A DNA stretch of 64,000 nt from Lysinibacillus agricola. GTDB taxonomy: Bacteria > Bacillota > Bacilli > Bacillales_A > Planococcaceae. The notes beneath the pieces are model-generated. The model did no database searches. It was not told the DNA's origin and worked only from the letters and a program-made list of their open reading frames with translations. Made by a program: the position numbers and the translations under genes. The stretch lies in NCBI RefSeq assembly GCF_016638705.1, contig NZ_CP067341.1, forward strand, positions 871,501 to 935,500, in the 5' to 3' direction. Positions 1 through 64,000 of this stretch are shown here, piece after piece (position 1 is the stretch's first letter; every line of letters begins with the position of its first letter).

Positions 1-555
1 GTAACGAATAATGAAGAGTATTATCAAAAATTACAATTATTCCGAAGTCATGGTATCGAGCAAACTGAGTATTCGGCTGATCAAGGTGGCTGGTATTATG
101 AAATGACGGATCTTGGTTATAATTATCGAATGACTGATTTACAAGCAGCACTTGGCTTATCTCAAATGGCAAAAATTGATACGTTTATCCAACAACGTCG
201 TGAAATTGCAGCATTTTATACGGAGGCATTTCAAGATATAGAAGGAATTATCGTTCCACAGCAGCTAGAGGGAACTAATTCCGGCTGGCATTTGTATATG
301 CTTCAGCTTGAGGGAATATCTCGTAAGTTTGTGTTTGAACAAATGAGATCTTTGAATATAGGAGTTCATGTACATTATATTCCGGTCTATTGGCACCCAT
401 ATTATAAGGAACAGGGTTATGAACGTGGAATATGTCCAATTGCAGAAATGTGGTATGAAAAAGCTTTGACATTACCAATTCATCTAAATATGACTGTAGA
501 AGATTTATCAATAATCGTGTCGAATATTAAAGAATTATTAAAACAACCGAAATAA
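1..555 (+). CDS. pseC: DegT/DnrJ-family sugar aminotransferase, PseC-like, C-terminal part
   Basis: The frame is open to the left edge, so the start and the PLP-binding lysine lie outside the window. The visible part carries the family segments LFRSHGI, DLGYNYRMTDLQAALGL and a VHYIPVYWHPYY motif, typical of PLP-dependent nucleotide-sugar aminotransferases of the DegT/DnrJ/EryC1/StrS family. The wording is closest to PseC, which makes UDP-4-amino-4,6-dideoxy-N-acetyl-altrosamine on the way to pseudaminic acid for flagellin glycosylation. The adjacent sugar-phosphate enzymes and late flagellar genes agree with that job. Another sugar aminotransferase of the same family cannot be excluded. A hairpin follows the stop. 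Confidence 0.75.
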   Translation, partial: VTNNEEYYQKLQLFRSHGIEQTEYSADQGGWYYEMTDLGYNYRMTDLQAALGLSQMAKIDTFIQQRREIAAFYTEAFQDIEGIIVPQQLEGTNSGWHLYMLQLEGISRKFVFEQMRSLNIGVHVHYIPVYWHPYYKEQGYERGICPIAEMWYEKALTLPIHLNMTVEDLSIIVSNIKELLKQPK

Positions 556-565
556 GTAGTATAAC

Positions 566-598
566 AAACAGCTTACTTTTAAAAGAGTAAGCTGTTTT
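566..598 (+). terminator. Hairpin terminator after pseC
   Basis: Arms AAACAGCTTAC and GTAAGCTGTTTT form a strong stem directly after the stop codon. The U-run is short, so termination may be partial, and pgi begins only 17 bases further on. Confidence 0.6.
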
Positions 599-614
599 AA
601 CAGGAGTTGACGAT

Positions 615-1829
615 ATGATTAATTTTCAGCCACTAACTGATCTTCCTACAATGAAAATTTCGGAAAATCCAAGCATGCAGCATTATAATCCCGTTACTAT
701 GCAAGAGCTTTTTTCGATTCAAAATGTTGCAAATCAGATAAATTCAAAAGCAAAAATTTTTCTAGTTATTGGTGTTGGTGGTTCTTTTCTTGGTGCACGT
801 GCGGTGATTGATGCTTTAACTCCTTATTTCCATACTAATAATGGTGTCGAAATTTTATATGCTGGAAATAATATGAGTGGTGCCTATTTAAAGCAGCTAT
901 TGTCTTATTTAGATACGAAGGATGTTTATGTCAATGTTATTTCAAAGTCTGGTTCAACAATGGAGCCAGCCCTTGCCTTTCGAGTTGTGAAAAAATATAT
1001 GGAGCAACGATATGGTAAAGAAACACGTAAAAGAATAATTGTTACAACTGATTCGGAAAAAGGAATTTTAAAGCAAATTGCCATTAAAGAAGGATATCGC
1101 CAATTTACTGTTCCGTCTGATGTTGGAGGACGTTATTCTGTATTTACGCCAGTAGGTTTATTACCAATTGCAGTTGCAGGTATTGATATAGAAGCTTTTG
1201 TTCGTGGGGGAAGACAAGCGGAATTAGATTTTTCTAGTGAATCGAATAGTGCAGTCGATTATGCTTGTAATCGTTATGCATTATATAAACAAGGTTATTC
1301 AGTTGAACTGCTTGCCTCGTTTGAGCCAAGACTTAATAAATTGCATGAATGGTGGAAACAGCTATTTGGAGAAAGTGAAGGGAAAGAACATAAAGGGCTA
1401 TATCCTTCAACCGTGAACTATTCGACAGATTTACACGCTATTGGACAGTTTATTCAAGATGGTAGTCGTATTATGTTTGAAACACTTATTCACTTTGATA
1501 ATATCGAAGAAGATATTGAAATCCCTTTTTCTCCTGAAAATATAGATGGTCTGAATTATTTAGCTGGTCGATCAATGAATGAGGTAAATGCAACATCAAA
1601 AGATGGGGTAGCACTCGCACATGAAGAAGGTGGCGTACCTGTTATTCGTATAGAATTGCCAAAATTAGATGCATATCATGTTGGATATTTGATGATGTTC
1701 TTTATGAAAGCGTGTGTTATCAGTGCCAACTTACTAGAGGTAAATCCATTTGATCAGCCCGGTGTAGAAGCATATAAAAATAAAATGTTAGAGTTGTTAA
1801 AGGAAGATGTGGTGAAGGTTCGTGCATAA
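615..1829 (+). CDS. pgi: Glucose-6-phosphate isomerase, short form
   Basis: Interconverts glucose-6-phosphate and fructose-6-phosphate in the cytoplasm. Visible family motifs are VIGVGGSFLGARA (sugar-phosphate loop), ISKSGSTMEPALAF, VGGRYSVFTPVGLLPIA, EWWKQLFGESEGK and NPFDQPGVEAYK near the C-terminus. At 404 residues it is roughly 40-45 shorter than the usual Bacillus enzyme, and the missing part is all at the N-terminus. An aggag ribosome site precedes the ATG. The reading frame overlaps the next gene, pgcA, by 8 bases, so the two are translationally coupled. Placed behind a sugar aminotransferase, this may be a second Pgi serving surface-glycan precursor supply rather than central glycolysis; that is inference. 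Confidence 0.85.
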   Translation: MINFQPLTDLPTMKISENPSMQHYNPVTMQELFSIQNVANQINSKAKIFLVIGVGGSFLGARAVIDALTPYFHTNNGVEILYAGNNMSGAYLKQLLSYLDTKDVYVNVISKSGSTMEPALAFRVVKKYMEQRYGKETRKRIIVTTDSEKGILKQIAIKEGYRQFTVPSDVGGRYSVFTPVGLLPIAVAGIDIEAFVRGGRQAELDFSSESNSAVDYACNRYALYKQGYSVELLASFEPRLNKLHEWWKQLFGESEGKEHKGLYPSTVNYSTDLHAIGQFIQDGSRIMFETLIHFDNIEEDIEIPFSPENIDGLNYLAGRSMNEVNATSKDGVALAHEEGGVPVIRIELPKLDAYHVGYLMMFFMKACVISANLLEVNPFDQPGVEAYKNKMLELLKEDVVKVRA

Positions 1830-3519
1830 AGAATTGTATGAGTTGTGGCGACAAAAAGCGAATAGTATGTATCAAGATGAACTGCTGGAAATTGCTGATA
1901 ATAAACAAGCGATAGAAGATCATTTCTATCAATTAGTTCCTTTCGGTACAGGTGGGATGAGGGGAAAGCTAGGAGCTGGCACCAATCGTATCAATATTCA
2001 TACCATACGTTTAGTTGCTGAAGGATTAGCTCGTCAAATTGAATGTCAGGGAGAAACGGCGAAAATAAGTGGTGTCGTTATTGCGTATGATACACGTCAT
2101 TTTTCTAAAGAATTTGCATATGAAACAGCAGGAGTTTTGGCTGCGCATGGTATACAAAGTTATGTATTCAGTGAAAGTAGACCAACCCCTGAGCTTAGTT
2201 TTGCAGTCCGTTATTTAGCAGCTTATGCCGGGGTAGTTATTACAGCAAGTCATAATCCTAAAGAATACAATGGTTTTAAAGTGTATGGGCAGGACGGAGC
2301 GCAATTAACACCTCAATTTGCCGATGAAGTCTTTGAACACATGAAAAGAGTAGAAGATATTTTTAAAATCCATTCCCTCACAAAAGATGAATTATTTACA
2401 TCGGGTTATTGCATTGAGATGCTAGAAAAATTGGATGATGCGTATAATGCTGCCCTAAAAACACTTGTTCAAGCTAATGGTAAAAAGGATGTAAACATAG
2501 TCTATACTCCTTTGCATGGTGCAGGTCTTGTGCCGACAAAGCGTGCTTTAAAAGAGGCAGGCTTTACAAATGTACATATTGTTAACGAACAAGCTATTCA
2601 AGATGGCGATTTTCCAACAGTGCTGTATCCCAATCCTGAAGAAACTCTTGCCTTTCAAATGGGGATTGCTTTAGGGAAGGAAGTTGAAGCTGAATTAATA
2701 CTAGCTACAGATCCAGATGCTGATCGTCTTGGTGTAGCGATACTTAATGAAGACCAGTATCAACTTTTGACAGGGAACCAACTTGGAGCTTTATTGTTAA
2801 ACTATATACTTTCTACAAAGCAACTAGTAGGAAATTTACCTTCGAATGGGGCAGTGTTAAAAACTATTGTAACCTCAGAGTTAGGGACAGCAATTGCAGA
2901 TAGTTTCAACATACAAACAATAAATACACTTACAGGTTTTAAATATATTGCTGAGAAAATCGCAGAATTTGAAACAACTAGTGAGCATTCATTTTTATTT
3001 GGCTATGAAGAAAGCTACGGGTATCTAGCAGGAAGTTTTGTAAGAGATAAAGATGCAGTACAAATTGCGCTCTTAACTGTAGAAATGGCTTCTTATTATA
3101 AAGAGCAAAATCTATCACTTTTAGATGTGCTGAACTCCCTTTACCAGCAACATGGATACTATCAAGAAAAATTGTTGTCATTTACATATGAGGGGATAGA
3201 GGGGCAGAAGCGAATAACCAATATTATGGAGCACTTTAGAAAAAACAAATCTATCGAAATGGCTGGAATCAAAGTTATAGCAACAGAAGATTACAAAGCA
3301 GGATTTACATATCTTGCAAACGGTGAGAAACAAGCGTTATCTTTATCGAAAACAGATGTTCTCAAATATAGATTAAAAGATGGTTCATGGATTTGTATTC
3401 GACCTTCGGGAACAGAACCGAAATGTAAGATTTACATTGGAGTACGAAAGGATAGCGAAACAGAAGCATTTGAAGCCATGATTAATATAGAAGAGTATAT
3501 GCAAAAAATGATTAATTAA
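1822..3519 (+). CDS. pgcA: Alpha-phosphoglucomutase / phosphomannomutase
   Basis: Converts glucose-6-phosphate to glucose-1-phosphate, the precursor of UDP-glucose for wall polymers and glycolipids. The 565-residue length fits the PgcA family. Motifs visible: FGTGGMRGKLGAGTNR near the N-terminus, the catalytic phosphoserine loop TASHNPKEYNGFKVYG, the metal loop ATDPDADRLG, FGYEESYGYL (sugar-binding), and RPSGTEPKCKIY (phosphate-binding) at the C-terminus. The start is a GTG lying inside the end of pgi, so expression depends on pgi translation. Together the pair drives fructose-6-phosphate towards glucose-1-phosphate. Confidence 0.88.
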   Translation: MHKELYELWRQKANSMYQDELLEIADNKQAIEDHFYQLVPFGTGGMRGKLGAGTNRINIHTIRLVAEGLARQIECQGETAKISGVVIAYDTRHFSKEFAYETAGVLAAHGIQSYVFSESRPTPELSFAVRYLAAYAGVVITASHNPKEYNGFKVYGQDGAQLTPQFADEVFEHMKRVEDIFKIHSLTKDELFTSGYCIEMLEKLDDAYNAALKTLVQANGKKDVNIVYTPLHGAGLVPTKRALKEAGFTNVHIVNEQAIQDGDFPTVLYPNPEETLAFQMGIALGKEVEAELILATDPDADRLGVAILNEDQYQLLTGNQLGALLLNYILSTKQLVGNLPSNGAVLKTIVTSELGTAIADSFNIQTINTLTGFKYIAEKIAEFETTSEHSFLFGYEESYGYLAGSFVRDKDAVQIALLTVEMASYYKEQNLSLLDVLNSLYQQHGYYQEKLLSFTYEGIEGQKRITNIMEHFRKNKSIEMAGIKVIATEDYKAGFTYLANGEKQALSLSKTDVLKYRLKDGSWICIRPSGTEPKCKIYIGVRKDSETEAFEAMINIEEYMQKMIN

Positions 3520-3524
3520 AAATT

Positions 3525-3568
3525 AAAAAACCTCGAATTCTGCATATTGTCTGATTTCGAGGTTTTTT
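3525..3568 (+). terminator. Intrinsic terminator after pgcA
   Basis: AAAAAACCTCGAA pairs with TTCGAGGTTTTTT across an 18-base loop. It ends the sugar operon before the flagellar genes. Confidence 0.85.
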
Positions 3569-3636
3569 AACTATAGCTTGTCTAAAAATGAAATGAAGAC
3601 TTAACAAGATACTAAGCATTTGTTTACCAAAAAACG

Positions 3637-3663
3637 TGAAACTATACAAAATCCTTCCGATAA
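3637..3663 (+). promoter_or_regulatory. SigD-like promoter for flaG operon
   Basis: TGAA, exactly 15 bases, then TCCGATAA, compared with the B. subtilis SigD consensus TAAA-N15-GCCGATAT. It lies about 40 bases before the flaG start, and late flagellar genes of this type are SigD-dependent in B. subtilis. Confidence 0.6.
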
Positions 3664-3702
3664 TAATGGTAAGCAATTGAAAAGTTTAGGAGGTTGAGTT
3701 AA

Positions 3703-4089
3703 ATGCGTATTGCATCGCAAGGGCAGTCAAATGATACGGTTTCTGCACCAACTAATACAAAAGCAATGAATGTGCAAGAAAATATGACGCCTAATGTTTC
3801 AACAGTAACCATCTCTCAACCGGTAGTAGAAAATACATCTACTGTTGGAGAAGAGCAGGAAATTTCAAAGGACAAATTACAACAAGCTATAGATGTTGTA
3901 AATGAATTTCTAGAAATAAATCATAGTTCTTCAAAATTTGTCTATCATGAAGGTTTAGATCGCTATTATGTAACAATAGTTAATCGTGATACAGATGAAG
4001 TAGTTAAAGAGATTCCACCCAAAAAAATATTAGATGCTTTCTATGAAATGCAAAAGATGGTGGGAATGATTGTAGACGAGAAAATTTAA
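3703..4089 (+). CDS. flaG: Flagellar protein FlaG
   Basis: A 128-residue protein with a disordered, Thr/Gln-rich N-terminal half and a conserved C-terminal FlaG domain (LQQAIDVVNEFLEINHSS, FVYHEGLDRYYVTIVN, VVKEIPPKKILDAFYEM). FlaG is a small protein of unclear detail that influences filament length and is normally encoded directly before fliD. The AGGAGG site sits 7-8 bases before ATG. A SigD-like promoter lies upstream and fliD follows after 23 bases, so the two are very probably cotranscribed. Confidence 0.88.
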   Translation: MRIASQGQSNDTVSAPTNTKAMNVQENMTPNVSTVTISQPVVENTSTVGEEQEISKDKLQQAIDVVNEFLEINHSSSKFVYHEGLDRYYVTIVNRDTDEVVKEIPPKKILDAFYEMQKMVGMIVDEKI

Positions 4090-4112
4090 ACGAAAATTAG
4101 GAGGAAATAAAC

Positions 4113-6467
4113 ATGGTAATGAGAATGGGTGGATTAGCGTCAGGGATGGATATTGATAGTCTTGTAGAGAAGCTGATGCAGGCAGAAAGAGTGCCTTTGA
4201 ATAAAGCTTTTCAAAAAAAGCAAACATTCGAATGGCAACGTGATGCGTATCGCAATGTAAACACGACACTAAAAAAACTAGATGACTTTTTATACAAAAA
4301 TACATTTTTACAAAGTCAAATGATGAAAAAAACTGCTACTTCTTCAAATGATAAGTTAGTATCTGTTAATGCAACTAATAGTGCCACGGGTACACTCAAT
4401 ATCGAAAGTGTGACACAGTTAGCCACTGCAACACAACTAGTAGGGAAGCAAACTGAATATACAGGTAGTACGAAATTAACTGAATTAGGTATAACGGAAA
4501 CATCTTTAGAGTTAAGTTCTATAGATAAAGATGGGAATTTAGCAGCCAAACCTACTACAATTAGTTTCGATCCGAATAAAGATACGGTGAATGATTTAGT
4601 TAAAAAGATAAATGAAAGTAAAGCGGGTGTAACGGCTTTATTTGAAAATGGGAGACTTTCTTTAACTGCAAACAATACAGGTAGTGTGAAAAGTGGATCA
4701 GGTGAGATTGTTTTCGGAAAAGAAGGAAAAGATGTATTTGACGCGTTAGGCTTTGCAAATGAAGCAGAAGTTTCAAAAAGAGAAGGCCAGAATGCCATTT
4801 TACAAGTGAATGGAATTTCAATGGAGCGCTCATCCAATAAAGTGAATATTTCTGGTTATGAAATTATATTAAAGGAAACATTCAACGCTAATGCAGGTGC
4901 AAAAGAGCGTTTAATCGTAGCACAAAAAGAACGAGATAATGCGGATAAAGCTTTAAATGGTACAGGTGGATTAAAGGACATTAGAAATGCTGCTCGCGAA
5001 ACATTTGAAAAATACCGCGATACTGATTACAAAGATGCCTATGAAACTCTTTTTGGCATTAATGAATTAAGTCAAGACCAACAAACGAAATTTAATGGGC
5101 TTTCAAGTGTGGGAAAAGTAGCTCATTTAGAAACTACCGATTTAGAGGCACTTAGGGATTTAGGTATAACAGATTTCTCAAATGAAGCTAAAGTGAAAGA
5201 AATTATTAGTGATGAGACAAACGGCCTATCAGATGATCAAAGAGCAAAATTAATTTCTTTATCAGGCAAAGATTTAGAAGCATTAAACAGCTCAGATGGG
5301 GAAGCATTATTGGAAAGAGCAAAGCAAGTTGATTTTGAAAATTCTTATAAAACGCTTGATAAAAAGTTTTTATCTGAATTATCATCAGAGGATATTAATT
5401 TTTTAGCGTCTATTAAAGGTAAGAATAGTGCTGAAATTGACGAAGCATTCGCAGGTGCGACAGAAGATATTCGAAAGAAATTTGATGGTTTAGACCGAGT
5501 AGATTTAGGGAAATTGTCTGATTTGGCTGACGATGGCAACTTAGATAAATTCAAATCATTTTATGCGATTGATAAACAAAATCAAGATTATAGTGCTGCA
5601 TATAAAGCAGCAGAAAATGCTGTTACGGCTGGTGAAAAACGATTAGCTGAAGCAGAAAAATCATTAGAAAATGCTAATGCTGCTGTGGATGCTACCAAAG
5701 ATGATACATCACCATCTGTAGTAGCTGTTAGTGTGAATTCTACAATAGAAACAGAGTCTATTAAAGATCGCATTAAAGAATTTGTCGAAAGCTATAATGA
5801 GATGTTAGATTCGTTAAACGGTTTATTGAAAGAAAAAAAATATCGTGACTACCCACCATTAACAACAGAACAGCGTGAAGATATGTCAGAAAGTGAGCAG
5901 AAGCTTTGGGATGAAAAAGCAAAAAGTGGCCTTTTACGTAGTGATTCACTAATCCGTGAAGGTCTGTCTAAAATGCGTACGCAATTTATAAGCCCGGTGA
6001 GTGGTCTTGGTGATAAAACGATGGATGCATTGGCTGAAATCGGAATTACAACTTCGAAAAATACATCAGACGGCGGCAAGCTTGTTATTGATGACAAAAA
6101 ATTGGATGCAGCTTTAGAAAAAGATCCGCAACAAGTTGTTGATATTTTTACAAAAACAGGAAGTGTTACTACAACATATGATGCTGATAAAAAGCGCAAT
6201 GTTACGGAGGACTCACGAGGAATTACTCAACGTTTGCGTAATGAAATTAAAAATCTTACTCAGAGTATTGAGAAAAAAGCAGGAAGAGAAGGCGCAACAG
6301 AACAATCGTATAATATAGGTAAAAACATTGTTGATACGGACAATCGTATCACGAAGTTACAAGCAAAATTAAAAGATATCGAAGCTCGATACTGGAAACA
6401 ATTCACCGCTATGGAACAAGCAATCAATAAAGCAAATCAACAATCTAGTATGTTCATGCAAGGTTAA
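4113..6467 (+). CDS. fliD: Flagellar filament cap FliD with a large internal insertion
   Basis: FliD caps the filament tip and folds incoming flagellin. Residues 1-110 hold the conserved N-terminal domain (GLASGMDIDSLVEKLM) and about 540-784 hold the C-terminal domain (SIKDRIKEFVESYNEML, then GITTSKNTSDGGKLVID and a final coiled coil). The protein is 784 residues, against about 500 in B. subtilis. The extra roughly 270 residues (about 262-535) fall between the D2 strand ending in VNISGYEIILKETF and SPSVVAVSVN. They are acidic, Lys/Ala/Asp-rich and predicted helical by eye, with repeated LSxxDxxxLxS motifs. The exposed D2/D3 part of FliD is known to vary. An AGGAGG site precedes the ATG. Confidence 0.88.
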   Translation: MVMRMGGLASGMDIDSLVEKLMQAERVPLNKAFQKKQTFEWQRDAYRNVNTTLKKLDDFLYKNTFLQSQMMKKTATSSNDKLVSVNATNSATGTLNIESVTQLATATQLVGKQTEYTGSTKLTELGITETSLELSSIDKDGNLAAKPTTISFDPNKDTVNDLVKKINESKAGVTALFENGRLSLTANNTGSVKSGSGEIVFGKEGKDVFDALGFANEAEVSKREGQNAILQVNGISMERSSNKVNISGYEIILKETFNANAGAKERLIVAQKERDNADKALNGTGGLKDIRNAARETFEKYRDTDYKDAYETLFGINELSQDQQTKFNGLSSVGKVAHLETTDLEALRDLGITDFSNEAKVKEIISDETNGLSDDQRAKLISLSGKDLEALNSSDGEALLERAKQVDFENSYKTLDKKFLSELSSEDINFLASIKGKNSAEIDEAFAGATEDIRKKFDGLDRVDLGKLSDLADDGNLDKFKSFYAIDKQNQDYSAAYKAAENAVTAGEKRLAEAEKSLENANAAVDATKDDTSPSVVAVSVNSTIETESIKDRIKEFVESYNEMLDSLNGLLKEKKYRDYPPLTTEQREDMSESEQKLWDEKAKSGLLRSDSLIREGLSKMRTQFISPVSGLGDKTMDALAEIGITTSKNTSDGGKLVIDDKKLDAALEKDPQQVVDIFTKTGSVTTTYDADKKRNVTEDSRGITQRLRNEIKNLTQSIEKKAGREGATEQSYNIGKNIVDTDNRITKLQAKLKDIEARYWKQFTAMEQAINKANQQSSMFMQG

Positions 6468-6507
6468 GGTTTGGCGGTGTTTCTAATTAGCAAAGTAGGA
6501 GAAAATT

Positions 6508-6867
6508 ATGCAACTAATAGATCAACTATTGCAGGTGTCAGCTAATTTATTCAAACTTTTGGGCGATGCTCCAAATGGTGAAGAGCGTGATGAATATATT
6601 GACAATATCAATAGCATGTTGGACAAGCGTGGAACAATTATTGAAGGTTTAGTTCAAGAAGGCTTTCGCTTCGATGAACAGAATCGCGTTCATCGTATGT
6701 TATTAGAATTAGATAATGGGATAAAAGAACGATTGGCTACTGTCATGAGCGCCGTAAAGCAGGATATGGCAAACCTACAGAAAACGAAAAAAAGTGAAGG
6801 GCAATATTTCGATCCATACTCGAATGTTCGTGTGATGGATGGGATGTATTATGACAAAAAGAATTAA
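6508..6867 (+). CDS. fliT: FliT-like flagellar chaperone
   Basis: A 119-residue, mainly helical protein with heptad-like spacing (LIDQLLQVSANLFKLL, then MLLELDNGIKERLATVM), lying between fliD and fliS. In Bacillus the fliD operon carries fliS and fliT, and FliT is the export chaperone for the cap protein FliD. Sequence similarity to FliT is weak by eye, and the name rests mostly on size, composition and position. The order here is fliD-fliT-fliS rather than fliD-fliS-fliT. Spacing to fliD is 40 bases. Confidence 0.6.
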   Translation: MQLIDQLLQVSANLFKLLGDAPNGEERDEYIDNINSMLDKRGTIIEGLVQEGFRFDEQNRVHRMLLELDNGIKERLATVMSAVKQDMANLQKTKKSEGQYFDPYSNVRVMDGMYYDKKN

Positions 6868-6943
6868 TATTTACCTATTAGCTTTTCTTCGTAAGATGGT
6901 TTAAACTAGTAAATAAGTAACCTTTAAAAGGAGTTGTCCTTTA

Positions 6944-7354
6944 TTGGCAGCAAATTTAACAGCACAAAATGCGTATAAACAAAATAGTGTTACCACTGCT
7001 TCCCCTGGCGAGCTTACGTTAATGCTTTATAATGGATGCTTGAAGTTCCTGCACAAGGCTAAACTGGCCATCCAGGAAAAGAATATCCAAGAGAAAAATA
7101 CGAATCTTCAAAAAGCACAGGCGATTATTAGTGAGCTAATGTCTACACTAAATATGGACATTGAAATTTCTAAGCAAATGCTATCTCTATATGAATATAT
7201 AAATCATCGTTTAGTAGAGGCAAACATTCAAAATGATGTCACTATTATTGAAGAAGTTGAGGGGCTTGTGACGGAATTCCGTGATACATGGAAGGAAGTT
7301 ATTCGCATCAATCGACAGCAGCAATTCGGTCAGGGTAACACTGGACAAATTTAG
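6944..7354 (+). CDS. fliS: Flagellin export chaperone FliS
   Basis: FliS binds the C-terminus of flagellin in the cytoplasm and prevents early polymerisation. The 136-residue protein shows the family signature NAYKQNSVTTASPGELTLMLY, then YNGCLKFLHKA and a helical bundle ending in FRDTWKEVI. The start is a TTG with AAAAGGAG about 10 bases upstream, and no closer ATG fits the conserved N-terminus. It is the last gene of the flaG-fliD-fliT-fliS unit and is followed by a terminator. Confidence 0.9.
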   Translation: MAANLTAQNAYKQNSVTTASPGELTLMLYNGCLKFLHKAKLAIQEKNIQEKNTNLQKAQAIISELMSTLNMDIEISKQMLSLYEYINHRLVEANIQNDVTIIEEVEGLVTEFRDTWKEVIRINRQQQFGQGNTGQI

Positions 7355-7361
7355 ACAACAT

Positions 7362-7393
7362 AAGAGGCCATCGAATGATGATGGTCTCTTTTC
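7362..7393 (+). terminator. Intrinsic terminator after fliS
   Basis: AAGAGGCCATC pairs with GATGGTCTCTT followed by TTTCTTT. Confidence 0.75.
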
Positions 7394-7566
7394 TTTGCGA
7401 GAAAGACGAGACACGGCATTTAAATCATACAAAAGGGAACCGTTTAAGTAGTCATAAAATAGGCCTTTAATCGGTAAAATATGTTACTTATTCCCTCTAG
7501 ATGTAAAACATGCATCGTGTCATAATCAAGCTAAATAGATGTTTAGAATAGTATTGGGGTGGGTAG

Positions 7567-7950
7567 ATGATATTTAAGCGCCAGGAAGGTTTTCGATTTA
7601 AATTCGATGAGCCTGTTAAAATGACTTTTGCAATATATGAGAATGGCAGAGTCAATCAAGCACAAACGGCAATGGCTGATTTGCTCGATATTAGTCCACG
7701 AGGTTTGAAGATGTTTACTGAGGTGGATTTAGGAGTCAATCCTCCTCCTCTAGATTTACGCTTTGTTCTTGATACAAGAGAGGTACGAGCCTATGGTGAA
7801 ATAATTTGGAGCCGTCCTTTTGGTAATGGTAAGCAGTATGGCGTGAATTTCAATAATCAAGAATCGGTTGAAGATTTGATTGTCGAAGAGTTGAAGCTAC
7901 GCCGAAGAAAAGAAGCGGATGAGGCAAAACTAAATAATATTAATTCCTAA
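7567..7950 (+). CDS. PilZ-domain protein
   Basis: A 127-residue single-domain protein. The PilZ-like features are an N-terminal charged strand (RFKFDEPVKMTF), the LLDISPRGLKM motif that matches the D/N-x-S-x-x-G element, and YGVNF near the end of the barrel, followed by a charged tail. PilZ domains bind cyclic-di-GMP or its effectors and often control motility. The normal first RxxxR element is not clearly present, so binding of the nucleotide is uncertain. It lies between the flagellar chaperone genes and hpf, where B. subtilis has no such gene, and a motility role is plausible. Confidence 0.65.
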   Translation: MIFKRQEGFRFKFDEPVKMTFAIYENGRVNQAQTAMADLLDISPRGLKMFTEVDLGVNPPPLDLRFVLDTREVRAYGEIIWSRPFGNGKQYGVNFNNQESVEDLIVEELKLRRRKEADEAKLNNINS

Positions 7951-7980
7951 AAATTTTTGTGAAAAAAAGAATTATTTTAG

Positions 7981-8007
7981 AGGAATTTCTCATACTTGTG
8001 TAGAAAT
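7981..8007 (+). promoter_or_regulatory. Possible SigH-type promoter of hpf
   Basis: AGGAATT, then 14 bases, then AGAAAT resembles the SigH pattern AGGAWWT-N12-14-RGAAT. In B. subtilis the equivalent gene is read from SigH and SigB promoters. The -10 part departs from consensus. Confidence 0.35.
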
Positions 8008-8040
8008 ATATAGTATAGCAGTTATAAAGGAGGAGTTTAC

Positions 8041-8592
8041 ATGTTAAACTTTAACATTCGCGGTGAAAATATTGAGGTAACTCCAGCTATTCGAGAGTAT
8101 GTTGAAAACAAAATCGAGAAAGTTGAACGTTATTTTAATGAAGATGTTAACGCCAACGCTAACGTAAATTTAAAGGTTTATAATGACAAGCAAACTAAAG
8201 TGGAAGTTACAATTCCGATGAAAAACTTAACTCTTCGTGCAGAAGAGCGTCATAATGATATGTATGCTGCGGTTGACTTAATTGTTGATAAATTAGAACG
8301 TCAAATCCGTAAGCATAAAACAAAGGTAAACCGTAAATTCCGTGAGCGTGAAGGTACAGGCCTTTATTTTGCTACAACTCAAGCTGTAGCTGATACAGCT
8401 TCAGAGGAAGAAGAATACTCTATTGTTCGTACAAAACAATTTGATTTAAAACCGATGGATCAAGAAGAAGCTGTATTACAAATGAATATGCTAGGGCATG
8501 ATTTCTATATCTTTACAGATGCGGAATCAAACGGCACAAATATTGTCTATAAACGCAAAGACGGTAAATACGGCTTAATTGAAACAACTTAA
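8041..8592 (+). CDS. hpf: Ribosome hibernation promoting factor, long form
   Basis: Long HPF dimerises 70S ribosomes into inactive 100S particles in stationary phase. Residues 1-100 form the S30AE domain (MLNFNIRGENIEVTPAIREY, then LTLRAEERHNDMYAAVDLIVDKLERQI, with a basic RKHKTKVNRKF stretch). Residues about 125-183 form the C-terminal dimerisation domain (IVRTKQFDLKPMDQEEAVLQ, LGHDFYIFTDAES, YGLIE). The 183-residue length is that of the long form. AAAGGAGG lies 6-8 bases before ATG, and a terminator follows. As in Bacillus it lies between flagellar genes and secA. Confidence 0.93.
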   Translation: MLNFNIRGENIEVTPAIREYVENKIEKVERYFNEDVNANANVNLKVYNDKQTKVEVTIPMKNLTLRAEERHNDMYAAVDLIVDKLERQIRKHKTKVNRKFREREGTGLYFATTQAVADTASEEEEYSIVRTKQFDLKPMDQEEAVLQMNMLGHDFYIFTDAESNGTNIVYKRKDGKYGLIETT

Positions 8593-8605
8593 ATTTTATA
8601 TGAAC

Positions 8606-8637
8606 AAAAGGCTCTCGCCATAGCGGGAGTCTTTTTT
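8606..8637 (+). terminator. Intrinsic terminator after hpf
   Basis: AAAGGCTCTCGC pairs with GCGGGAGTCTTT across CATA, followed by TTT. Confidence 0.8.
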
Positions 8638-8880
8638 ATCTTCATTCAGTAGAAAATTATTATCTCAATAGGTGATGGAATGATTGCAGGTATATTTTTT
8701 CTCCAAACGCCTACTGAATAAAGATAAGCCTCTGGCAGATGTCACGGATTTTGAAAGGAGTCAATATATGGATATTAGCCTAAAACCGTCGCTTCCTGCG
8801 ACAACGGCTAACTGACCTGCGTCGTGCAGGCCTTAGCACAATTCAAAATCCGGACGCAATTACGCCAAGGCGAAATTGAT
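8636..8880. repeat. Structured inverted-repeat block between hpf and secA
   Basis: This gene-free stretch holds nested dyads. A first pair is TTATCTTCATTCAGTAG at 8636-8652 against CTACTGAATAAAGATAAG at 8711-8728. A second is GTCACGGATTTTGAA at 8741-8755 against TTCAAAATCCGGAC at 8842-8855. Inside or next to these are CCTGC-gtcgt-GCAGG at about 8816-8830 and a 10-bp perfect hairpin at 8857-8878 (CAATT-aCGCC-aa-GGCG-aATTG type). Part of the second dyad recurs near 40.17 kb. I see no coding potential. It could be a mobile hairpin repeat or a structured leader of secA. Confidence 0.6.
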
Positions 8881-8973
8881 TTGATTTCTTTTCATGCTAA
8901 GGACACTGTTTGCATGAAACTGTTACACAATGGTAAAATGAAAGTTGAGACTATATAGGAAGTGAAAAAATTC

Positions 8974-11484
8974 ATGGCAAACCTATTAAATAAATTATTT
9001 GATTTCAATAAACGTGAGTTAAAAAAATTAGAAAAAATCGCTGACCAGGTTGAGGGATTCGCTTCTCAAATGGAACAGCTTTCAGATGATCAATTACAAG
9101 CGAAAACAGAAGAATTTAAAAAACGTTATGCCGACGGAGAGAATTTAGAATCGATTCGTGCGGAAGCTTTTGCCGTTTGTCGGGAAGGGTCAAAGCGTGT
9201 GTTAGAGATGTATCCATTCCGCGTACAAATTATGGGTGCTGCTGCACTTGATGAAGGTAATATTGCGGAAATGAAAACCGGTGAAGGTAAAACGTTAACG
9301 GCTACAATGTCTGTTTATTTAAATGCCATTACTGGTAAAGGCGTACATGTTATAACAGTCAATGAATATTTAGCTAGTCGTGATGCTGAGGAAATGGGAC
9401 ATCTGTATAATTTCTTAGGCTTAACGGTTGGTTTAAACTTGAACAGCCTATCGAAAGAAGAAAAACGTATGGCATACGAAGCTGATATTACGTATAGTAC
9501 AAACAATGAGCTAGGCTTTGATTATTTACGTGATAATATGGTGCTTTATAAAGAGGAACGTGTACAACGTCCGCTGCATTATGCCGTGATCGATGAGGTT
9601 GACTCGATTTTAATTGATGAAGCGCGTACGCCATTAATTATTTCGGGTCAGGCTGGGAAATCAGCACAGCTTTATAAACAATCTAATGCGTTTGTTCGTA
9701 TGTTAAATGCAGAAACAGATTACACATATGAAGAGTCAACAAAAGGTGTTACGTTAACAGATGCTGGTGTTGAAAAAGCGGAGAAGTCGTTCGGTGTTGA
9801 TAACCTATTTGATTTAACGCATGTACGTTTAAACCATGCCATTAACCAATCGTTAAAGGCACATGTAAGTATGCATAATGATGTTGATTATGTTGTTCAA
9901 GATGGAGAAATTGTTATTGTTGACAGCTTTACGGGTCGTTTAATGAAAGGTCGTCGTTACTCAGATGGACTACATCAGGCGATTGAGGCTAAAGAAGGCG
10001 TGGAGATTCAAAATGAATCGATGACGATGGCGACAATTACATTCCAAAACTACTTCCGTATGTATCAAAAGCTTTCAGGTATGACAGGTACAGCGAAAAC
10101 AGAGGAAGAGGAATTCCGTAATATTTATAATATGAGTGTTGTGGCGATTCCAACGAATAGGCCGATTGCTCGTGATGACCGTCCAGACTTAATTTTTGCT
10201 TCAATGGATGGAAAATATAAAGCGGTGGCGGCAGATATTGCAGAGCGCCATAGAGCAGGACAACCTGTTCTTGTTGGTACGGTTGCAATTGAAACATCTG
10301 AAATTATTTCGAATTTATTGAATAAACATAAAATCCCGCATAACGTATTAAACGCGAAAAACCATGAGCGTGAAGCAGAAATTATTGCCAATGCAGGTAC
10401 AAAAGGTGCAGTAACAATTGCAACAAACATGGCTGGTCGTGGTACAGACATTAAGCCTGGCGAAGGTGTAATGGAGATTGGCGGTTTAGCGGTAATTGGT
10501 ACGGAGCGTCATGAATCTCGTCGTATCGATAACCAGCTGCGTGGTCGTTCTGGTCGTCAAGGGAATCCAGGGGTTACTCAATTCTATCTGTCACTAGAAG
10601 ATGAATTAATGCGCCGTTTTGGCTCTGATAATATGAAGTCCATGATGATGAAACTAGGGATGGACGATTCACAGCCATTACAATCTAAAGTTGTTTCAAG
10701 AGCAGTAGAATCAGCTCAAAAACGTGTTGAAGGTAATAACTTCGATGCTCGTAAACGTTTATTACAATATGATGATGTGTTACGTCAACAACGTGAGATT
10801 ATTTATAAAGAGCGTTATGACGTATTAGAAACAGATAATATGCGTGTGCTTGTTGAGTCTATGATTCAAGAAACGATCGACAATGTTGTCGCATTGTATA
10901 CACAAGGTGAGCAAAAAGATTGGAACTTAAAAGCACTTGATGACTTTGTCGCAGCAAACCTATTAGAAGAAGGCATTCTGAAGGTAGAAGATTTCCAAGG
11001 TAAATCTGCAGAAGAGATTATCCAGCTGATTTCTGACGCTGTGCATGTACGTTATGAAGAAAAAGAAGCAGAGCTTACTCCAGAGCGTATGCGTGAATTT
11101 GAAAAGGTTATCTTACTACGTTCAATTGATACGAAGTGGATTGATCATATTGATGCAATGGATCAGCTTCGTCAAGGTATCCATCTTCGTGCATATGGCC
11201 AAAATGACCCGCTTCGTGAGTATCAACAAGAGGGCTTTGCTATGTTTGAGGATATGGTCGCTTCCATTCGTGAAGATGTAGCGAAATATGCGATGAAGGC
11301 AGAAATTCGCAGTAACTTAGAACGTGAGGAAGTTGCAAAAGGTCAAGCTGTTAATCCGAAAGAGGATGGTTCTCCAGCTCCGAAAAAGCAACCTGTCCGT
11401 AAGGCTGAAAATGTCGGACGTAATGATTTATGTCCATGTGGAAGCGGTAAGAAGTTTAAAAACTGCCATGGTGCGGCTCAATAA
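8974..11484 (+). CDS. secA: Preprotein translocase ATPase SecA
   Basis: SecA drives post-translational export through SecYEG. The protein of about 836 residues contains Walker A ([12 protein letters not shown]), the DEAD-type box [17 protein letters not shown], the preprotein crosslinking domain, motif [18 protein letters not shown] with [11 protein letters not shown], and a C-terminal zinc-binding tail ([18 protein letters not shown]). A GTG at 8962 is also in frame. I prefer the ATG at 8974, because AGGAAGTG sits 9 bases upstream of it and the conserved SecA start is [14 protein letters not shown]. Upstream lies the hpf gene, as in Bacillus, but two comK-like genes have come to lie around the downstream prfB. 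Confidence 0.96.
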
Positions 11485-11495
11485 GTATAAATACG

Positions 11496-11537
11496 AAAAA
11501 GATCATTTTAACTATACGTTAAAATGGTCTTTTTTTG
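11496..11537 (+). terminator. Intrinsic terminator after secA
   Basis: AAAAAGATCATTTTAAC pairs with GTTAAAATGGTCTTTTTTT across a five-base loop. Confidence 0.9.
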
Positions 11538-11957
11538 ATGTTGGGATATCCTGACGATTTGAATACACCTATACCCCTGGCTAACAATCCAAGGAGGCTC
11601 GGCGGGAAGGGAGGAGCATTTATCGGAACAGTCAGGTAAGCTAAACATTGCGCCTCGCTAGAACCCTTTTTTAGACTCTATAAAGATGTAACATGACTGA
11701 AAGAAGACCAGACCTTGCACGAAATGAAGAGGACATAAAAAAGTGGAGCCCTTTTCTATTTTTCATAAATCCAAAAAGATAAATTGATAGATAATTCAGA
11801 AAAAAGTACACAATACTACAACAATAGGTAAATAGTTCAATAAAAAGGGTAATGTTTATAACTTTTTTCTGATTTATTATGAATATATATGGATAGTCGA
11901 AAAGTTTTAAAATGTGATAAGTGTGGGCCTACTTTCTTTGAATAGAGGGGGTGATTC
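11538..11957. other. Gene-free stretch upstream of the comK leader
   Basis: No reading frame with a credible ribosome site is seen. The part at 11560-11660 (around GGAGGCTCGGCGGGAAGGGAGG) looks like a decayed copy of the GC-rich intergenic repeats seen at 35.1 and 56.5 kb. The part from 11760 is AT-rich and should hold the comK promoter, but I cannot place -35 and -10 boxes with confidence. Confidence 0.4.
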
Positions 11958-11990
11958 ATGTGTGGACATAAAAATCCTCGAGTAGCGTAG
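11958..11990 (+). CDS. Possible 10-residue leader peptide upstream of comK
   Basis: An ATG with a strong GAGGGGGTG site 6 bases upstream opens a frame of ten codons (MCGHKNPRVA) ending in TAG. The stop lies just beyond the first arm of the 11-bp dyad at 11975-12013, and a terminator-like hairpin follows before comK. This order (strong RBS, short peptide, hairpin, terminator, gene) is that of translation-dependent attenuators. Nothing else shows that the peptide is made, and no known leader peptide is recognised. Confidence 0.4.
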   Translation: MCGHKNPRVA

Positions 11991-12013
11991 TCCTGAAAAG
12001 ACCTACTCGAGGA
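11975..12013 (+). promoter_or_regulatory. 11-bp perfect dyad in the comK leader
   Basis: TCCTCGAGTAG and CTACTCGAGGA are perfect complements separated by 17 bases. The left arm overlaps the last codons of the possible leader peptide, so a ribosome stalled there would prevent the hairpin from forming. It could instead be a protein-binding operator. Confidence 0.55.
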
Positions 12014-12021
12014 AATACATT

Positions 12022-12058
12022 GGAGTATACCAATATAACTATTAGTATACTCCTTTTT
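12022..12058 (+). terminator. comK: Terminator-like hairpin in front of comK
   Basis: GGAGTATAC pairs with GTATACTCC across 14 bases, followed by TTTTT. It lies upstream of the comK ribosome site, in the right place to act as an attenuator. Confidence 0.6.
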
Positions 12059-12095
12059 ACTAGAAAATATAAATATTATTTAAAGGAGGATTAAC

Positions 12096-12635
12096 ATGCA
12101 TTCTGAAGATATTATGAGTAGTGAAACGATGCTGTATATGCCGGAGTATGATGCCTTTGGAAACTTATGTACACTTGTGATAGAAAGGGATTATCAATAT
12201 ATATCCAAATTAGCACCGACAAAATTGATGGATTTTAATTTACGTTATTTTGGTTCTAGTTTAAGAGGTGCCTTAGATGGATCGAAGATGATACTTGGTA
12301 AGCTAAACAAAAATCCAATAGTGGTCCATGAGCGAAGTAATATCGTATGGTTCCCAAGTAGATCTGCTCTACATCCTGAATGTATCTGGTTCGCTGTCCA
12401 CCATATTGATGACTATCAAGTGGTGGATAAAAAGAGGACAAAAGTAACGTTTATGAATGGAAAGAGAATTATTGTGGATCTGAGTATGAGAGCATTTGAA
12501 TATCGAATTCAAAGAGCGTTTTTACTAAAATATAAACTGGAGAAACGAACAAAGTACTTACTTGTTCAAAATGATCGCGCTAAAGTATTTCAACGTATGG
12601 CAAGCCACAGTTCTATGTTTGAGGATGAAGCTTAA
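12096..12635 (+). CDS. comK: ComK-family competence transcription factor (copy 1)
   Basis: ComK activates DNA-uptake and recombination genes by binding AT-boxes. The 179-residue length is usual. Family features seen are an opening Tyr-rich segment MLYMPEYDAFGNLCTLVIE, the signature FNLRYFGSSLRGALDGSK, then NPIVVHERSNIVWFPSRSA, and CIWFAVHHIDDYQVVDKKRTKV is reduced but recognisable. AAAGGAGG lies 8 bases before the ATG. It is placed between secA and prfB, which are neighbours in B. subtilis. A second ComK-like gene is encoded convergently 1.4 kb away. The leader upstream with two hairpins suggests control after transcription start. Confidence 0.85.
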   Translation: MHSEDIMSSETMLYMPEYDAFGNLCTLVIERDYQYISKLAPTKLMDFNLRYFGSSLRGALDGSKMILGKLNKNPIVVHERSNIVWFPSRSALHPECIWFAVHHIDDYQVVDKKRTKVTFMNGKRIIVDLSMRAFEYRIQRAFLLKYKLEKRTKYLLVQNDRAKVFQRMASHSSMFEDEA

Positions 12636-12679
12636 GGCGAATAGCTATCGCACTATTTAGTTATGTAAATCATGCTGTA

Positions 12680-12904
12680 TTGTTAAAAAAGTATGTTTTC
12701 CGACGTAAAAACGTTATAATAAAAAAATACGGGGCTTACAAAAAATAGAGAAATGAGTATTTTGCATGCATTTCTTATACAGATTTGAATTTCTATAGAA
12801 ATCTGTGAAACTTGACTGTGGGAAATTGCTCCTGCTGTCTCAGACTGTTGGTACAGAATAGTTTTACAAGATAGCCCCATTAAAAATGTTCGGAGGATTT
12901 AACA
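12680..12904. other. Leader region upstream of prfB
   Basis: A TATAAT at 12715-12720 is a possible -10 element, but no good -35 is present at 17 bases. A short inverted repeat (CAGATTT with AAATCTG around 12780-12807) lies downstream. The CGGAGGA site just before 12905 is the prfB ribosome site. Confidence 0.35.
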
Positions 12905-14009
12905 ATGATTGAATTAGCAGATGTACGTAACGCGTTAGACACTTCAGCCAAAAAATTGGCGGATTTTAGGGGGTCTCTTTGACTTAGAAAACAAAGAGGC
13001 ACGTATTCAGGAACTAGATGAAATGATGCTTGAGCCAGGCTTCTGGGATGATCAGCAAGGCGCACAAGTAATCATTAATGAGAGTAATGGCTTAAAGGCA
13101 ATTGCAAATGAGTATAAAGATTTATTGGAAACATATGAAAACTTAGATATGACACTAGAGCTATTGCGAGAAGAGCCTGATGAAGAATTGCAAGAGGAGC
13201 TGGGCAACGAGCTAGCAGAATTCCAGCAAAAAATGGGCGATTTTGAGCTGCAATTACTATTAAGTGGCCCATATGACCAAAACAATGCAATTTTAGAGTT
13301 GCACCCAGGAGCAGGTGGTACGGAATCTCAGGATTGGGGCTCAATGCTGCTTCGTATGTACACACGCTGGGCAGAAAAACGTGGCTTTAAAGTCGAAACA
13401 GTTGATTATCTTCCAGGGGATGAAGCAGGTATTAAATCTGTAACATTATCCATTAAGGGTCATAATGCTTACGGCTATTTACAAGCAGAAAAGGGTGTCC
13501 ATCGTTTAGTACGTATTTCACCGTTTGACTCTTCTGGTCGTCGTCATACATCATTCGTTTCTTGTGATGTTATGCCTGAATTCGATGATAATATTGAAGT
13601 TGATATTCGCACAGAGGATTTAAAAATTGATACGTATCGTGCAACAGGAGCAGGTGGTCAGCATATTAATACGACAGATTCAGCTGTTCGTATTACGCAT
13701 ATTCCAACTGGTACTGTCGTACAATGTCAGGCAGAACGTTCACAAATTAAAAACCGTGAAAAAGCCATGACGATGTTAAAAGGGAAGCTCTATCAATTAG
13801 AGATCGAAAAGCAACAGGCACAGCTAGATGAAATCCGTGGTGAACAGAAGGAAATCGGCTGGGGTTCACAAATTCGTTCATACGTATTCCATCCTTATTC
13901 AATGGTGAAGGATCATCGTACAAATGAAGAAACAGGTAATGTAGGAGCGGTGATGGATGGTGATGTAGATCCATTCATTAATGCATATTTACGTTCAAAG
14001 ATCGGGTAA
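12905..14009 (+). CDS. prfB: Peptide chain release factor 2, with programmed +1 frameshift
   Basis: RF2 releases peptides at UGA and UAA stops. The gene starts at ATG 12905 after CGGAGG and reads 25 codons to a UGA at 12980-12982. Shifting +1 there continues as GAC TTA GAA to the stop at 14007-14009, giving about 367 residues. The product has the codon-recognition motif SPFDSS and the catalytic GGQ in [15 protein letters not shown]. The shift is the well-known autoregulation of RF2: when RF2 is scarce, ribosomes pause at UGA and slip. It belongs to the secA-prfB pair of Bacillus, here separated by a comK gene. Confidence 0.96.
12968..12983 (+). promoter_or_regulatory. prfB: RF2 programmed frameshift site
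   Basis: AGGGGG (an internal Shine-Dalgarno) is followed by TCT CTT TGA C, the classical slip site in which CUU moves to UUU in the +1 frame before the in-frame UGA. Confidence 0.95.
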
Positions 14010-14016
14010 TGAAAGT

Positions 14017-14060
14017 CCCTCGGAGGCACAGTAACATTGTGCTCCTGAGGGGTTTTTTTT
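14017..14060 (+). terminator. Intrinsic terminator after prfB
   Basis: CCCTCGGAGGCACA pairs with TGTGCTCCTGAGGGG with small bulges, followed by eight T. It lies between convergent prfB and the second comK and may serve only the plus strand. Confidence 0.85.
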
Positions 14061-14070
14061 CTGATTCTAA

Positions 14071-14580
14071 TCAAAAAGGTGGATGATACGGAGTGTCTTG
14101 ACTAATTTCCTTACGTTCATTCATGTAATGTTTATAGAGCATCGATGCATTGACAAATTGTTTGCTAATTGAAGCATATTGAATGGGTAGCTCAATTTGT
14201 TTATCGTTTTTCAGAGTGACGATACAGCCCATTTTACTCGGGACAATATTTGAAATGGCGTGAAGACCGATCCAAATATTGTGGATGGAGTTTGGCGAAA
14301 AGGTTGGTAGAAAAATACATGGATAACCATAATCATAAGCAACAACGATTGGAAGCTTATGTTGATTGCCGAAGAAGCGTTTGGCGGAATGTTTTGCTGC
14401 CTCATAGGTTGTCCCTAGTGAAATACAAGATTTTCGTAATATATGCAGTGGCTTCCGTGTGACGATGAGTTCATTATGCTTGTCGATTACCCGTGTGAAA
14501 ATTTTAGAGTCGTACTGAATTGGCTGAAGTAAATAGGTGTTGAAAGACATTAAATATCCATTGACATAGTTTGCTGGCAT
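14071..14580 (-). CDS. ComK-like protein (copy 2, divergent)
   Basis: A 169-residue protein related to ComK. It has the opening TYLLQPIQYDSKIFTRVIDK, a central CISLGTTYEAAKHSAKRFFG corresponding to the CRYFGSS-EGRKEG block, then HKLPIVVAYDYGYPCIFLPT, and IWIGLHAISNI in the place of WI-x-HI. The core motif is drifted (SLGTTY rather than YFGSSY), so DNA-binding properties may differ from copy 1. The start has GGAGG 10 bases upstream. Gram-positive genomes with two ComK-type genes exist, as in staphylococci. It may be a modulator or a decayed paralogue. Confidence 0.72.
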   Translation of the reverse strand: MPANYVNGYLMSFNTYLLQPIQYDSKIFTRVIDKHNELIVTRKPLHILRKSCISLGTTYEAAKHSAKRFFGNQHKLPIVVAYDYGYPCIFLPTFSPNSIHNIWIGLHAISNIVPSKMGCIVTLKNDKQIELPIQYASISKQFVNASMLYKHYMNERKEISQDTPYHPPF

Positions 14581-14806
14581 ATATGTAGTGCCTCCTTTTT
14601 CTATTTATTATTGAAGTGTAGAACATGAAAATGAATTCAGAAAATATAGATAAATGTAAAAAACCATTGATATATCAAGCAATTGCATAGATAAATTGCT
14701 TGAAATTGCACAAGATTAATAGTAAATCGAAGTGATTTTCAGTTCTTAAGCATTGATTTTTAATGTCAATTTTCATATAATTTAGAAAAGGATCGAGGTG
14801 AGATCG

Positions 14807-15049
14807 TTGGATAAATATTATTCGTATACAGATTTTCTAAAAGCCGTTGGTCAGTCAAAGAAAGTTGATGAGGCAGAGAAATTATTGAACGAGATTTATT
14901 TAGATTTATTTTTAAATCATATCCAGCGTAAGCATCGTGAAGAGCAGCTCATGGTTCTGATAGATAGAGCACTCGATGACAAAGATGAAAAAGCATTTCA
15001 TCTATACGCAGACGAACTAGTAGCTTTACACCAAGATGCAAGTGAATAA
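14807..15049 (+). CDS. IDEAL-domain protein
   Basis: An 80-residue acidic protein whose C-terminal half (LMVLIDRALDDKDEKAFHLY, then ADELVAL) matches the IDEAL domain, a short helical motif of unknown function found in Bacillales regulatory and competence-related proteins. A GTG at 14798 is in frame. The TTG at 14807 is preferred because GAGGTGAG sits directly upstream with 4 bases spacing, giving MDKYYSYTDFLKAVG. It is a single gene ended by its own terminator. No specific function is claimed. Confidence 0.75.
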   Translation: MDKYYSYTDFLKAVGQSKKVDEAEKLLNEIYLDLFLNHIQRKHREEQLMVLIDRALDDKDEKAFHLYADELVALHQDASE

Positions 15050-15058
15050 TATGACGAG

Positions 15059-15092
15059 CCCGCTCTCTGTTATTGGAGAGCGGGATTTTTTT
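15059..15092 (+). terminator. Intrinsic terminator after the IDEAL gene
   Basis: CCCGCTCTC pairs with GAGAGCGGG, followed by ATTTTTTT. Confidence 0.9.
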
Positions 15093-15216
15093 GTGATTTT
15101 ATTTGCCAAATTGATGATTGGATATCTTTAATTTAAAATCTTTCCCTAAAATTTTTTTATAGTGTCACAAATCCCCATTAATTTCAGTTATATAAGTTAG
15201 AAAGGAGGGGAGACAT

Positions 15217-15811
15217 TTGACTGTACCGAATAAATCCAAGGAAAATGCCAAATTAGATATAAAATCTATCGTGGAACAAGTTCAAACAGGTGATATTCAA
15301 GCCTATACAGAAATAATTCGTTGTTTTCAAAAGCCAATCTATATTTACTGCTACTATCTTTTAGGAAGCAAAGAAGAAGCTGAGGATGCTTCACAAGATA
15401 TTTTTATAAAGGGATTAGAGAATATTAATAATTTTTCTTATACTGTTTCTTTCTCTGCATGGCTTTATAAAAATTGCTCATCATCACTGTATTGATTTAA
15501 TTAAAAAGAAAAATAAAGGCTATAAATTTTGGACAAGTTTTAAGAAAGATCATGCGAACGATCACACGCATGAACAAGAATTTCAATACGGCGATATCAT
15601 TCATGAGTTATTAGAACAGTTAAATGTGGATGAAAGAAGGATTCTGCTACTTCGATCGATAGAGGAATATAGCTTCGACGAAATCGCTTCTATTATGGAA
15701 CTTAAACCAACGACTGTTCGAAAAAAATATGAACGATTACGTAAAAAATTGATGAAAAAGAATAAGTTAGGAGGGGAAATTTATGAACACTCGTTCAAAA
15801 CAGGAGGATAA
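15217..15811 (+). pseudogene. ECF RNA polymerase sigma factor, frameshifted
   Basis: Two frames together encode one sigma-70 family ECF protein. Residues from TTG 15217 give region 2 (AYTEIIRCFQKPIYIYCYYLLG, EEAEDASQDIFIKGL, FSAWLYK), then the frame breaks into a stop at 15493. From the five-A run at 15469-15473, the +1-shifted frame continues as IAHHHCIDLIKKK, and on to region 4 (ERRILLLRSIEEYSFDEIASIM, TTVRKKYERLRKKL). Removing one A restores the full gene of about 198 residues. The break is either a real inactivation or a homopolymer sequencing error. The gene overlaps its anti-sigma partner by 29 bases, and AGAAAGGAGGGG precedes the TTG. Confidence 0.75.
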
Positions 15812-16921
15812 AGAGTTAGATCAGTTAGAAAGATTCATTCGAGAAACCCCTATGGAAATTGATTTAGTTAATCGTACAATGAACAAATATGAAAGCAGTC
15901 GTTATACAAAGCAGCCAGAAAGTTCTAGAACCTCTAAGAAAATACGTCAAAGAGTGATAATGATAGCGGCTTCCACAGCAATGATTTTTAGTCTAATATT
16001 GGTCACTAGCTTAGTGTCACCAACTTTGGCTGCAACGATAAAGCAAGTACCCGTACTATCATCTATTTTTAAACTTGCGGGTGATCTTGGTCTGCAAACT
16101 GCTGATGAAAAAGGGCTCTCAACGAAACTGAATACAAGTGCTACACATGATGATTTTACATTAAATGTATCGGAAGTAGTGTATGATGGTACGCGTGTTT
16201 CAATTGCTATTGAACGACTTCATACGGAGGGGGAATTATCAAAAGAAACTTTAATAGATCGTATCAGTAATATTGAATTTTTTATAAATGGTGATCCCCG
16301 TAGTTCTTTTGCTCCGGATCCGGAAAATGCAATGAATGGATTTAATATATACTCAGGTAAAGATAATGATTCTGCCATTATTGAAATTGTAGATGAGAGA
16401 AATCATAGAAGCGTCCTTTTCCCGAACAGTTTGATTTAACATTGAGTACTACAATAACTGGTATACAGGACCCTTTAAAAATCGAAATTCCTGTGAAAAA
16501 TAAAATTGAAGACACTGTAACTTTACAACCTAATGTAAGTCGACAATATGATAATATTCATTTTACTATTGAAAAGATCCAGCTTACTCCTATTACAACC
16601 AATATAACGACAAGACCCATTTTAACAGACAATTCACCTATCGCAGAGCTCGCAATGGGAATAGATGTTGTTGATGAACAAGGGCATAAACTAAAACTAA
16701 TTGGTGGCCTTGGTTCGTATGAGTCAAATGGTAGCGATATGATTATGGATCATCGATATACACCTTTTGAATCCATTCCAAAAACAATAACCCTTAAGCC
16801 TTATATACATCTCTTTAAAGAATATCCAAAAGGTGAATATCAAATGGATGAAAATGGGGAACCAAAGATTCAATATATTCCTGAGCTGGAGGTTACACTA
16901 CCTATTAACTCACAAAAATAA
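15783..16921 (+). pseudogene. Anti-sigma factor (DUF4179/DUF5643 type), frameshifted
   Basis: The protein has a cytoplasmic N-terminal part (LDQLERFIRETPMEIDL), a transmembrane helix (about residues 58-78, VIMIAASTAMIFSLILVTSL) and an extracellular domain typical of DUF4179 (GLQTADEKGLSTKLNTSATHD, VVYDGTRVSIAIE). The frame stops at 16437. A second frame from about 16418 carries the rest (FDLTLSTTITGIQDPLKIEIPV and a DUF5643-like end). One extra T in the CTTTTCCC run near 16417-16423 would join them as FPEQFDLTL. This protein normally holds the upstream sigma factor inactive, so both members of the pair carry one indel. Confidence 0.72.
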
Positions 16922-16964
16922 AAAAGTAGAGAACGTGAGATTTGCCTCACTTTCTCTACTTTTT
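16921..16964 (+). terminator. Intrinsic terminator after the anti-sigma gene
   Basis: AAAAAGTAGAGAACGTGAG pairs with CTCACTTTCTCTACTTTTT. The stem is long and almost perfect. Confidence 0.92.
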
Positions 16965-17284
16965 GGTATTTCAAAATATTTACTTTAAAAGTGTAAATAC
17001 CAAGTGGATCCCCATTAGATTTAAAAGCTTTCACTTGAGCCATCCCTACTCCTTGCGACTAATATACTATTAATTTTAGTTTATAAATAGGAATATTATT
17101 TATAAATATCATTTAAGTATATAAACATCCATTTATTATAATAGAAGTAACTTCAATGAAGATATTGTATTTGATATCTTATTTGACGAGCAGAACCTAG
17201 AAATATTCTCTTTTTTTGTTGAACTATTTTGAAAAAAAGAAAAATATGCTAAACTTAGCATTAAGTGAATAGCAAATGCAGAAT
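16965..17284. other. Promoter region of the cobalamin operon
   Basis: No gene is seen. TTTGAA at 17228-17233 with TAAACT at 17250-17255 (16 bases apart) is a possible SigA promoter just upstream of the riboswitch. The rest is AT-rich without clear structure. Confidence 0.35.
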
Positions 17285-17456
17285 AAAGGTGCTCTTTTAG
17301 GAGCTTAATAGGGAATTCGGTGCAAATCCGAAGCTGTTTCCGCAACTGTAAGTGTAGATGACTACAGAAATTACCACTGTCAAACGAGGAAAAATGCCTC
17401 CAGTAGATGGGAAGGTTCTGAATAGGATACACGAGCCAGGAGACCTACCTTTATTC
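17285..17456 (+). promoter_or_regulatory. Cobalamin (B12) riboswitch
   Basis: Conserved pieces appear in the right order: AAGGTGCTC then AATAGGGAATTCGGTGCAAATCCG (here noted as AATAGGGAA and GGTGCAAATCCG), GCTGTTTCCGCAACTGTAAG, CCACTGTC, GATGGGAAGG, and the B12 box GAGCCAGGAGACCTACC. The RNA binds adenosylcobalamin or a relative and represses the downstream genes. It is followed at about 90 bases by a terminator hairpin, so it probably acts by transcription termination. The downstream operon is therefore B12-responsive. Confidence 0.95.
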
Positions 17457-17547
17457 CATCGTATTAACTCTCTTCGGAAGCTAGGAGAACTTACGGCAAA
17501 TAGATGAACAGGCAAATTGTGTTTTTGTGCCTTTTTCTGTTTTCCTT

Positions 17548-17592
17548 AGATGCTCTCCCTTTTGTTGGAGAAGCATCTTTTTTATTTTTTGA
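17548..17592 (+). terminator. Riboswitch-controlled terminator
   Basis: AGATGCTCTCC pairs (one bulge) with GGAGAAGCATCT followed by TTTTTATTTTTT. It is located between the riboswitch and the first structural gene. It shows that translation starts after it, at 17639, although an in-frame ATG exists at 17504. Confidence 0.85.
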
Positions 17593-17638
17593 GTTAATTG
17601 CAAATATATTCACCTATAACAAGATCAGGAGGAGAGAA

Positions 17639-20596
17639 ATGGACTTTTATAAGAAATGGTTGAATATAGCGATTGTCTTCATCTTATCATTTTCGCTATT
17701 GTCACCTGCTGCTCTAGCAGAAACGCAGCAAATTGAAGCAAGTGATTTAGAAACGATTGAGTTAGAATCTAGCTCTACTATTAATGATCAATCTAATGGT
17801 GAAGAAGTTAGTATATCCCAAAAAAATACAAATATTGCAGACGAAGAAGTAGTAATTGATAGATCATCATTACAAACGGCAATTGATAAGGCTAAACAAG
17901 CCAAATCATCATTTAAAGTCAGTGCTGATGGAAACGATATAGACCCTGTCGATTACTGGGTAACTCAAGCTGCAATAGATGTGTATACAAATGTAATCCT
18001 ATCTGCACAACAACTATTAGCAGATGAACATGCAATTCAAGAAGACATTGATGCGAAAGTATTAGCACTAAATCAGGCCACAGAGGAATTGGATAGTGCG
18101 AAAAAAGATGGTACAAAATCAAATGCTGAACTAACAACTTCGCAGGCTTACAATACTGTTGCTCAATACATGGTAGATAAACTATCCGAACCTAAATTCG
18201 GTTATGAATGGTGGATTATCACATTAGCTCGCGGTGGCTACGAAGTTCCAGCTGGCTATTACGATACTTATTATAAAAATGTCGTTGACTATGTTGTTTC
18301 TAAAGATGGCGTGCTAGATCAACGAAAATATACAGAATACTCACGATTAATTATTGCCCTTACAGCTATTGGTCAGGATCCAACAAATGTTGGTGGTTAT
18401 AACTTAGTTGAAAAACTATCTGATTTCGATAAAGTTGTTTGGCAAGGTGTGAACGGTGCTTATTTCGGGTTAATTGCTCTTAATACTTGGGACTTTGAAC
18501 TATCTGAAACAGCTACTACAACACGTGAAAAACTTATTGAAAGAATTTTAGAAAAGCAATTAGATGATGGTGGTTGGGCTCTATCGGGGACAAAGGCTGA
18601 CCCTGATATGACAGCAATGGCTATCCAATCGCTAGCACCATACTATAAAACGGATTCAAAGGTAAAAGATGCTGTCGACAAAGCACTAACTACTTTAGCT
18701 GATTTACAATTACCAAATGGTGGTTATAAATCATGGGGGTCGGAAAATTCTGAAAGTGCTGCACAAGTTGTCACTGCCCTTACTAGCTTAGGTATCGATG
18801 CGGACAAAGACCCTCGCTTTGATAAAGTTATAGCGAATATTATGACTTATTACAGCACAAAAGAAGGTGGCTTTAAACACGTTTTAAGCGAAACGCAAGC
18901 AAATGGAATGGCTACAGAGCAGGTTGGCTATACATTAGCTGCGTATCATCGTTTGCTTAACGGTCAAACAGCGCTATACGATATGTCAGATACGAAGTCT
19001 AAGGATCCTTCAAACCCTGGAGATGGTGGTAATCCATCTAACCCTGGGGATGGAGGTAATCCTTCGAACCCTGGAGATGGTGGAAATAACAATAATTCCG
19101 GCAACGGCGAAGATAATCCAGGAGGAAATCGTCCAAATGGACATACCACGTTCTCAATCACAATCTCTTCTTCGGAGGTTCCACTAAAAGAAACAAAAGT
19201 TGAGCTTTATCCAGGAGAAACAGTATTCGACGTATTAAAACGTGTAACAAAGCAAAATGGTATTGCATTAAGCTACCGTGAAACACAATATGGTACTTAT
19301 ATCGATGGCATTAATGGTCTTTATGAATTTGATCGTGGTCCATTAAGTGGTTGGATGTATCGTGTAAATGGTTCTTTCCCTTCTTACTCTGCAGCACTTT
19401 ACACATTATCACCTGGTGATAATGTTGAATGGCTATATACGCTCGATTTAGGTAAAGATGTCGGTGGGTACGTTGATGGAATTGAAGGTGGTGGCTCTTC
19501 AGCTGGAGGAAACAAAGAATGTAAAGAGAAAGATTGTAAAGAAGTAGAAACGAAATGTCCTAACAAAGATGAAAAGTGTGCTGAAGAAACAAACAAAGAT
19601 AATAAAGATGGTTCTATAGCTGAGATTACTATTGAAAATGGTAGTAATAAAGCAATTATTACATCAGAAGATATTCAAAAACATCTTGAAAAGAACATTA
19701 AAAATTTTGTTATTCAAAGTGAAAAGAATTTCAAAATAGAAATACCTACTTCTATATTTAGTGGCATTAAGCTTACTGAAAAAGAACAAGTAAAGGCATC
19801 CGTAACGAAAGATGCTAAAAATAAACAATTCACTGTCACATTCGAAATTGAGAATGCTAATGGTAAATCAAAGTCAATTTCTATAGATAAAGAATATTTA
19901 AAAGTGACATTACCAGCTAACGAATTAAAATCAAATACAGTCGTTTTACAACTTGTTGGTGGCGAATACAAACCTGTTCCACATAAAATTGTGAACGGTG
20001 AAATTGTCCTATTCACAAAAACAAGTGGTACCTTCGTTTTAAAAGAAAGTACAGTAACATATAAGGACATTGAACATTTAGTATACAAAGAAGAAATAGA
20101 ATTTTTGGCGAGTCGACACGTTATTCAAGGAACTACATCAGAGACATTCGAAGCGAATATATCAATTACTCGTGCGCAATTTGCAGCATTAGTTAGTCGC
20201 GCACTTGGTTTACAAGCAACAGGTGAAAATCCATTTGACGATACAAAAGGCAAATGGTATGCGACAGAAATTCAAGCTCTGTACGAGGCGGGTATTACAA
20301 AAGGTTCAACTGCTTCAACATTTAACCCAGAGAAACCAATTACACGTCAGCAAGCGGCTGCATTGATGGCACGCATTTTAGAATATTTAAATGCGGATGT
20401 GAAAGCTGGTGGAGAGATTAACTTTAAGGACGCTAACAATATTAGCTCTGAATACCTCCCTTATATTAAGCTATTAAATAGTCTTGATATTATGACAGGT
20501 ATGCAAGATGGTTCCTTTGATCCTACTTCTTCAATTACTCGTGGGCAAACTGCGAAAATTTTAAAACGTACGTTAAATATCTCAGGCATCATGTAA
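17639..20596 (+). CDS. SLH-anchored surface protein with transcobalamin-like alpha domain and DUF4430
   Basis: A 985-residue exported protein. Residues 1-27 are a signal peptide (ending ALA). Residues 80-162 resemble a FIVAR helical domain. Residues 165-450 form an alpha/alpha-barrel of prenyltransferase/squalene-oxidase type (LSDFDKVVWQG, DDGGWALSG, PDMTAMAIQSL, NGMATEQVGYTLAAY). There is a 3x9-residue NPSNPGDGG linker, DUF4430 at about 500-611 (PGETVFDVLKRV, YEFDRGPLSGWMYRVNG), four Cys at about 626-650, a beta-rich region, and three SLH repeats from about 808. Barrel plus DUF4430 is the architecture of intrinsic factor and transcobalamin. With the B12 riboswitch in front, it is probably a wall-bound cobalamin binder. 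AGGAGG precedes ATG 17639. Confidence 0.82.
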   Translation: MDFYKKWLNIAIVFILSFSLLSPAALAETQQIEASDLETIELESSSTINDQSNGEEVSISQKNTNIADEEVVIDRSSLQTAIDKAKQAKSSFKVSADGNDIDPVDYWVTQAAIDVYTNVILSAQQLLADEHAIQEDIDAKVLALNQATEELDSAKKDGTKSNAELTTSQAYNTVAQYMVDKLSEPKFGYEWWIITLARGGYEVPAGYYDTYYKNVVDYVVSKDGVLDQRKYTEYSRLIIALTAIGQDPTNVGGYNLVEKLSDFDKVVWQGVNGAYFGLIALNTWDFELSETATTTREKLIERILEKQLDDGGWALSGTKADPDMTAMAIQSLAPYYKTDSKVKDAVDKALTTLADLQLPNGGYKSWGSENSESAAQVVTALTSLGIDADKDPRFDKVIANIMTYYSTKEGGFKHVLSETQANGMATEQVGYTLAAYHRLLNGQTALYDMSDTKSKDPSNPGDGGNPSNPGDGGNPSNPGDGGNNNNSGNGEDNPGGNRPNGHTTFSITISSSEVPLKETKVELYPGETVFDVLKRVTKQNGIALSYRETQYGTYIDGINGLYEFDRGPLSGWMYRVNGSFPSYSAALYTLSPGDNVEWLYTLDLGKDVGGYVDGIEGGGSSAGGNKECKEKDCKEVETKCPNKDEKCAEETNKDNKDGSIAEITIENGSNKAIITSEDIQKHLEKNIKNFVIQSEKNFKIEIPTSIFSGIKLTEKEQVKASVTKDAKNKQFTVTFEIENANGKSKSISIDKEYLKVTLPANELKSNTVVLQLVGGEYKPVPHKIVNGEIVLFTKTSGTFVLKESTVTYKDIEHLVYKEEIEFLASRHVIQGTTSETFEANISITRAQFAALVSRALGLQATGENPFDDTKGKWYATEIQALYEAGITKGSTASTFNPEKPITRQQAAALMARILEYLNADVKAGGEINFKDANNISSEYLPYIKLLNSLDIMTGMQDGSFDPTSSITRGQTAKILKRTLNISGIM
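19009..19090 (+). repeat. Three 27-bp repeats coding the NPSNPGDGG linker
   Basis: Three successive near-identical copies encode the nine-residue unit NPSNPGDGG between the barrel and DUF4430. The number of copies is likely to vary between strains. Confidence 0.85.
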
Positions 20597-20603
20597 TTTC
20601 TTT

Positions 20604-20645
20604 ACTAACCCAAACGCTCAACGCATTTGGGTTAGTCCCTTTTTA
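20604..20645 (+). terminator. Hairpin between the two SLH genes
   Basis: ACTAACCCAAACGC pairs with GCATTTGGGTTAGT, followed by CCCTTTTTAAAG. The weak U-run suggests partial termination or RNA stability control, letting the first gene be expressed above the rest. Confidence 0.65.
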
Positions 20646-20664
20646 AAGAATGGAGGTTGTTCAA

Positions 20665-22185
20665 ATGAGAAAAAAATTATCGATGTTTATCATAGTACTT
20701 GCTCTGTTACTTTCTACTGTGACTCCGATCTCTGCACAGCAATTATCAACTGTAGATGCTTATCGTACGACCGGTCAATTTATGGTGAATAAAGCACCAA
20801 ACCCTTCTTTTGGCAATGAGTGGTTTATTATTGCACTTGCACGTGGTGAATACAATGTTCCAAAAGGCTATTACGACAAATATTATGAAAATGTCGTGAA
20901 ACATGTACAATCGGTAAAAGGTGAATTACACAATCGTAAATATACAGAATATTCCCGTTTAATCATTGCGCTTACTGCTATCGGAAAAGATCCTACAAAT
21001 GTAGGCGGCTACAATTTAGTCGAAAAATTAAGCGACTTTGACAAAGTAGTATGGCAAGGTCCAAACGGTGCTTTTTTTACATTAATTGCTTTAGATACAT
21101 GGGGCTTCGAGCTACCTAAAACAGCAACAACTACACGCGAAAAGCTTATTAAACACATACTAGCAAAGCAATTGCCTGACGGTGGATGGGATTTAACAGG
21201 AGTAAAGGCAGATCCAGATATGACAGCAATGGCTATTCAAGCTCTTTCAACTTATCAAGATCGGGCAGATGTTAAAGCGTCCATTAATAAAGGTCTTGAT
21301 GTATTGAAAAACTTACAAGGTGCTAATGGTAGTTACCAAAGCTGGGGAACGACAAACTTAGAAAGTGTAGCACAAGTTATTACAGCCCTTGCTAGTTTAA
21401 ATATTGATGCCAACAAAGATCAGCGCTTTAATAAGTTATTTACAAGCTTTTTCACCTTCTATAATGCAAAAGATGGTGGCTTCAAGCATGTATTAACAGA
21501 ACCAGTAGCTAATGGCATGGCAACAGAGCAGGCTTCTTATACATTAGCCGCGTATAATCGACTGCTTGCGGGCAAAACAAAGCTATATGATATGTCTGAT
21601 AAAAAGCCCAATAAACCATCAACACCAGCTCCCCCTACTAAAGTGAGCTTTAAGGATATTGAATCTCATTGGGCAAAATCTGATATCGAAGCCGCAGTAG
21701 CTAAAGGATTATTAAAGGGCTATGAAGATAATACATTTAGGCCAAATAATAATTTATCCCGTGTACAGGCTGTATCAATTTTAGTTCGCGCTCTTCATTT
21801 AACAGGTTCCGGAAATGCACCGTTCACGGACATTAGTTCATATAACGATGAAACAAAACAAGAAATTGCTGCGGCTTACGAGGCAAATTTATTAATGGTC
21901 AAGTCAAATAAGTTTTCACCTTCCTCTCCTATTTCACGTGAGGAATTAGCAGTGATGCTTGCGAAAGCTTATACACATAAAACAGGCAAGCCATATATTC
22001 CAAAAAATATCGCACCTTTTAATGATATTGCAAAGTTATCAAAGGAATCTCAACAAGCAATTACATTCTTATATGATTTTGAAATTGCACAGGGCGCAAA
22101 CGGCTCGTTTAATCCAACTCATTTTATTACACGTGCACATGCAGCTAAAATGTATGTTAATTTTTTAAAGGTAGTTGAGGAATAA
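20665..22185 (+). CDS. SLH-anchored surface protein with transcobalamin-like alpha domain only
   Basis: A 506-residue exported protein. The signal peptide ends at about 24 (TPISA). The barrel domain, about 25-310, is nearly identical in places to that of the upstream gene (LIIALTAIG, DPTNVGGYNLVEKLSDFD, PDMTAMAIQ, VANGMATEQ), indicating a duplication. Three SLH repeats follow directly (from about 327, VSFKDIESHWAKSDIEAAVA). It lacks DUF4430, which the next gene supplies as a lipoprotein, so the two products could form a split transcobalamin-like receptor. GGAGG sits 8-9 bases before ATG 20665. An in-frame ATG at 20650 would precede the ribosome site. Confidence 0.82.
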   Translation: MRKKLSMFIIVLALLLSTVTPISAQQLSTVDAYRTTGQFMVNKAPNPSFGNEWFIIALARGEYNVPKGYYDKYYENVVKHVQSVKGELHNRKYTEYSRLIIALTAIGKDPTNVGGYNLVEKLSDFDKVVWQGPNGAFFTLIALDTWGFELPKTATTTREKLIKHILAKQLPDGGWDLTGVKADPDMTAMAIQALSTYQDRADVKASINKGLDVLKNLQGANGSYQSWGTTNLESVAQVITALASLNIDANKDQRFNKLFTSFFTFYNAKDGGFKHVLTEPVANGMATEQASYTLAAYNRLLAGKTKLYDMSDKKPNKPSTPAPPTKVSFKDIESHWAKSDIEAAVAKGLLKGYEDNTFRPNNNLSRVQAVSILVRALHLTGSGNAPFTDISSYNDETKQEIAAAYEANLLMVKSNKFSPSSPISREELAVMLAKAYTHKTGKPYIPKNIAPFNDIAKLSKESQQAITFLYDFEIAQGANGSFNPTHFITRAHAAKMYVNFLKVVEE

Positions 22186-22186
22186 T

Positions 22187-23065
22187 ATGAAAAAAAGTTT
22201 ATATTTTTTACTAGTATCATTTCTAGCTCTATTTTTAACAGCATGTAATATTCAAACAGTTGAGCAATTCGAGCAGATGGAGGAGCAGGAGCGGAGTGCG
22301 GACGCCCCTCCTTCTTCTGAACAACCTGAAGCTAAAGAACAAACTCCCTCAGTAGAAAATGAGACCGCTGAGGAAAAGCAGAAAGTAGAGGAGCCTGAGT
22401 CAGATGAGAAGATTTCGCCCGAGGGAGAAGAGAGAGCACCTCAGCAAAAAGTAGAAGGGCAAAAAGCACAGCAAGAAACGAAAGAAGTAAAACAACAACC
22501 AAAACAAGAAGCTGAGAAAAGTCAAGAAGTCGCAAAATCATCAAGTACAAAAACTAATCAGTCTACAACAAAGCAAGATGATGATAAACAAAAAGCAAAT
22601 ACTTCAACAACAGAAAAGCAGCGACAGCCAGCACCTAAAAAACGCACTGTTACAATTGCAATTCGTGTTGATACATTACTAAAGCATTGGGATAAGTTAG
22701 ACGCCTCCCTACAAAGTGAGAAATACGTACCTAAGAACGGCATCATTTTAAAGACAACAACATACGAGCTGCTATCAGAGAAGGATACTGTTTGGGATGT
22801 GCTACAGCGTGCAACGAAGGAGCATAAAATTCAAATGGAATATCAAGGAGCCAACGAAAATATTTATAACAGTGTCTATGTAGAGGGTATTAATCATTTA
22901 TATGAATTTAGTGCTGGTGAATTAAGTGGCTGGATGTATAAAGTAAACGGTGTTTATCCGAATTATGGCTGTAGCCAATACGTATTAAAAGATGGCGATG
23001 TCATTGAATGGAACTATACAGTCGATTTAGGGCGCGACTTAGGACATTATTGGGATGGTAACTAA
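22187..23065 (+). CDS. DUF4430 lipoprotein (transcobalamin beta-domain-like)
   Basis: A 292-residue lipoprotein. The lipobox is LFLTAC, with the lipidated Cys at residue 20. Residues 25-145 are a Glu/Lys/Gln-rich disordered spacer that can span the wall. Residues about 150-290 are DUF4430 (DTVWDVLQRATKEH, YVEGINHLYEFSAGELSGWM, YKVNGVYPNYG, GDVIEWNYTVDLG). DUF4430 corresponds to the C-terminal beta-domain of transcobalamin and intrinsic factor. It follows the barrel-only protein by one base and overlaps ecfT by one base. Likely function: membrane-proximal cobalamin-binding subunit handing ligand to the ECF transporter. That is inference. Confidence 0.82.
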   Translation: MKKSLYFLLVSFLALFLTACNIQTVEQFEQMEEQERSADAPPSSEQPEAKEQTPSVENETAEEKQKVEEPESDEKISPEGEERAPQQKVEGQKAQQETKEVKQQPKQEAEKSQEVAKSSSTKTNQSTTKQDDDKQKANTSTTEKQRQPAPKKRTVTIAIRVDTLLKHWDKLDASLQSEKYVPKNGIILKTTTYELLSEKDTVWDVLQRATKEHKIQMEYQGANENIYNSVYVEGINHLYEFSAGELSGWMYKVNGVYPNYGCSQYVLKDGDVIEWNYTVDLGRDLGHYWDGN

Positions 23066-23946
23066 TGAAGGCATTTGAAACATTTCACCCTATCGTACTT
23101 TTTTCTTTTTTTGTCGCGTCTATCGGCTTATCCATGTTTTTTGTGCATCCAGTCTATTTAGCTATTACAATTTTCTCAGCTATAAGTTTAAATCTAGCTT
23201 TACGCAGACAGCTTTTTTTTAAGGACTGGAAGCTATATGTACCTCTGTTTTTCTTAATGGCGATTATTAATCCAATGATTAGCCATAATGGTCAGCTCGT
23301 ATTGCTTTATATAAATGGTAATGCACTTACTGTAGAGGCAATTATGTATGGTATCGCAATAGCCACAATGATTATAGCTATTATGCTATGGTTTAGCTGC
23401 TATAATGACCTGATGACATCAGATAAGTTTATTTATTTGTTTGGAAAAGTGTCGCCAGCATTATCACTAACATTGTCGATTTCATTGCGATTAGTTCCGC
23501 GTTTTAGGCGTCAACTCGCTCAAATTGTACAAGCACAAAAAGTGATTGGGATGGATTACACAGCTGGGTCCCTATGGCATCGTATCAAATGTACAGTGCG
23601 TATTTTATCTATTTTGATTACTTGGGCATTGGATAATGCCATTGAAACGGCGGATTCTATGAAAGCTCGTGGCTATGGTGTCAAAAAGCGAACTGCCTTT
23701 TCTCTTTTTATTTTTGAGCGTCGCGATGGCGCCGTTTTGGCAATGATTATAGTGCTTTTTCTTAGCAATTTAGTGGCAAGTTTTATTGGTACTACAGCAT
23801 TTTATTTTTATCCAACTTTCGGAGAGATTAAATGGGATTCTGTAAGCATTCTATTTTATAGTAGCTATTTTATTCTACTCACTATTCCAGTAGCTATCGA
23901 AATCAGGGGGGCATTAAAGTGGCGATCGTTAAAATCGACAATGTAA
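23065..23946 (+). CDS. ecfT: ECF transporter transmembrane (T) component
   Basis: A 293-residue integral membrane protein with about six hydrophobic segments. It has the family ARG coupling motif in the long cytoplasmic helix: MKARGYGVKKR near residue 205, preceded by SLRLVPRFRRQLAQIVQAQ. The T subunit couples ATP hydrolysis by the A subunits to toppling of the substrate-binding S subunit. Its ATG overlaps the lipoprotein stop by one base, and its end overlaps the next gene by 28 bases, so translation is tightly coupled within the B12-controlled operon. Confidence 0.87.
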   Translation: MKAFETFHPIVLFSFFVASIGLSMFFVHPVYLAITIFSAISLNLALRRQLFFKDWKLYVPLFFLMAIINPMISHNGQLVLLYINGNALTVEAIMYGIAIATMIIAIMLWFSCYNDLMTSDKFIYLFGKVSPALSLTLSISLRLVPRFRRQLAQIVQAQKVIGMDYTAGSLWHRIKCTVRILSILITWALDNAIETADSMKARGYGVKKRTAFSLFIFERRDGAVLAMIIVLFLSNLVASFIGTTAFYFYPTFGEIKWDSVSILFYSSYFILLTIPVAIEIRGALKWRSLKSTM

Positions 23947-25571
23947 GCTTTACTTATCCTAACGAAGAAAATCTTGTATTAAAAAATATTAATTTAGAAA
24001 TTCAGCAAGGCGAATTTATCGTGCTAATAGGACAATCAGGCTGTGGGAAAAGTACCTTGCTGCGCCATTTTAAACGAGAATTGCATCCTCATGGAACAAT
24101 GACGGGTAATATTTTCTATAAAGATTGTGACTTGGAGCAGTTAAAAGCTGAAGTTGCAGCTGCGGACATTGGCTATGTATTTCAAAATCCCGACAACCAA
24201 ATTGTAACAGATAAAGTATGGCATGAGCTTGCTTTTGGACTGGAGAACTTAGGGGTAGATTCACCAACCATTCGCCGTAGAGTAGCTGAAATGGCCAATT
24301 TCTTTGGCATCCAAAAATGGTTTCATCATAAAACAGCCGAGCTTTCTGGTGGTCAAAAGCAGTTATTAAACTTAGCATCCATTATGGTGATGCAGCCAAA
24401 ATTGCTACTACTTGATGAGCCAACATCGCAATTAGATCCAATTGCTGCTTTAGAGTTTATTCAAACATTGCATCGACTAAACAAAGAATTAGGTATTACC
24501 ATAATTTTAATTGAGCATCGACTGGAAGAAGTGTTACCTCTAGCTGATCGCGTACTTATTATGGATGAAGGTAGGATCTTATTGGACGGTTCTCCTAAGG
24601 GAATTTTAAATGGTTTACCAGCAAATCATGCCATGATTACAGCATTACCTGCGGCAACGAAGATTTTCCACTTACTGAACGGTACGGGACCGATCCCTCT
24701 TACTATTCGTGAGGGACAACATTGGCTAAGTAACCAACCATACAGTTTTGCTCCCTTGAATACACTTCCTACAATATCCTCGGTCAATACAGATATTGTA
24801 TTAGAGGCAAAAGATATTGCTTTTCGATACGAAAAAAATGGTATGGATATTGTCCATCATTTTAATTTGCAGGTGAGGGAGCAGGAATTTTTAACGATAA
24901 TAGGTGGAAATGGTACTGGAAAATCTACGGTTCTTTCTATTTTAACGGGGCTACAAAAACCTTACCATGGCAAAATACTCTTATTCAATAAGGCGTTAAA
25001 AAGCTATAGTAATAAACAATTGTACCAACAATATATAACTTTATTACCGCAGGATCCAAAAACATTATTTGTACAAAAAACGGTGCTTCAAGAGCTAGAT
25101 GATATTGCCCATTTACATAAAGTAACAGATGGAAAGGTTCAAGAAACGATTCAATTGTTTAAATTAACCCATTTATCAAATCGGCATCCGTATGATTTAA
25201 GTGGGGGTGAACAGCAGAAGCTAGCACTCGCAAAGCTTTTGTTAATAGAACCTAAAATATTGCTATTAGATGAGCCGACGAAGGGTCTTGATGCACATGC
25301 GAAAGAAGAACTCGCAGACATATTAAAAGATTTACGAACTAAAGGTATGACAATCATTATGGTGACACATGATATTGAATTTTCTGCACAACACAGCAGT
25401 AGATGTGCTCTATTTTTCGACGGAAGTATTGTATCTGAAGGTGAGCCACGAGCATTTTATAGTGGAAATAATTTTTATACAACAGCAGCACATCGAATAT
25501 CAAGAGATATATTGAGCAATGCCATTACTTGTGAGGATGTAGTTACCTTATGCCAAAAAACATTCGTTTAA
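23919..25571 (+). CDS. ECF transporter ATPase, two A domains fused
   Basis: A 550-residue protein with two complete ABC ATPase modules in one chain. The first has Walker A GQSGCGKST, Q-loop FQNPDNQ, signature LSGGQKQ and Walker B KLLLLDEPTSQLDP. The second, from about residue 290, has GGNGTGKST, LPQDPKTLF, LSGGEQQKL and KILLLDEPTKGLDA. General group II ECF systems use two separate A proteins (EcfA1, EcfA2). A fusion next to its own S and T is typical of a dedicated transporter. GTG start after a GGGGGG site. It overlaps ecfT by 28 and the S gene by 22 bases. Confidence 0.88.
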   Translation: MAIVKIDNVSFTYPNEENLVLKNINLEIQQGEFIVLIGQSGCGKSTLLRHFKRELHPHGTMTGNIFYKDCDLEQLKAEVAAADIGYVFQNPDNQIVTDKVWHELAFGLENLGVDSPTIRRRVAEMANFFGIQKWFHHKTAELSGGQKQLLNLASIMVMQPKLLLLDEPTSQLDPIAALEFIQTLHRLNKELGITIILIEHRLEEVLPLADRVLIMDEGRILLDGSPKGILNGLPANHAMITALPAATKIFHLLNGTGPIPLTIREGQHWLSNQPYSFAPLNTLPTISSVNTDIVLEAKDIAFRYEKNGMDIVHHFNLQVREQEFLTIIGGNGTGKSTVLSILTGLQKPYHGKILLFNKALKSYSNKQLYQQYITLLPQDPKTLFVQKTVLQELDDIAHLHKVTDGKVQETIQLFKLTHLSNRHPYDLSGGEQQKLALAKLLLIEPKILLLDEPTKGLDAHAKEELADILKDLRTKGMTIIMVTHDIEFSAQHSSRCALFFDGSIVSEGEPRAFYSGNNFYTTAAHRISRDILSNAITCEDVVTLCQKTFV

Positions 25572-26245
25572 TTATTTCACGCATTGTCATCCTTGTGTTA
25601 ATTCCACTTACTTTATATGCGGGCATTACAATATTTGCTGACCGAAAATATTATTTTATTTCGATTGTCATTATGATTTTAGCGTGTGTGCCGTTCTTCC
25701 TATCATTTGAGCGTAGAAAGCCACAGCCACGGGAAATTTTAATCATAGCAGTGATGTCTGCTATATCAGTGGCGGGGCGTGCCTTATTTATTGTTACACC
25801 TGGCTTTAAGCCTGTGGCAGCTATTACAGCTATTACAGGGTTTTCGCTTGGTGCGGAAGCTGGCTTTTTAACAGGAGCAATTTCTGCATTAGTATCGAAT
25901 ATGTTTTTTGGACAAGGTCCTTGGACACCATTCCAAATGTTTATGTGGGGAATGATTGGTTTTGTTGCTGGTTTGTTAGGTAAAACTGGTATAATGCATA
26001 AAAAAATCCCACTTGTATTATTTGGTATTGTTGCAGGTGTATTCTTTTCATTTGGCATGGATATTTGGGGAACAGTTTCAATGTACGGTGTTTTCAGCTG
26101 GAAAGCATATGCACTGGCATTAACTTCTGCAGTACCTTTTATGATAATCTATGCTGTTTCTAATGTAATTTTTCTACTATTGTTAGCTAAACCAATTAGA
26201 GAAAAACTAGAGAGAATAAAAAATAAATATGGGATTTTACAATAG
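25550..26245 (+). CDS. ECF transporter substrate-binding (S) component, probably for cobalamin
   Basis: A 231-residue membrane protein with about six helices. Visible features are GFKPVAAITAITGFSLGAEA and GQGPWTPFQMFMWG, which I associate with the CbrT-like S components of cobalamin/cobinamide ECF transporters. It is the last gene of the operon behind a B12 riboswitch, which supports a corrinoid substrate. A different tetrapyrrole-like ligand cannot be excluded from sequence alone. It overlaps the ATPase gene by 22 bases and is followed by a terminator about 120 bases on. Confidence 0.78.
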   Translation: MPKNIRLIISRIVILVLIPLTLYAGITIFADRKYYFISIVIMILACVPFFLSFERRKPQPREILIIAVMSAISVAGRALFIVTPGFKPVAAITAITGFSLGAEAGFLTGAISALVSNMFFGQGPWTPFQMFMWGMIGFVAGLLGKTGIMHKKIPLVLFGIVAGVFFSFGMDIWGTVSMYGVFSWKAYALALTSAVPFMIIYAVSNVIFLLLLAKPIREKLERIKNKYGILQ

Positions 26246-26362
26246 ACCTTTGTAGTCAAAAATTGTCTTATTCATTAGCCACAAAGGAGTGAAGAGGAGA
26301 GCCCAGTAAGTAAAACAGATATCTCATTGTTAGAAATAATTATATCAACAGGTAGCTTGTAA

Positions 26363-26396
26363 AAATGAGTTCGGTAATACACCGAACTTATTTTTT
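26363..26396 (+). terminator. Intrinsic terminator of the cobalamin operon
   Basis: AGTTCGGT and ACCGAACT form the stem, flanked by A/T bases and followed by TTTTTT. Confidence 0.75.
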
Positions 26397-26417
26397 ATGA
26401 CAAGCAGTTATGCAATC

Positions 26418-26577
26418 TAGTTAATCAGTTTTAATGGTAACCCGATCAGTTCTACAATCAAGCTGATCGGTTCTACCGTTAACCCGAGCATTTATTCAAT
26501 CTAGCTGATCAGTCAACCCGATCAACTCTTCAATCAACCTGAGCGTTTCTCCCCTAACTCGATCAAATCTCCCTAGA
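26418..26577. repeat. 21-bp degenerate tandem repeat array 1
   Basis: Units of exactly 21 bases, for example AACCCGATCAGTTCTACAATC at 26439, AAGCTGATCGGTTCTACCGTT at 26460 (21 bases each, shown by position and core CGATCAGTTC / TGATCGGTTC), continue to 26577. Seven units are full length and one is truncated to 13 bases. There is no coding potential. From 26578 to 26785 I see nothing further. Confidence 0.8.
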
Positions 26578-26785
26578 ATTCGCTTATCTTTAATAGACCC
26601 AATTTCAACGAGCAATTCATCATCAAACATTGAAATTCCTGCTAAGGTCATGTATTTACATTTTCCCTTCTCGATTAGCTAACATTTGGAAAGGGTAATC
26701 TATTTATAGATAGGCTGTAATTGAATTTTTTGGTACATACGTTCTATCGGAATCATCTTAAATATAGCAAATAAAAAAATATTTA

Positions 26786-26799
26786 CAAACATTCGTTCG
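26786..26799 (+). promoter_or_regulatory. LexA (SOS) box upstream of uvrB
   Basis: CAAAC-ATTC-GTTCG matches the Gram-positive SOS consensus CGAAC-N4-GTTCG in 9 of 10 positions. It lies 75 bases before uvrB, which is LexA-regulated in B. subtilis. Possible -10 boxes (TAAAAT near 26831) lie downstream. Confidence 0.7.
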
Positions 26800-26873
26800 T
26801 TAAATGTTCGAAATTTTAATAATGCTATGCTAAAATATATGTATCAAATTGGTAGGAAAGGACGGGGACATGT

Positions 26874-28853
26874 GTGCAAGCATTTGATTTACAAGCGCCA
26901 TATACGCCTAATGGCGATCAGCCACAGGCAATTGCGGAATTAGTGGAGGGTGTATGTGCAGGTAAACGTCATCAAACATTGCTCGGTGCAACAGGAACAG
27001 GAAAAACGTTTACGATTTCTAATGTCATTAAACAAGTAAAAAAACCGACACTTATTATGGCGCACAATAAAACATTAGCGGGTCAATTATATAGTGAGTT
27101 TAAAGAGTTCTTCCCTAATAATGCAGTTGAATACTTTGTCAGCTACTATGATTACTTTCAGCCTGAGGCCTATGTACCGCAGACGGATACTTATATCGAG
27201 AAAGACTCAAGCATTAATGATGAAATTGATAAGTTGCGTCACTCTGCGACATCTGCATTATTCGAGCGTGATGATGTCATTATTATTGCATCCGTGTCCT
27301 GTATTTATGGTCTAGGTTCTCCAGAAGAATATCGTGAAATGGTCGTGTCTGTGCGTACTGGGATGGAAATTGAACGTAATCAGTTGCTTCGAAAACTGGT
27401 CGATGTACAGTATGAGCGTAATGATGTGAGTTTTACACGTGGTACGTTTCGGGTACGTGGTGATGTAGTGGAAATATTCCCTGCATCTCGTGATGAGCAT
27501 TGTATCCGCGTGGAGTTTTTTGGGGACGAGATCGACCGAATTCGCGAGGTGGATGCGTTAACTGGAGAAATACTAGCAGAGCGTGATCATATAGCTATTT
27601 TCCCAGCATCCCACTTCGTTACACGAGAAGAAAAAATGCGAAAAGCCATTGAAAATATTGAAAAAGAGTTGGAGGAGCGTCTAGCTCTTTTACGTGCAGA
27701 GGATAGATTATTGGAGGCACAGCGTTTAGAGCAGCGTACTCGTTATGATTTAGAAATGATGGGTGAAATGGGCTTTTGCTCAGGTATCGAAAACTACTCG
27801 CGTCATTTAACATTGCGTGAAGCGGGGGCAACTCCATATACGCTACTTGATTATTTCCCTGATGATTTTTTACTTGTTGTCGATGAAAGTCACGTTACTT
27901 TGCCACAAGTTCGAGGGATGTATAACGGTGACCAAGCACGTAAAGGTGTACTAGTTGAGCATGGCTTCCGTTTGCCATCAGCACTAGATAACCGCCCTTT
28001 ACGTTTTGAAGAATATGAGAAACATATACATCAAGCTATTTATGTATCAGCAACACCCGGCCCGTATGAGCTTGAGCATTCTCCGGAAATGGTGCAGCAA
28101 ATTATTCGTCCAACTGGGCTGCTTGATCCACAAATTGAAGTACGTCCTATTGAAGGACAAATTGATGATTTAATCGATCAGATTCAAGATCGTATTGCTC
28201 GTGATGAACGGGTGCTCGTTACAACATTGACGAAAAAAATGTCAGAGGATTTATCAGCTTATTTGAAAGAAATGGGCTTAAAGGTGGAGTACTTGCATTC
28301 AGAGATTAAGACGCTAGAGCGATTTGAAATTATTCGCGAGCTGCGCAAAGGTACTTATGATGTTCTAATCGGCATTAACTTATTGCGTGAAGGGCTAGAT
28401 ATTCCTGAGGTTTCTCTTGTGGCGATTTTAGATGCTGACAAGGAAGGATTTTTACGTTCAGAGCGTTCATTAATTCAAACGATTGGACGTGCGGCGCGTA
28501 ATGCTAATGGTCATGTCATTATGTACGCAGATAATATGACGGATTCGATGAAAAAGGCGATTGAGGAAACGAAGCGTCGTCGAATAATGCAAATGGCGTA
28601 TAACGAGGAGCATGGCATTACGCCGAAAACGATTGTTAAGAAAATTCCTGATGTTATTCGTGCAACACAGGTGGCAGAGGAAGAAGAGTCTTATGTAGCG
28701 AAGACAACAAAAGGTAAGAAGTTAACGAAGGAAGAAAGAGAGCAATTACTTGCTTCCCTAGAAGTAGAAATGAAGGAAGCAGCAAAGGCGCTAGATTTCG
28801 AACGAGCTGCTGATCTGCGCGATACAATATTTGAATTGAAGGTAGAAGGGTGA
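26874..28853 (+). CDS. uvrB: Excinuclease ABC subunit B
   Basis: UvrB is the damage-verifying helicase-like subunit of nucleotide excision repair and works with UvrA and UvrC. The 659-residue protein has Walker [11 protein letters not shown], the beta-hairpin region [21 protein letters not shown] (cited in part), the DEAD-like [22 protein letters not shown], motif [14 protein letters not shown], and a C-terminal UVR domain ([19 protein letters not shown]). The GTG at 26874 fits the conserved start [19 protein letters not shown]. The upstream ATG is out of frame. It is in an operon with uvrA, 7 bases apart. Confidence 0.96.
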
Positions 28854-28860
28854 ATGGCTT

Positions 28861-31725
28861 GTGAAAAATACTGAAATAGTCGTGCAGGGCGCACGAGCAC
28901 ATAATTTAAAAAATATTAATGTCACAATTCCACGTGATCAACTAGTAGTGCTAACAGGTTTATCAGGCTCAGGGAAATCGTCATTAGCGTTTGATACGAT
29001 TTATGCCGAGGGACAACGTCGTTATGTAGAATCACTTTCAGCCTATGCACGTCAATTTCTTGGGCAAATGGACAAACCAGACGTCGATGCGATAGAGGGG
29101 TTATCTCCTGCTATTTCAATCGATCAAAAAACGACGAGCCGTAACCCACGTTCTACTGTTGGTACAGTAACGGAAATCTATGATTATTTACGTTTGCTAT
29201 TTGCGCGTATCGGTAAGCCTATTTGTCCGAATCATGGTATTGAGATTACCTCCCAAACGATTGAGCAAATGGTCGATCGACTATTATTTTATCCAGAAAG
29301 AACGAAAATGCAGCTGCTTGCCCCAATGGTATCAGGGCGTAAGGGAACGCACGTAAAGCTACTGGAGGATTTAAAAAAGCAAGGCTTTGTTCGAGTACGT
29401 CTCGACGGGGAGCTACGTGATTTAGATGATGCGATTGATCTTGATAAAAACAAAAAGCATTCAATAGAAGTAGTCGTGGATCGTGTTGTTATGAAGGAAG
29501 GCGTCGCGTCACGTCTTAGTGATTCCTTAGAGACAGCATTACGTTTGGCAGATGGCCGTGTACTTGTCGACGTGATGGAGCATGAGGAATTATTATTTAG
29601 TGAACATCATGCCTGTCCATTATGTGGATTTTCAATCGGTGAGCTAGAGCCCCGAATGTTTTCATTTAACAGTCCATTCGGAGCTTGTCCAAGCTGTGAT
29701 GGTTTAGGCTCGACGCAAGAGGTAGATCTTGATTTAGTAGTACCTGATTGGGATCGAAGTTTATTAGAGCATGCTATAGCACCATGGGAACCCACTAGCT
29801 CTCAATATTATCCACAGTTATTAAAGGCGGTATGTGATCATTATGATATTCCGATGGATGTACCTGTAAAGGATCTTCCGAAAGAAAAGATGGATAAAAT
29901 TTTATATGGTTCTGGAAAAGATAAAATCCACTTCCATTATGAAAATGAGTTTGGCAATGTTCGAGATCAAATGATTGAATTTGAAGGTGTTGTACGTAAT
30001 GTGGAGCGCCGTTTTAAGGAGACATCTTCTGATTACGTGCGTGAACAAATGGAAAAATATATGGCACAGCAAGCGTGTCCGTCTTGTAAAGGTTATCGTT
30101 TAAAGCCTGAAACATTAGCTGTAAAAATAGCAGATAAGCATGTTGGTGAAGTTACACAGTATTCCATTCAGGAAGCTGATACATTTTTCAAAGAGCTAGA
30201 TTTATCAGAAAAAGATATGAAAATTGCTCGACTTGTCTTACGTGAAATTGAAGAACGTCTAGGCTTCCTCGTAAACGTGGGATTAGATTATTTAACGTTA
30301 AGTCGAGCGGCAGGAACACTTTCAGGGGGAGAAGCTCAACGAATTCGCCTTGCGACACAAATTGGCTCGCGTTTAACAGGTGTCCTCTATATTTTAGATG
30401 AACCATCAATTGGCTTGCATCAACGCGATAATGACCGTCTCATTAGTACGCTGCAAAATATGCGTGATATTGGCAATACGCTTATTGTTGTCGAGCACGA
30501 TGAAGATACAATGCTGGCGGCGGATTATCTCATTGATGTTGGTCCTGGTGCAGGTGTGCATGGTGGTCAAATTGTTGCAGCAGGGACACCGCAGGAAGTA
30601 ATGGAAAATGATAAATCTTTGACGGGGCAATATTTAAGTGGTAAGAAGTTTATTCCACTGCCAATTGAGCGACGCAAACCGAATGGACGCAAATTATCCA
30701 TTAAAGGTGCTAAGGAAAATAATCTTCACAATGTGAAGGTGGATGTACCACTTGGATTATTCGTGGCCGTAACAGGCGTTTCAGGGTCAGGTAAATCAAC
30801 ACTTATTAATGAAATTTTATATAAATCATTGGCTCAGAAACTTAACCGTTCAAAGGTGAAGCCGGGTGAACATAAAGAAATAACAGGGATTGATGAACTA
30901 GAAAAGGTTATTGATATTGACCAATCACCAATCGGTCGTACACCTCGCTCCAATCCTGCTACTTATACAGGTGTTTTTGATGATATTCGAGATGTTTTCG
31001 CAGTAACAAATGAGGCAAAGGTACGTGGCTATAAGAAAGGTCGCTTTAGCTTCAACGTTAAGGGAGGTCGCTGTGAGGCTTGTCGTGGTGACGGAATTAT
31101 AAAAATTGAAATGCATTTCCTACCAGATGTTTATGTACCGTGTGAAGTCTGCCATGGGAAACGTTATAACCGTGAAACGCTTGAAGTGAAATATAAAGAT
31201 AAGAGCATTGCGGATATTTTAGATATGACGATTGAAAACGCAGTCGTATTCTTCGAAAATATTCCGAAAATCCAGCGTAAGCTACAAACCATCGTGGATG
31301 TAGGATTAGGCTATATGAAATTAGGACAACCTGCCACAACGTTATCTGGTGGTGAGGCGCAGCGTGTAAAATTAGCCTCTGAATTACACCGTCGTTCAAC
31401 AGGTAAATCATTCTATATTTTAGATGAGCCGACAACGGGCTTACATGCAGACGATATTGCACGTTTACTCATTGTTTTACAGCGTCTTGTAGAAAATGGC
31501 GATTCAGTGCTAGTGATCGAACATAATCTAGATGTCATCAAGACAGCGGACTACATTATCGACTTAGGGCCTGAAGGTGGCGACAAAGGTGGCACAATTG
31601 TTGCGACAGGTACACCTGAAGAAGTCGCAGAAGTAAGTGGCTCTTATACAGGAAAATATTTAAAACCGATATTAACAAGAGATCGTATGCGTATGGAAGC
31701 TGCTTTAGCAAAGGCTTCTCAATAA
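28861..31725 (+). CDS. uvrA: Excinuclease ABC subunit A
   Basis: UvrA scans DNA and loads UvrB at lesions. The 954-residue protein has two ABC ATPase halves ([20 protein letters not shown] and [15 protein letters not shown]; signatures [13 protein letters not shown] and [13 protein letters not shown]) and zinc modules ([19 protein letters not shown] with CPSCDGLG, and [19 protein letters not shown] with [10 protein letters not shown]). The start is a GTG 7 bases after the uvrB stop. A strong terminator ends the pair. Confidence 0.96.
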
Positions 31726-31733
31726 AGTAATTG

Positions 31734-31770
31734 TTCGCAAATTCCCTAAAGGGGATTTGCGAATTTTTTT
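31734..31770 (+). terminator. Intrinsic terminator after uvrA
   Basis: TTCGCAAATTCCC pairs with GGGGATTTGCGAA followed by TTTTTTT. Confidence 0.9.
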
Positions 31771-31807
31771 TACGTGCGCCCGGCATGCGGATGTCGATAA
31801 AAATTAA

Positions 31808-31860
31808 AAGTTGGGTGACATTATGTTAAAACGTATGTTATGTGGATAAGTTGACTGTAG
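31808..31860. repeat. Dispersed AAAAGTTGGG module, copy 1
   Basis: AAAGTTGGGTGACATTATG, then TTAAAACGTATGTTATG, then ATAAGTTGACTG. The same three blocks in the same order occur at 35024 and 56457. Confidence 0.7.
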
Positions 31861-31904
31861 TAAGCCTAAAAAAAGATATATCCCCAATATTTTCATTTTT
31901 ATGG

Positions 31905-31932
31905 TGAAACTTTTCACAAAATGATTCGTATA
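31905..31932 (+). promoter_or_regulatory. SigW-type promoter
   Basis: TGAAAC, exactly 16 bases, then CGTATA is a perfect match to the B. subtilis SigW consensus TGAAAC-N16-CGTA. It lies 36 bases before the yvlB-like gene. In B. subtilis yvlABCD belongs to the SigW envelope-stress regulon. Confidence 0.85.
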
Positions 31933-31967
31933 AATACTATAACGAACTGAGGGAGGCTATTTTAATT

Positions 31968-33158
31968 ATGCAAAATGAACGTCAACGAATTTTAGAACTT
32001 GTGGAAAAAGGAACAATTTCAGCGCAAGAGGCGATTACATTATTAGAAGCATTAGAGCAACCTAGCAAGTCCACTCAAAATGTTATGAATGATGTGTCAA
32101 AAGAGGACCAGCATTCCTCAACAGAAAAAGAGTCAGTATTTAAAGATGAAAGTCACAAAGATGAAACGAAAAAAGATGAAGATTTTACGAAATATTTCCA
32201 AGAAGAGATGCGAGATTTTCGTAAAGATTTAACACAAATTGGTTCACTCTTTATGGATATGATGAATACGGCAGTAAAAAAGGTAAAAGAATTTGATGTA
32301 ACCTCTCCGTTTGGTGATAAAGTAGAGTTTACTCATACGGAAGAAGTTGCAGCTGAACATGTAGACAATATAATTGCTGAATTACCGAATGGCAATTTTT
32401 CATTAGAATCTTCTGAAGGAGATAGCTTCCAAGTTATTTGCAAGGTGAAGGCACCACTTGTTAATGATAGTGAAGAAGAAACGCGTGCTCATTTCCTAGA
32501 GCAATTCGTGGTGAAGGAAGATGAAGGTTCACTACGAATTTTAAGTCAACTAAAGCTTGTTCAAGTAAATGTTAAAGTACTTGTACCAAAGGATAAATTG
32601 GAGAAACTATCAGTACGTTTAATGAACGGTAGTGTTACTTTACAAGATACGGATTTCGAGCAATTAAAAGTAAAGACATTAAATGGTGCGATTAAAGGCT
32701 CTAAGTTTAATTTTGGGAAGGCAGAAGTGGATTCTTCTAATGGCTCGATTGAATTAACAAATGTTCGTGGTAAAGATTTAGAAGCTGAGACATTGAATGG
32801 TCGTGTATATTTGGATGGCGCATTGGATGAAGTTGAAGCAAAATCGGTCAATGGACATGTTGTTGTTACAACTTGCTCTACCAATTCATCAAAAATCAAA
32901 GCGCAAACAGTTGCAGGAGCTGTTGAATTGTATGTGCCACGTACAATATCGTTAAGCGGTAAAATTGTTACGAATTTTGGTAAAGTAGATGTTGGTATTC
33001 AAGATGCTTCAAAAATTGAATCACAGGATCAATTCTTATCAAAAGTAGTACGTTTTGATAAAGAAGTAGAGGATGCTAATCGTCTATTTATCGAAGGCGA
33101 GTCTAAAACAGGTGCAGTTTTAATACGCTATACAACAACTGACGAGCAGCATATTTAA
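31968..33158 (+). CDS. yvlB: DUF4097 envelope-stress protein, YvlB/LiaX-like
   Basis: A 396-residue protein without a signal peptide. The N-terminal 30 residues (ERQRILELVEKGTISAQEA, ALEQ) form the short SHOCT-like helical motif found in YvlB/LiaX proteins. A charged linker follows (about 35-75), and then from about 120 a repetitive beta-rich DUF4097 domain with recurrent turns of the NGSVTLQD, LNGAIKGS, SNGSIELT, LNGRVYLDG, VNGHVVVT type, one strand pair per about 20 residues. In enterococci LiaX senses cationic peptides and daptomycin. The SigW promoter supports an antimicrobial-defence role. Monocistronic, with a strong terminator. Confidence 0.82.
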   Translation: MQNERQRILELVEKGTISAQEAITLLEALEQPSKSTQNVMNDVSKEDQHSSTEKESVFKDESHKDETKKDEDFTKYFQEEMRDFRKDLTQIGSLFMDMMNTAVKKVKEFDVTSPFGDKVEFTHTEEVAAEHVDNIIAELPNGNFSLESSEGDSFQVICKVKAPLVNDSEEETRAHFLEQFVVKEDEGSLRILSQLKLVQVNVKVLVPKDKLEKLSVRLMNGSVTLQDTDFEQLKVKTLNGAIKGSKFNFGKAEVDSSNGSIELTNVRGKDLEAETLNGRVYLDGALDEVEAKSVNGHVVVTTCSTNSSKIKAQTVAGAVELYVPRTISLSGKIVTNFGKVDVGIQDASKIESQDQFLSKVVRFDKEVEDANRLFIEGESKTGAVLIRYTTTDEQHI

Positions 33159-33163
33159 GTAAC

Positions 33164-33209
33164 AAAAGCATTCAGGCTATGCGAAACAGCATAGCTTGAA
33201 TGCTTTTTT
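33164..33209 (+). terminator. Intrinsic terminator after the yvlB-like gene
   Basis: AAAAGCATTCAGGCTATGC pairs with GCATAGCTTGAATGCTTTT. A long stem with one mismatch and a T-run. Confidence 0.9.
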
Positions 33210-33224
33210 ATTGCTTGAAAAGTT

Positions 33225-33274
33225 AAGAAAACAGAAATCGACTTCTACATATTGAGGTCGATTTCTGTTTTCTT
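33225..33274. terminator. Second, symmetric hairpin between yvlB-like gene and ftsE
   Basis: AAGAAAACAGAAATCGACTTC pairs with GAGGTCGATTTCTGTTTTCTT (arms at 33225-33245 and 33254-33274). The A- and T-flanks make it usable on both strands. It seems redundant with the terminator just before it. Confidence 0.6.
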
Positions 33275-33442
33275 GTATGTCGAGTTTTATGACAATTTCG
33301 TCTCGAAAATGGCAATGAAGGAACGAAATAGCAAGAACTGCCACGGAATGAAATGAAACTGTAATAAAAAAGGGAGATATAGAGTGCTATAATAGTTAAC
33401 GAAATACCTCTTACATAGGTAAGAGATTTAGGTGGTTTAAAT

Positions 33443-34129
33443 ATGATAGAAATGAAAAATGTGACAAAGAAGTACCCAAGTGGCGTTGTTGCGGCAAATG
33501 GGATTTCCGTTAACATAAAGCAAGGTGAATTTGTTTATGTTGTAGGTCCAAGTGGTGCAGGTAAATCGACATTCATTAAGTTAATGTACCGCGAGGAAAA
33601 AGCTACTTCAGGAGAAATCACTGTTAATGGCATAGATTTAGCTACATTAAAAAATAAAAAAGTACCTTTTTTACGTCGTCAGCTTGGAGTCGTTTTCCAA
33701 GATTTCAAACTACTTCCTCGTTTGAATGTCTATGAAAACGTGGCATTTGCACTAGAGGTAATTGAAGAGGAACCAGTGGAAATTCGACGTCGAGTAATGG
33801 AGGTTCTGGAGCTCGTGGGGCTGAAGCAAAAGGCGAGAATGTTCCCTAATGAACTTTCAGGTGGCGAACAGCAGCGTGTTTCGATTGCGCGCTCTATTGT
33901 CAATGTACCGAAGGTCGTTATTGCAGATGAACCTACCGGGAATCTTGATCCTGAGACATCGTGGGATATTATGAATTTATTTGAGGAAATTAATGCAAGA
34001 GGTACAACTATTGTAATGGCAACCCATAACCGTGAAATCGTGAATACGATTCGACGTCGGGTAATTGCGATTGAAGGCGGAATGATTGTCCGTGATGAGC
34101 ACGGAGGTGATTACGGCTATGAAATTTAA
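33443..34129 (+). CDS. ftsE: Cell-division ABC ATPase FtsE
   Basis: FtsE with FtsX forms a membrane complex that activates peptidoglycan hydrolases during division and elongation. The 228 residues show Walker A GPSGAGKST, Q-loop VFQDFKLLPRLNVYENVAFAL, signature LSGGEQQRVSIAR and Walker B VVIADEPTGNLDPETS. AGGTGG precedes ATG. It overlaps ftsX by 11 bases. A TATAAT-like box at 33388-33393 lies upstream, but without a good -35. Confidence 0.94.
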   Translation: MIEMKNVTKKYPSGVVAANGISVNIKQGEFVYVVGPSGAGKSTFIKLMYREEKATSGEITVNGIDLATLKNKKVPFLRRQLGVVFQDFKLLPRLNVYENVAFALEVIEEEPVEIRRRVMEVLELVGLKQKARMFPNELSGGEQQRVSIARSIVNVPKVVIADEPTGNLDPETSWDIMNLFEEINARGTTIVMATHNREIVNTIRRRVIAIEGGMIVRDEHGGDYGYEI

Positions 34130-35003
34130 TACGGTGAAACGTCACTTCCGAGAAAGTCTAAAGTCACTTGGCCGTAATAGCTGGATGACCATTGCTTCAG
34201 TAAGTGCAGTTACAGTTACATTAATATTAGTGGGCGTATTTGCGCTTATTATGATGAATTTAAATAAAGTAGCATCTGATTTAGAGAACGATGTTGAAAT
34301 TAAAGTATTAATTGATGAAACAGCTGATGAAGCTGCTGAAAAAGCACTCATGGAAAAAATAAAGAAATTGCCAGATATCGAAGAGATGAACTATTCGACA
34401 AAGGAAAATGAGTTAACCAAATTAGTAAAAGATTTTGGGGAAGATTTTAAACTATTTGAGCAAAGTAATCCATTACGTAATGTTATTTATGTGAAGGCTT
34501 CAGATCCTCAGCAAACGGCTACTGTCGCTAAGAAAATTGATAAATTCGAGAATACATATAATGTTATGTATGGTGAAGGCAAAGTAGAAAAGCTTTTTAA
34601 CGTCTTGAATATTAGCCGTAACGTAGGGACAGTGCTTATTTTAGGGTTATTATTTACAGCGATTTTCTTAATTTCTAATACAATTCGAATTACGATCATT
34701 GCACGTGGTGATGAAATAGAAATTATGAAACTTGTAGGAGCAACAAACTGGTTCGTGCGTATCCCATTTATATTAGAAGGCATGTGGCTCGGAATTTTAG
34801 GTTCTATTATTCCGATTACGGTTATCGCAACCCTATACCACAATGTATATAAAATTATTGCGCCTCGATTACAGGGTGAACTTGTTCAAGTACTTGATTT
34901 CTCACCTCTTGTGTACCAAGTAAGCGGTCTACTATTACTCATTGGTGTCCTAATCGGTGTTTGGGGAAGCTTCATGTCAGTACGTAAGTTTTTAAAAATT
35001 TAG
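34119..35003 (+). CDS. ftsX: Cell-division membrane protein FtsX
   Basis: A 294-residue protein with an N-terminal transmembrane helix (VTLILVGVFALIMM), an extracellular loop that in this family contacts a hydrolase or its activator (about 60-170), and three C-terminal helices (GTVLILGLLFTAIFLISNT; WLGILGSIIPITVIATLY; LLLLIGVLIGVWGSFM). An upstream in-frame ATG exists. I chose 34119 because GGAGGTGAT lies 7 bases before it and the start MKFNTVKRHFRESLKSLGRN is family-like. It overlaps ftsE. No terminator follows before the M23 hydrolase gene. Confidence 0.93.
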   Translation: MKFNTVKRHFRESLKSLGRNSWMTIASVSAVTVTLILVGVFALIMMNLNKVASDLENDVEIKVLIDETADEAAEKALMEKIKKLPDIEEMNYSTKENELTKLVKDFGEDFKLFEQSNPLRNVIYVKASDPQQTATVAKKIDKFENTYNVMYGEGKVEKLFNVLNISRNVGTVLILGLLFTAIFLISNTIRITIIARGDEIEIMKLVGATNWFVRIPFILEGMWLGILGSIIPITVIATLYHNVYKIIAPRLQGELVQVLDFSPLVYQVSGLLLLIGVLIGVWGSFMSVRKFLKI

Positions 35004-35023
35004 CTTTCGTTAGGCTTATCATA

Positions 35024-35173
35024 AAAAGTTGGGATGACATTTTAAACGTATTCCATATATATAAGTTGATTGGAAGAAGGTTGGGCGACACCTAGGGGAT
35101 TAGCGAGCCATGCGAGTGAAGCGGCTCATCGAACGCCCCAGGAAAGCGCCCGGTTGGAAATGAAATCAACCCA
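35024..35173. repeat. Dispersed AAAAGTTGGG module, copy 2, with GC-rich dyad
   Basis: AAAAGTTGGGATGACATTTT, then TAAACGTATTCCATAT, then ATAAGTTGATTGGAAG matches copies at 31808 and 56457. It is followed by an imperfect GC-rich palindrome from GGTTGGGCGACACCTAGGGG to CGCCCGGTTGG, resembling intergenic repeats common in Bacillaceae. It separates ftsX from the hydrolase gene. Confidence 0.7.
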
Positions 35174-35217
35174 ATAGGTTATCATTCAAAATAATTAGTC
35201 GAAAAGGAGTTCAACCG

Positions 35218-36564
35218 GTGAAAAGTATGGCGAAAAACTCAATAAAAACACTTGCTGCAGCATCTGCACTATTTCTTTTTATCCAAACTCCATCAGCGTA
35301 TGCCAATAGTTTATCGGATTTAAAAGATGAAAAAAGACAAATTGAATCAAAGAAGGATGGCTTAGATTCATCCATCAAAAATAAAACAAATGCTATTACA
35401 GCAAATGAAGACAAGCAACAAAAATTATTAGATCAAATTCAAACATTAAATGCTGAAATTGATAAAACTAATAGCAATATCAAAAATGTATTGGCAGAAA
35501 TTCAATCTACAAATAAAGAAATAAAGTCTTTAGAAGATTCCATAGCAGAGCTTCTGCGCAAAATTGAAGAGCGTGATTTATTGCTAGAGGATCGTGCTCG
35601 TGCCATTCAGGCGGGTGGTACCGTTAGCTATTTAGACGTACTACTTAGTTCTAATAGCTTCGTAGATTTTATCGATCGATTCTCTGCTGTCAATGCATTG
35701 CTTGAAGCGGATCGACAAATTATCCAAGATCAAAAAGAGGACAAGCAAAAATTAGAGGAACAAAAGCAAGTCTTAGAAGGCAAACGCCAAAAGCTTGAAG
35801 ATAAAAAAGCTGAACTTGATCGTTTAAAAGCATCATTGGATGGACAAAAAGCTGAGAAAAACAAATTAATTGATCAATTAGAAAAAGAACAAGAAAAGCT
35901 GAAGTCAGAAAAAGTATTGCTTGAGAAAGAATATTCTGAGGCACTTGAAATTAGTGATGAATTACAACAAAAGATCATCGATGAACAAAAACGATTAGCT
36001 GAAGTTGCCCGTCAACAAGAAGCGAAACGCAAGGCAGACGCAGCAGCAGCAGCGAAGGCAAACGCAGCAGCGAAGGCAGCAGCCCCAACCAAGGCATCTA
36101 ATTCAGGCAATAGTGGTGGTGGGTCTTCTTCAACAGTCACTGCTCCACAATCGAATGGTACATGGATTAAGCCAACAAATGGTCGTTTAACATCGCCATA
36201 TGGCTGGCGTAATATTGGTGCTGGTTCAGAATTCCACTATGGAGTCGATCTTGCCAATGGTACAGGTACTCCAATTTGGGCAGCTGCTGACGGTGTTGTT
36301 TCCTATGCGGCACCACTTAGCTCGTATGGTAATGTTGTCATCGTTACACATTCTATCGACGGTCAAATCTATACGACAGTGTATGCACACTTAAATTCCT
36401 TCAACGTTAGTGTTGGCACAGAAGTATCCCAAGGCCAACAAATTGCTACGATGGGTAGCACAGGACGTGTAACAGGACCGCACTTACACTTTGAAGTGCA
36501 TATCGGCGCTTGGCAAGGACAAGCAGTCGGAAGTGTCAACCCATTAAAATATATTCCGTTGTAA
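35218..36564 (+). CDS. Secreted coiled-coil M23 peptidase, likely FtsEX partner
   Basis: A 448-residue exported protein. Signal peptide 1-29 (ending PSAYA). Two long coiled coils at about 30-125 and 160-270 (Lys/Glu/Gln-rich) flank VSYLDVLLSSNSFVDFIDRF at about 140. An Ala/Lys linker is followed by an M23 (LytM) endopeptidase domain with FHYGVDLANGTGTPI (metal ligands H and D), VYAHL and GPHLHFEVH. It cuts peptide cross-bridges in peptidoglycan. EnvC and PcsB have the same coiled-coil plus hydrolase plan and are driven by FtsEX, and this gene directly follows ftsX. GTG start with AAAGGAG 8-9 bases upstream. Confidence 0.86.
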   Translation: MKSMAKNSIKTLAAASALFLFIQTPSAYANSLSDLKDEKRQIESKKDGLDSSIKNKTNAITANEDKQQKLLDQIQTLNAEIDKTNSNIKNVLAEIQSTNKEIKSLEDSIAELLRKIEERDLLLEDRARAIQAGGTVSYLDVLLSSNSFVDFIDRFSAVNALLEADRQIIQDQKEDKQKLEEQKQVLEGKRQKLEDKKAELDRLKASLDGQKAEKNKLIDQLEKEQEKLKSEKVLLEKEYSEALEISDELQQKIIDEQKRLAEVARQQEAKRKADAAAAAKANAAAKAAAPTKASNSGNSGGGSSSTVTAPQSNGTWIKPTNGRLTSPYGWRNIGAGSEFHYGVDLANGTGTPIWAAADGVVSYAAPLSSYGNVVIVTHSIDGQIYTTVYAHLNSFNVSVGTEVSQGQQIATMGSTGRVTGPHLHFEVHIGAWQGQAVGSVNPLKYIPL

Positions 36565-36572
36565 AAATAATG

Positions 36573-36614
36573 AAAGCTATACATTAGAATTCCATCTAAT
36601 GTATAGCTTTTTTA
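36573..36614 (+). terminator. Intrinsic terminator after the M23 gene
   Basis: AAAGCTATACATTAG pairs with CTAATGTATAGCTTT followed by TTT. Confidence 0.9.
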
Positions 36615-36652
36615 GTTAGGTTTTTTCAAGCGTGATGTTAAGAACCAAAACT

Positions 36653-36730
36653 GATGGATAGAATCATCGAATCGACGGATAGAAGAAGCAAAGTGACTGA
36701 TAGAATCATCGAAATGACGGATAGAACGCC
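36653..36730. repeat. 21-bp degenerate tandem repeat array 2
   Basis: Units of 21 bases with core GACGGATAGAATCATCGAA start at 36653, 36674, 36695 and 36716 (the last is partial). From 36731 to 37048 there is no gene. The AT-rich end should contain the promoter of the next operon. Confidence 0.8.
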
Positions 36731-37048
36731 CTTAAGGGAGGGGGAGTCGGCGGAACTTTTAGGGAAGCCTCATAATGTGAATCACCTCAGCATTCATCGG
36801 GAAATTTAAACATTGAACTTAAAATTGTTTTGGTAGATAATTGTTGGAAATATTTTTCCTAGTTGTGCCACATTTTATGTTAGTATTAGTAATATAAATA
36901 CCTTGTGGGGTATTACAATATATTTGCTCATAAAAAGCATATTCTTTTCATGTTTTCCGAAGATTTTTTGAACACAGTGTGAAATAACAGTTCATATAAA
37001 GATTGTATGCTATGCTGAATCTAACTTTACTTGCGGAGGATTTATTAG

Positions 37049-37702
37049 GTGAATAATACAGAATGGTTCTCTATTAGGACACTAACATTACCAGCAACAG
37101 CTGTCGCTCTTCTTGCGGCATTTTTCATTGTATGGCTAGTATTACGAGTACAATTTCCGAAGAAATGGTCGGAGGTATATGGAGACGCAGCCCTTACTTT
37201 TATTCTTGTTTGGAAATTTAGCATAATTGTTACTGATTTTAAAGCTGTTATTGCTCAACCGTTTGCACTCCTTTATTTCAATGGTGGAACAATCGGTGTC
37301 TTTTTAGGGGTAATGGCAGCATCGCTACAGCTTTGGCGGAAGCGACAAAAATTACAGTTTGACGCAACTGGAATCACTGCCTGTAGCTGGGCAATCATTT
37401 TAACGCAATCGATCTATCAATGGCTTGTGGTGTTATTAAATGACAATCAGACCACTAGCGAAGTAAGTACTTTAATTGTGCTAAGTACACTAACAGTCCT
37501 CATATTATGGAAAATAACGGCTATCAATCGTGCATTATTTTTATATACGATTGGGCTTATGATTGTTGCCTTCTTTCAGCCGCATGGTTTATGGCAACCG
37601 GCTGTAGGTGTGAGCGTCATATTACTTATACTAGGTATAGCGATTTGCAGGCAATATTTACATAATATTGTTCAAAAAGAAAGCATGGGAGGTAAGGAAT
37701 GA
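37049..37702 (+). CDS. Multi-pass membrane protein of unknown function
   Basis: A 217-residue protein with about six hydrophobic segments (for example ATAVALLAAFFIVWLVLRV, VLWKITAINRALFLYTIGL and LLILGIAICR) and almost no soluble part. No family is recognised with confidence. The GTG start follows GGAGG. The gene ends in an ATGA overlap with the TlpA-like gene, so the two are cotranslated. The partner suggests a role near extracytoplasmic thiol chemistry, possibly membrane support for the thioredoxin, but this is inference only. Confidence 0.7.
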   Translation: MNNTEWFSIRTLTLPATAVALLAAFFIVWLVLRVQFPKKWSEVYGDAALTFILVWKFSIIVTDFKAVIAQPFALLYFNGGTIGVFLGVMAASLQLWRKRQKLQFDATGITACSWAIILTQSIYQWLVVLLNDNQTTSEVSTLIVLSTLTVLILWKITAINRALFLYTIGLMIVAFFQPHGLWQPAVGVSVILLILGIAICRQYLHNIVQKESMGGKE

Positions 37703-38286
37703 AAAAAAATATAGGGCTGCTCGTCGTCGTGTTGTTAATAGCCGCGATGATTGGTACATATGTAAAACAGCAGATTGATAAGGATCGTGAAATTGAAACA
37801 GCTTCTCTTGGAAAAGAAATGGATGACCGGAAGATTGGTTTAAACAACGGAGATACACCACCGGATTTTACTTTAACAAGTTTAGATGGTAAAAATGTGA
37901 CATTGAGTGAGCTTCGAGGAAAGAAAGTCGTGTTAAATTTCTGGGCAACATGGTGTCCACCGTGCAAGGCAGAAATGCCACATATGCAAAAATATTATGA
38001 ACAAAATGCTAAAAAAGATAATGTAGAAATAGTAGCTGTCAATTTAACACAGGGTGAACGTGATGTAACAGATGACGCAAAGATTGATACCGTAATGACA
38101 TTTAGAGATAGCTTTGAGTTAACATTCCCTATTTTACTTGACATGAAAAACGAAGTTGGCTTAGATTATCAAGTATTAACGATTCCTACAACATATTTTA
38201 TTGATTCAAATGGATATATTCAACGTGCAATTAGAGGGCCAATGAATGTTGATATGTTAAAGAGCTATGTGGAAGCATTAGACTAA
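37699..38286 (+). CDS. Membrane-anchored thiol-disulfide oxidoreductase, TlpA/ResA-like
   Basis: A 195-residue protein with an N-terminal membrane anchor (GLLVVVLLIAAMIGTYV) and an extracytoplasmic AhpC/TSA-type redoxin domain: DFTLTSLDGKNVTLSELRGK, active site WATWCPPCKAEMP, and the cis-Pro loop TIPTTYFIDSNG. ResA-like proteins reduce apocytochrome c haem-binding cysteines or act in spore/envelope redox. The CPPC active site differs from the CEPC of ResA. It overlaps the upstream membrane-protein gene by four bases. Confidence 0.85.
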   Translation: MKKNIGLLVVVLLIAAMIGTYVKQQIDKDREIETASLGKEMDDRKIGLNNGDTPPDFTLTSLDGKNVTLSELRGKKVVLNFWATWCPPCKAEMPHMQKYYEQNAKKDNVEIVAVNLTQGERDVTDDAKIDTVMTFRDSFELTFPILLDMKNEVGLDYQVLTIPTTYFIDSNGYIQRAIRGPMNVDMLKSYVEALD

Positions 38287-38309
38287 ACAATAGAAGATAA
38301 ATTCAAAGA

Positions 38310-38348
38310 ATCTGCTCGTTTTCTCATAGAAACGAAGCAGATTTTTTT
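38310..38348 (+). terminator. Intrinsic terminator after the TlpA-like gene
   Basis: AATCTGCTCGTTT pairs with AAACGAAGCAGATT (one bulge) followed by TTTTTT. Confidence 0.8.
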
Positions 38349-38372
38349 ATGTGAATATTTACTTGTTTATAG

Positions 38373-38602
38373 AATACCCGCGCAAGGAAGGGAAATACCC
38401 GCGATTCACGCAAGAATACCCGCGCAAGGAGGAGAAATACCCGCGATTCACGCAAGAATACCCGCGCGAGGAAGGGAAATACCCGCGGTTCACGCAAGAA
38501 TACCCGCGCGAGGAAGGGAAATACCCGCGATTCGCGCAAGAATACCCACACTAGAAAGGCAAGTACCCGCGCTAGCCGATAGAATACCCACGAAACAAAA
38601 AG
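38373..38602. repeat. 21/42-bp tandem repeat array 3 (AATACCCGCG repeats)
   Basis: Five full 42-base units start at 38373, 38415, 38457, 38499 and 38541, plus a partial one at 38583. Each is made of two 21-base halves opening AATACCCGCG. The GC content is far above the surroundings. One frame stays open through most of it, giving a 14-residue repeat, but without a ribosome site it is not treated as a gene. Confidence 0.9.
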
Positions 38603-38690
38603 CATAGTATTCACCAAATTATTTTGAAGCTTAATCTTGTATGTTTGAAAAATAAAAGTCATACAGTAAAAGAGACGGAGGAGGGAAGGT

Positions 38691-40133
38691 TTGCGCAAAA
38701 TAATGGCTGGTGTCGGCGTACTTGCTAGTAGTTTATTGTTAGGTAGTGGATTTTATTTTGACTGGTTTAATCTAGGGGATAAAAAGGAGCCAGTCGTCAC
38801 AGAGGTTGGATCAATCAATGAAGCGTTGAATTTAATTGAGAAAAAATCTGTATACAGTACGGAAAAAGACGCATTGGTGGAGGGGGCACTTCGTGGTATG
38901 GCCGACGCTATTAAGGACCCTTACAGCACCTATTATTCGAAGGAAGAGGCAGAACAACACCGACAAATGTTAGCCGAGGAAAGAGTGGGCATTGGTATTG
39001 AGCTAACTGAAAGTAACGGGAAATTTATTGTTGTGTCTCCTGTCCGTTCGTCCCCAGCAGATAAAGCAGGAATGCGCTCTCTCGATGAAATTGTACAAGT
39101 TGATGGCGTTCGAGTAGATGGTAAAACGATGAGTGAATTAATGCATTTAATTCAAGGAGAAAAGGGGACGAAAGTAACTATTGTCGTCTATCGTCCAAGT
39201 GAAGATAAACATATTAAAATGACGATGGAACGAGCAGCAATTTCTAACAAAACAGTATCAAGTGAAATATTGGACGTAGAAAATACTCCGATAGGCTATG
39301 TAGAAATCGCACTTTTTGGTGAGAAGACGGCAAATGAGTGGGTTGCCGAAACAAGTAAATTGCTTCGAAAAGATATAAAAGGGTTAGTTATTGATGTGCG
39401 AGATAATCCAGGTGGTTATTTACATAGCGTCGCAGCGCTACTGAGCACTGTATTGGAGAATGGCAAAGTGTTTGCGTATATGCAAAATGCTGAAGGTGCT
39501 ATGGAACCATTAAAAACGGAATCAAAAAGCTTTGATGAAAAATATTTACAGACAATGTACAAAATGCCGATTGTTATTTTACAGAATGCAGGCAGTGCAT
39601 CGGCTAGTGAAGTTCTTAGTGGTGCTTTAAAAGGTTGGGGACGCGCCTCAATTGTTGGTGTCAAGAGCTTTGGGAAGGGAACAGTGCAGGAATCTTGGTC
39701 TCTGACAAATGGTGGGGAGCTTAAACTGTCCACAAATAAATGGCTCACACCAAAACGTGAATGGATTCATGGGCAAGGTATTGAGGCTAATTTAGTTATT
39801 GAACAAAATGAATTATTTGCTTTTCAAATGCATCCATTATCAGGGAAGTTTAAAGAGGGCGATATGAGTGAGGAAATTGCTTATACGCAAAATGCTTTGA
39901 AAAAGCTAGGCTATAAAATTGCTCGTTTAGACGGTTACTTGGATGAATCGACGGAGGAGGCTGTTAAGCTTTATCGGGAGGATAAGAAGTTAAAACAGGC
40001 AGAAGAGAATATTTATATAGATACTACCTTCTTTAACAGTTTAAATGAAACGTTGAAAAAATATAAAGAAGATCGCCAAAATGATTTACAGTTCCAAATG
40101 GCGACAAGCTTTTTACTGCACAATATTGAATAG
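38691..40133 (+). CDS. ctpB: S41-family C-terminal processing peptidase, CtpB-like
   Basis: A 480-residue exported serine protease. The N-terminal hydrophobic helix (IMAGVGVLASSLLLGSG) is an anchor or signal. Residues 95-180 are a PDZ domain (VGIGIELTESNGKFIVVSPV, SPADKAGMRSLDEI). The catalytic domain has the nucleophile Ser about 302 in NAGSASASE and the general base Lys about 329 in SFGKGTVQE. The C-terminus carries a peptidoglycan-binding-like domain (YTQNALKKLGYKIARLDGYL). In B. subtilis CtpB cuts SpoIVFA in sporulation signalling and lies next to ftsEX and minJ, as here. TTG start with GGAGGAGGGA upstream. Confidence 0.87.
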   Translation: MRKIMAGVGVLASSLLLGSGFYFDWFNLGDKKEPVVTEVGSINEALNLIEKKSVYSTEKDALVEGALRGMADAIKDPYSTYYSKEEAEQHRQMLAEERVGIGIELTESNGKFIVVSPVRSSPADKAGMRSLDEIVQVDGVRVDGKTMSELMHLIQGEKGTKVTIVVYRPSEDKHIKMTMERAAISNKTVSSEILDVENTPIGYVEIALFGEKTANEWVAETSKLLRKDIKGLVIDVRDNPGGYLHSVAALLSTVLENGKVFAYMQNAEGAMEPLKTESKSFDEKYLQTMYKMPIVILQNAGSASASEVLSGALKGWGRASIVGVKSFGKGTVQESWSLTNGGELKLSTNKWLTPKREWIHGQGIEANLVIEQNELFAFQMHPLSGKFKEGDMSEEIAYTQNALKKLGYKIARLDGYLDESTEEAVKLYREDKKLKQAEENIYIDTTFFNSLNETLKKYKEDRQNDLQFQMATSFLLHNIE

Positions 40134-40159
40134 TGAATAATATAAATCTGACTTGCACC

Positions 40160-40200
40160 GTGCATATTTCAAAATCCGTGACATCCGCTGAATAAAGAAA
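40160..40200. repeat. Fragment of the element found upstream of secA
   Basis: TTTCAAAATCCGTGACATCC is the reverse complement of the GGATGTCACGGATTTTGAAA-type arm at 8738-8756, and it is followed by GCTGAATAAAG, similar to 8713-8723. It is the only repeat in the 169-base gap between ctpB and minJ. Confidence 0.6.
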
Positions 40201-40302
40201 AAATAAGAATAGTAAGCTTTCTACTAGTTTGTACTACGCAAGAGTGTAGTCGTTTGATACAATAAATTCATAGTATTTAAGACAGAAACGGCGGGTGTTC
40301 GT

Positions 40303-41484
40303 ATGGTTAGTGATATATTAATAGAAATTGTGACAGCGATTGGCCGCTTCTTACTCAACCCATTAATTTATATTGCAATTTTATTTGCGATTTTATTAGG
40401 TTATAGTCGTGTAAAACAGGAGCGTAAATTTTTTAATAGACGTATTATTTGGGGTTGGACAGAGCTAATTGGGCAATGGAAATATGGTTGGCTATATGCC
40501 CTTCTCATTTCGCTAGTAAGCGTTGGTTTAGGTTTAACAGTGCCCAAAGCTTTCTTAATGATTTTAATAGCCATTTCTGCATTAGCATTATTACTGTTCT
40601 TCATTAATGCACTTTCACCAATCTATACGATGGGGCTTGCTACTTTAGCAATATGGGCGATGTTTCAATATAATTGGACATTTTCTTGGTGGAAAATCTC
40701 TTTAGAAGGTGTAAATTTATTGGCCGGTCCCATTGTAACGATTACTATTTTAGCTGGTCTATGTGTGATTGCTGAGGGCATGTTAATTCGTCGAATAGCA
40801 ATGAAGGTAACGACACCGCGAGTTGAAAAAACGAAGCGAGGTATGCAGGCAATTGTCTATCGTTCAAGAAATGTATGGGTACTGCCAATCTTCTTTGTAA
40901 TGCCTGGTAATATTATTCCGGCAGATTTTCCGTATTGGCCACAGTTTACAATAGGAGAGAGTACCTTTGCACTCGTACTATTTCCAGTCGTTATAGGATT
41001 TTCAAAGCTTACTAGAAAAGAATTACCGGCTTTGCAATTGCCTAAAATTGGCCGATCAGTGCTAATGCTAGGACAGGTAATTTTAATAGGTGGACTTGCA
41101 GCAGCCTTGGAGCCAGTCATCGGCTTTATAACGTTGGCACTTGGTGTAGTGAGTCGTATCATTATTTCAATCTTCTATGCGCTGCAAGATAAAACGGAAA
41201 TTTATGCAGTTGCACCAAGCTCAAAGGGTGCTATAATTGCGGCTGTCCTACCGGATTCACCAGCTGAAAAAATGGGCTTACTGGCAGGGGAATGTATTCG
41301 TAAAGTAAATGGGCATTCCATTTATACTGAAAATGATTTATACGAAGCTTTGCAATTAAATGCTGCACATTGCCGTCTAGAAATAGTAGATCGTAACAAT
41401 GAAGTACGCTTAACACAGCATGTTATCTATAGCAATGATCATTACCGTATAGGATTATTACTAGCTGAGCCGAGGGATATATGA
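40303..41484 (+). CDS. minJ: Division topology protein MinJ (PDZ membrane protein)
   Basis: A 393-residue protein with about eight hydrophobic segments followed by a cytoplasmic or cortical C-terminal PDZ domain (APSSKGAIIAAVLPDSPAEK, GLLAGECIRKVNGHSIYTEN). The PDZ-plus-membrane layout, length and position next to ctpB and csbA match MinJ (YvjD), which links DivIVA to MinD at the poles and septum in B. subtilis. The N-terminal membrane part is variable in the family. The stop overlaps the csbA start (ATGATG), so the genes are coupled. Confidence 0.85.
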   Translation: MVSDILIEIVTAIGRFLLNPLIYIAILFAILLGYSRVKQERKFFNRRIIWGWTELIGQWKYGWLYALLISLVSVGLGLTVPKAFLMILIAISALALLLFFINALSPIYTMGLATLAIWAMFQYNWTFSWWKISLEGVNLLAGPIVTITILAGLCVIAEGMLIRRIAMKVTTPRVEKTKRGMQAIVYRSRNVWVLPIFFVMPGNIIPADFPYWPQFTIGESTFALVLFPVVIGFSKLTRKELPALQLPKIGRSVLMLGQVILIGGLAAALEPVIGFITLALGVVSRIIISIFYALQDKTEIYAVAPSSKGAIIAAVLPDSPAEKMGLLAGECIRKVNGHSIYTENDLYEALQLNAAHCRLEIVDRNNEVRLTQHVIYSNDHYRIGLLLAEPRDI

Positions 41485-41720
41485 TGGATGTTTTCGGGAA
41501 AATGATGTTAGCGTTATTTTTGCCAGCATTACTCGTGTTATTGTTTACAAGAATTACGTATAATCGTTATGTGGCACTAATATTGGCGATTGCTCTTATT
41601 GCGGCATCTGTATATGCAGGTTATACTTCCCCGCCTATTATATTTGTTATCGATGCATTTTCGTTAACAGTAGGCTTTTGGTTAGCGAGTAAAATGAAAA
41701 AAAATAAAGGTCTTGTTTAA
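41481..41720 (+). CDS. csbA: CsbA-like small membrane protein
   Basis: A 79-residue, highly hydrophobic protein beginning MMDVFGKMMLALFLPALLVL and with FTRITYNRYVALILAIALI, which closely resembles B. subtilis CsbA, a SigB-controlled membrane protein of unknown function. In B. subtilis csbA lies just before uvrB; here it is behind minJ, with a 4-base overlap, and uvrBA is 10 kb upstream. Confidence 0.83.
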   Translation: MMDVFGKMMLALFLPALLVLLFTRITYNRYVALILAIALIAASVYAGYTSPPIIFVIDAFSLTVGFWLASKMKKNKGLV

Positions 41721-41770
41721 AAAGGGTCAGTCCAAAGTGATAGCTTCACTTTTAGGACTGACCTTTTTAC
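41718..41770. terminator. Bidirectional terminator between csbA and azlD
   Basis: AAAAAGGGTCAGTCC pairs with GGACTGACCTTTTT, with an inner AAGTGA/TTCACTT stem. A- and T-tracts flank both sides, and the convergent genes end on each side. Confidence 0.92.
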
Positions 41771-42093
41771 ATGAAAAAACGAACAGCTGCCATAATAATA
41801 ACCCCAGCTACAACTGTAATAGATAAGCTTTTTGTAACGAGTGCAATAATAAGTGTTGGCACAAATGTAATAAAGACAGGCCAATCGAGTGTGACGATTT
41901 TTCCACTTTCAGTATCCAGTAAGTTTTCAATAACAAGAGCGCTTAAAATGCAGACAGGGATAAAGCTTAACCACTTCATTACAACGTCTGGTAGTTTCAC
42001 ACTTCGTACGAACATAAAAGGAATGATACGTGGTAGCCAAGTTACAAGTGCACAGCCAATGATGAGCCATACCATAGAAGCGGTTGTCGTCAT
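41767..42093 (-). CDS. azlD: Branched-chain amino acid exporter small subunit, AzlD-like
   Basis: A 108-residue membrane protein with the AzlD signature IIGCALVTWLPRIIPFMFV and three to four further hydrophobic helices. AzlD works with AzlC; in B. subtilis their overexpression gives resistance to 4-azaleucine by exporting it. The gene overlaps azlC by four bases (ATGA). It ends in the shared bidirectional terminator. Confidence 0.87.
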   Translation of the reverse strand: MTTTASMVWLIIGCALVTWLPRIIPFMFVRSVKLPDVVMKWLSFIPVCILSALVIENLLDTESGKIVTLDWPVFITFVPTLIIALVTKSLSITVVAGVIIMAAVRFFM

Positions 42094-42821
42094 TTATCTG
42101 TCACCACCCCTATAGTTGCTACAATAACTGTTGCAAGAAGAACAGCCACATGCGAAGGCACAATATAGGAAAGGCCATACATAATGACAGCCATATAACC
42201 GATTAACATAAGATAATGCATTATTTTACTTTTCCCTACACTGCCAAGTTGGAGTACAAGAAGTGCCACAAACATGGCGATCAATGCGAAATCTAAGCCC
42301 CATTTTTCAGGGTTTGCCACCCATTGCCCCAAATATGCGCCAGCTACACAAGAAAGAATCCAAAATGAGTAAGCAGTGATATTCAGCCCATCCATCCATT
42401 TGCCATATAGCTTACCAGTTTGCATTTGCTTTGTAACAGCTACACCGAATGTTTCGTCTGTTAATAATGTGCCGAAACCAACATTTCTGAGCATGGAATA
42501 GCGTGTAAAATGAGGAGCTAATGTTAAACTCATTAATAAATGACGTAAATTTACGACAAAAATGGTTACAATAATAGCAGAAGCAGGACTATTTGTTAGA
42601 AGAAGTGCACAAAAGATAAATTGTGCGGAGCCTGCATAGATGAGTATAGTTAAAAGTGCAATTTCGAGTACAGATAATCCAGAAGCGGAACCTACAACAC
42701 CGAAAGCGAGTCCTATACTAATATAGCCAAGTAAAGTGGGAACACAATCTTTAACGCCTTGTAAAAAGCTATCGTCTGGCGTGTTTGTTGTTTCATTCTG
42801 AAATTCTGTTGTACTTGTCAT
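42090..42821 (-). CDS. azlC: Branched-chain amino acid exporter large subunit, AzlC-like
   Basis: A 243-residue membrane protein with the AzlC motifs GYISIGLAFGVVGSASGLS, IYAGSAQFIFCALL, NLRHLLMSLTLAP and LLTDETFGVA. It exports branched-chain amino acids with AzlD. It is divergent from an HTH-cupin regulator that probably controls it. The 124-base divergent region carries an inverted repeat. Confidence 0.9.
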   Translation of the reverse strand: MTSTTEFQNETTNTPDDSFLQGVKDCVPTLLGYISIGLAFGVVGSASGLSVLEIALLTILIYAGSAQFIFCALLLTNSPASAIIVTIFVVNLRHLLMSLTLAPHFTRYSMLRNVGFGTLLTDETFGVAVTKQMQTGKLYGKWMDGLNITAYSFWILSCVAGAYLGQWVANPEKWGLDFALIAMFVALLVLQLGSVGKSKIMHYLMLIGYMAVIMYGLSYIVPSHVAVLLATVIVATIGVVTDK

Positions 42822-42850
42822 AAATAGGTCATCCTTTCTTAAAAATTTCC

Positions 42851-42907
42851 ATGTATACTAATGATGGAATAGTTTGATAGTTCTTAATGTTTATTAAAGT
42901 ATACATA
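42851..42907. promoter_or_regulatory. Inverted repeat in the azlC/regulator divergent region
   Basis: ATGTATACT at 42851-42859 and AGTATACAT at 42899-42907 are perfect complements, 39 bases apart, so the centres are 48 bases apart. They are candidate operators for the HTH-cupin regulator. Confidence 0.5.
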
Positions 42908-42945
42908 TGTCTGATAAAATAAACAATAGAAATTGGTGAATAAAA

Positions 42946-43497
42946 ATGGAGCAAATGAGTCGAAATTTAGCATTTCAATTAAAGAAGATTCGGCAGCAAC
43001 GTCAATTAAGCTTAGACGATGTTGCCAAAGCTACAGGGGTAAGTAAAGCTCAACTTGCACAAATTGAAAAGGGAGAGGCGAATCCTACAGTATCAACGAT
43101 TTGGAAAATCGCTGCGGGTATGCGTACTTCATTTTCGTGCTTATTACAACCTCCTACAGCTCATTTCATGAAATATAGTAGTAAGGATGCGCCACATGTA
43201 GATGAAGACGAGGGACGATATCGTGTGTATTCCATTATTCCTTATAATCCAGAACGTGGCTGGGAACTTTATAAGATTGAAATGGAGCCTGGCGCCTCTA
43301 GCAGGAGTGAAGCCCACACGGAAGGGGTAGAAGAAACTGTGACTGTTATCCAAGGACAAGCCACCATTTCTGCTGGAGATATGCATGAATTACTAGAAGA
43401 AGGGGATACACTAGTATTCTCAGGACATCAGCCACATGAGTATAAAAATACATCGGAAAAGTTAACAATTTTACATTTAATTTTGCAGTATAAATAG
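42946..43497 (+). CDS. XRE-family regulator with cupin domain
   Basis: A 183-residue transcription factor. Residues 8-62 form an XRE helix-turn-helix (LKKIRQQRQLSLDDVAKATG, VSKAQLAQIEKGEANPTVST). Residues about 110-180 form a single cupin barrel (SEAHTEGVEETVTVIQGQA, EEGDTLVFSGHQPHEYKN) with the likely metal-binding His/Glu set. Such proteins sense small ligands and repress or activate a divergent transporter, here azlCD. Amino acids or metabolites are plausible ligands, but this is inference. Confidence 0.86.
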   Translation: MEQMSRNLAFQLKKIRQQRQLSLDDVAKATGVSKAQLAQIEKGEANPTVSTIWKIAAGMRTSFSCLLQPPTAHFMKYSSKDAPHVDEDEGRYRVYSIIPYNPERGWELYKIEMEPGASSRSEAHTEGVEETVTVIQGQATISAGDMHELLEEGDTLVFSGHQPHEYKNTSEKLTILHLILQYK

Positions 43498-43508
43498 AGG
43501 TGTTGATT

Positions 43509-44135
43509 TTGAATGAATGGTTTACTGTAGAAAATATTGAGCAAATTACGGCACAATATCGAACATTTGGCCCGGTCATTGGTTTATTATTACCTTTTAT
43601 AGAGGCGTTTTTACCGTTTTTACCTTTGGTCGTGTTTGTTGTGGCCAATGCGAGCGCATTTGGTTTATGGCTTGGTTTTTTATTATCCTGGCTAGGATCT
43701 GTAGCTGGTTCATATGCAGTATTTTTGCTTGTTCGACATTTTGGCAAGCATCCCAAGCTTCGATTTGTAACAGGCAGTAAAAAGGTAGAAAAGCTAATTA
43801 AATGGGTAGATATGAATGGGATAAGTCCCCTGTTTGTATTACTTTGTTTTCCTTTTACACCCTCAGTCATTGTAAACATCGTAGCGGGGCTATCTCATAT
43901 GCATAAAAAGTTTTATTTAGTGGTATTATTGGCAGGGAAGTTCGTTATGATTTTAGGAATGAGCGTGCTTGGCTATGATTTAAAATCACTCTTAACAAGC
44001 CCTGTAAGACTGATTATTGCAGGTGTTGCGATTGTCGTGCTTTGGTGGGTTGGCAAGCTTATAGAGAAACGATTAAACTCGCGTGTAGAGAGAGATTTAA
44101 AACAAGCGCGAAAATTGACGAAAAATCATCAATAA
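43509..44135 (+). CDS. VTT-domain (TVP38/TMEM64/DedA-like) membrane protein
   Basis: A 208-residue membrane protein with family features FIEAFLPFLPLVVFVVANASA, LSWLGSVAGSYAVFLLVR (reduced), FCFPFTPSVIVNIVAGLS-like LCFPFTPSVIVN, and a re-entrant loop pattern. DedA/VTT proteins are linked to membrane lipid scrambling and undecaprenyl-phosphate recycling. The in-frame GTG at 43500 is too close to the AGAGGTG site; I prefer the TTG at 43509 with 6 bases spacing. It follows the regulator gene by 11 bases but has unrelated function. Confidence 0.8.
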   Translation: MNEWFTVENIEQITAQYRTFGPVIGLLLPFIEAFLPFLPLVVFVVANASAFGLWLGFLLSWLGSVAGSYAVFLLVRHFGKHPKLRFVTGSKKVEKLIKWVDMNGISPLFVLLCFPFTPSVIVNIVAGLSHMHKKFYLVVLLAGKFVMILGMSVLGYDLKSLLTSPVRLIIAGVAIVVLWWVGKLIEKRLNSRVERDLKQARKLTKNHQ

Positions 44136-44157
44136 TGAAAGTTGAATATGCACATCC

Positions 44158-44198
44158 AGCCCCTTGTATCATGTAAAATGAGAGAAGGGGTTTTTATC
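44158..44198 (+). terminator. Terminator-like hairpin after the VTT gene
   Basis: AGCCCCTT pairs with AAGGGGTT, with a loop of about 22 bases, followed by TTTTAT. Confidence 0.6.
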
Positions 44199-44235
44199 TT
44201 TCAATAAGAGTAGACAATGCTCGAGTAACATGAGT

Positions 44236-44382
44236 GGCTCTCAGATAAAACACTAAAATGCACAGTTAGAGTAGCAAAGCGCTGGGACCTATACAATAAC
44301 TGCTCAGGTAAAACAGCAAAGTGATCAGGTCCATGCGAAAACTGCTCAGGTTGAGTCGTGAAGTCCTGGGGATATAAGATTA
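44236..44382. repeat. 21-bp degenerate tandem repeat array 4
   Basis: Seven 21-base units begin at 44236, 44257, 44278, 44299, 44320, 44341 and 44362. Cores such as ACTGCTCAGGT and AGTGATCAGGTCC alternate. It lies between a terminator and addB. Confidence 0.8.
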
Positions 44383-44410
44383 AATAGATTATTAACAGGA
44401 GGAAAAAAGC

Positions 44411-47400
44411 ATGACATTGCGTATTGTATCAGGACGTTCAGGAACAGGTAAATCAACGTTTATTCATCATGAGATTATCGAGCAACTAAAATCAGATCCG
44501 TTGGGAAATCCAATTTTTGTGATTGTTCCTGACCAAATGTCTTACTCAACGGAGTATGAGCTAACGAATAAGCATGGCTTGCAAGGCTTAATCCGTGCGC
44601 AGGTCATGACATTTAAACGATTAGCATGGCTAGTGTTACAGGAAACGGGTGGTATTGCTCGAAAAGAAGTAAATGGCTATGGCTATCGAATGCTTATCCG
44701 CAAACTTTTAGAGGAACAAAAAAGTGAGTTTTCATTATTTCGACAAGCAGCTGGGAAACGAGGCTTTACGGAGGAAATAGAATCGCTATTACGGGAGTTT
44801 AGTCGTTATAGTGTAAATAGTTCAGTGTTAGCTGAAGTGACAGCATCTTTGAAGGTCATTGATGCGCCTCATACTTTGCAAGCGAAAACGAATGATTTAC
44901 AAGTAGTTCTACAAGCTTTGGAGGAACGACTTGGCACGACGTATGTCGATAGTGAGGGGTATTATCCGATTTTAACCGAGCAACTGAAATACTCCGAGAC
45001 GATGAAGCAGGCAACAATTTATATAGATGGTTTTACAGCATTTACTGTAAGAGAATTAGAGCTTGTAAAAGAGTTATTAAAGGTGACGAAACAGGTAACG
45101 GTAGTTCTTCCGTTTGACCATATCGAAGAAGTTTATGATGAGCAGTCTTTATTCTATGAAGCCGCTTCTACGAACCAACGTTTACACGACATTGCAAATG
45201 AAGAGGGCATTGAAGTGGATGCACCATTGCACTTCTACAATACGCATCGTTTTCAATCTGAAGATTTACAGCATATGGAATCGCGATTTGCAGATATTGT
45301 GCCTCAAACGAAAAAAACTTCAGGTGATGTAATGGTACTTGAAGCGTCCAATCGACGTGCAGAGATACATGCCATTGCCCGGGAAATAACAAAGCTAACA
45401 AGGGAGAAGGGTTATCGTTATCAGGATATAGTACTTCTTTATAGACAAGCAGAAGTCTATGACCCGCTTATTACAACGATTTTTCAGCAATATGAAATTC
45501 CTATTTTTACAAATTCGAAAAAGACGATGCTGCATCACCCTTTAATTGAGCTTAGTCGATCTGCTTTAGAGGTTATCACTTCTAATTGGAAATACGAACC
45601 AGTTTTTCGTAGTGTAAAAACAGATTTATTTTTCCCATTACATGCTGAGCTAAATGTTTGGCGAGAGCGTGCGGATCGTTTAGAAAACTACTGTTTAGCA
45701 CAGGGCGTCTATGGTGAGCGCTGGTTTGAGGAAGCTCGATGGTTTTACAAGAAGTATCGTGGACTTGAATTCCATTCACGCGTGCAAACAGATGAAGAAC
45801 GTGCCATGCAAGCAGAAATCGAGGCTATTCGCGATGAAATTCGTCAGCCGCTAAAATTGTTACAGGACAAGCTGGAAGTAGCGACAACAGGTCGAGATGT
45901 AGCGACAGCTTTATTTGAATTGATTGAAAGTTTACATGTTTATGAAAAGCTTCAAGCAATGAAAGACCGTGAACTGGATCGAGGTGATGCATTAGCTGCA
46001 AGTGAGCATGATCAAGCATGGAAAGAATGGATTGCCGTGCTCGATCAGTTTGTCTATATGTTTGGTGAGCAGGAGATGTCTGTGGAGGCAGCGGCGAAAA
46101 TTTTAGATGAGGGCTTTGATACATTAGAATTTTCTCGTATCCCACCTACATTAGATGAGGTCATGGTAGCAACGGTTGACTTAGCCCGTTTATCGAATAT
46201 AAAGGTCGCTTTTGTCTTAGGGATGAATGATGGCGTCTATCCAACTCGTATGGAGTATGAGGGATTGCTGTCAGATACTGAACGTGAATGGTTTAATCAA
46301 ATTGGTTATGAGCTTGCGCCAACATCTAAAAATCGTTTACTGCAGGAGAATTTCTTGCTATATCGTGCTTTAACGACGCCATCCGATAAATTATATATGT
46401 CCTACCCAACAGCAGATGAAGAGGGCAAGGCGCTATTGTCCTCACTCTATATTAAGAAAATTATCGGCAATGATAAAACGGCTGGGCTTTTGAGTGGTGT
46501 CCAGGTTGAGCGAGTTGTGATTGATCCAATTGAATTACTGGAAGAAAGTGCTTTACCGTATATACGTCATCCACGTACAGCTTTAGCACATTTAATGGTG
46601 CAAAAACGCCAAGCTGAGCATAGCCGCGAGCTTGCACCAGAGTGGCTTGCTTTACAAAAATTTTATAAACAGGACCCTTATTGGGCACTTGTTTTTGAAC
46701 GAGTTTTACATCCAATCACTCATAAAAATGAAGCAGAGCCATTAGAAAATTACATCACTCAGGAATTATACGGTCAAAAGCTAACATCTAGTGTGTCGCG
46801 TGTTGAGAAATTTTTCCGTTGCCCATTTTCGCATTTCACAACGTATGGGCTTCGTCTAGAAGAGCGGGCAGAGTACAGACTAGAAACATTTGCAATGGGC
46901 GATTTATTCCATGAGGCATTGAAATGGATTACTGAAGAGACACACCGTCAGCAGCTATCATGGATACGTTTAACAAAGCAACAAATTAAACAATTAGCAC
47001 GACAAGCCGTTGAGCAAATTGTGCCGGTATTTTCACATCAAATTTTACTGTCAAGCGCACGTTATCGCTATATTCAGCGCAAGCTTATTCGTATTGTCGA
47101 GCGAACAATGACGGCACTTACACAGCATGCGAATGTATCTCACTTTAAGCCAATTGCCATTGAGGCATCGTTTGGACCTGGGCAAAATGAACAGCTACCA
47201 CCACTTGAAATTGATTTAACAGGTGGTAAGAAAATGTTTATGCGAGGTCGTATTGATAGGGTAGATAGTGCGTCTATTGATGACCGCTCTTATTTACGGA
47301 TTGTCGATTATAAATCATCAGCTCGTGATTTAGATTTGAATGAGGTTTATCACGGATTGTCTCTTCAGGTACTAACGTATTTAGATGTAGCGATGGAAAA

Positions 47401-47920
47401 TTCCTCTTATTGGCTACCGGGTGAGGCGGAACCAGCCGGGGTTCTTTATGTGCATGTCCACAATCCAATGCTAAAGCTTGATAAGGATTTAAGCGACAGT
47501 GAAATTGAGGAAGATCGATTAAAACAATACAAAATGAAAGGTCTTTTATCAGAAAATGCGGAGTCCATTTTATCGATGGACGAGCAATTAGAGGAATCGA
47601 GTGGGCATTCAAAAATCATTCCTGTCTATATGAAAAAAGATGGGACACCATCAGAATCTCAGTCACGTATTGTACCTGTTAATGATATGAAAAATCTACA
47701 GCATTTTGTACGGCGCAAGCATCAAGAGGCTGGTAATGGAATTTTAGCAGGGGATACCTCTATTAGTCCTTATAAACTAAAAACAAAAACAGCATGTGAC
47801 TACTGTCAATTTGCGGCTGTTTGTCAATTTGACCCATCTGATGGCAAGCAAAGCTATCGTCAGTTACAGCAAGCAAAACCGAATGATATCGTTGACAAAA
47901 TTTGGAAGGAGATGAAGTAA
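44411..47920 (+). CDS. addB: Helicase-exonuclease subunit AddB
   Basis: AddB with AddA is the RecBCD-type enzyme that resects double-strand breaks and recognises the Chi-like site. The 1169 residues have an N-terminal pseudo-helicase with Walker A VSGRSGTGKST and a C-terminal RecB-type nuclease (MGDLFHEAL, RGRIDRVD, IVDYKSS) flanked by the iron-sulphur cysteines (FFRCPFSHF and ACDYCQFAAVCQFD). The ATG has AGGAGG upstream. addA follows one base after the stop. Confidence 0.95.
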   Translation: MTLRIVSGRSGTGKSTFIHHEIIEQLKSDPLGNPIFVIVPDQMSYSTEYELTNKHGLQGLIRAQVMTFKRLAWLVLQETGGIARKEVNGYGYRMLIRKLLEEQKSEFSLFRQAAGKRGFTEEIESLLREFSRYSVNSSVLAEVTASLKVIDAPHTLQAKTNDLQVVLQALEERLGTTYVDSEGYYPILTEQLKYSETMKQATIYIDGFTAFTVRELELVKELLKVTKQVTVVLPFDHIEEVYDEQSLFYEAASTNQRLHDIANEEGIEVDAPLHFYNTHRFQSEDLQHMESRFADIVPQTKKTSGDVMVLEASNRRAEIHAIAREITKLTREKGYRYQDIVLLYRQAEVYDPLITTIFQQYEIPIFTNSKKTMLHHPLIELSRSALEVITSNWKYEPVFRSVKTDLFFPLHAELNVWRERADRLENYCLAQGVYGERWFEEARWFYKKYRGLEFHSRVQTDEERAMQAEIEAIRDEIRQPLKLLQDKLEVATTGRDVATALFELIESLHVYEKLQAMKDRELDRGDALAASEHDQAWKEWIAVLDQFVYMFGEQEMSVEAAAKILDEGFDTLEFSRIPPTLDEVMVATVDLARLSNIKVAFVLGMNDGVYPTRMEYEGLLSDTEREWFNQIGYELAPTSKNRLLQENFLLYRALTTPSDKLYMSYPTADEEGKALLSSLYIKKIIGNDKTAGLLSGVQVERVVIDPIELLEESALPYIRHPRTALAHLMVQKRQAEHSRELAPEWLALQKFYKQDPYWALVFERVLHPITHKNEAEPLENYITQELYGQKLTSSVSRVEKFFRCPFSHFTTYGLRLEERAEYRLETFAMGDLFHEALKWITEETHRQQLSWIRLTKQQIKQLARQAVEQIVPVFSHQILLSSARYRYIQRKLIRIVERTMTALTQHANVSHFKPIAIEASFGPGQNEQLPPLEIDLTGGKKMFMRGRIDRVDSASIDDRSYLRIVDYKSSARDLDLNEVYHGLSLQVLTYLDVAMENSSYWLPGEAEPAGVLYVHVHNPMLKLDKDLSDSEIEEDRLKQYKMKGLLSENAESILSMDEQLEESSGHSKIIPVYMKKDGTPSESQSRIVPVNDMKNLQHFVRRKHQEAGNGILAGDTSISPYKLKTKTACDYCQFAAVCQFDPSDGKQSYRQLQQAKPNDIVDKIWKEMK

Positions 47921-47921
47921 G

Positions 47922-50900
47922 TTGGTACAAAAAATACCCGAAAAGCCAACGGAAGTGACATGGACTGACGACCAGTGGAAGGCAATTTATGCAAGCGGCC
48001 AGGATACACTTGTATCGGCTGCGGCAGGCTCTGGTAAAACGGCAGTTCTCATTAATCGCATGATTGAAAAGGTAGTTGCAAAAGAGAATCCAATCAATGT
48101 CGACGAGTTACTTGTCGTAACATTTACAAATGCATCCGCTGCTGAGATGCGTCATCGTATGGCAGAGGCACTTGAAAAGGCTATTGCAGAAAATCCAACT
48201 TCCAATCATTTAAGACGTCAGTTAAGCCTTGTCAATAAAGCACAAATTTCAACACTGCATTCTTTCTGCTTAGCTATTGTGAAGCAGTATGCCTATATGC
48301 TAGATATTGATCCAGGCTTTCGTATAGCAAATGAGGCAGAGGTTGCTTTGTTAAGGGACGATATATTAGCAGAAGTATTAGAAGATGCTTACGATTCTGA
48401 GGATGAGGCACAGATTCAAGCAATCTATCGTCTTGTTGATAGCTTTACATCGGATCGTGATGATCAGGCGATAGAAACCTTAATAAGCAAGCTTTATGAT
48501 ACATCCCGCGTTCATACAGAGCCTCAAAAATGGCTTCGTAGTCTACCAGAGACATATGACTTAGCTGCAGACGTGACAATTGATGATTTAGAGCTGTCGA
48601 AATATGTGAAATTAACAGTCAAGCATAGTCTTGACGAGGCTTTCGTTTTAATTTCTGAAATGCGAGCCATTACGCTACAGCCTGAGGGACCTGCACCATA
48701 TGCTGAAACAGCAGAGATTGATTTTGCCATGATTCAAGAAGGCATTCGCATTAGTCGTGAAGGAACGTGGCAGGAACTCTTTGATTATTTCGCAACTGTG
48801 AAATGGTCAACTTTAAAGCGTGTATCAAAGGATGCTTTAGTGGATGTGGAGCTACAGGAGCTTGCCAAGAAAAAACGTGAGGCAGCTAAAAAAATTGTCA
48901 ACAAACTTAAAGAGACCTATTTTGTTCGGACTCCTGCACGCTTGCTTGAAGAAATTCGCTTAATGGGTCCGACGATAGGAACATTAGTCGAATTGACAAA
49001 TGTTTTTAGTGAGAGGTTCCGCATGGCAAAATTAGAACGAGGAATTATTGATTTCTCGGATCTAGAGCATTTCGCATTGCAAATTTTAACGGTAGAAGTC
49101 GAAGGTGAATTACAACCTTCACCTATTGCACTAGATTTGAAACAGCGTTTTAAAGAAGTACTTGTTGACGAATACCAAGATAGTGCGACACGTTGCTAAT
49201 TGAAAAGATTAGCCACTAGCATATTTGCTAGGAGAACTAAGAAATCAGATGAGTCGAATGATGAGGTAACGCTCTGAAAGGCTCGACCTAATCCTCCGAA
49301 TAGCATCAGCATAGGCAATTATGATGGTGTTATAAGCTCGGTGAAGTCAGCTGAATATTACCCTAATCGAAAGAAGGAAAGCGAGATAGAGGTATCTTGT
49401 GTGGTAGATAGGCTGGGGTTCTATAAGAGAATCTATGGTTAGAATTTAGGTTAAACAACAATCTAATGACGAAATTCCGAATGTACGGCTCTAGAGGTAT
49501 AGCCATTCGAAAGGGTGGTCCGCCACGCGCGGGTTAGTGAGGTGGAGTAAGAATTGTCTTTATGAAACACCTTATGATGTTATAGGCATCATCCAGCTAA
49601 CAGGGCTAGAGGAATGACCTAAGGATTCTGTATGAAAAGATATGGTTCTTGGAACGTGGGAAGCTGACTACGTGGAGAGATTGTACTCGACGAAACGGTA
49701 CGAGGGAAAACGAATTCATCGTATAACCTTGTTTTAAGTTAGTGAAAGTGATGGCACAGTACCTAGGAAGCCGTGATAATAAGCGGTGGAGGGATAGCCA
49801 TTAGTTAGTTAATTGAACACTCATACTATATTTCATGATTTTCAGGTTCGAGTAGGACTAAGAGAAATGGAATCACTGAACAATCTCTTGATTGATAAAG
49901 GTGAGTACATTGACTGAAACGGTTAACGCCAATAAGGGATTAGGCTTTACGGAAATGAAATAATAGGATGAAGAGCAATTAATTGATGGAACGCCGTATG
50001 AGGGGAAACCCTCACGTACGGTGTGAATGGGGGAAAAAGCTAGAGATTACTTCAAAGGCTTACCTATCCATATCAAATATGCTGCAAGAAACAATATTAC
50101 AGCTTGTGAAAACAGGTAGTGAGCAAGAGGGAAATCTCTTTATGGTTGGGGACGTAAAACAAAGTATTGTGCGCCCATAAGGGTATTGTATATTTCACCA
50201 TTTGGCGGTGAATAAACTATAGAAACGGTTTATATATCAACCGACTTATCTTGATGGGAAACCAAAGAGGGAGTGTAGCATGTCGGTTAAAGTCATAAGT
50301 TAGCCTAAACGGAAAGGCTACGACTGAATGGCAAGATATAAAAGATTCATATAAGGAAGAAGGCTAAACTGCTTGAAGAATAGTCCGAGTGGGGTCATGC
50401 TTAACCATCTAGGAAACCGTTTGAAACCTAGAATCTATTCTGTTCAGCGTATTAGATGCTTGCGACTGAACATGGGAACGTGTACTAGATTGATGCACAA
50501 TCCCAGTTTCTGATTGACGAAAGAATAGACACACTTCAAGATTGAAGAAAAGGATGAACGTTCCTTCCGACAATGAATCAAGCCTGTATACAATATACTA
50601 AATGGGGATTACCTAAGTTGGAGTGCCACAAGGCTATGTACACGGGTACTGAAAATCCAATATGGTAACGGAGCTCTCGTAGTAGTCGGAGATAGGGAAA
50701 GCCTATTACATGGCGAAGGAGAGCAGCTTATAACGTATAAACAATGAGGAAAGGAGCGAAATGCTCTATGCAAAGTTCAGAAATTGTCTTATACAATCTA
50801 TCGAAACAAGCAATGAAAGACGGATATACATTTGACCGTCTATACAGACATTTATACAATGAAGATTTTTATATAAAAGCCTATACGAAGATATACAAAA

Positions 50901-53900
50901 ATAAAGGTAGTGCAACAAAAGGTATTGATGGAGAAACAGCGGATGGATTCGGGGAAGAAAAAATTCAAGCAATCGTTGATACGTTGAAAAATGAAAGCTA
51001 TCAACCGAAGCCAGTTCGTCGTATTCATATCCCAAAGAAAAATGGTGGTACACGACCACTTGGTATCCCTACGTTTACAGACCGTATTGTACAAGAAGTT
51101 TGTCGTATGATATTAGAAGCCATTTATGAGCCTAAATTTTCAAATCATTCGCATGGTTTCAGACCAAAAAGAAGTTGTCATACAGCATTAATCGAAATGA
51201 AGAAAACCTTTACAGGGGTAAATTGGTTCATTGAAGGCGATATAAAAGGATTTTTCGATAACATCAATCATCAAATTTTAATTACTATTTTAAGAAAACG
51301 TATCAAAGATGAAAAATTCATTCGTTTAATGTGGAAGTTCTTAAAAGCAGGATTCGTTGAAAATTGGCGATTCCAAAAGACGTATAGTGGAACTCCACAG
51401 GGCGGAATTATTAGTCCGTTACTAGCGAATATTTATTTAAATGAATTTGATGATTATATTGAAAAAGAATTAAAGCCTTCTTTTGATTTAGGTGAACCAA
51501 AAAAACGTAAACGTAATACTGAATATCGAAAATATGATATGCGTAACCAACGTTTGCATAAAAAAATTAATGCAACAGAAGATGAAGTTTTGCGAAAAGA
51601 AATGATTGAAGAATATAAGGCGAATAAGAAAATTTTGCTTAATTTACCGTACTATGAGTCGAACACGGACACATATAAAGCAATAAAATATGTACGTTAT
51701 GCAGATGATTTTATTGTTGGCGTCAATGGTAGTAAAGAAGATTGTGAAATGCTTAAGCAAACAATGAAAGACTTTCTACAAAATTATTTACAACTTGAAT
51801 TGTCAGAAGATAAGACGCTCATTACGCATAGTACAAAGTTTGCGAACTTTTTAAGCTACGATATATCAATTAGCCATGATTTAAGTACGGCAAAAGATAA
51901 AAACGGTGTTATTAAACGTAAATATAGAGAATATGTACAATTACGAATACCTAAAGGAACAATTGAAAAAGTAATCGTAAAAAATAAAATGGTCAAAGAC
52001 ATTGATGCGAAACAATGGGATATGTTGCATCGAACAAGATTAGTTGGACTTTCTGATTTAGAAATCATCGAAACGTATAACGCAGAGCTACGTGGTTTAT
52101 ATAATTATTATGCTCTAGCGGAAAATGTAAACCAAAAAATGTGGCAATTACGTTATGTAATGGAATATAGCTGTTTAAAAACACTTGCAAATAAATACAA
52201 ATCCTCAGTAGCAAAAATGAAGGTTAAGTTTAAACAAGGTAAGTATTGGGGAGTAAAATACGAAACAAAACAAGGTGAAAGAATAGCATATTTCTATAAA
52301 GATGGTTTTGAAAAAGGAAAAGAAAGCGTCAAAGCAACAATAGATGAACTACCTAATCTTTATGTATATCAAGGCAGAAATGATGTAGAAAAACGACTAA
52401 GTGCAAGACAATGTGAATTATGTGGAGACAATCATCCCGATACAAAATTCGAAATTCATCACATAAATAAAGTGAAGAATTTAAAGGGAAAAGAATATTG
52501 GGAATGGACAATGCTCGCTAAGCAAAGAAAAACGCTAGTCGTGTGTGATAAATGTCATAAAGAAATTCATAAACAACGATAGATTTGTTATAAGTGGAGA
52601 GCCGTATACTCTGAGAGGAGTACGTACGGTTCGGGGAGGGGTTCACTGGAAACCTACTACAGAAATGTAGCAAGGCGCTGGGTTCCTACTCTACTACCGT
52701 TTTCGTTTAGCAGAACCAAAGCTCTTTATGCGAAAGTATAGCGAGTTTCTAGAGATCCCAGATTTGACAGGAATGCGAATCGATTTAAACGCTAATTTCC
52801 GTAGTCGGAAAGAAGTGTTGAACGCTACAAACTATGTATTTGCACAAATTATGGGTGAGCGCGTTGGAGAAATTCTCTATGATGAAAATGCTTCATTAAA
52901 GCCAGCAGCTCCGTATAATGACGGAGAAGTTCCAGTAGAGCTAGTCATCATGCATCCTCCTGGAGAAGAAGCGCTGGACGAAGAGGCAGAAGATATTGCT
53001 AGTGAAGCCTCTGAACTAGAGGAATTAAAAAAATCACAGTATGAGGCACGTTTTATCATTGAGCGTATTCGGCAGATGATGGAGGATGGGACAACCGTAT
53101 TTGATACAAAAACGAAGACAGAACGTCCTTTAAAATATAGTGATATAGTGATCTTAATGCGTTCAATGACATGGTCAACAGATTTAGTGGAGGAATTTAA
53201 GCTTGCGGGAATTCCTCTTTATGCGGAGTCCTCCAAAGGATATTTCGATGCGCTTGAGGTCATGATTATGCTGAACGTACTGAAGGTTGTCGATAATCCA
53301 TATCAGGATATTCCTTTGGCATCAGTGCTACGCGCTCCATTTGTTGGCTTAACAGAAAATGAGCTAGCAAAAATACGGCTAGCAGATTCAAAAGCGCCGT
53401 TTTATGATGCATTAAGGCAATTTATTCGAAGTGATGGGCATGGTGTACAGACTGACACTTTTGTGAAGCTTCAACGTTTTATGCTGGCATTTGAAAACTG
53501 GCGGGATTTAGCGCGCCGTGGTTCATTGTCAGATTTAATTTGGAAAATTTACTTAGACACGCATTATTACGAGATGGTTGGAGCGATGCCAAATGGCAAG
53601 CAGCGTCAGGCCAATTTACGTGTTTTACACGATCGGGCATTAATGTATGAGAAAACAGCCTTTCGAGGACTGTTTTCGTTTTTACGCTTTATTGACCGTA
53701 TGCGTACGCGTGGTGATGATTTAGGAACGGCCAAATCAATTGGAGAAAAGGATGATGTCGTGCGTCTTGTAACCATCCACTCTTCAAAAGGTTTGGAATA
53801 TCCTGTTGTCTTTGTCGCAGGGATGGGGCGACCGTTTAATAAAATGGATTTCCACAATCCATATTTATTCGATCAAGATTTTGGCCTTGCAGTGAAGGCG

Positions 53901-55055
53901 ATTGATCCAGAAAATCGTATTACGTATACATCCCTACCTTTTTTAGCTCTAAAGGAGAAAAAGGAGCTCGAAATGCGTGCTGAGGAAATGCGTGTATTAT
54001 ACGTAGCAATGACACGTGCGAAGGAGCGACTTATTTTAGTAGGGTCTGTGAAAAATTGGAGTAAAACGCTCGACAATTGGCAGGATGCACAAAGTTTGCC
54101 GGTAGATGCCCCGCTTCAGGAGTATTTACGTGCGCGAGCTAATAGCTACTTTGACTGGATTGGGCCTGCAGTTGCAAGGCATGCAGATTTTACAGCAATT
54201 GCTACTTCCACTTATAAGGCACCTGAAGATGTATCACATTGGTGGGTACGTGCTGTCGATACGAGACATTATACGTATGATTTGCAAGCGTTAGAGGATG
54301 AGGTACAGCAATTGCTCGAAACGCCTAATGACGTAGAGTTATTATCAGAAATTACGACGCGCTTTCAAGCACAGTATTCATTTCAAAAATCAACACAAAA
54401 ACGCTCAAAAACATCTGTTAGTGAAATTAAGCGTTTAGAAAATTTACAGCGGCAGGAGGAGCCTGAATATTACTTTTCAGTACCTTCTAAGCAAAAAATG
54501 ACAACCATTGCGCCACGTCCAAGCTTTTTACAGGACAAGCAGCTAACAGGCGCAGAAATCGGAACAGCTGTCCACACAGTCATGCAGCATGTACCTCAAA
54601 ACGGCTTTACGGATGTACAGGAGGTTAAGGCGTTTGTCGCTGATTTAGTGGCAAGGCAGCTATTGACGGAGGCTGAGGGAAAGGTTGTTCCATGGAAAAA
54701 AATATATAATTTCTTTACAACAGACATTGGACATCGTTTTAAAAAGGCAAAAACAGTCCGGAGAGAAATGCCATTTACGATTAGTAGAGTAGATGAAGAT
54801 GGCGATGCTCAAATTGTACAAGGGATTATTGATTGCTTATTTGAGGATGAAAACGGTGAATGGGTCTTGCTTGATTATAAGACAGATCGCATCCAATCAC
54901 ATTTTGCTGAGGAGCCAGCGCTAACGAAGGAACTCTTAGGCAGATATGGTGTGCAACTCAGAGTTTATAGTGAGGCAATCGAATCTATTCTTCAAATCAA
55001 AGTGAGTGACAAAGTTCTATATTTATTAGATATTGAGCGAGCTTTACATGCATAA
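47922..55055 (+). CDS. addA: Helicase-nuclease subunit AddA, interrupted by two group II introns
   Basis: Exon 1 is 47922-49182, exon 2 is 50074-50168 and exon 3 is 52695-55055. Joined, they give 1238 residues in one frame, the usual length of AddA. Exon 1 has motif I ([15 protein letters not shown]) and ends within motif II as DEYQD. Exon 2 continues [12 protein letters not shown] and VGDVKQSI of motif III. Exon 3 begins [11 protein letters not shown] and has [12 protein letters not shown] (motif V), [11 protein letters not shown] (motif VI) and the nuclease core LLDYKTD. The start is TTG with AAGGAGATGA upstream. Without splicing, AddA would be truncated near residue 425. Both junctions fall exactly where frame and homology are restored, so function through splicing is likely. 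Confidence 0.9.
49183..50073 (+). mobile_element. ORF-less group II intron in addA motif II
   Basis: An 891-base intron. The 5' end is GTGCGAC (group II GUGYG), and the 3' end is AT (AY). Domain V is a 34-base hairpin at 49991-50024 with GCCGTATGAGGG-GAAA-CCCTCACGTACGGT-type strands. A TATCTTG at 49393-49399 is complementary to the last seven exon bases CAAGATA, an excellent EBS1-IBS1 pair. No reading frame for a reverse transcriptase is present, so splicing and movement need a maturase from elsewhere. Removing it joins GAT-A and CA-AAT to restore DTN. Confidence 0.88.
50169..52694 (+). mobile_element. Group II intron with reverse transcriptase in addA motif III
   Basis: A 2526-base intron. 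The 5' end is GTGCGCC and the 3' end is AC. Domain V is a 34-base hairpin at 52599-52632 with GAGCCGTATACTCT-GAGA-GGAGTACGTACGGTTC-type strands, followed by a domain VI with CTACTACAGAAATGTAG. The encoded protein lies in domain IV (50768-52582). Its RNA differs from the neighbouring intron in the first 30 bases and in domain V, so the two are not copies of each other. Removing it restores [10 protein letters not shown]. Confidence 0.92.
50768..52582 (+). CDS. ltrA: Group II intron reverse transcriptase/maturase with HNH endonuclease
   Basis: A 604-residue intron-encoded protein. The RT domain has [63 protein letters not shown] and the catalytic YADD ([10 protein letters not shown]). The maturase X domain follows (about 400-500: [17 protein letters not shown]). 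The C-terminal HNH endonuclease has [25 protein letters not shown] and CDKCHKEIH. It assists splicing and target-primed reverse transcription. An in-frame ATG at 50744 exists. I chose 50768 because AAAGGAG at 50750-50756 precedes it. The catalytic residues are intact, so the intron may be active. Confidence 0.94.
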   Translation: MQSSEIVLYNLSKQAMKDGYTFDRLYRHLYNEDFYIKAYTKIYKNKGSATKGIDGETADGFGEEKIQAIVDTLKNESYQPKPVRRIHIPKKNGGTRPLGIPTFTDRIVQEVCRMILEAIYEPKFSNHSHGFRPKRSCHTALIEMKKTFTGVNWFIEGDIKGFFDNINHQILITILRKRIKDEKFIRLMWKFLKAGFVENWRFQKTYSGTPQGGIISPLLANIYLNEFDDYIEKELKPSFDLGEPKKRKRNTEYRKYDMRNQRLHKKINATEDEVLRKEMIEEYKANKKILLNLPYYESNTDTYKAIKYVRYADDFIVGVNGSKEDCEMLKQTMKDFLQNYLQLELSEDKTLITHSTKFANFLSYDISISHDLSTAKDKNGVIKRKYREYVQLRIPKGTIEKVIVKNKMVKDIDAKQWDMLHRTRLVGLSDLEIIETYNAELRGLYNYYALAENVNQKMWQLRYVMEYSCLKTLANKYKSSVAKMKVKFKQGKYWGVKYETKQGERIAYFYKDGFEKGKESVKATIDELPNLYVYQGRNDVEKRLSARQCELCGDNHPDTKFEIHHINKVKNLKGKEYWEWTMLAKQRKTLVVCDKCHKEIHKQR

Positions 55056-55064
55056 GTAAACGCG

Positions 55065-55117
55065 GTGAAAATAGGGCATCTGAAGTAGTTTACAAGAGTA
55101 GACGCCCTGTTTTCACT
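55065..55117 (+). terminator. Possible hairpin terminator after addA
   Basis: GTGAAAATAGGGC pairs with GCCCTGTTTTCAC around a loop of about 26 bases. It is a weak terminator because no U-run follows directly. Confidence 0.4.
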
Positions 55118-55147
55118 AAAGCGTTATTAAATAGAGGAGGCTATTTT

Positions 55148-56314
55148 GTGGATTTAAAACCGACAATGTTGCAGGAACGCATCGCAACATTAGATATTTT
55201 ACGAGGTATTAGCTTACTAGGCATTTTACTCGTAAATATATTTGCCTTTTATTTGCCGATGCCATATATTGATTTGGCATCATGGTTTACAACACCGTCA
55301 GATATGGTGTGGCAGCAAAATTTAGATATTTATGTACAAAGTAGCTTTTATCCACTATTTGCCATGCTATTTGGCTATGGATTCGCTATGCAATGGCAGA
55401 AAGCACAAAGTCGTGAACAAAATTTTTATTCGATAGGACTGCGAAGACTTTCTGTATTATTTGTATTTGGTTTTATCCATGCTGTGCTAATTTGGTGGGG
55501 CGACATTTTGATGATGTATGCATTTTGTGGCGTATTTTTATTGCTATTATTACGTCTACATCCGATTTGGTTATTGTCAATCGGTATTATCATTTACGGT
55601 ATTATGCAAGCTTTTATGTTATTTATTGTAGGATTTATTAATTTTAATACAGAGATTGATGAGTATTTAGATATAACTTCAGTAGAGCAAGCGATAACTG
55701 CTTATGGAACGGGGAGTTGGGTAGATGCATTTATGCAACGTTTAACCGATTTATCTATTCAGGCTGGGATAGGCATGTGGTTTGTAGCATTATTTACAAT
55801 TTTACCATATATGTTAATTGGTGCCGCAGCCTCTAAATGGCGTTTAGTGGAACGAGCAAAGGAGTTAAAATGGCTTTGGCTGACGTTAGCAATAGCCGGG
55901 GTGGCAATTGGTATTTTTGTAAAGAGCTTACCTATCATGTTGACGCGTACGCATTTATTAGACTACTTGAAAGTATACATAGGTGGTCCAATTTTATCAG
56001 TTGGCTATATTGGGATTATTGTATTACTTTGTTTACTGCCAGTTGTACCAAAGTTACTCAGTCCTTTTGCAAAAATGGGGCGCATGTCGTTAACGATGTA
56101 CATACTTCAATCGATAATTGGAACATGTTTATTTTATCAATTTGGATTTGGCTGGTATGGAAAAGTGAGCGTTGAAACAGGCGTGTTAATTGCAATCAGT
56201 ATTATTGTTGTACAAATGATTGTGGCGGAAATTTGGCTAGCGAAATGGAAACAGGGTCCGTTAGAGGCTTTATGGCGGAAATTAACATATAAGGCGAATA
56301 CTAAAGCGGGATAA
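55148..56314 (+). CDS. DUF418-family membrane protein
   Basis: A 388-residue membrane protein with about nine hydrophobic segments. It begins with the family motif RIATLDILRGISLLGILLVN and has FAMLFGYGFAMQW, LRRLSVLFVFGFIHAVLIW, a GDIL motif and PFAKMGRMSLTMYILQSIIG in the C-terminal DUF418 region. DUF418 proteins resemble acyltransferase-like membrane proteins, and their substrate is unknown. The GTG start has GGAGG upstream. It stands alone. Confidence 0.83.
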   Translation: MDLKPTMLQERIATLDILRGISLLGILLVNIFAFYLPMPYIDLASWFTTPSDMVWQQNLDIYVQSSFYPLFAMLFGYGFAMQWQKAQSREQNFYSIGLRRLSVLFVFGFIHAVLIWWGDILMMYAFCGVFLLLLLRLHPIWLLSIGIIIYGIMQAFMLFIVGFINFNTEIDEYLDITSVEQAITAYGTGSWVDAFMQRLTDLSIQAGIGMWFVALFTILPYMLIGAAASKWRLVERAKELKWLWLTLAIAGVAIGIFVKSLPIMLTRTHLLDYLKVYIGGPILSVGYIGIIVLLCLLPVVPKLLSPFAKMGRMSLTMYILQSIIGTCLFYQFGFGWYGKVSVETGVLIAISIIVVQMIVAEIWLAKWKQGPLEALWRKLTYKANTKAG

Positions 56315-56456
56315 TTGTGTGAAGGTGCTCGACTCTCTTGCAAAAATCGAGCAATCTGCGATGGAAATCAGCCTTCATTTTTAATGTGATGGCAACATAA
56401 AGTGAATGAATGCGTCTTGTATAATAAGAATAATTTATTGCGATTTGGCTCATTAA
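56315..56456. other. Gene-free gap after the DUF418 gene
   Basis: No gene, clear terminator or promoter is seen here. The following 150 bases hold the third copy of the dispersed module. Confidence 0.4.
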
Positions 56457-56608
56457 CAAAAGTTGGGGATAGCATTTGTTAAAACGTATATTATGCAAAT
56501 AGTTGATCTTCGTTACGACTGGGCGACTCCTTGGGGATCAGCGTCACAGATGTGACCCTGCAGCGAAGCGTCAGCAACAAAGCGCCTAGTCGGAACGGAA
56601 ATTAACTC
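56457..56608. repeat. Dispersed AAAAGTTGGG module, copy 3, with GC-rich dyad
   Basis: AAAAGTTGGGGATAGCATTT, then TTAAAACGTATATTATG, then ATAGTTGATCTTCG is followed by a GC-rich stretch GGCGACTCCTTGGGGATCAG through CGCCTAGTCGGAACGGAAAT-type ends. It matches copies at 31808 and 35024. The second half is the better-preserved form of the Bacillaceae-type palindromic repeat. Confidence 0.75.
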
Positions 56609-56723
56609 CACGTTATGGTGAAGAGCCTGCGAAATATTAGGAATAAAAATAGTTGTCGCAAAAGTAAGGCAATTCCTATAATATTGTTGTATCATGTAGA
56701 AAAAAGAAGGAGCTCTGAAAATC

Positions 56724-57626
56724 ATGAAAATTTTATCATTTAAATTAGGTGGACATGTAAGCTTTGGACCAAAAGTAAAAAAAGAAGAAGCGGTATGGGA
56801 TGTACTCGCTATTCAAAATGAACTTCAAGTTCTCCCTTCTTTTTCAAGTTCAATCGTGGATGGCATAGCTTTAGGCTTTGATTTTGTTGAACAGATTCGT
56901 AAATTAGTAGAAGCCGCTGAAAAATCAGATCGTGCAGATAGCTTTAAACGTGAATTTACAGTGATCGAATGGTTATCACCAATTCCACGTACACCAAAAA
57001 ATATTATGTGTATTGGGAAAAACTATAATGAACATGCAAAAGAAATGGGTGCAGAGGCAGCCCCAACAGACTTAGTGGTATTTACAAAATCTCCGACTGC
57101 TATTGCTGCTGATGACCAAACTATTTCTATTCATGCTGATCTTTCATCCAAAATGGATTATGAAGGCGAATTAGCAATTGTTATTGGTAAACGTGGTAAA
57201 AATATTCCGAAAAACTTAGCATATGATTATGTATTTGGCTACACAATTGCCAATGATATAACAGCTCGTGATTTACAAGAAAAACATAAACAATATTTCT
57301 TAGGAAAAAGCTTGGAAGGTACTTGTCCACTTGGACCGTACCTTGTGACAAAAGATGAAATTCCAAATCCACAAGAGTTAACAGTGGTAACAAAAGTAAA
57401 CGATGAAGTACGTCAAAACGGCTCAACAAAAGACATGATGTTCTCTGTAGAATCATTAGTATCGATTTTATCTCAGCACGTAACATTAGAGCCAGGCGAT
57501 GTTATTTTAACTGGTACCCCAGCTGGTGTTGGAAAAGGCATGAATCCACCACAATTCTTAAAAGCTGGAGATACTGTAAAAGTATCCATTCAAGGCATCG
57601 GTACATTAGTCAATCATTTTGAATAA
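56724..57626 (+). CDS. yisK: Fumarylacetoacetate hydrolase family protein, YisK-like
   Basis: A 300-residue protein of the FAH superfamily. The conserved core spans about 95-295: NIMCIGKNYNEHAKEMG, KSPTAI, DYEGELAIVIGKRGKNI (metal-ligand Glu), GYTIANDITARDLQ, and VILTGTPAGVGKGMNPPQFLK. These enzymes hydrolyse or decarboxylate 2-oxo acids; B. subtilis YisK is described as an oxaloacetate decarboxylase and interacts with the cytoskeletal protein Mbl. The N-terminal 95 residues are the YisK-type cap. Followed by yisL, as in B. subtilis. GGAGCTC site before ATG. Confidence 0.87.
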   Translation: MKILSFKLGGHVSFGPKVKKEEAVWDVLAIQNELQVLPSFSSSIVDGIALGFDFVEQIRKLVEAAEKSDRADSFKREFTVIEWLSPIPRTPKNIMCIGKNYNEHAKEMGAEAAPTDLVVFTKSPTAIAADDQTISIHADLSSKMDYEGELAIVIGKRGKNIPKNLAYDYVFGYTIANDITARDLQEKHKQYFLGKSLEGTCPLGPYLVTKDEIPNPQELTVVTKVNDEVRQNGSTKDMMFSVESLVSILSQHVTLEPGDVILTGTPAGVGKGMNPPQFLKAGDTVKVSIQGIGTLVNHFE

Positions 57627-57633
57627 TGGCTCT

Positions 57634-57671
57634 CAAATCCGCGCGAGTTTATACTCCGCGGATTTTTTTAA
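57634..57671 (+). terminator. Intrinsic terminator after yisK
   Basis: AAATCCGCGCGAGT pairs with ACTCCGCGGATTT, one bulge, then TTTT. Confidence 0.9.
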
Positions 57672-57766
57672 GTATATTGTGTGAACACTATGGTAATGTT
57701 TGAAACCCTTCCCATCACATGATAGGATAGAGTTTGATAGAAAAAAGAATATGAGGTGGGACAATA

Positions 57767-58132
57767 ATGGGATTTTTAACTGACTCAACACATGCGCATA
57801 TTGCTACTTGGGTAGTTGCAATCGTAATCTTTTTAATTGCAGCATTAATGGGCAAGCAGTCAAAAGGCTTACATATGACATTACGTTTATTCTACATTTT
57901 AATTATTATTACTGGTGGGGCACTATTCTTCCAGTATCAAACTAATGATCCAATGCTTTATGGTCTGAAATTCTTAGGCGGTATTTTAGTCATTGGTATG
58001 ATGGAAATGGTATTAGTTCGTCAAAAGAAAAATAAACCAACTGGCCTGTTTTGGATTTTATTCGCAGTATTCTTATTCATTACATTATTCTTAGGCTTCA
58101 AACTGCCAATAGGACTACATTTCTTGGCATAA
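57767..58132 (+). CDS. yisL: YisL family membrane protein (UPF0344)
   Basis: A 121-residue protein with four hydrophobic segments (HIATWVVAIVIFLIAALM, LRLFYILIIITGGALFF, LGGILVIGMMEMVLV, FWILFAVFLFITLFLGF). It belongs to the YisL family, of unknown function. It follows yisK as in B. subtilis. AGGTGG precedes the ATG. A strong terminator follows. Confidence 0.85.
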   Translation: MGFLTDSTHAHIATWVVAIVIFLIAALMGKQSKGLHMTLRLFYILIIITGGALFFQYQTNDPMLYGLKFLGGILVIGMMEMVLVRQKKNKPTGLFWILFAVFLFITLFLGFKLPIGLHFLA

Positions 58133-58140
58133 TTATTTAG

Positions 58141-58178
58141 AAAAGTCGTGAAGATTTAGCTTCACGACTTTTATTTTT
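58141..58178 (+). terminator. Intrinsic terminator after yisL
   Basis: AAAAGTCGTGAAG pairs with CTTCACGACTTTT across ATTTAG, then ATTTTT. Confidence 0.9.
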
Positions 58179-58192
58179 GGGGAGATAAAAAA

Positions 58193-58276
58193 ACTGCTTA
58201 GGAAAGCCGAAGAAGTGATCGGTTAGCCCGACAAACTGCTCGAATCCTGCTACCAAGTCGATGAACTGTATTCGAA
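58193..58276. repeat. 21-bp degenerate tandem repeat array 5
   Basis: Four 21-base units begin at 58193, 58214, 58235 and 58256, with cores ACTGCT and AGTGATCGG like array 4. It follows a terminator directly. Confidence 0.75.
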
Positions 58277-58402
58277 GAAGAAGTTGACACCTTTTTGCCG
58301 TAATTCATTTTGCATTTTCGGAAAATATTTTGAAATGATAGCGACGTGACTGTTTTATTTGGTAAAATGACGATGGATTGGTTTGAAAGAGAGGGAATAA
58401 AA

Positions 58403-59872
58403 GTGAAATTCAAGAAGTGGATAAGTGCGACAGCTGCATCGCTTTTACTAGCAACTTTATTAGTAAGTGCTACACCAGTTGCACATGCTGATGAAGCATC
58501 AACAAGAACGATTGCAGAAGAAAGCATCTATGATTTACTCGTTGACCGTTTCTTTAATGGTTCGGGCACTAACGATTTTGATACAAATACGCAAGACCCT
58601 ACGAAATTTGCAGGAGGCGATTTTGCAGGTCTACAAGATAAACTGAAATTTATCGGAGAGATGGGCTTTACAATCGTTTCCATTGGTCCAATTTTTGCCA
58701 CTGAGAAATATGATGGTTCGATGCTGACGAGCTATTCTACAATCGAGCGTCATTTTGGGACATCTGAAGAGTTTCAAAGTGTCGTTGAGGCCTATAAAGC
58801 CAAAAATATGTCGATCATGGTTGATTTTCCACTTAATAATGTAAGTCCGAATCATGAGTGGGCAAAGGATTCAGCAAAAAAGGACTGGATTGCTTCAACA
58901 AATAATGGACAAGTACAGTGGGACTTAACAAACAAAGATGTGCAAGAAGCGCTTATTAAATCAGCAACAGACTTTGTCTCTACATATGATGTTGGTGGGG
59001 TGCGTCTAACTAATATTGTTGGTGCCGATACAGAATTTATCGATGCAATGATTGCGGCATTAAAAGATACGAAAAAATCGCTTTTTGTGATTTCAAATGA
59101 AGAAAGTGATGCAAATTTTGATGCAAGCTTTTCACCAGCTACAGCGGATATTTACCGTAATATATTTAAAAATGTTGATAAGGATTCTTCTAAGTTGATG
59201 GAGCCTTTTACAGGTGAGAAACCAACTCAGATTATGGTTGATTCGCTAGATACACATCGTTTTACATTTGATTCTGCAACTGAAAATATGTTCCCGCCGA
59301 CGCGTTTGAAAATGGCGATGGGTGCTTTATTTATGATGCCAGGGATTCCAGTTGTGCAATATGGTACAGAAATTGCGATGAACGGGGAAGAAAAGCCAGA
59401 TACGCATCAAATATATAACTTTAAAACAGATACAGAATTAATCGACTATATTAAAAATGTCCAATCTTTACGTAATCAATCTGCTACATTACGCAATGGT
59501 GATTTTGAAGTTATCACAAATGAAAATGGCCTACTTGTATTTACACGTACATCTGACGAAGAGAAATGGGTCATCATGGTTAACAATACTGGTAAAACAC
59601 AACGCGTTGATTTAACACCAGCTCAGATTGGTGAAGGTAAAATGCTAAATGGTATTTTACATGAAGAAAAAGTTCGTATTAATGAAAAAGACGTTTATCC
59701 AGTTATTTTAGACCGCGAAATGGTAGAGGTTTATCAAATTAAAAATGATGAAGGATTCAATATCCCATATATGGTAGCGCTAGGATTAGTGTGGGTAATA
59801 TTCATAGGATTTGTAGTTGTAATTATTAGACGAGGTAAAGTACGACGTAAGGAGCAAGATGTTCCAAAATAA
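58403..59872 (+). CDS. Secreted, membrane-anchored alpha-amylase-like protein, probably inactive
   Basis: A 489-residue GH13-like protein with a signal peptide (ending PVAHA, about 31). The TIM-barrel motifs are LLVDRFFNG, FAGGDFAGLQDKLKF, MVDFPLNNVSPNHEW, GGVRLTNIVG, FVISNEES, MVDSLDTHRF and VQYGTEIAMNG. The catalytic nucleophile Asp normally found in the G-x-R-L-D motif is Thr 203 here, and the final H-D is replaced (SLDTHRF). A C-terminal transmembrane helix (MVALGLVWVIFIGFVVVII) with a basic tail follows a small beta domain. It may bind glycans or be a decayed enzyme. GTG 58403 has GAGAGGG 8 bases upstream; an upstream in-frame ATG would delay the signal peptide. Confidence 0.8.
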   Translation: MKFKKWISATAASLLLATLLVSATPVAHADEASTRTIAEESIYDLLVDRFFNGSGTNDFDTNTQDPTKFAGGDFAGLQDKLKFIGEMGFTIVSIGPIFATEKYDGSMLTSYSTIERHFGTSEEFQSVVEAYKAKNMSIMVDFPLNNVSPNHEWAKDSAKKDWIASTNNGQVQWDLTNKDVQEALIKSATDFVSTYDVGGVRLTNIVGADTEFIDAMIAALKDTKKSLFVISNEESDANFDASFSPATADIYRNIFKNVDKDSSKLMEPFTGEKPTQIMVDSLDTHRFTFDSATENMFPPTRLKMAMGALFMMPGIPVVQYGTEIAMNGEEKPDTHQIYNFKTDTELIDYIKNVQSLRNQSATLRNGDFEVITNENGLLVFTRTSDEEKWVIMVNNTGKTQRVDLTPAQIGEGKMLNGILHEEKVRINEKDVYPVILDREMVEVYQIKNDEGFNIPYMVALGLVWVIFIGFVVVIIRRGKVRRKEQDVPK

Positions 59873-59996
59873 AGTGAAACTTTAATCAGTTGGGACTTTC
59901 TTCATCCCCACTTCACTTCTTTGCTTTCGCTGAGTTTGAGGTGGAGGTCTTGTACCTGACGCTTCGCTAATTACCCGTTAATGCGGGAAAAATTGT

Positions 59997-60042
59997 AAAC
60001 CCCCTCTACACTTTTACATTAAGTGTGGAGGGGGTTTTTATT
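59997..60042. terminator. Bidirectional terminator between amylase-like gene and degV
   Basis: AAACCCCCTCTACACTT pairs with AAGTGTGGAGGGGGTTT followed by TTATT, with A-rich flank on the other side. Convergent genes end on both sides. Confidence 0.92.
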
Positions 60043-60901
60043 AAGCTTGATAGCTTTTATTCGTAAAGAAGATGGCAATTGTACCTGGTCCTACGTGGGA
60101 GCCGATAGCTGAACCAATCATTGTTACTTGAATAGCTTTTGGTGAAAATCTTTCTTGGATAGAAGCCTTTACTTCATTGGCGAAGTCCACATCATCACTA
60201 TGGCTAATACCAACAATTTTCTCAGAAAAGTTATCACCGCGCTCCTGCATTAATTCTAACATGCGAGCGATGGCTTTTTTGCGTCCACGTGACTTTTCAA
60301 TCGGCACAAGCTTGCCGTCCTCTACATTTAAAATAGGTTTAATGCTTAGGAGCCCTCCAAGAAATGCGCTTGCCTTTGATACACGCCCACCTTTAGCGAG
60401 GTAATCTAAATCCTCAACCGTAAATAAGTGCTCCATTTGTGGGGTAAGGGCAGTAATTTTGGCTTCGATTTCATCCAACGAAGCACCTGTATTTCGAAGA
60501 CGAACAGCTTCCTCAACTACTAAGCCAAAACCTAATGAAGCACATTTAGAATCGATTATAGCTAATTTGAGTGATGGATATTGCTCTTGTACTTGATTAC
60601 GAATCATGACCGCCGTATTGTAGGTGCCTGATAATTCCGATGAAAAGGCAATATAGATACCTTCCTCTTCATTTTTTGCTAGATTTTCAAAATGCTTGAG
60701 AAAAAGCTCTGGTGATACTTGGGATGTTTTTGGGCGAGCACCTTGACGAATTGCATCGTAAATTTCTTTGGAATTAATCGAAATGACATCATCATATTCA
60801 TTATTGTTCAATTGCACTCGTAGTGGAAGAAGTTCAATATTGTTTTCTTCGTAATATGATTTTGGTAAGTCACATCCACTATCAGTAAAAATTTTCATCA
60901 T
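60041..60901 (-). CDS. degV: DegV family fatty-acid-binding protein
   Basis: A 286-residue protein. DegV proteins bind fatty acids and present them to fatty acid kinase (FakB-type role) for phospholipid synthesis. Family features: KIFTDSGCDLP at the start, RPKTSQVSPELF, IYIAFSSELSGTYNTA (fatty-acid carboxyl site), IIDSKCASLGFGLVV, DLDYLAKGGRVSKASAFLGG, LLSIKPIL and GPGTIAIFF at the end. It starts ATG ATG after a GGGGGAC site. Faces away from the yitU-like gene's upstream space. Confidence 0.9.
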   Translation of the reverse strand: MMKIFTDSGCDLPKSYYEENNIELLPLRVQLNNNEYDDVISINSKEIYDAIRQGARPKTSQVSPELFLKHFENLAKNEEEGIYIAFSSELSGTYNTAVMIRNQVQEQYPSLKLAIIDSKCASLGFGLVVEEAVRLRNTGASLDEIEAKITALTPQMEHLFTVEDLDYLAKGGRVSKASAFLGGLLSIKPILNVEDGKLVPIEKSRGRKKAIARMLELMQERGDNFSEKIVGISHSDDVDFANEVKASIQERFSPKAIQVTMIGSAIGSHVGPGTIAIFFTNKSYQA

Positions 60902-61114
60902 TTGTCCCCCTAATTTAACATTCTTTTAACTCTATATGAGAAGTTTTCAAATACCTATACTACATAACAGGTGAACAAGTGTCGAGCTGTCACTTTCCAC
61001 TCTAAGCTTCTCTAAATTATTTCCTAGTAAATGTTATATAGATAAATAATCATATCGAGTTTCAGTATAATTGCAACTCATACAATTCAACATTATTGAT
61101 AGTTGCTACATATT

Positions 61115-61190
61115 TTTAACTTTATTCAGCAAGTACTCATTAGTGTTAAATATGATATCGGGATAAAGGGTACTACTGAATAAAGTTAAA
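61115..61190. repeat. Inverted repeat with CTTTATTCAG ends
   Basis: TTTAACTTTATTCAGCAAGTAC at 61115-61136 and GTACTACTGAATAAAGTTAAA at 61170-61190 are inverted, with 33 bases between. The core CTTTATTCAG-TA also frames the block at 8636-8728. It lies in the 328-base gap between degV and the HAD gene, where I see no gene. Confidence 0.65.
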
Positions 61191-61229
61191 CTGTAAAAAA
61201 TGGAATGTTAACTTGAACTTACTACTTAA

Positions 61230-62039
61230 CTAGGATAATTTCAAGCGATCGATGAGTATTTTAGCGATTCCATCGTCATTATTGGTTGTTGTAATTTCAT
61301 TGGCAATATTTTTTAAAGTAGAAATGCCATTACCCATTGCAACACCTAATCCTGCATATTCAATCATTTCTAAATCATTGTCCTCATCACCGAATGCAAT
61401 GATACGATCGCGTGGGATACCTAAATCCTTTGCTACATGAGCAATTCCCACTGCTTTATTTAAGCCACGTCGAACAATCTCAATAATATGGAGTGGCGCA
61501 CCCCAGCGACGATGTTCAATGACCTCTGCATGAACAGCCTGTAAGTGATCACGAATAATCATTGAATTTACATCATTAGCTTGAATCAGTAAACTAGTGG
61601 GGTTGTCGTGTAAATGAGTATATAAATCCCCAAGAGTAATTTTTGGATTCCCCATATTAAAGATATTTAATATCCGTTCATCCTCTGTATGCACATAAAT
61701 ATCGTCCTTAACCTCTGCAATAATATTTTCGTATTCATAGCTATTGATGGATTCGACGACATTATGCACTACGCCTAAATCAATAGGAGTATGCATAGTC
61801 TGCCAAGAAGCATTTTTTGGATGGTGAACATAAGCACCATTAAAATTTACGATGGGCGTTGTAAGGCCAAGCTCGTGATAGTATATATCACTCGCACGAT
61901 AAGGACGACCTGTAGCGATCATCACTTGATGACCTTGTTCCTTTGCCTGCAATAATGTTTTTTTAGTTTTTGCTGAAATTTGTTGTTGGTCCGTTAATAA
62001 CGTACCATCTAAATCTAAAACGATTAAATGCGGTTTCAT
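61230..62039 (-). CDS. yitU: Cof-type HAD-IIB sugar/flavin phosphatase, YitU-like
   Basis: A 269-residue phosphatase. Motif I VLDLDGTLLTDQQQIS has the nucleophile and acid Asp, motif II MIATGRPY, and motif IV FGDEDNDLEMIEYAG with GVAMGNGI. The type IIB cap lies at about 85-190. HAD-IIB members dephosphorylate sugar phosphates or FMN/PLP. Its location next to the yitV- and yitW-like genes corresponds to yitU of B. subtilis, a 5-amino-6-ribitylamino-uracil phosphate phosphatase in that species; that specificity is not visible here. Confidence 0.87.
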   Translation of the reverse strand: MKPHLIVLDLDGTLLTDQQQISAKTKKTLLQAKEQGHQVMIATGRPYRASDIYYHELGLTTPIVNFNGAYVHHPKNASWQTMHTPIDLGVVHNVVESINSYEYENIIAEVKDDIYVHTEDERILNIFNMGNPKITLGDLYTHLHDNPTSLLIQANDVNSMIIRDHLQAVHAEVIEHRRWGAPLHIIEIVRRGLNKAVGIAHVAKDLGIPRDRIIAFGDEDNDLEMIEYAGLGVAMGNGISTLKNIANEITTTNNDDGIAKILIDRLKLS

Positions 62040-62160
62040 AGCTTATTGCCCCTTTCCTATAGTTTGAATAGTATCTCTTTGTTATCCATTCGTCAAAATT
62101 TTGTCACATAGATAAAAGTTTGCTAACATAAAGATGAGACAAAAGTTGGGAGTGACAAAG

Positions 62161-62925
62161 ATGATTGTTGAGAAAGAAGTGTGGGGGAATATTCCTTTAT
62201 TACATATACATACAGAAAATATGAATGAAGAAACCCCAGTAGTGATTTTTTTACATGGCTTTATGAGTGCAAAAGAACATAACTTACATTATGCATATCA
62301 ATTAGTAGGTAGAGGGGTGCGTGTCCTACTACCAGATGCAAAATTACATGGCGACCGTAGTGAAGGCCTGTCTGAGATGCAAATGAGCTTACACTTTTGG
62401 GATATTGTTTTAAATTCTATTCATGAAGTTGAACAATTATATAATGAATTAAAGAATAAACAATTATTAATAAATGATAAAATTGGCATTGCCGGTACGT
62501 CAATGGGTGGAATTGTGACGTCAGGCTGCTTAAAGCTTTATGATTGGATTAAAACAGCAGCAGTATGTATGGGTGCACCAGGTTTTATTAAATTGGCTGA
62601 GTATCAATTACAGCAATTCGCTAAAAACGGTGTTAACTGGCCAATGTCCGAAGAAGAGGTACAGCAAACGAATGAACTTCTAGCTAAATATGATGTCAGC
62701 CTAACACCAGAAAAATTTGCAGGACGACCTGTATTGTTTTGGCATGGGGAACTAGATAAAACAGTACCTTTCAAAGAAACTTATAATTTTTATTTAACTT
62801 TACGCAAATACTATGAAGCAAATCCAGATGACTTAAAATTCTTAGCTAATAAAAAAGCAGGTCACGCTGTGTCACGAGACGGTATGTTAGCTGCAACAGA
62901 ATGGCTTGCACAGCATTTGGCATAA
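62161..62925 (+). CDS. yitV: Alpha/beta hydrolase, YitV-like
   Basis: A 254-residue serine hydrolase with the oxyanion segment FLHGFMSAKEH, nucleophile elbow GTSMGGIVT, and Asp and His of the triad in LFWHGELDKTVPF and KKAGHAVSRDG. The start at 62161 is preferred to an ATG at 62134 because it is preceded by GGGAGTGA and fits the conserved MIVEKEVWGNIPLL start. It is divergent from the HAD gene as in B. subtilis yitU-yitV. Substrate unknown; esterase activity is likely. Confidence 0.85.
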   Translation: MIVEKEVWGNIPLLHIHTENMNEETPVVIFLHGFMSAKEHNLHYAYQLVGRGVRVLLPDAKLHGDRSEGLSEMQMSLHFWDIVLNSIHEVEQLYNELKNKQLLINDKIGIAGTSMGGIVTSGCLKLYDWIKTAAVCMGAPGFIKLAEYQLQQFAKNGVNWPMSEEEVQQTNELLAKYDVSLTPEKFAGRPVLFWHGELDKTVPFKETYNFYLTLRKYYEANPDDLKFLANKKAGHAVSRDGMLAATEWLAQHLA

Positions 62926-62978
62926 TAAGACGCATCTGCTATGATTAAGTTAACACTGTGATGGAAGGAGAAATACAG

Positions 62979-63287
62979 ATGGATCAAGATATGAAAGACA
63001 GCATGTTCGGTGCATTAGAAAATGTAATTGACCCTGAGCTTGGTATTGATATCGTCAACTTAGGTTTAGTATATGATGTAGAGTTAGATGAAGAAGGTGT
63101 AGCAACCGTTACAATGACGCTAACGTCTATGGGCTGCCCAATGGGACCTGTTATTGTTGATCAAGTGAATACAGCATTAGGTGAGCTTCCAGAGGTAAAA
63201 AGTACAAATGTCAATATTGTATGGAATCCACCTTGGTCAAAAGATAAAATGTCACGCTATGCAAAAATGGCATTAGGTGTACGATAA
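62979..63287 (+). CDS. yitW: MIP18/DUF59 iron-sulphur assembly protein, YitW-like
   Basis: A 102-residue protein with the DUF59 core: VIDPELGIDIVNLGLVYDVE, LTSMGCPMGPVI (conserved Cys) and IVWNPPWSKDKMS. SufT-type DUF59 proteins support iron-sulphur cluster maturation. The in-frame ATG at 62958 lies before the ribosome site; AAGGAG precedes ATG 62979. Last gene of the yitU-yitV-yitW region. A terminator follows. Confidence 0.88.
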   Translation: MDQDMKDSMFGALENVIDPELGIDIVNLGLVYDVELDEEGVATVTMTLTSMGCPMGPVIVDQVNTALGELPEVKSTNVNIVWNPPWSKDKMSRYAKMALGVR

Positions 63288-63307
63288 GTCCGCTTAAAGG
63301 CACGAGA

Positions 63308-63345
63308 AAAAAATCCCCGTTTATAACTCATAAGCGGGGATTTTG
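63308..63345. terminator. Bidirectional terminator between yitW and fnr
   Basis: AAATCCCCGTTTAT pairs with ATAAGCGGGGATTT (one wobble). Convergent genes end on both sides. Confidence 0.85.
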
Positions 63346-63355
63346 TGTGTAGCGA

Positions 63356-64000
63356 TTAATCGATACGACATATTTGTAACGGACAATTCTCACAGGCGAT
63401 TTCATCCTTTAAAAATTGTAGATCGTGAATGGTAATATAACCTTTTTCGAACGATATAATATTGTGTTTCTTTAAATCATTAAGCATGCGATTGATCATC
63501 TCTCTACTCGTCGCACATAAATTAGCAATTTCTGTATTTGTTAATGGGAAATCAATAAAAATAGTGCCATTTTCTAAAGGCTTGCCATAAGTATTCGAAA
63601 GACGGATCAGCGTTGAAAATAAAGCGCCCTTTTTACCATTTAAAACTAAATCACGCAAACGACTTTGATGCTTTAAATTTTCTGTTTGCAACCACTTCAT
63701 ATATTCCACCATTAAATTAGGTTGTTCCACTAATAAAAGTTCCAATGATTTACGGCTTAGAACATATAAAGTTGAAGGTTCTAATACTTTTGCAGTCATG
63801 GAATGATATGTTAGATTACAAAATAATGAGCCTTCACCAATAATACTACCTGAACCACAAATTCGAATGGTTAATTCCTTCCCGTTCTCGGTTTCCTGAC
63901 TAATCGAGATAGCTCCTGTTTTTATATAATATATTTCATTCGCACGTTCGCCCTCTAAAAAAATTTTACTATCCTTATTTACTTTAATAAAAACACCATG
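63356..64000 (-). CDS. fnr: Crp/Fnr-family anaerobic regulator, Fnr-like, N-terminus off window
   Basis: The frame is open to the right edge, so the start is outside. Visible in order are the end of a cyclic-nucleotide-type barrel (YYIKTGAISIS, GSIIGEGSLFCNL), the dimer helix (LELLLVEQPNLMVEYMKWLQ), and a C-terminal winged HTH (LTNTEIANLCATSREMINRML). The C-terminal tail is CENCPLQIC, with the C-x2-C-x4-C spacing that in B. subtilis Fnr binds a [4Fe-4S] cluster. Fnr senses oxygen loss and switches on nitrate respiration genes. Confidence 0.85.
   Translation of the reverse strand, partial: HGVFIKVNKDSKIFLEGERANEIYYIKTGAISISQETENGKELTIRICGSGSIIGEGSLFCNLTYHSMTAKVLEPSTLYVLSRKSLELLLVEQPNLMVEYMKWLQTENLKHQSRLRDLVLNGKKGALFSTLIRLSNTYGKPLENGTIFIDFPLTNTEIANLCATSREMINRMLNDLKKHNIISFEKGYITIHDLQFLKDEIACENCPLQICRID

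Follow-up and report, generated by a model that had tools for sequence, protein, structure and literature searches.

What does an operon do that stands behind a cobalamin riboswitch and joins S-layer proteins and a lipoprotein to a transporter of the ECF class? The question was raised by a stretch of 64,000 nucleotides (the window; positions are counted from its first letter) of the Lysinibacillus agricola genome, a single contig of 5.29 Mb. Uptake of B12 in Gram-positive bacteria is poorly known, and in excerpts of a 2019 gut-genome survey the transporters for B12 and its precursors are an open problem in many gut genomes (PMC6593275). We propose that the operon is probably a riboswitch-repressed cassette for the capture and import of corrinoids (B12 or cobinamide), with ORF1 as a one-chain binder, ORF2 and ORF3 as a split transcobalamin, and ORF4 to ORF6 as the importer. 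This agrees with the functional side of the original prediction, which is well supported by matches to both folds, a CbrT-like S component and the cobalamin riboswitch, corrinoid binding itself being predicted. The claim of novelty in that prediction largely did not hold, and it had missed the second domain of ORF1.

Layout of the operon

The operon runs from a cobalamin riboswitch and a terminator-like platform through six genes to a strong terminator-like hairpin (Table 1). That a cobalamin riboswitch heads the genes was confirmed with Rfam, the aptamer scoring 106.4 bits (E 1.2e-25) and thus above the gathering threshold of 31.5 bits for RF00174. The first hairpin (17548-17578; -14.9 kcal/mol, z -4.1) was equalled in stability by none of 200 shuffled sequences and, together with its T-run, is likely a transcription terminator. 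The reading frame listed from 17504 therefore probably has its true start at 17639, behind AGGAGGAG.

The genes had been described as an overlapping operon, which is accurate for ORF2 to ORF6 (a gap of 1 base between ORF2 and ORF3, then overlaps of 1, 28 and 22 bases at ORF3/ORF4, ORF4/ORF5 and ORF5/ORF6) but not for ORF1 and ORF2. These are separated by 68 bases that contain a terminator-like hairpin, and ORF1 is therefore possibly produced in excess. We note that the hairpin at 20604-20636 may set the level of the S-layer binder above that of the transporter.

Two further observations concern the surroundings. Just 5' of the riboswitch (15217-16921) are a sigma-70-like short ORF of 92 aa and, apparently divided between two frames, an anti-sigma-like protein; by eye the two look like an interrupted regulator pair. 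Matches to group II intron RNA (one to RF02004, two to RF00029) occur at 49232-50073 and 52597-52694 and possibly represent two introns.

Table 1. Features of the cassette, with positions in the window.
Feature	Position	Strand	Evidence
Cobalamin riboswitch aptamer	17270..17466	+	RF00174, 106.4 bits, E 1.2e-25
Expression platform: terminator-like hairpin 17548-17578 and T-run, aptamer/ORF1 interval	17548..17590	+	
ORF1, 985 aa: signal peptide (by eye), alpha/alpha toroid, DUF4430 beta domain, three SLH repeats	17639..20596	+	Pfam
Terminator-like hairpin, ORF1/ORF2 interval	20604..20636	+	-17.9 kcal/mol, z -4.9
ORF2, 506 aa: signal peptide (by eye), toroid, three SLH repeats	20665..22185	+	Pfam
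ORF3, 292 aa: lipoprotein, juxtamembrane NIQTVEQ, long low-complexity linker, DUF4430 beta domain	22187..23065	+	
ORF4, EcfT (CbiQ family)	23065..23946	+	PF02361, 29.7 bits, cut-off 25
ORF5, fused EcfA-EcfA' ATPase	23919..25571	+	two ABC_tran stretches; TIGR04520/04521 over cut-off
ORF6, CbrT-like ECF S component	25550..26245	+	6FNP_A CbrT
Terminator-like hairpin and T-run at operon end	26361..26395	+	-17.2 kcal/mol, z -6.2

Surface proteins and their fold

The two proteins described earlier as S-layer-anchored alpha barrels do carry SLH repeats (whole-protein E 2.8e-32 in ORF1 and 2.4e-31 in ORF2) and toroids. The latter share 66% identity over 301 columns and match Pfam Prenyltrans weakly (25.0 bits in ORF1, below the cut-off of 26.5; 29.3 bits in ORF2, above it). 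What had been overlooked is a DUF4430 domain (PF14478; 69.8 bits against a curated cut-off of 23.8) beside the toroid of ORF1, which therefore has both transcobalamin domains on its own. The lipoprotein with DUF4430 was correctly recognized: ORF3 scores 68.3 bits and has the lipobox LTAC (lipobox and membrane-segment calls in this study are based on simple patterns and hydropathy, not on SignalP or TMHMM). The DUF4430 domains of ORF1 and ORF3 are 51% identical over 104 columns and account for both DUF4430 matches of the genome; Pfam gave no such match for ORF2.

Structure comparison linked these domains to the animal B12 carriers, as the original prediction had supposed for the barrel and DUF4430 domains. 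Specifically, both domains in the model of ORF1 (residues 195-611) match transcobalamin, intrinsic factor and haptocorrin, with the N-terminal alpha/alpha toroid followed by the beta domain as in Foldseek rows 1-15. The model of ORF3 (residues 150-292), compared by VIA-align drawing on Foldseek's top 1000, matches the transcobalamin beta domain, and ORF2 and ORF3 reproduce the order of the two-domain carrier only as two chains. Structure was needed to make this connection because searches by sequence gave no link. PF01122, the animal cobalamin-binding family, was absent among the Pfam families of ORF1 and ORF2 at E<=0.01 and was not among the first 25 of the 47 Pfam families of 12 members of a fused-chain profile (A5). 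That profile matched squalene-hopene cyclases and not transcobalamin, and a profile of ORF3 relatives (A3) yielded no transcobalamin in the PDB, its matches being mostly to the linker. One relative (P0223) is annotated with PF01122. Human transcobalamin, intrinsic factor and haptocorrin thus resemble the cassette in the folds of both domains, and their domain order recurs in ORF1 and in the 12 fused chains described below. They differ from it in sequence (13-21% identity in structural alignments), in that the cassette proteins are anchored to the S-layer or membrane and ORF2/ORF3 are two chains, and in that PF01122 is not reached by ORF1 or ORF2. With regard to database labels, the S-layer family protein P0192 is attributed to Phytophthora fragariae and is probably bacterial contamination of that assembly.

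Linkage, split chains and fused chains

At least 558 relatives of the S component were confirmed among at least 594 pattern matches listed in genome contigs. The best 80 of these, chosen by the S component alone, include Bacilli and Clostridia, with gut Lachnospiraceae, and served as the sample for gene linkage. Toroids and DUF4430 were sought with HMMs made from the window proteins and their database homologues, and a toroid was counted when it lay <=4 kb upstream of EcfT or <=3 kb downstream of S. EcfT was located <=3.5 kb upstream of S in 75 of the 80 loci. A toroid gene in range together with a small DUF4430 gene abutting EcfT was present in 54 of these 75 loci; in 12 others, toroid and DUF4430 are on one chain and the separate small gene is missing. 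The small DUF4430 gene alone was found in four (L051, L072, L078 and L090, with a toroid just outside the range in L078 and L090), a DUF4430 gene only downstream in one (L075), and neither domain in four, where only 1 to 902 bases are present upstream of EcfT. The count leaves out five loci lacking EcfT, of which L069, L081 and L087 are near a contig end and L071 and L082, away from contig ends, look solitary and have neither toroid nor DUF4430. Loci were scored as split even where the toroid chain also bears DUF4430 (L042, L088, L089), and as fused where the fused gene is downstream of S (L067, L077, L095) or a further DUF4430 gene lies more upstream (L055, L061, L070, L074, L097, L099). Across the 80 loci, all 123 DUF4430 ORFs and all 85 toroid ORFs are on the cassette strand. 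One locus (L043, Anaerovorax sp. IOR16) apparently carries the cassette twice in tandem; cobalamin riboswitch matches precede the first copy (at 645 and 1128), and another lies inside the second (at 15855).

The coupling is also phyletic. Of 151 genomes from the host's family, 43 have the S component and 42 have DUF4430, each of the 42 having both; in the single genome with S and no DUF4430 (G080), the contig ends 2.9 kb upstream of S. Based on most, not all, of the DUF4430 rows, a same-strand DUF4430 lies 2.5-2.7 kb upstream of 35 of the 43 S genes, a spacing equal to the length of EcfT plus EcfA-A, and 4.5-5.2 kb upstream of six; two have none on the same contig. Within the genus the S component of the cassette is patchy (9 of 32 genomes).

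Anchoring varies between groups. In the Lysinibacillus-Kurthia group a lipobox is usual in the small DUF4430 protein and the toroid-SLH chain occurs (10 of the 80 loci); no anchor was identified in the Viridibacillus/Kurthia-type toroids displayed (L030, L032). Outside this group, a membrane-like segment ends five of the six split-type toroids displayed (L046, L048, L053, L063 and L076; not L073) and starts the small DUF4430 proteins displayed. All 12 fused chains have the order toroid, membrane-like segment, membrane-like segment, beta domain, and judged by this order they resemble an end-to-end fusion of the two anchored proteins. A careful tree of the S component, built without L076 (a long branch), required five changes between split and fused states, four of them forced by supported branches (two in a quick tree), where 14 loci lacking a clear state are uncounted and gain is not separable from loss. 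A single origin of the fusions was rejected on these numbers. The split and fused forms are equivalent in content and switch repeatedly, which by the classical gene-fusion argument suggests that ORF2 and ORF3 act together.

A juxtamembrane pattern (roughly [IVF]Q[ST]-x-[DE]) was present in 56 of 58 small DUF4430 proteins and, in a stricter form, in 10 of the 12 fusions; it was written after inspecting the sequences and is descriptive, not a test. The segment is alike in the lipid-anchored, membrane-anchored and fused forms, and we suggest that it may be the contact to the transporter.

It is also possible, if unlikely, that ORF2 and ORF3 form no joint binder. In that case ORF1 would capture B12, ORF3 would by itself receive the ligand and deliver it to the S component, and ORF2 would serve as a decoy or as additional storage. 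This would be in line with the finding, in excerpts of a study of human transcobalamin, that the isolated beta domain binds cobalamin and cobinamide (PMC5599065), with ORF1 already holding both domains, and with the four loci that have a small DUF4430 gene and are toroid-free in range. However, the toroid gene is kept with the small DUF4430 gene in 54 of 75 loci, and 12 loci fuse the domains, with at least four switches. The same excerpts report that the alpha and beta domains, when produced separately, join only with cobalamin present (PMC5599065), and a pair that closes on its ligand is what we propose for ORF2 and ORF3.

Transporter, ligand and proposed route

The full ECF transporter named in the original prediction (T, fused A-A and S) was recovered, ORF5 containing two complete ATPase units (two sets of Walker A, signature and Walker B) between the CbiQ/EcfT protein ORF4 and the S component ORF6. 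The weak point could have been an S component for another ligand, but ORF6 is CbrT-like (6FNP_A; E 1.4e-10 by sequence and 1.9e-15 by profile, vs 0.091 for the next S component, 4HZU). According to the available part of its description, CbrT transports cobalamin and cobinamide (PMC5997447). The cobalamin riboswitch agrees with this assignment, and the nearest named relatives of ORF6 among the matches listed are from Lysinibacillus and close kin.

Could cobalamin merely regulate a cassette that serves a different tetrapyrrole, or solely a corrinoid precursor? The Pfam label of ORF6 is riboflavin-type (PF07155), and a reviewer of Burroughs et al. 2007 raised a diversity of ligands, as seen in part of that article (PMC1796856). 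Riboswitches are also not universal among the loci. With a model derived from this genome's 14 riboswitches, 36 EcfT loci had no upstream match, and an Rfam scan of 32 of these (leaving out L020, L023, L037 and L059) added upstream cobalamin riboswitches in L058, L094 and L097 and one downstream in L090. In total, 42 of 75 loci have a cobalamin riboswitch upstream of EcfT and none was detected upstream in 33. The sole riboswitch of another family in that scan was a lysine riboswitch far downstream in L076. Against a different ligand, B12 carriers come first in the fold matches and the only convincing solved relative of ORF6 is CbrT, a cobalamin and cobinamide carrier, so that riboflavin is probably not the substrate despite the label. 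We therefore regard a different ligand as improbable.

A cobalt transporter of the CbiMNQO type, to which the CbiQ family of EcfT might point, is hardly credible, since ORF6 had no CbiM model among its matches at E<=0.01, a real CbiM lies at another site of the genome, next to a different cobalamin riboswitch (L016), and surface toroids have, to our knowledge, no role in cobalt uptake. Equally far-fetched are extracellular enzymes of the terpene/squalene cyclase type, which the profile matches to squalene-hopene cyclase and the high fold scores of the toroid alone would allow, because the DXDD acid catalytic motif of class II terpene cyclases was not seen (DPDM at this site in ORF1 and ORF2; DxDxT in 58 of 83 toroid domains, with D as fourth residue in 0 of 58, and 25 without the pattern) and the toroids are secreted and wall- or membrane-bound, with a beta-domain partner.

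Returning to corrinoid capture and import, ORF1, held in the S-layer by its SLH repeats, would be a complete one-chain transcobalamin-like binder that captures the corrinoid, and the ligand would then move to ORF2/ORF3. The cell-wall toroid of ORF2 and the lipid-tethered beta domain of ORF3 could form a two-chain binder that closes on the corrinoid, and closure on the membrane-held beta domain would draw the ligand to the membrane face beside ORF4 to ORF6. The CbrT-like ORF6 would take it from ORF3 and import it. With plentiful internal cobalamin, the riboswitch would stop transcription ahead of ORF1. We entertain, with slightly more doubt than belief, the broader idea of a class of ECF transporters served by a split external transcobalamin, whose halves are anchored apart (wall and membrane), assemble only on the corrinoid, in this way pull the ligand to the membrane and dock it on the S component via the juxtamembrane segment of the beta-domain protein. 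If true, the ECF transporter would have an external binding protein of its own, and the split system would be a bacterial state that could have given rise, by fusion, to the one-chain animal carrier.

Earlier descriptions and host B12 physiology

The original prediction knew of no description of this arrangement, which was wrong in the main. In the accessible portion of their text, Burroughs et al. 2007 (PMC1796856) report that low-GC Gram-positives display a transcobalamin-like domain fused to toroids on their surface, that a second paralogue often accompanies it and that the operons include CbiO and CbiQ; they predict a role in B12 scavenging. Their system and ours share the beta-grasp domain and toroid, secretion or surface binding, the same-operon paralogue and the adjoining CbiO/CbiQ. 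In that portion the terms riboswitch, lipoprotein and S-layer are absent, and nothing is said of an S component, of alpha and beta domains on different chains or of fusions through a membrane hairpin. Beyond it, the S component is assigned here (CbrT-like), the riboswitch is shown, and the EcfT-adjacent cassette consists mostly of split alpha/beta chains, with 12 natural membrane-hairpin fusions.

Among transport systems, ECF-CbrT of Lactobacillus delbrueckii has a homologous S component (over 171 residues) and likewise a T and two A subunits. According to the text available, its CbrT gene lies in nrdJ-cbrS-cbrT-pduO, CbrT and other S components use a common ECF module, and no extracellular binder is mentioned (PMC5997447), whereas the cassette co-encodes T-A-A and external binders. 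The Bacteroides lipoproteins BtuG and BtuJ, as far as excerpts describe them, also capture B12 at the surface ahead of transport, but have beta-propeller and jellyroll folds and outer-membrane partner transporters (PMC6977713, PMC13398666).

The general idea was thus already predicted in 2007; the division and fusion of the pieces and their co-occurrence with an ECF pump were not found among titles and abstracts of the literature searched, nor were the S-layer form, a cassette of this kind with a CbrT-type S component, or experiments on bacterial transcobalamin-like proteins (most subscription journals and bioRxiv preprints lie outside this search). The cassette makes the 2007 prediction concrete as two-protein binding and transport, and it bears on how animals may have acquired transcobalamin and intrinsic factor.

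The host itself is rich in cobalamin regulation. Near the examined members of its 14 cobalamin riboswitches are cbi synthesis genes, cbiM, cobT, genes for a PduO-type adenosyltransferase and a NikA-like transporter, and BtuF/BtuC-like genes below model cut-offs. Others stand near B12-independent isozymes, namely metE, prpD/prpB with citrate synthase (methylcitrate cycle) and class I ribonucleotide reductase, and B12 seems to repress these substitutes. NCBIfam models for CbiD, CbiE/T, CbiH and CbiJ were over cut-off in this genome, and a CbiC match was under the cut-offs. Given these riboswitch-linked genes, the organism has the genes for much of B12 synthesis and, it seems, takes up B12 as well. 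This differs from the bacteria of Burroughs et al. 2007, which, in the part available, usually miss key B12 synthesis enzymes (PMC1796856); the host here has corrin-ring synthesis genes. B12 auxotrophy was rejected as an explanation of the cassette: CbiD is present in 14 of 43 S-bearing and 41 of 108 S-less genomes (Fisher p 0.58), with no association between CbiD and the S component among these 151 genomes of the family.

The only cobT of the strain (L019:1292-2347; G000:C1:1431021-1432022), which follows a cobalamin riboswitch of its own, contains one in-frame TAA; cobT is free of in-frame stops in the remaining 28 of the 29 genomes in the genus that bear the gene. If the TAA is not a sequencing error, outside cobalamin would be more valuable to the strain.
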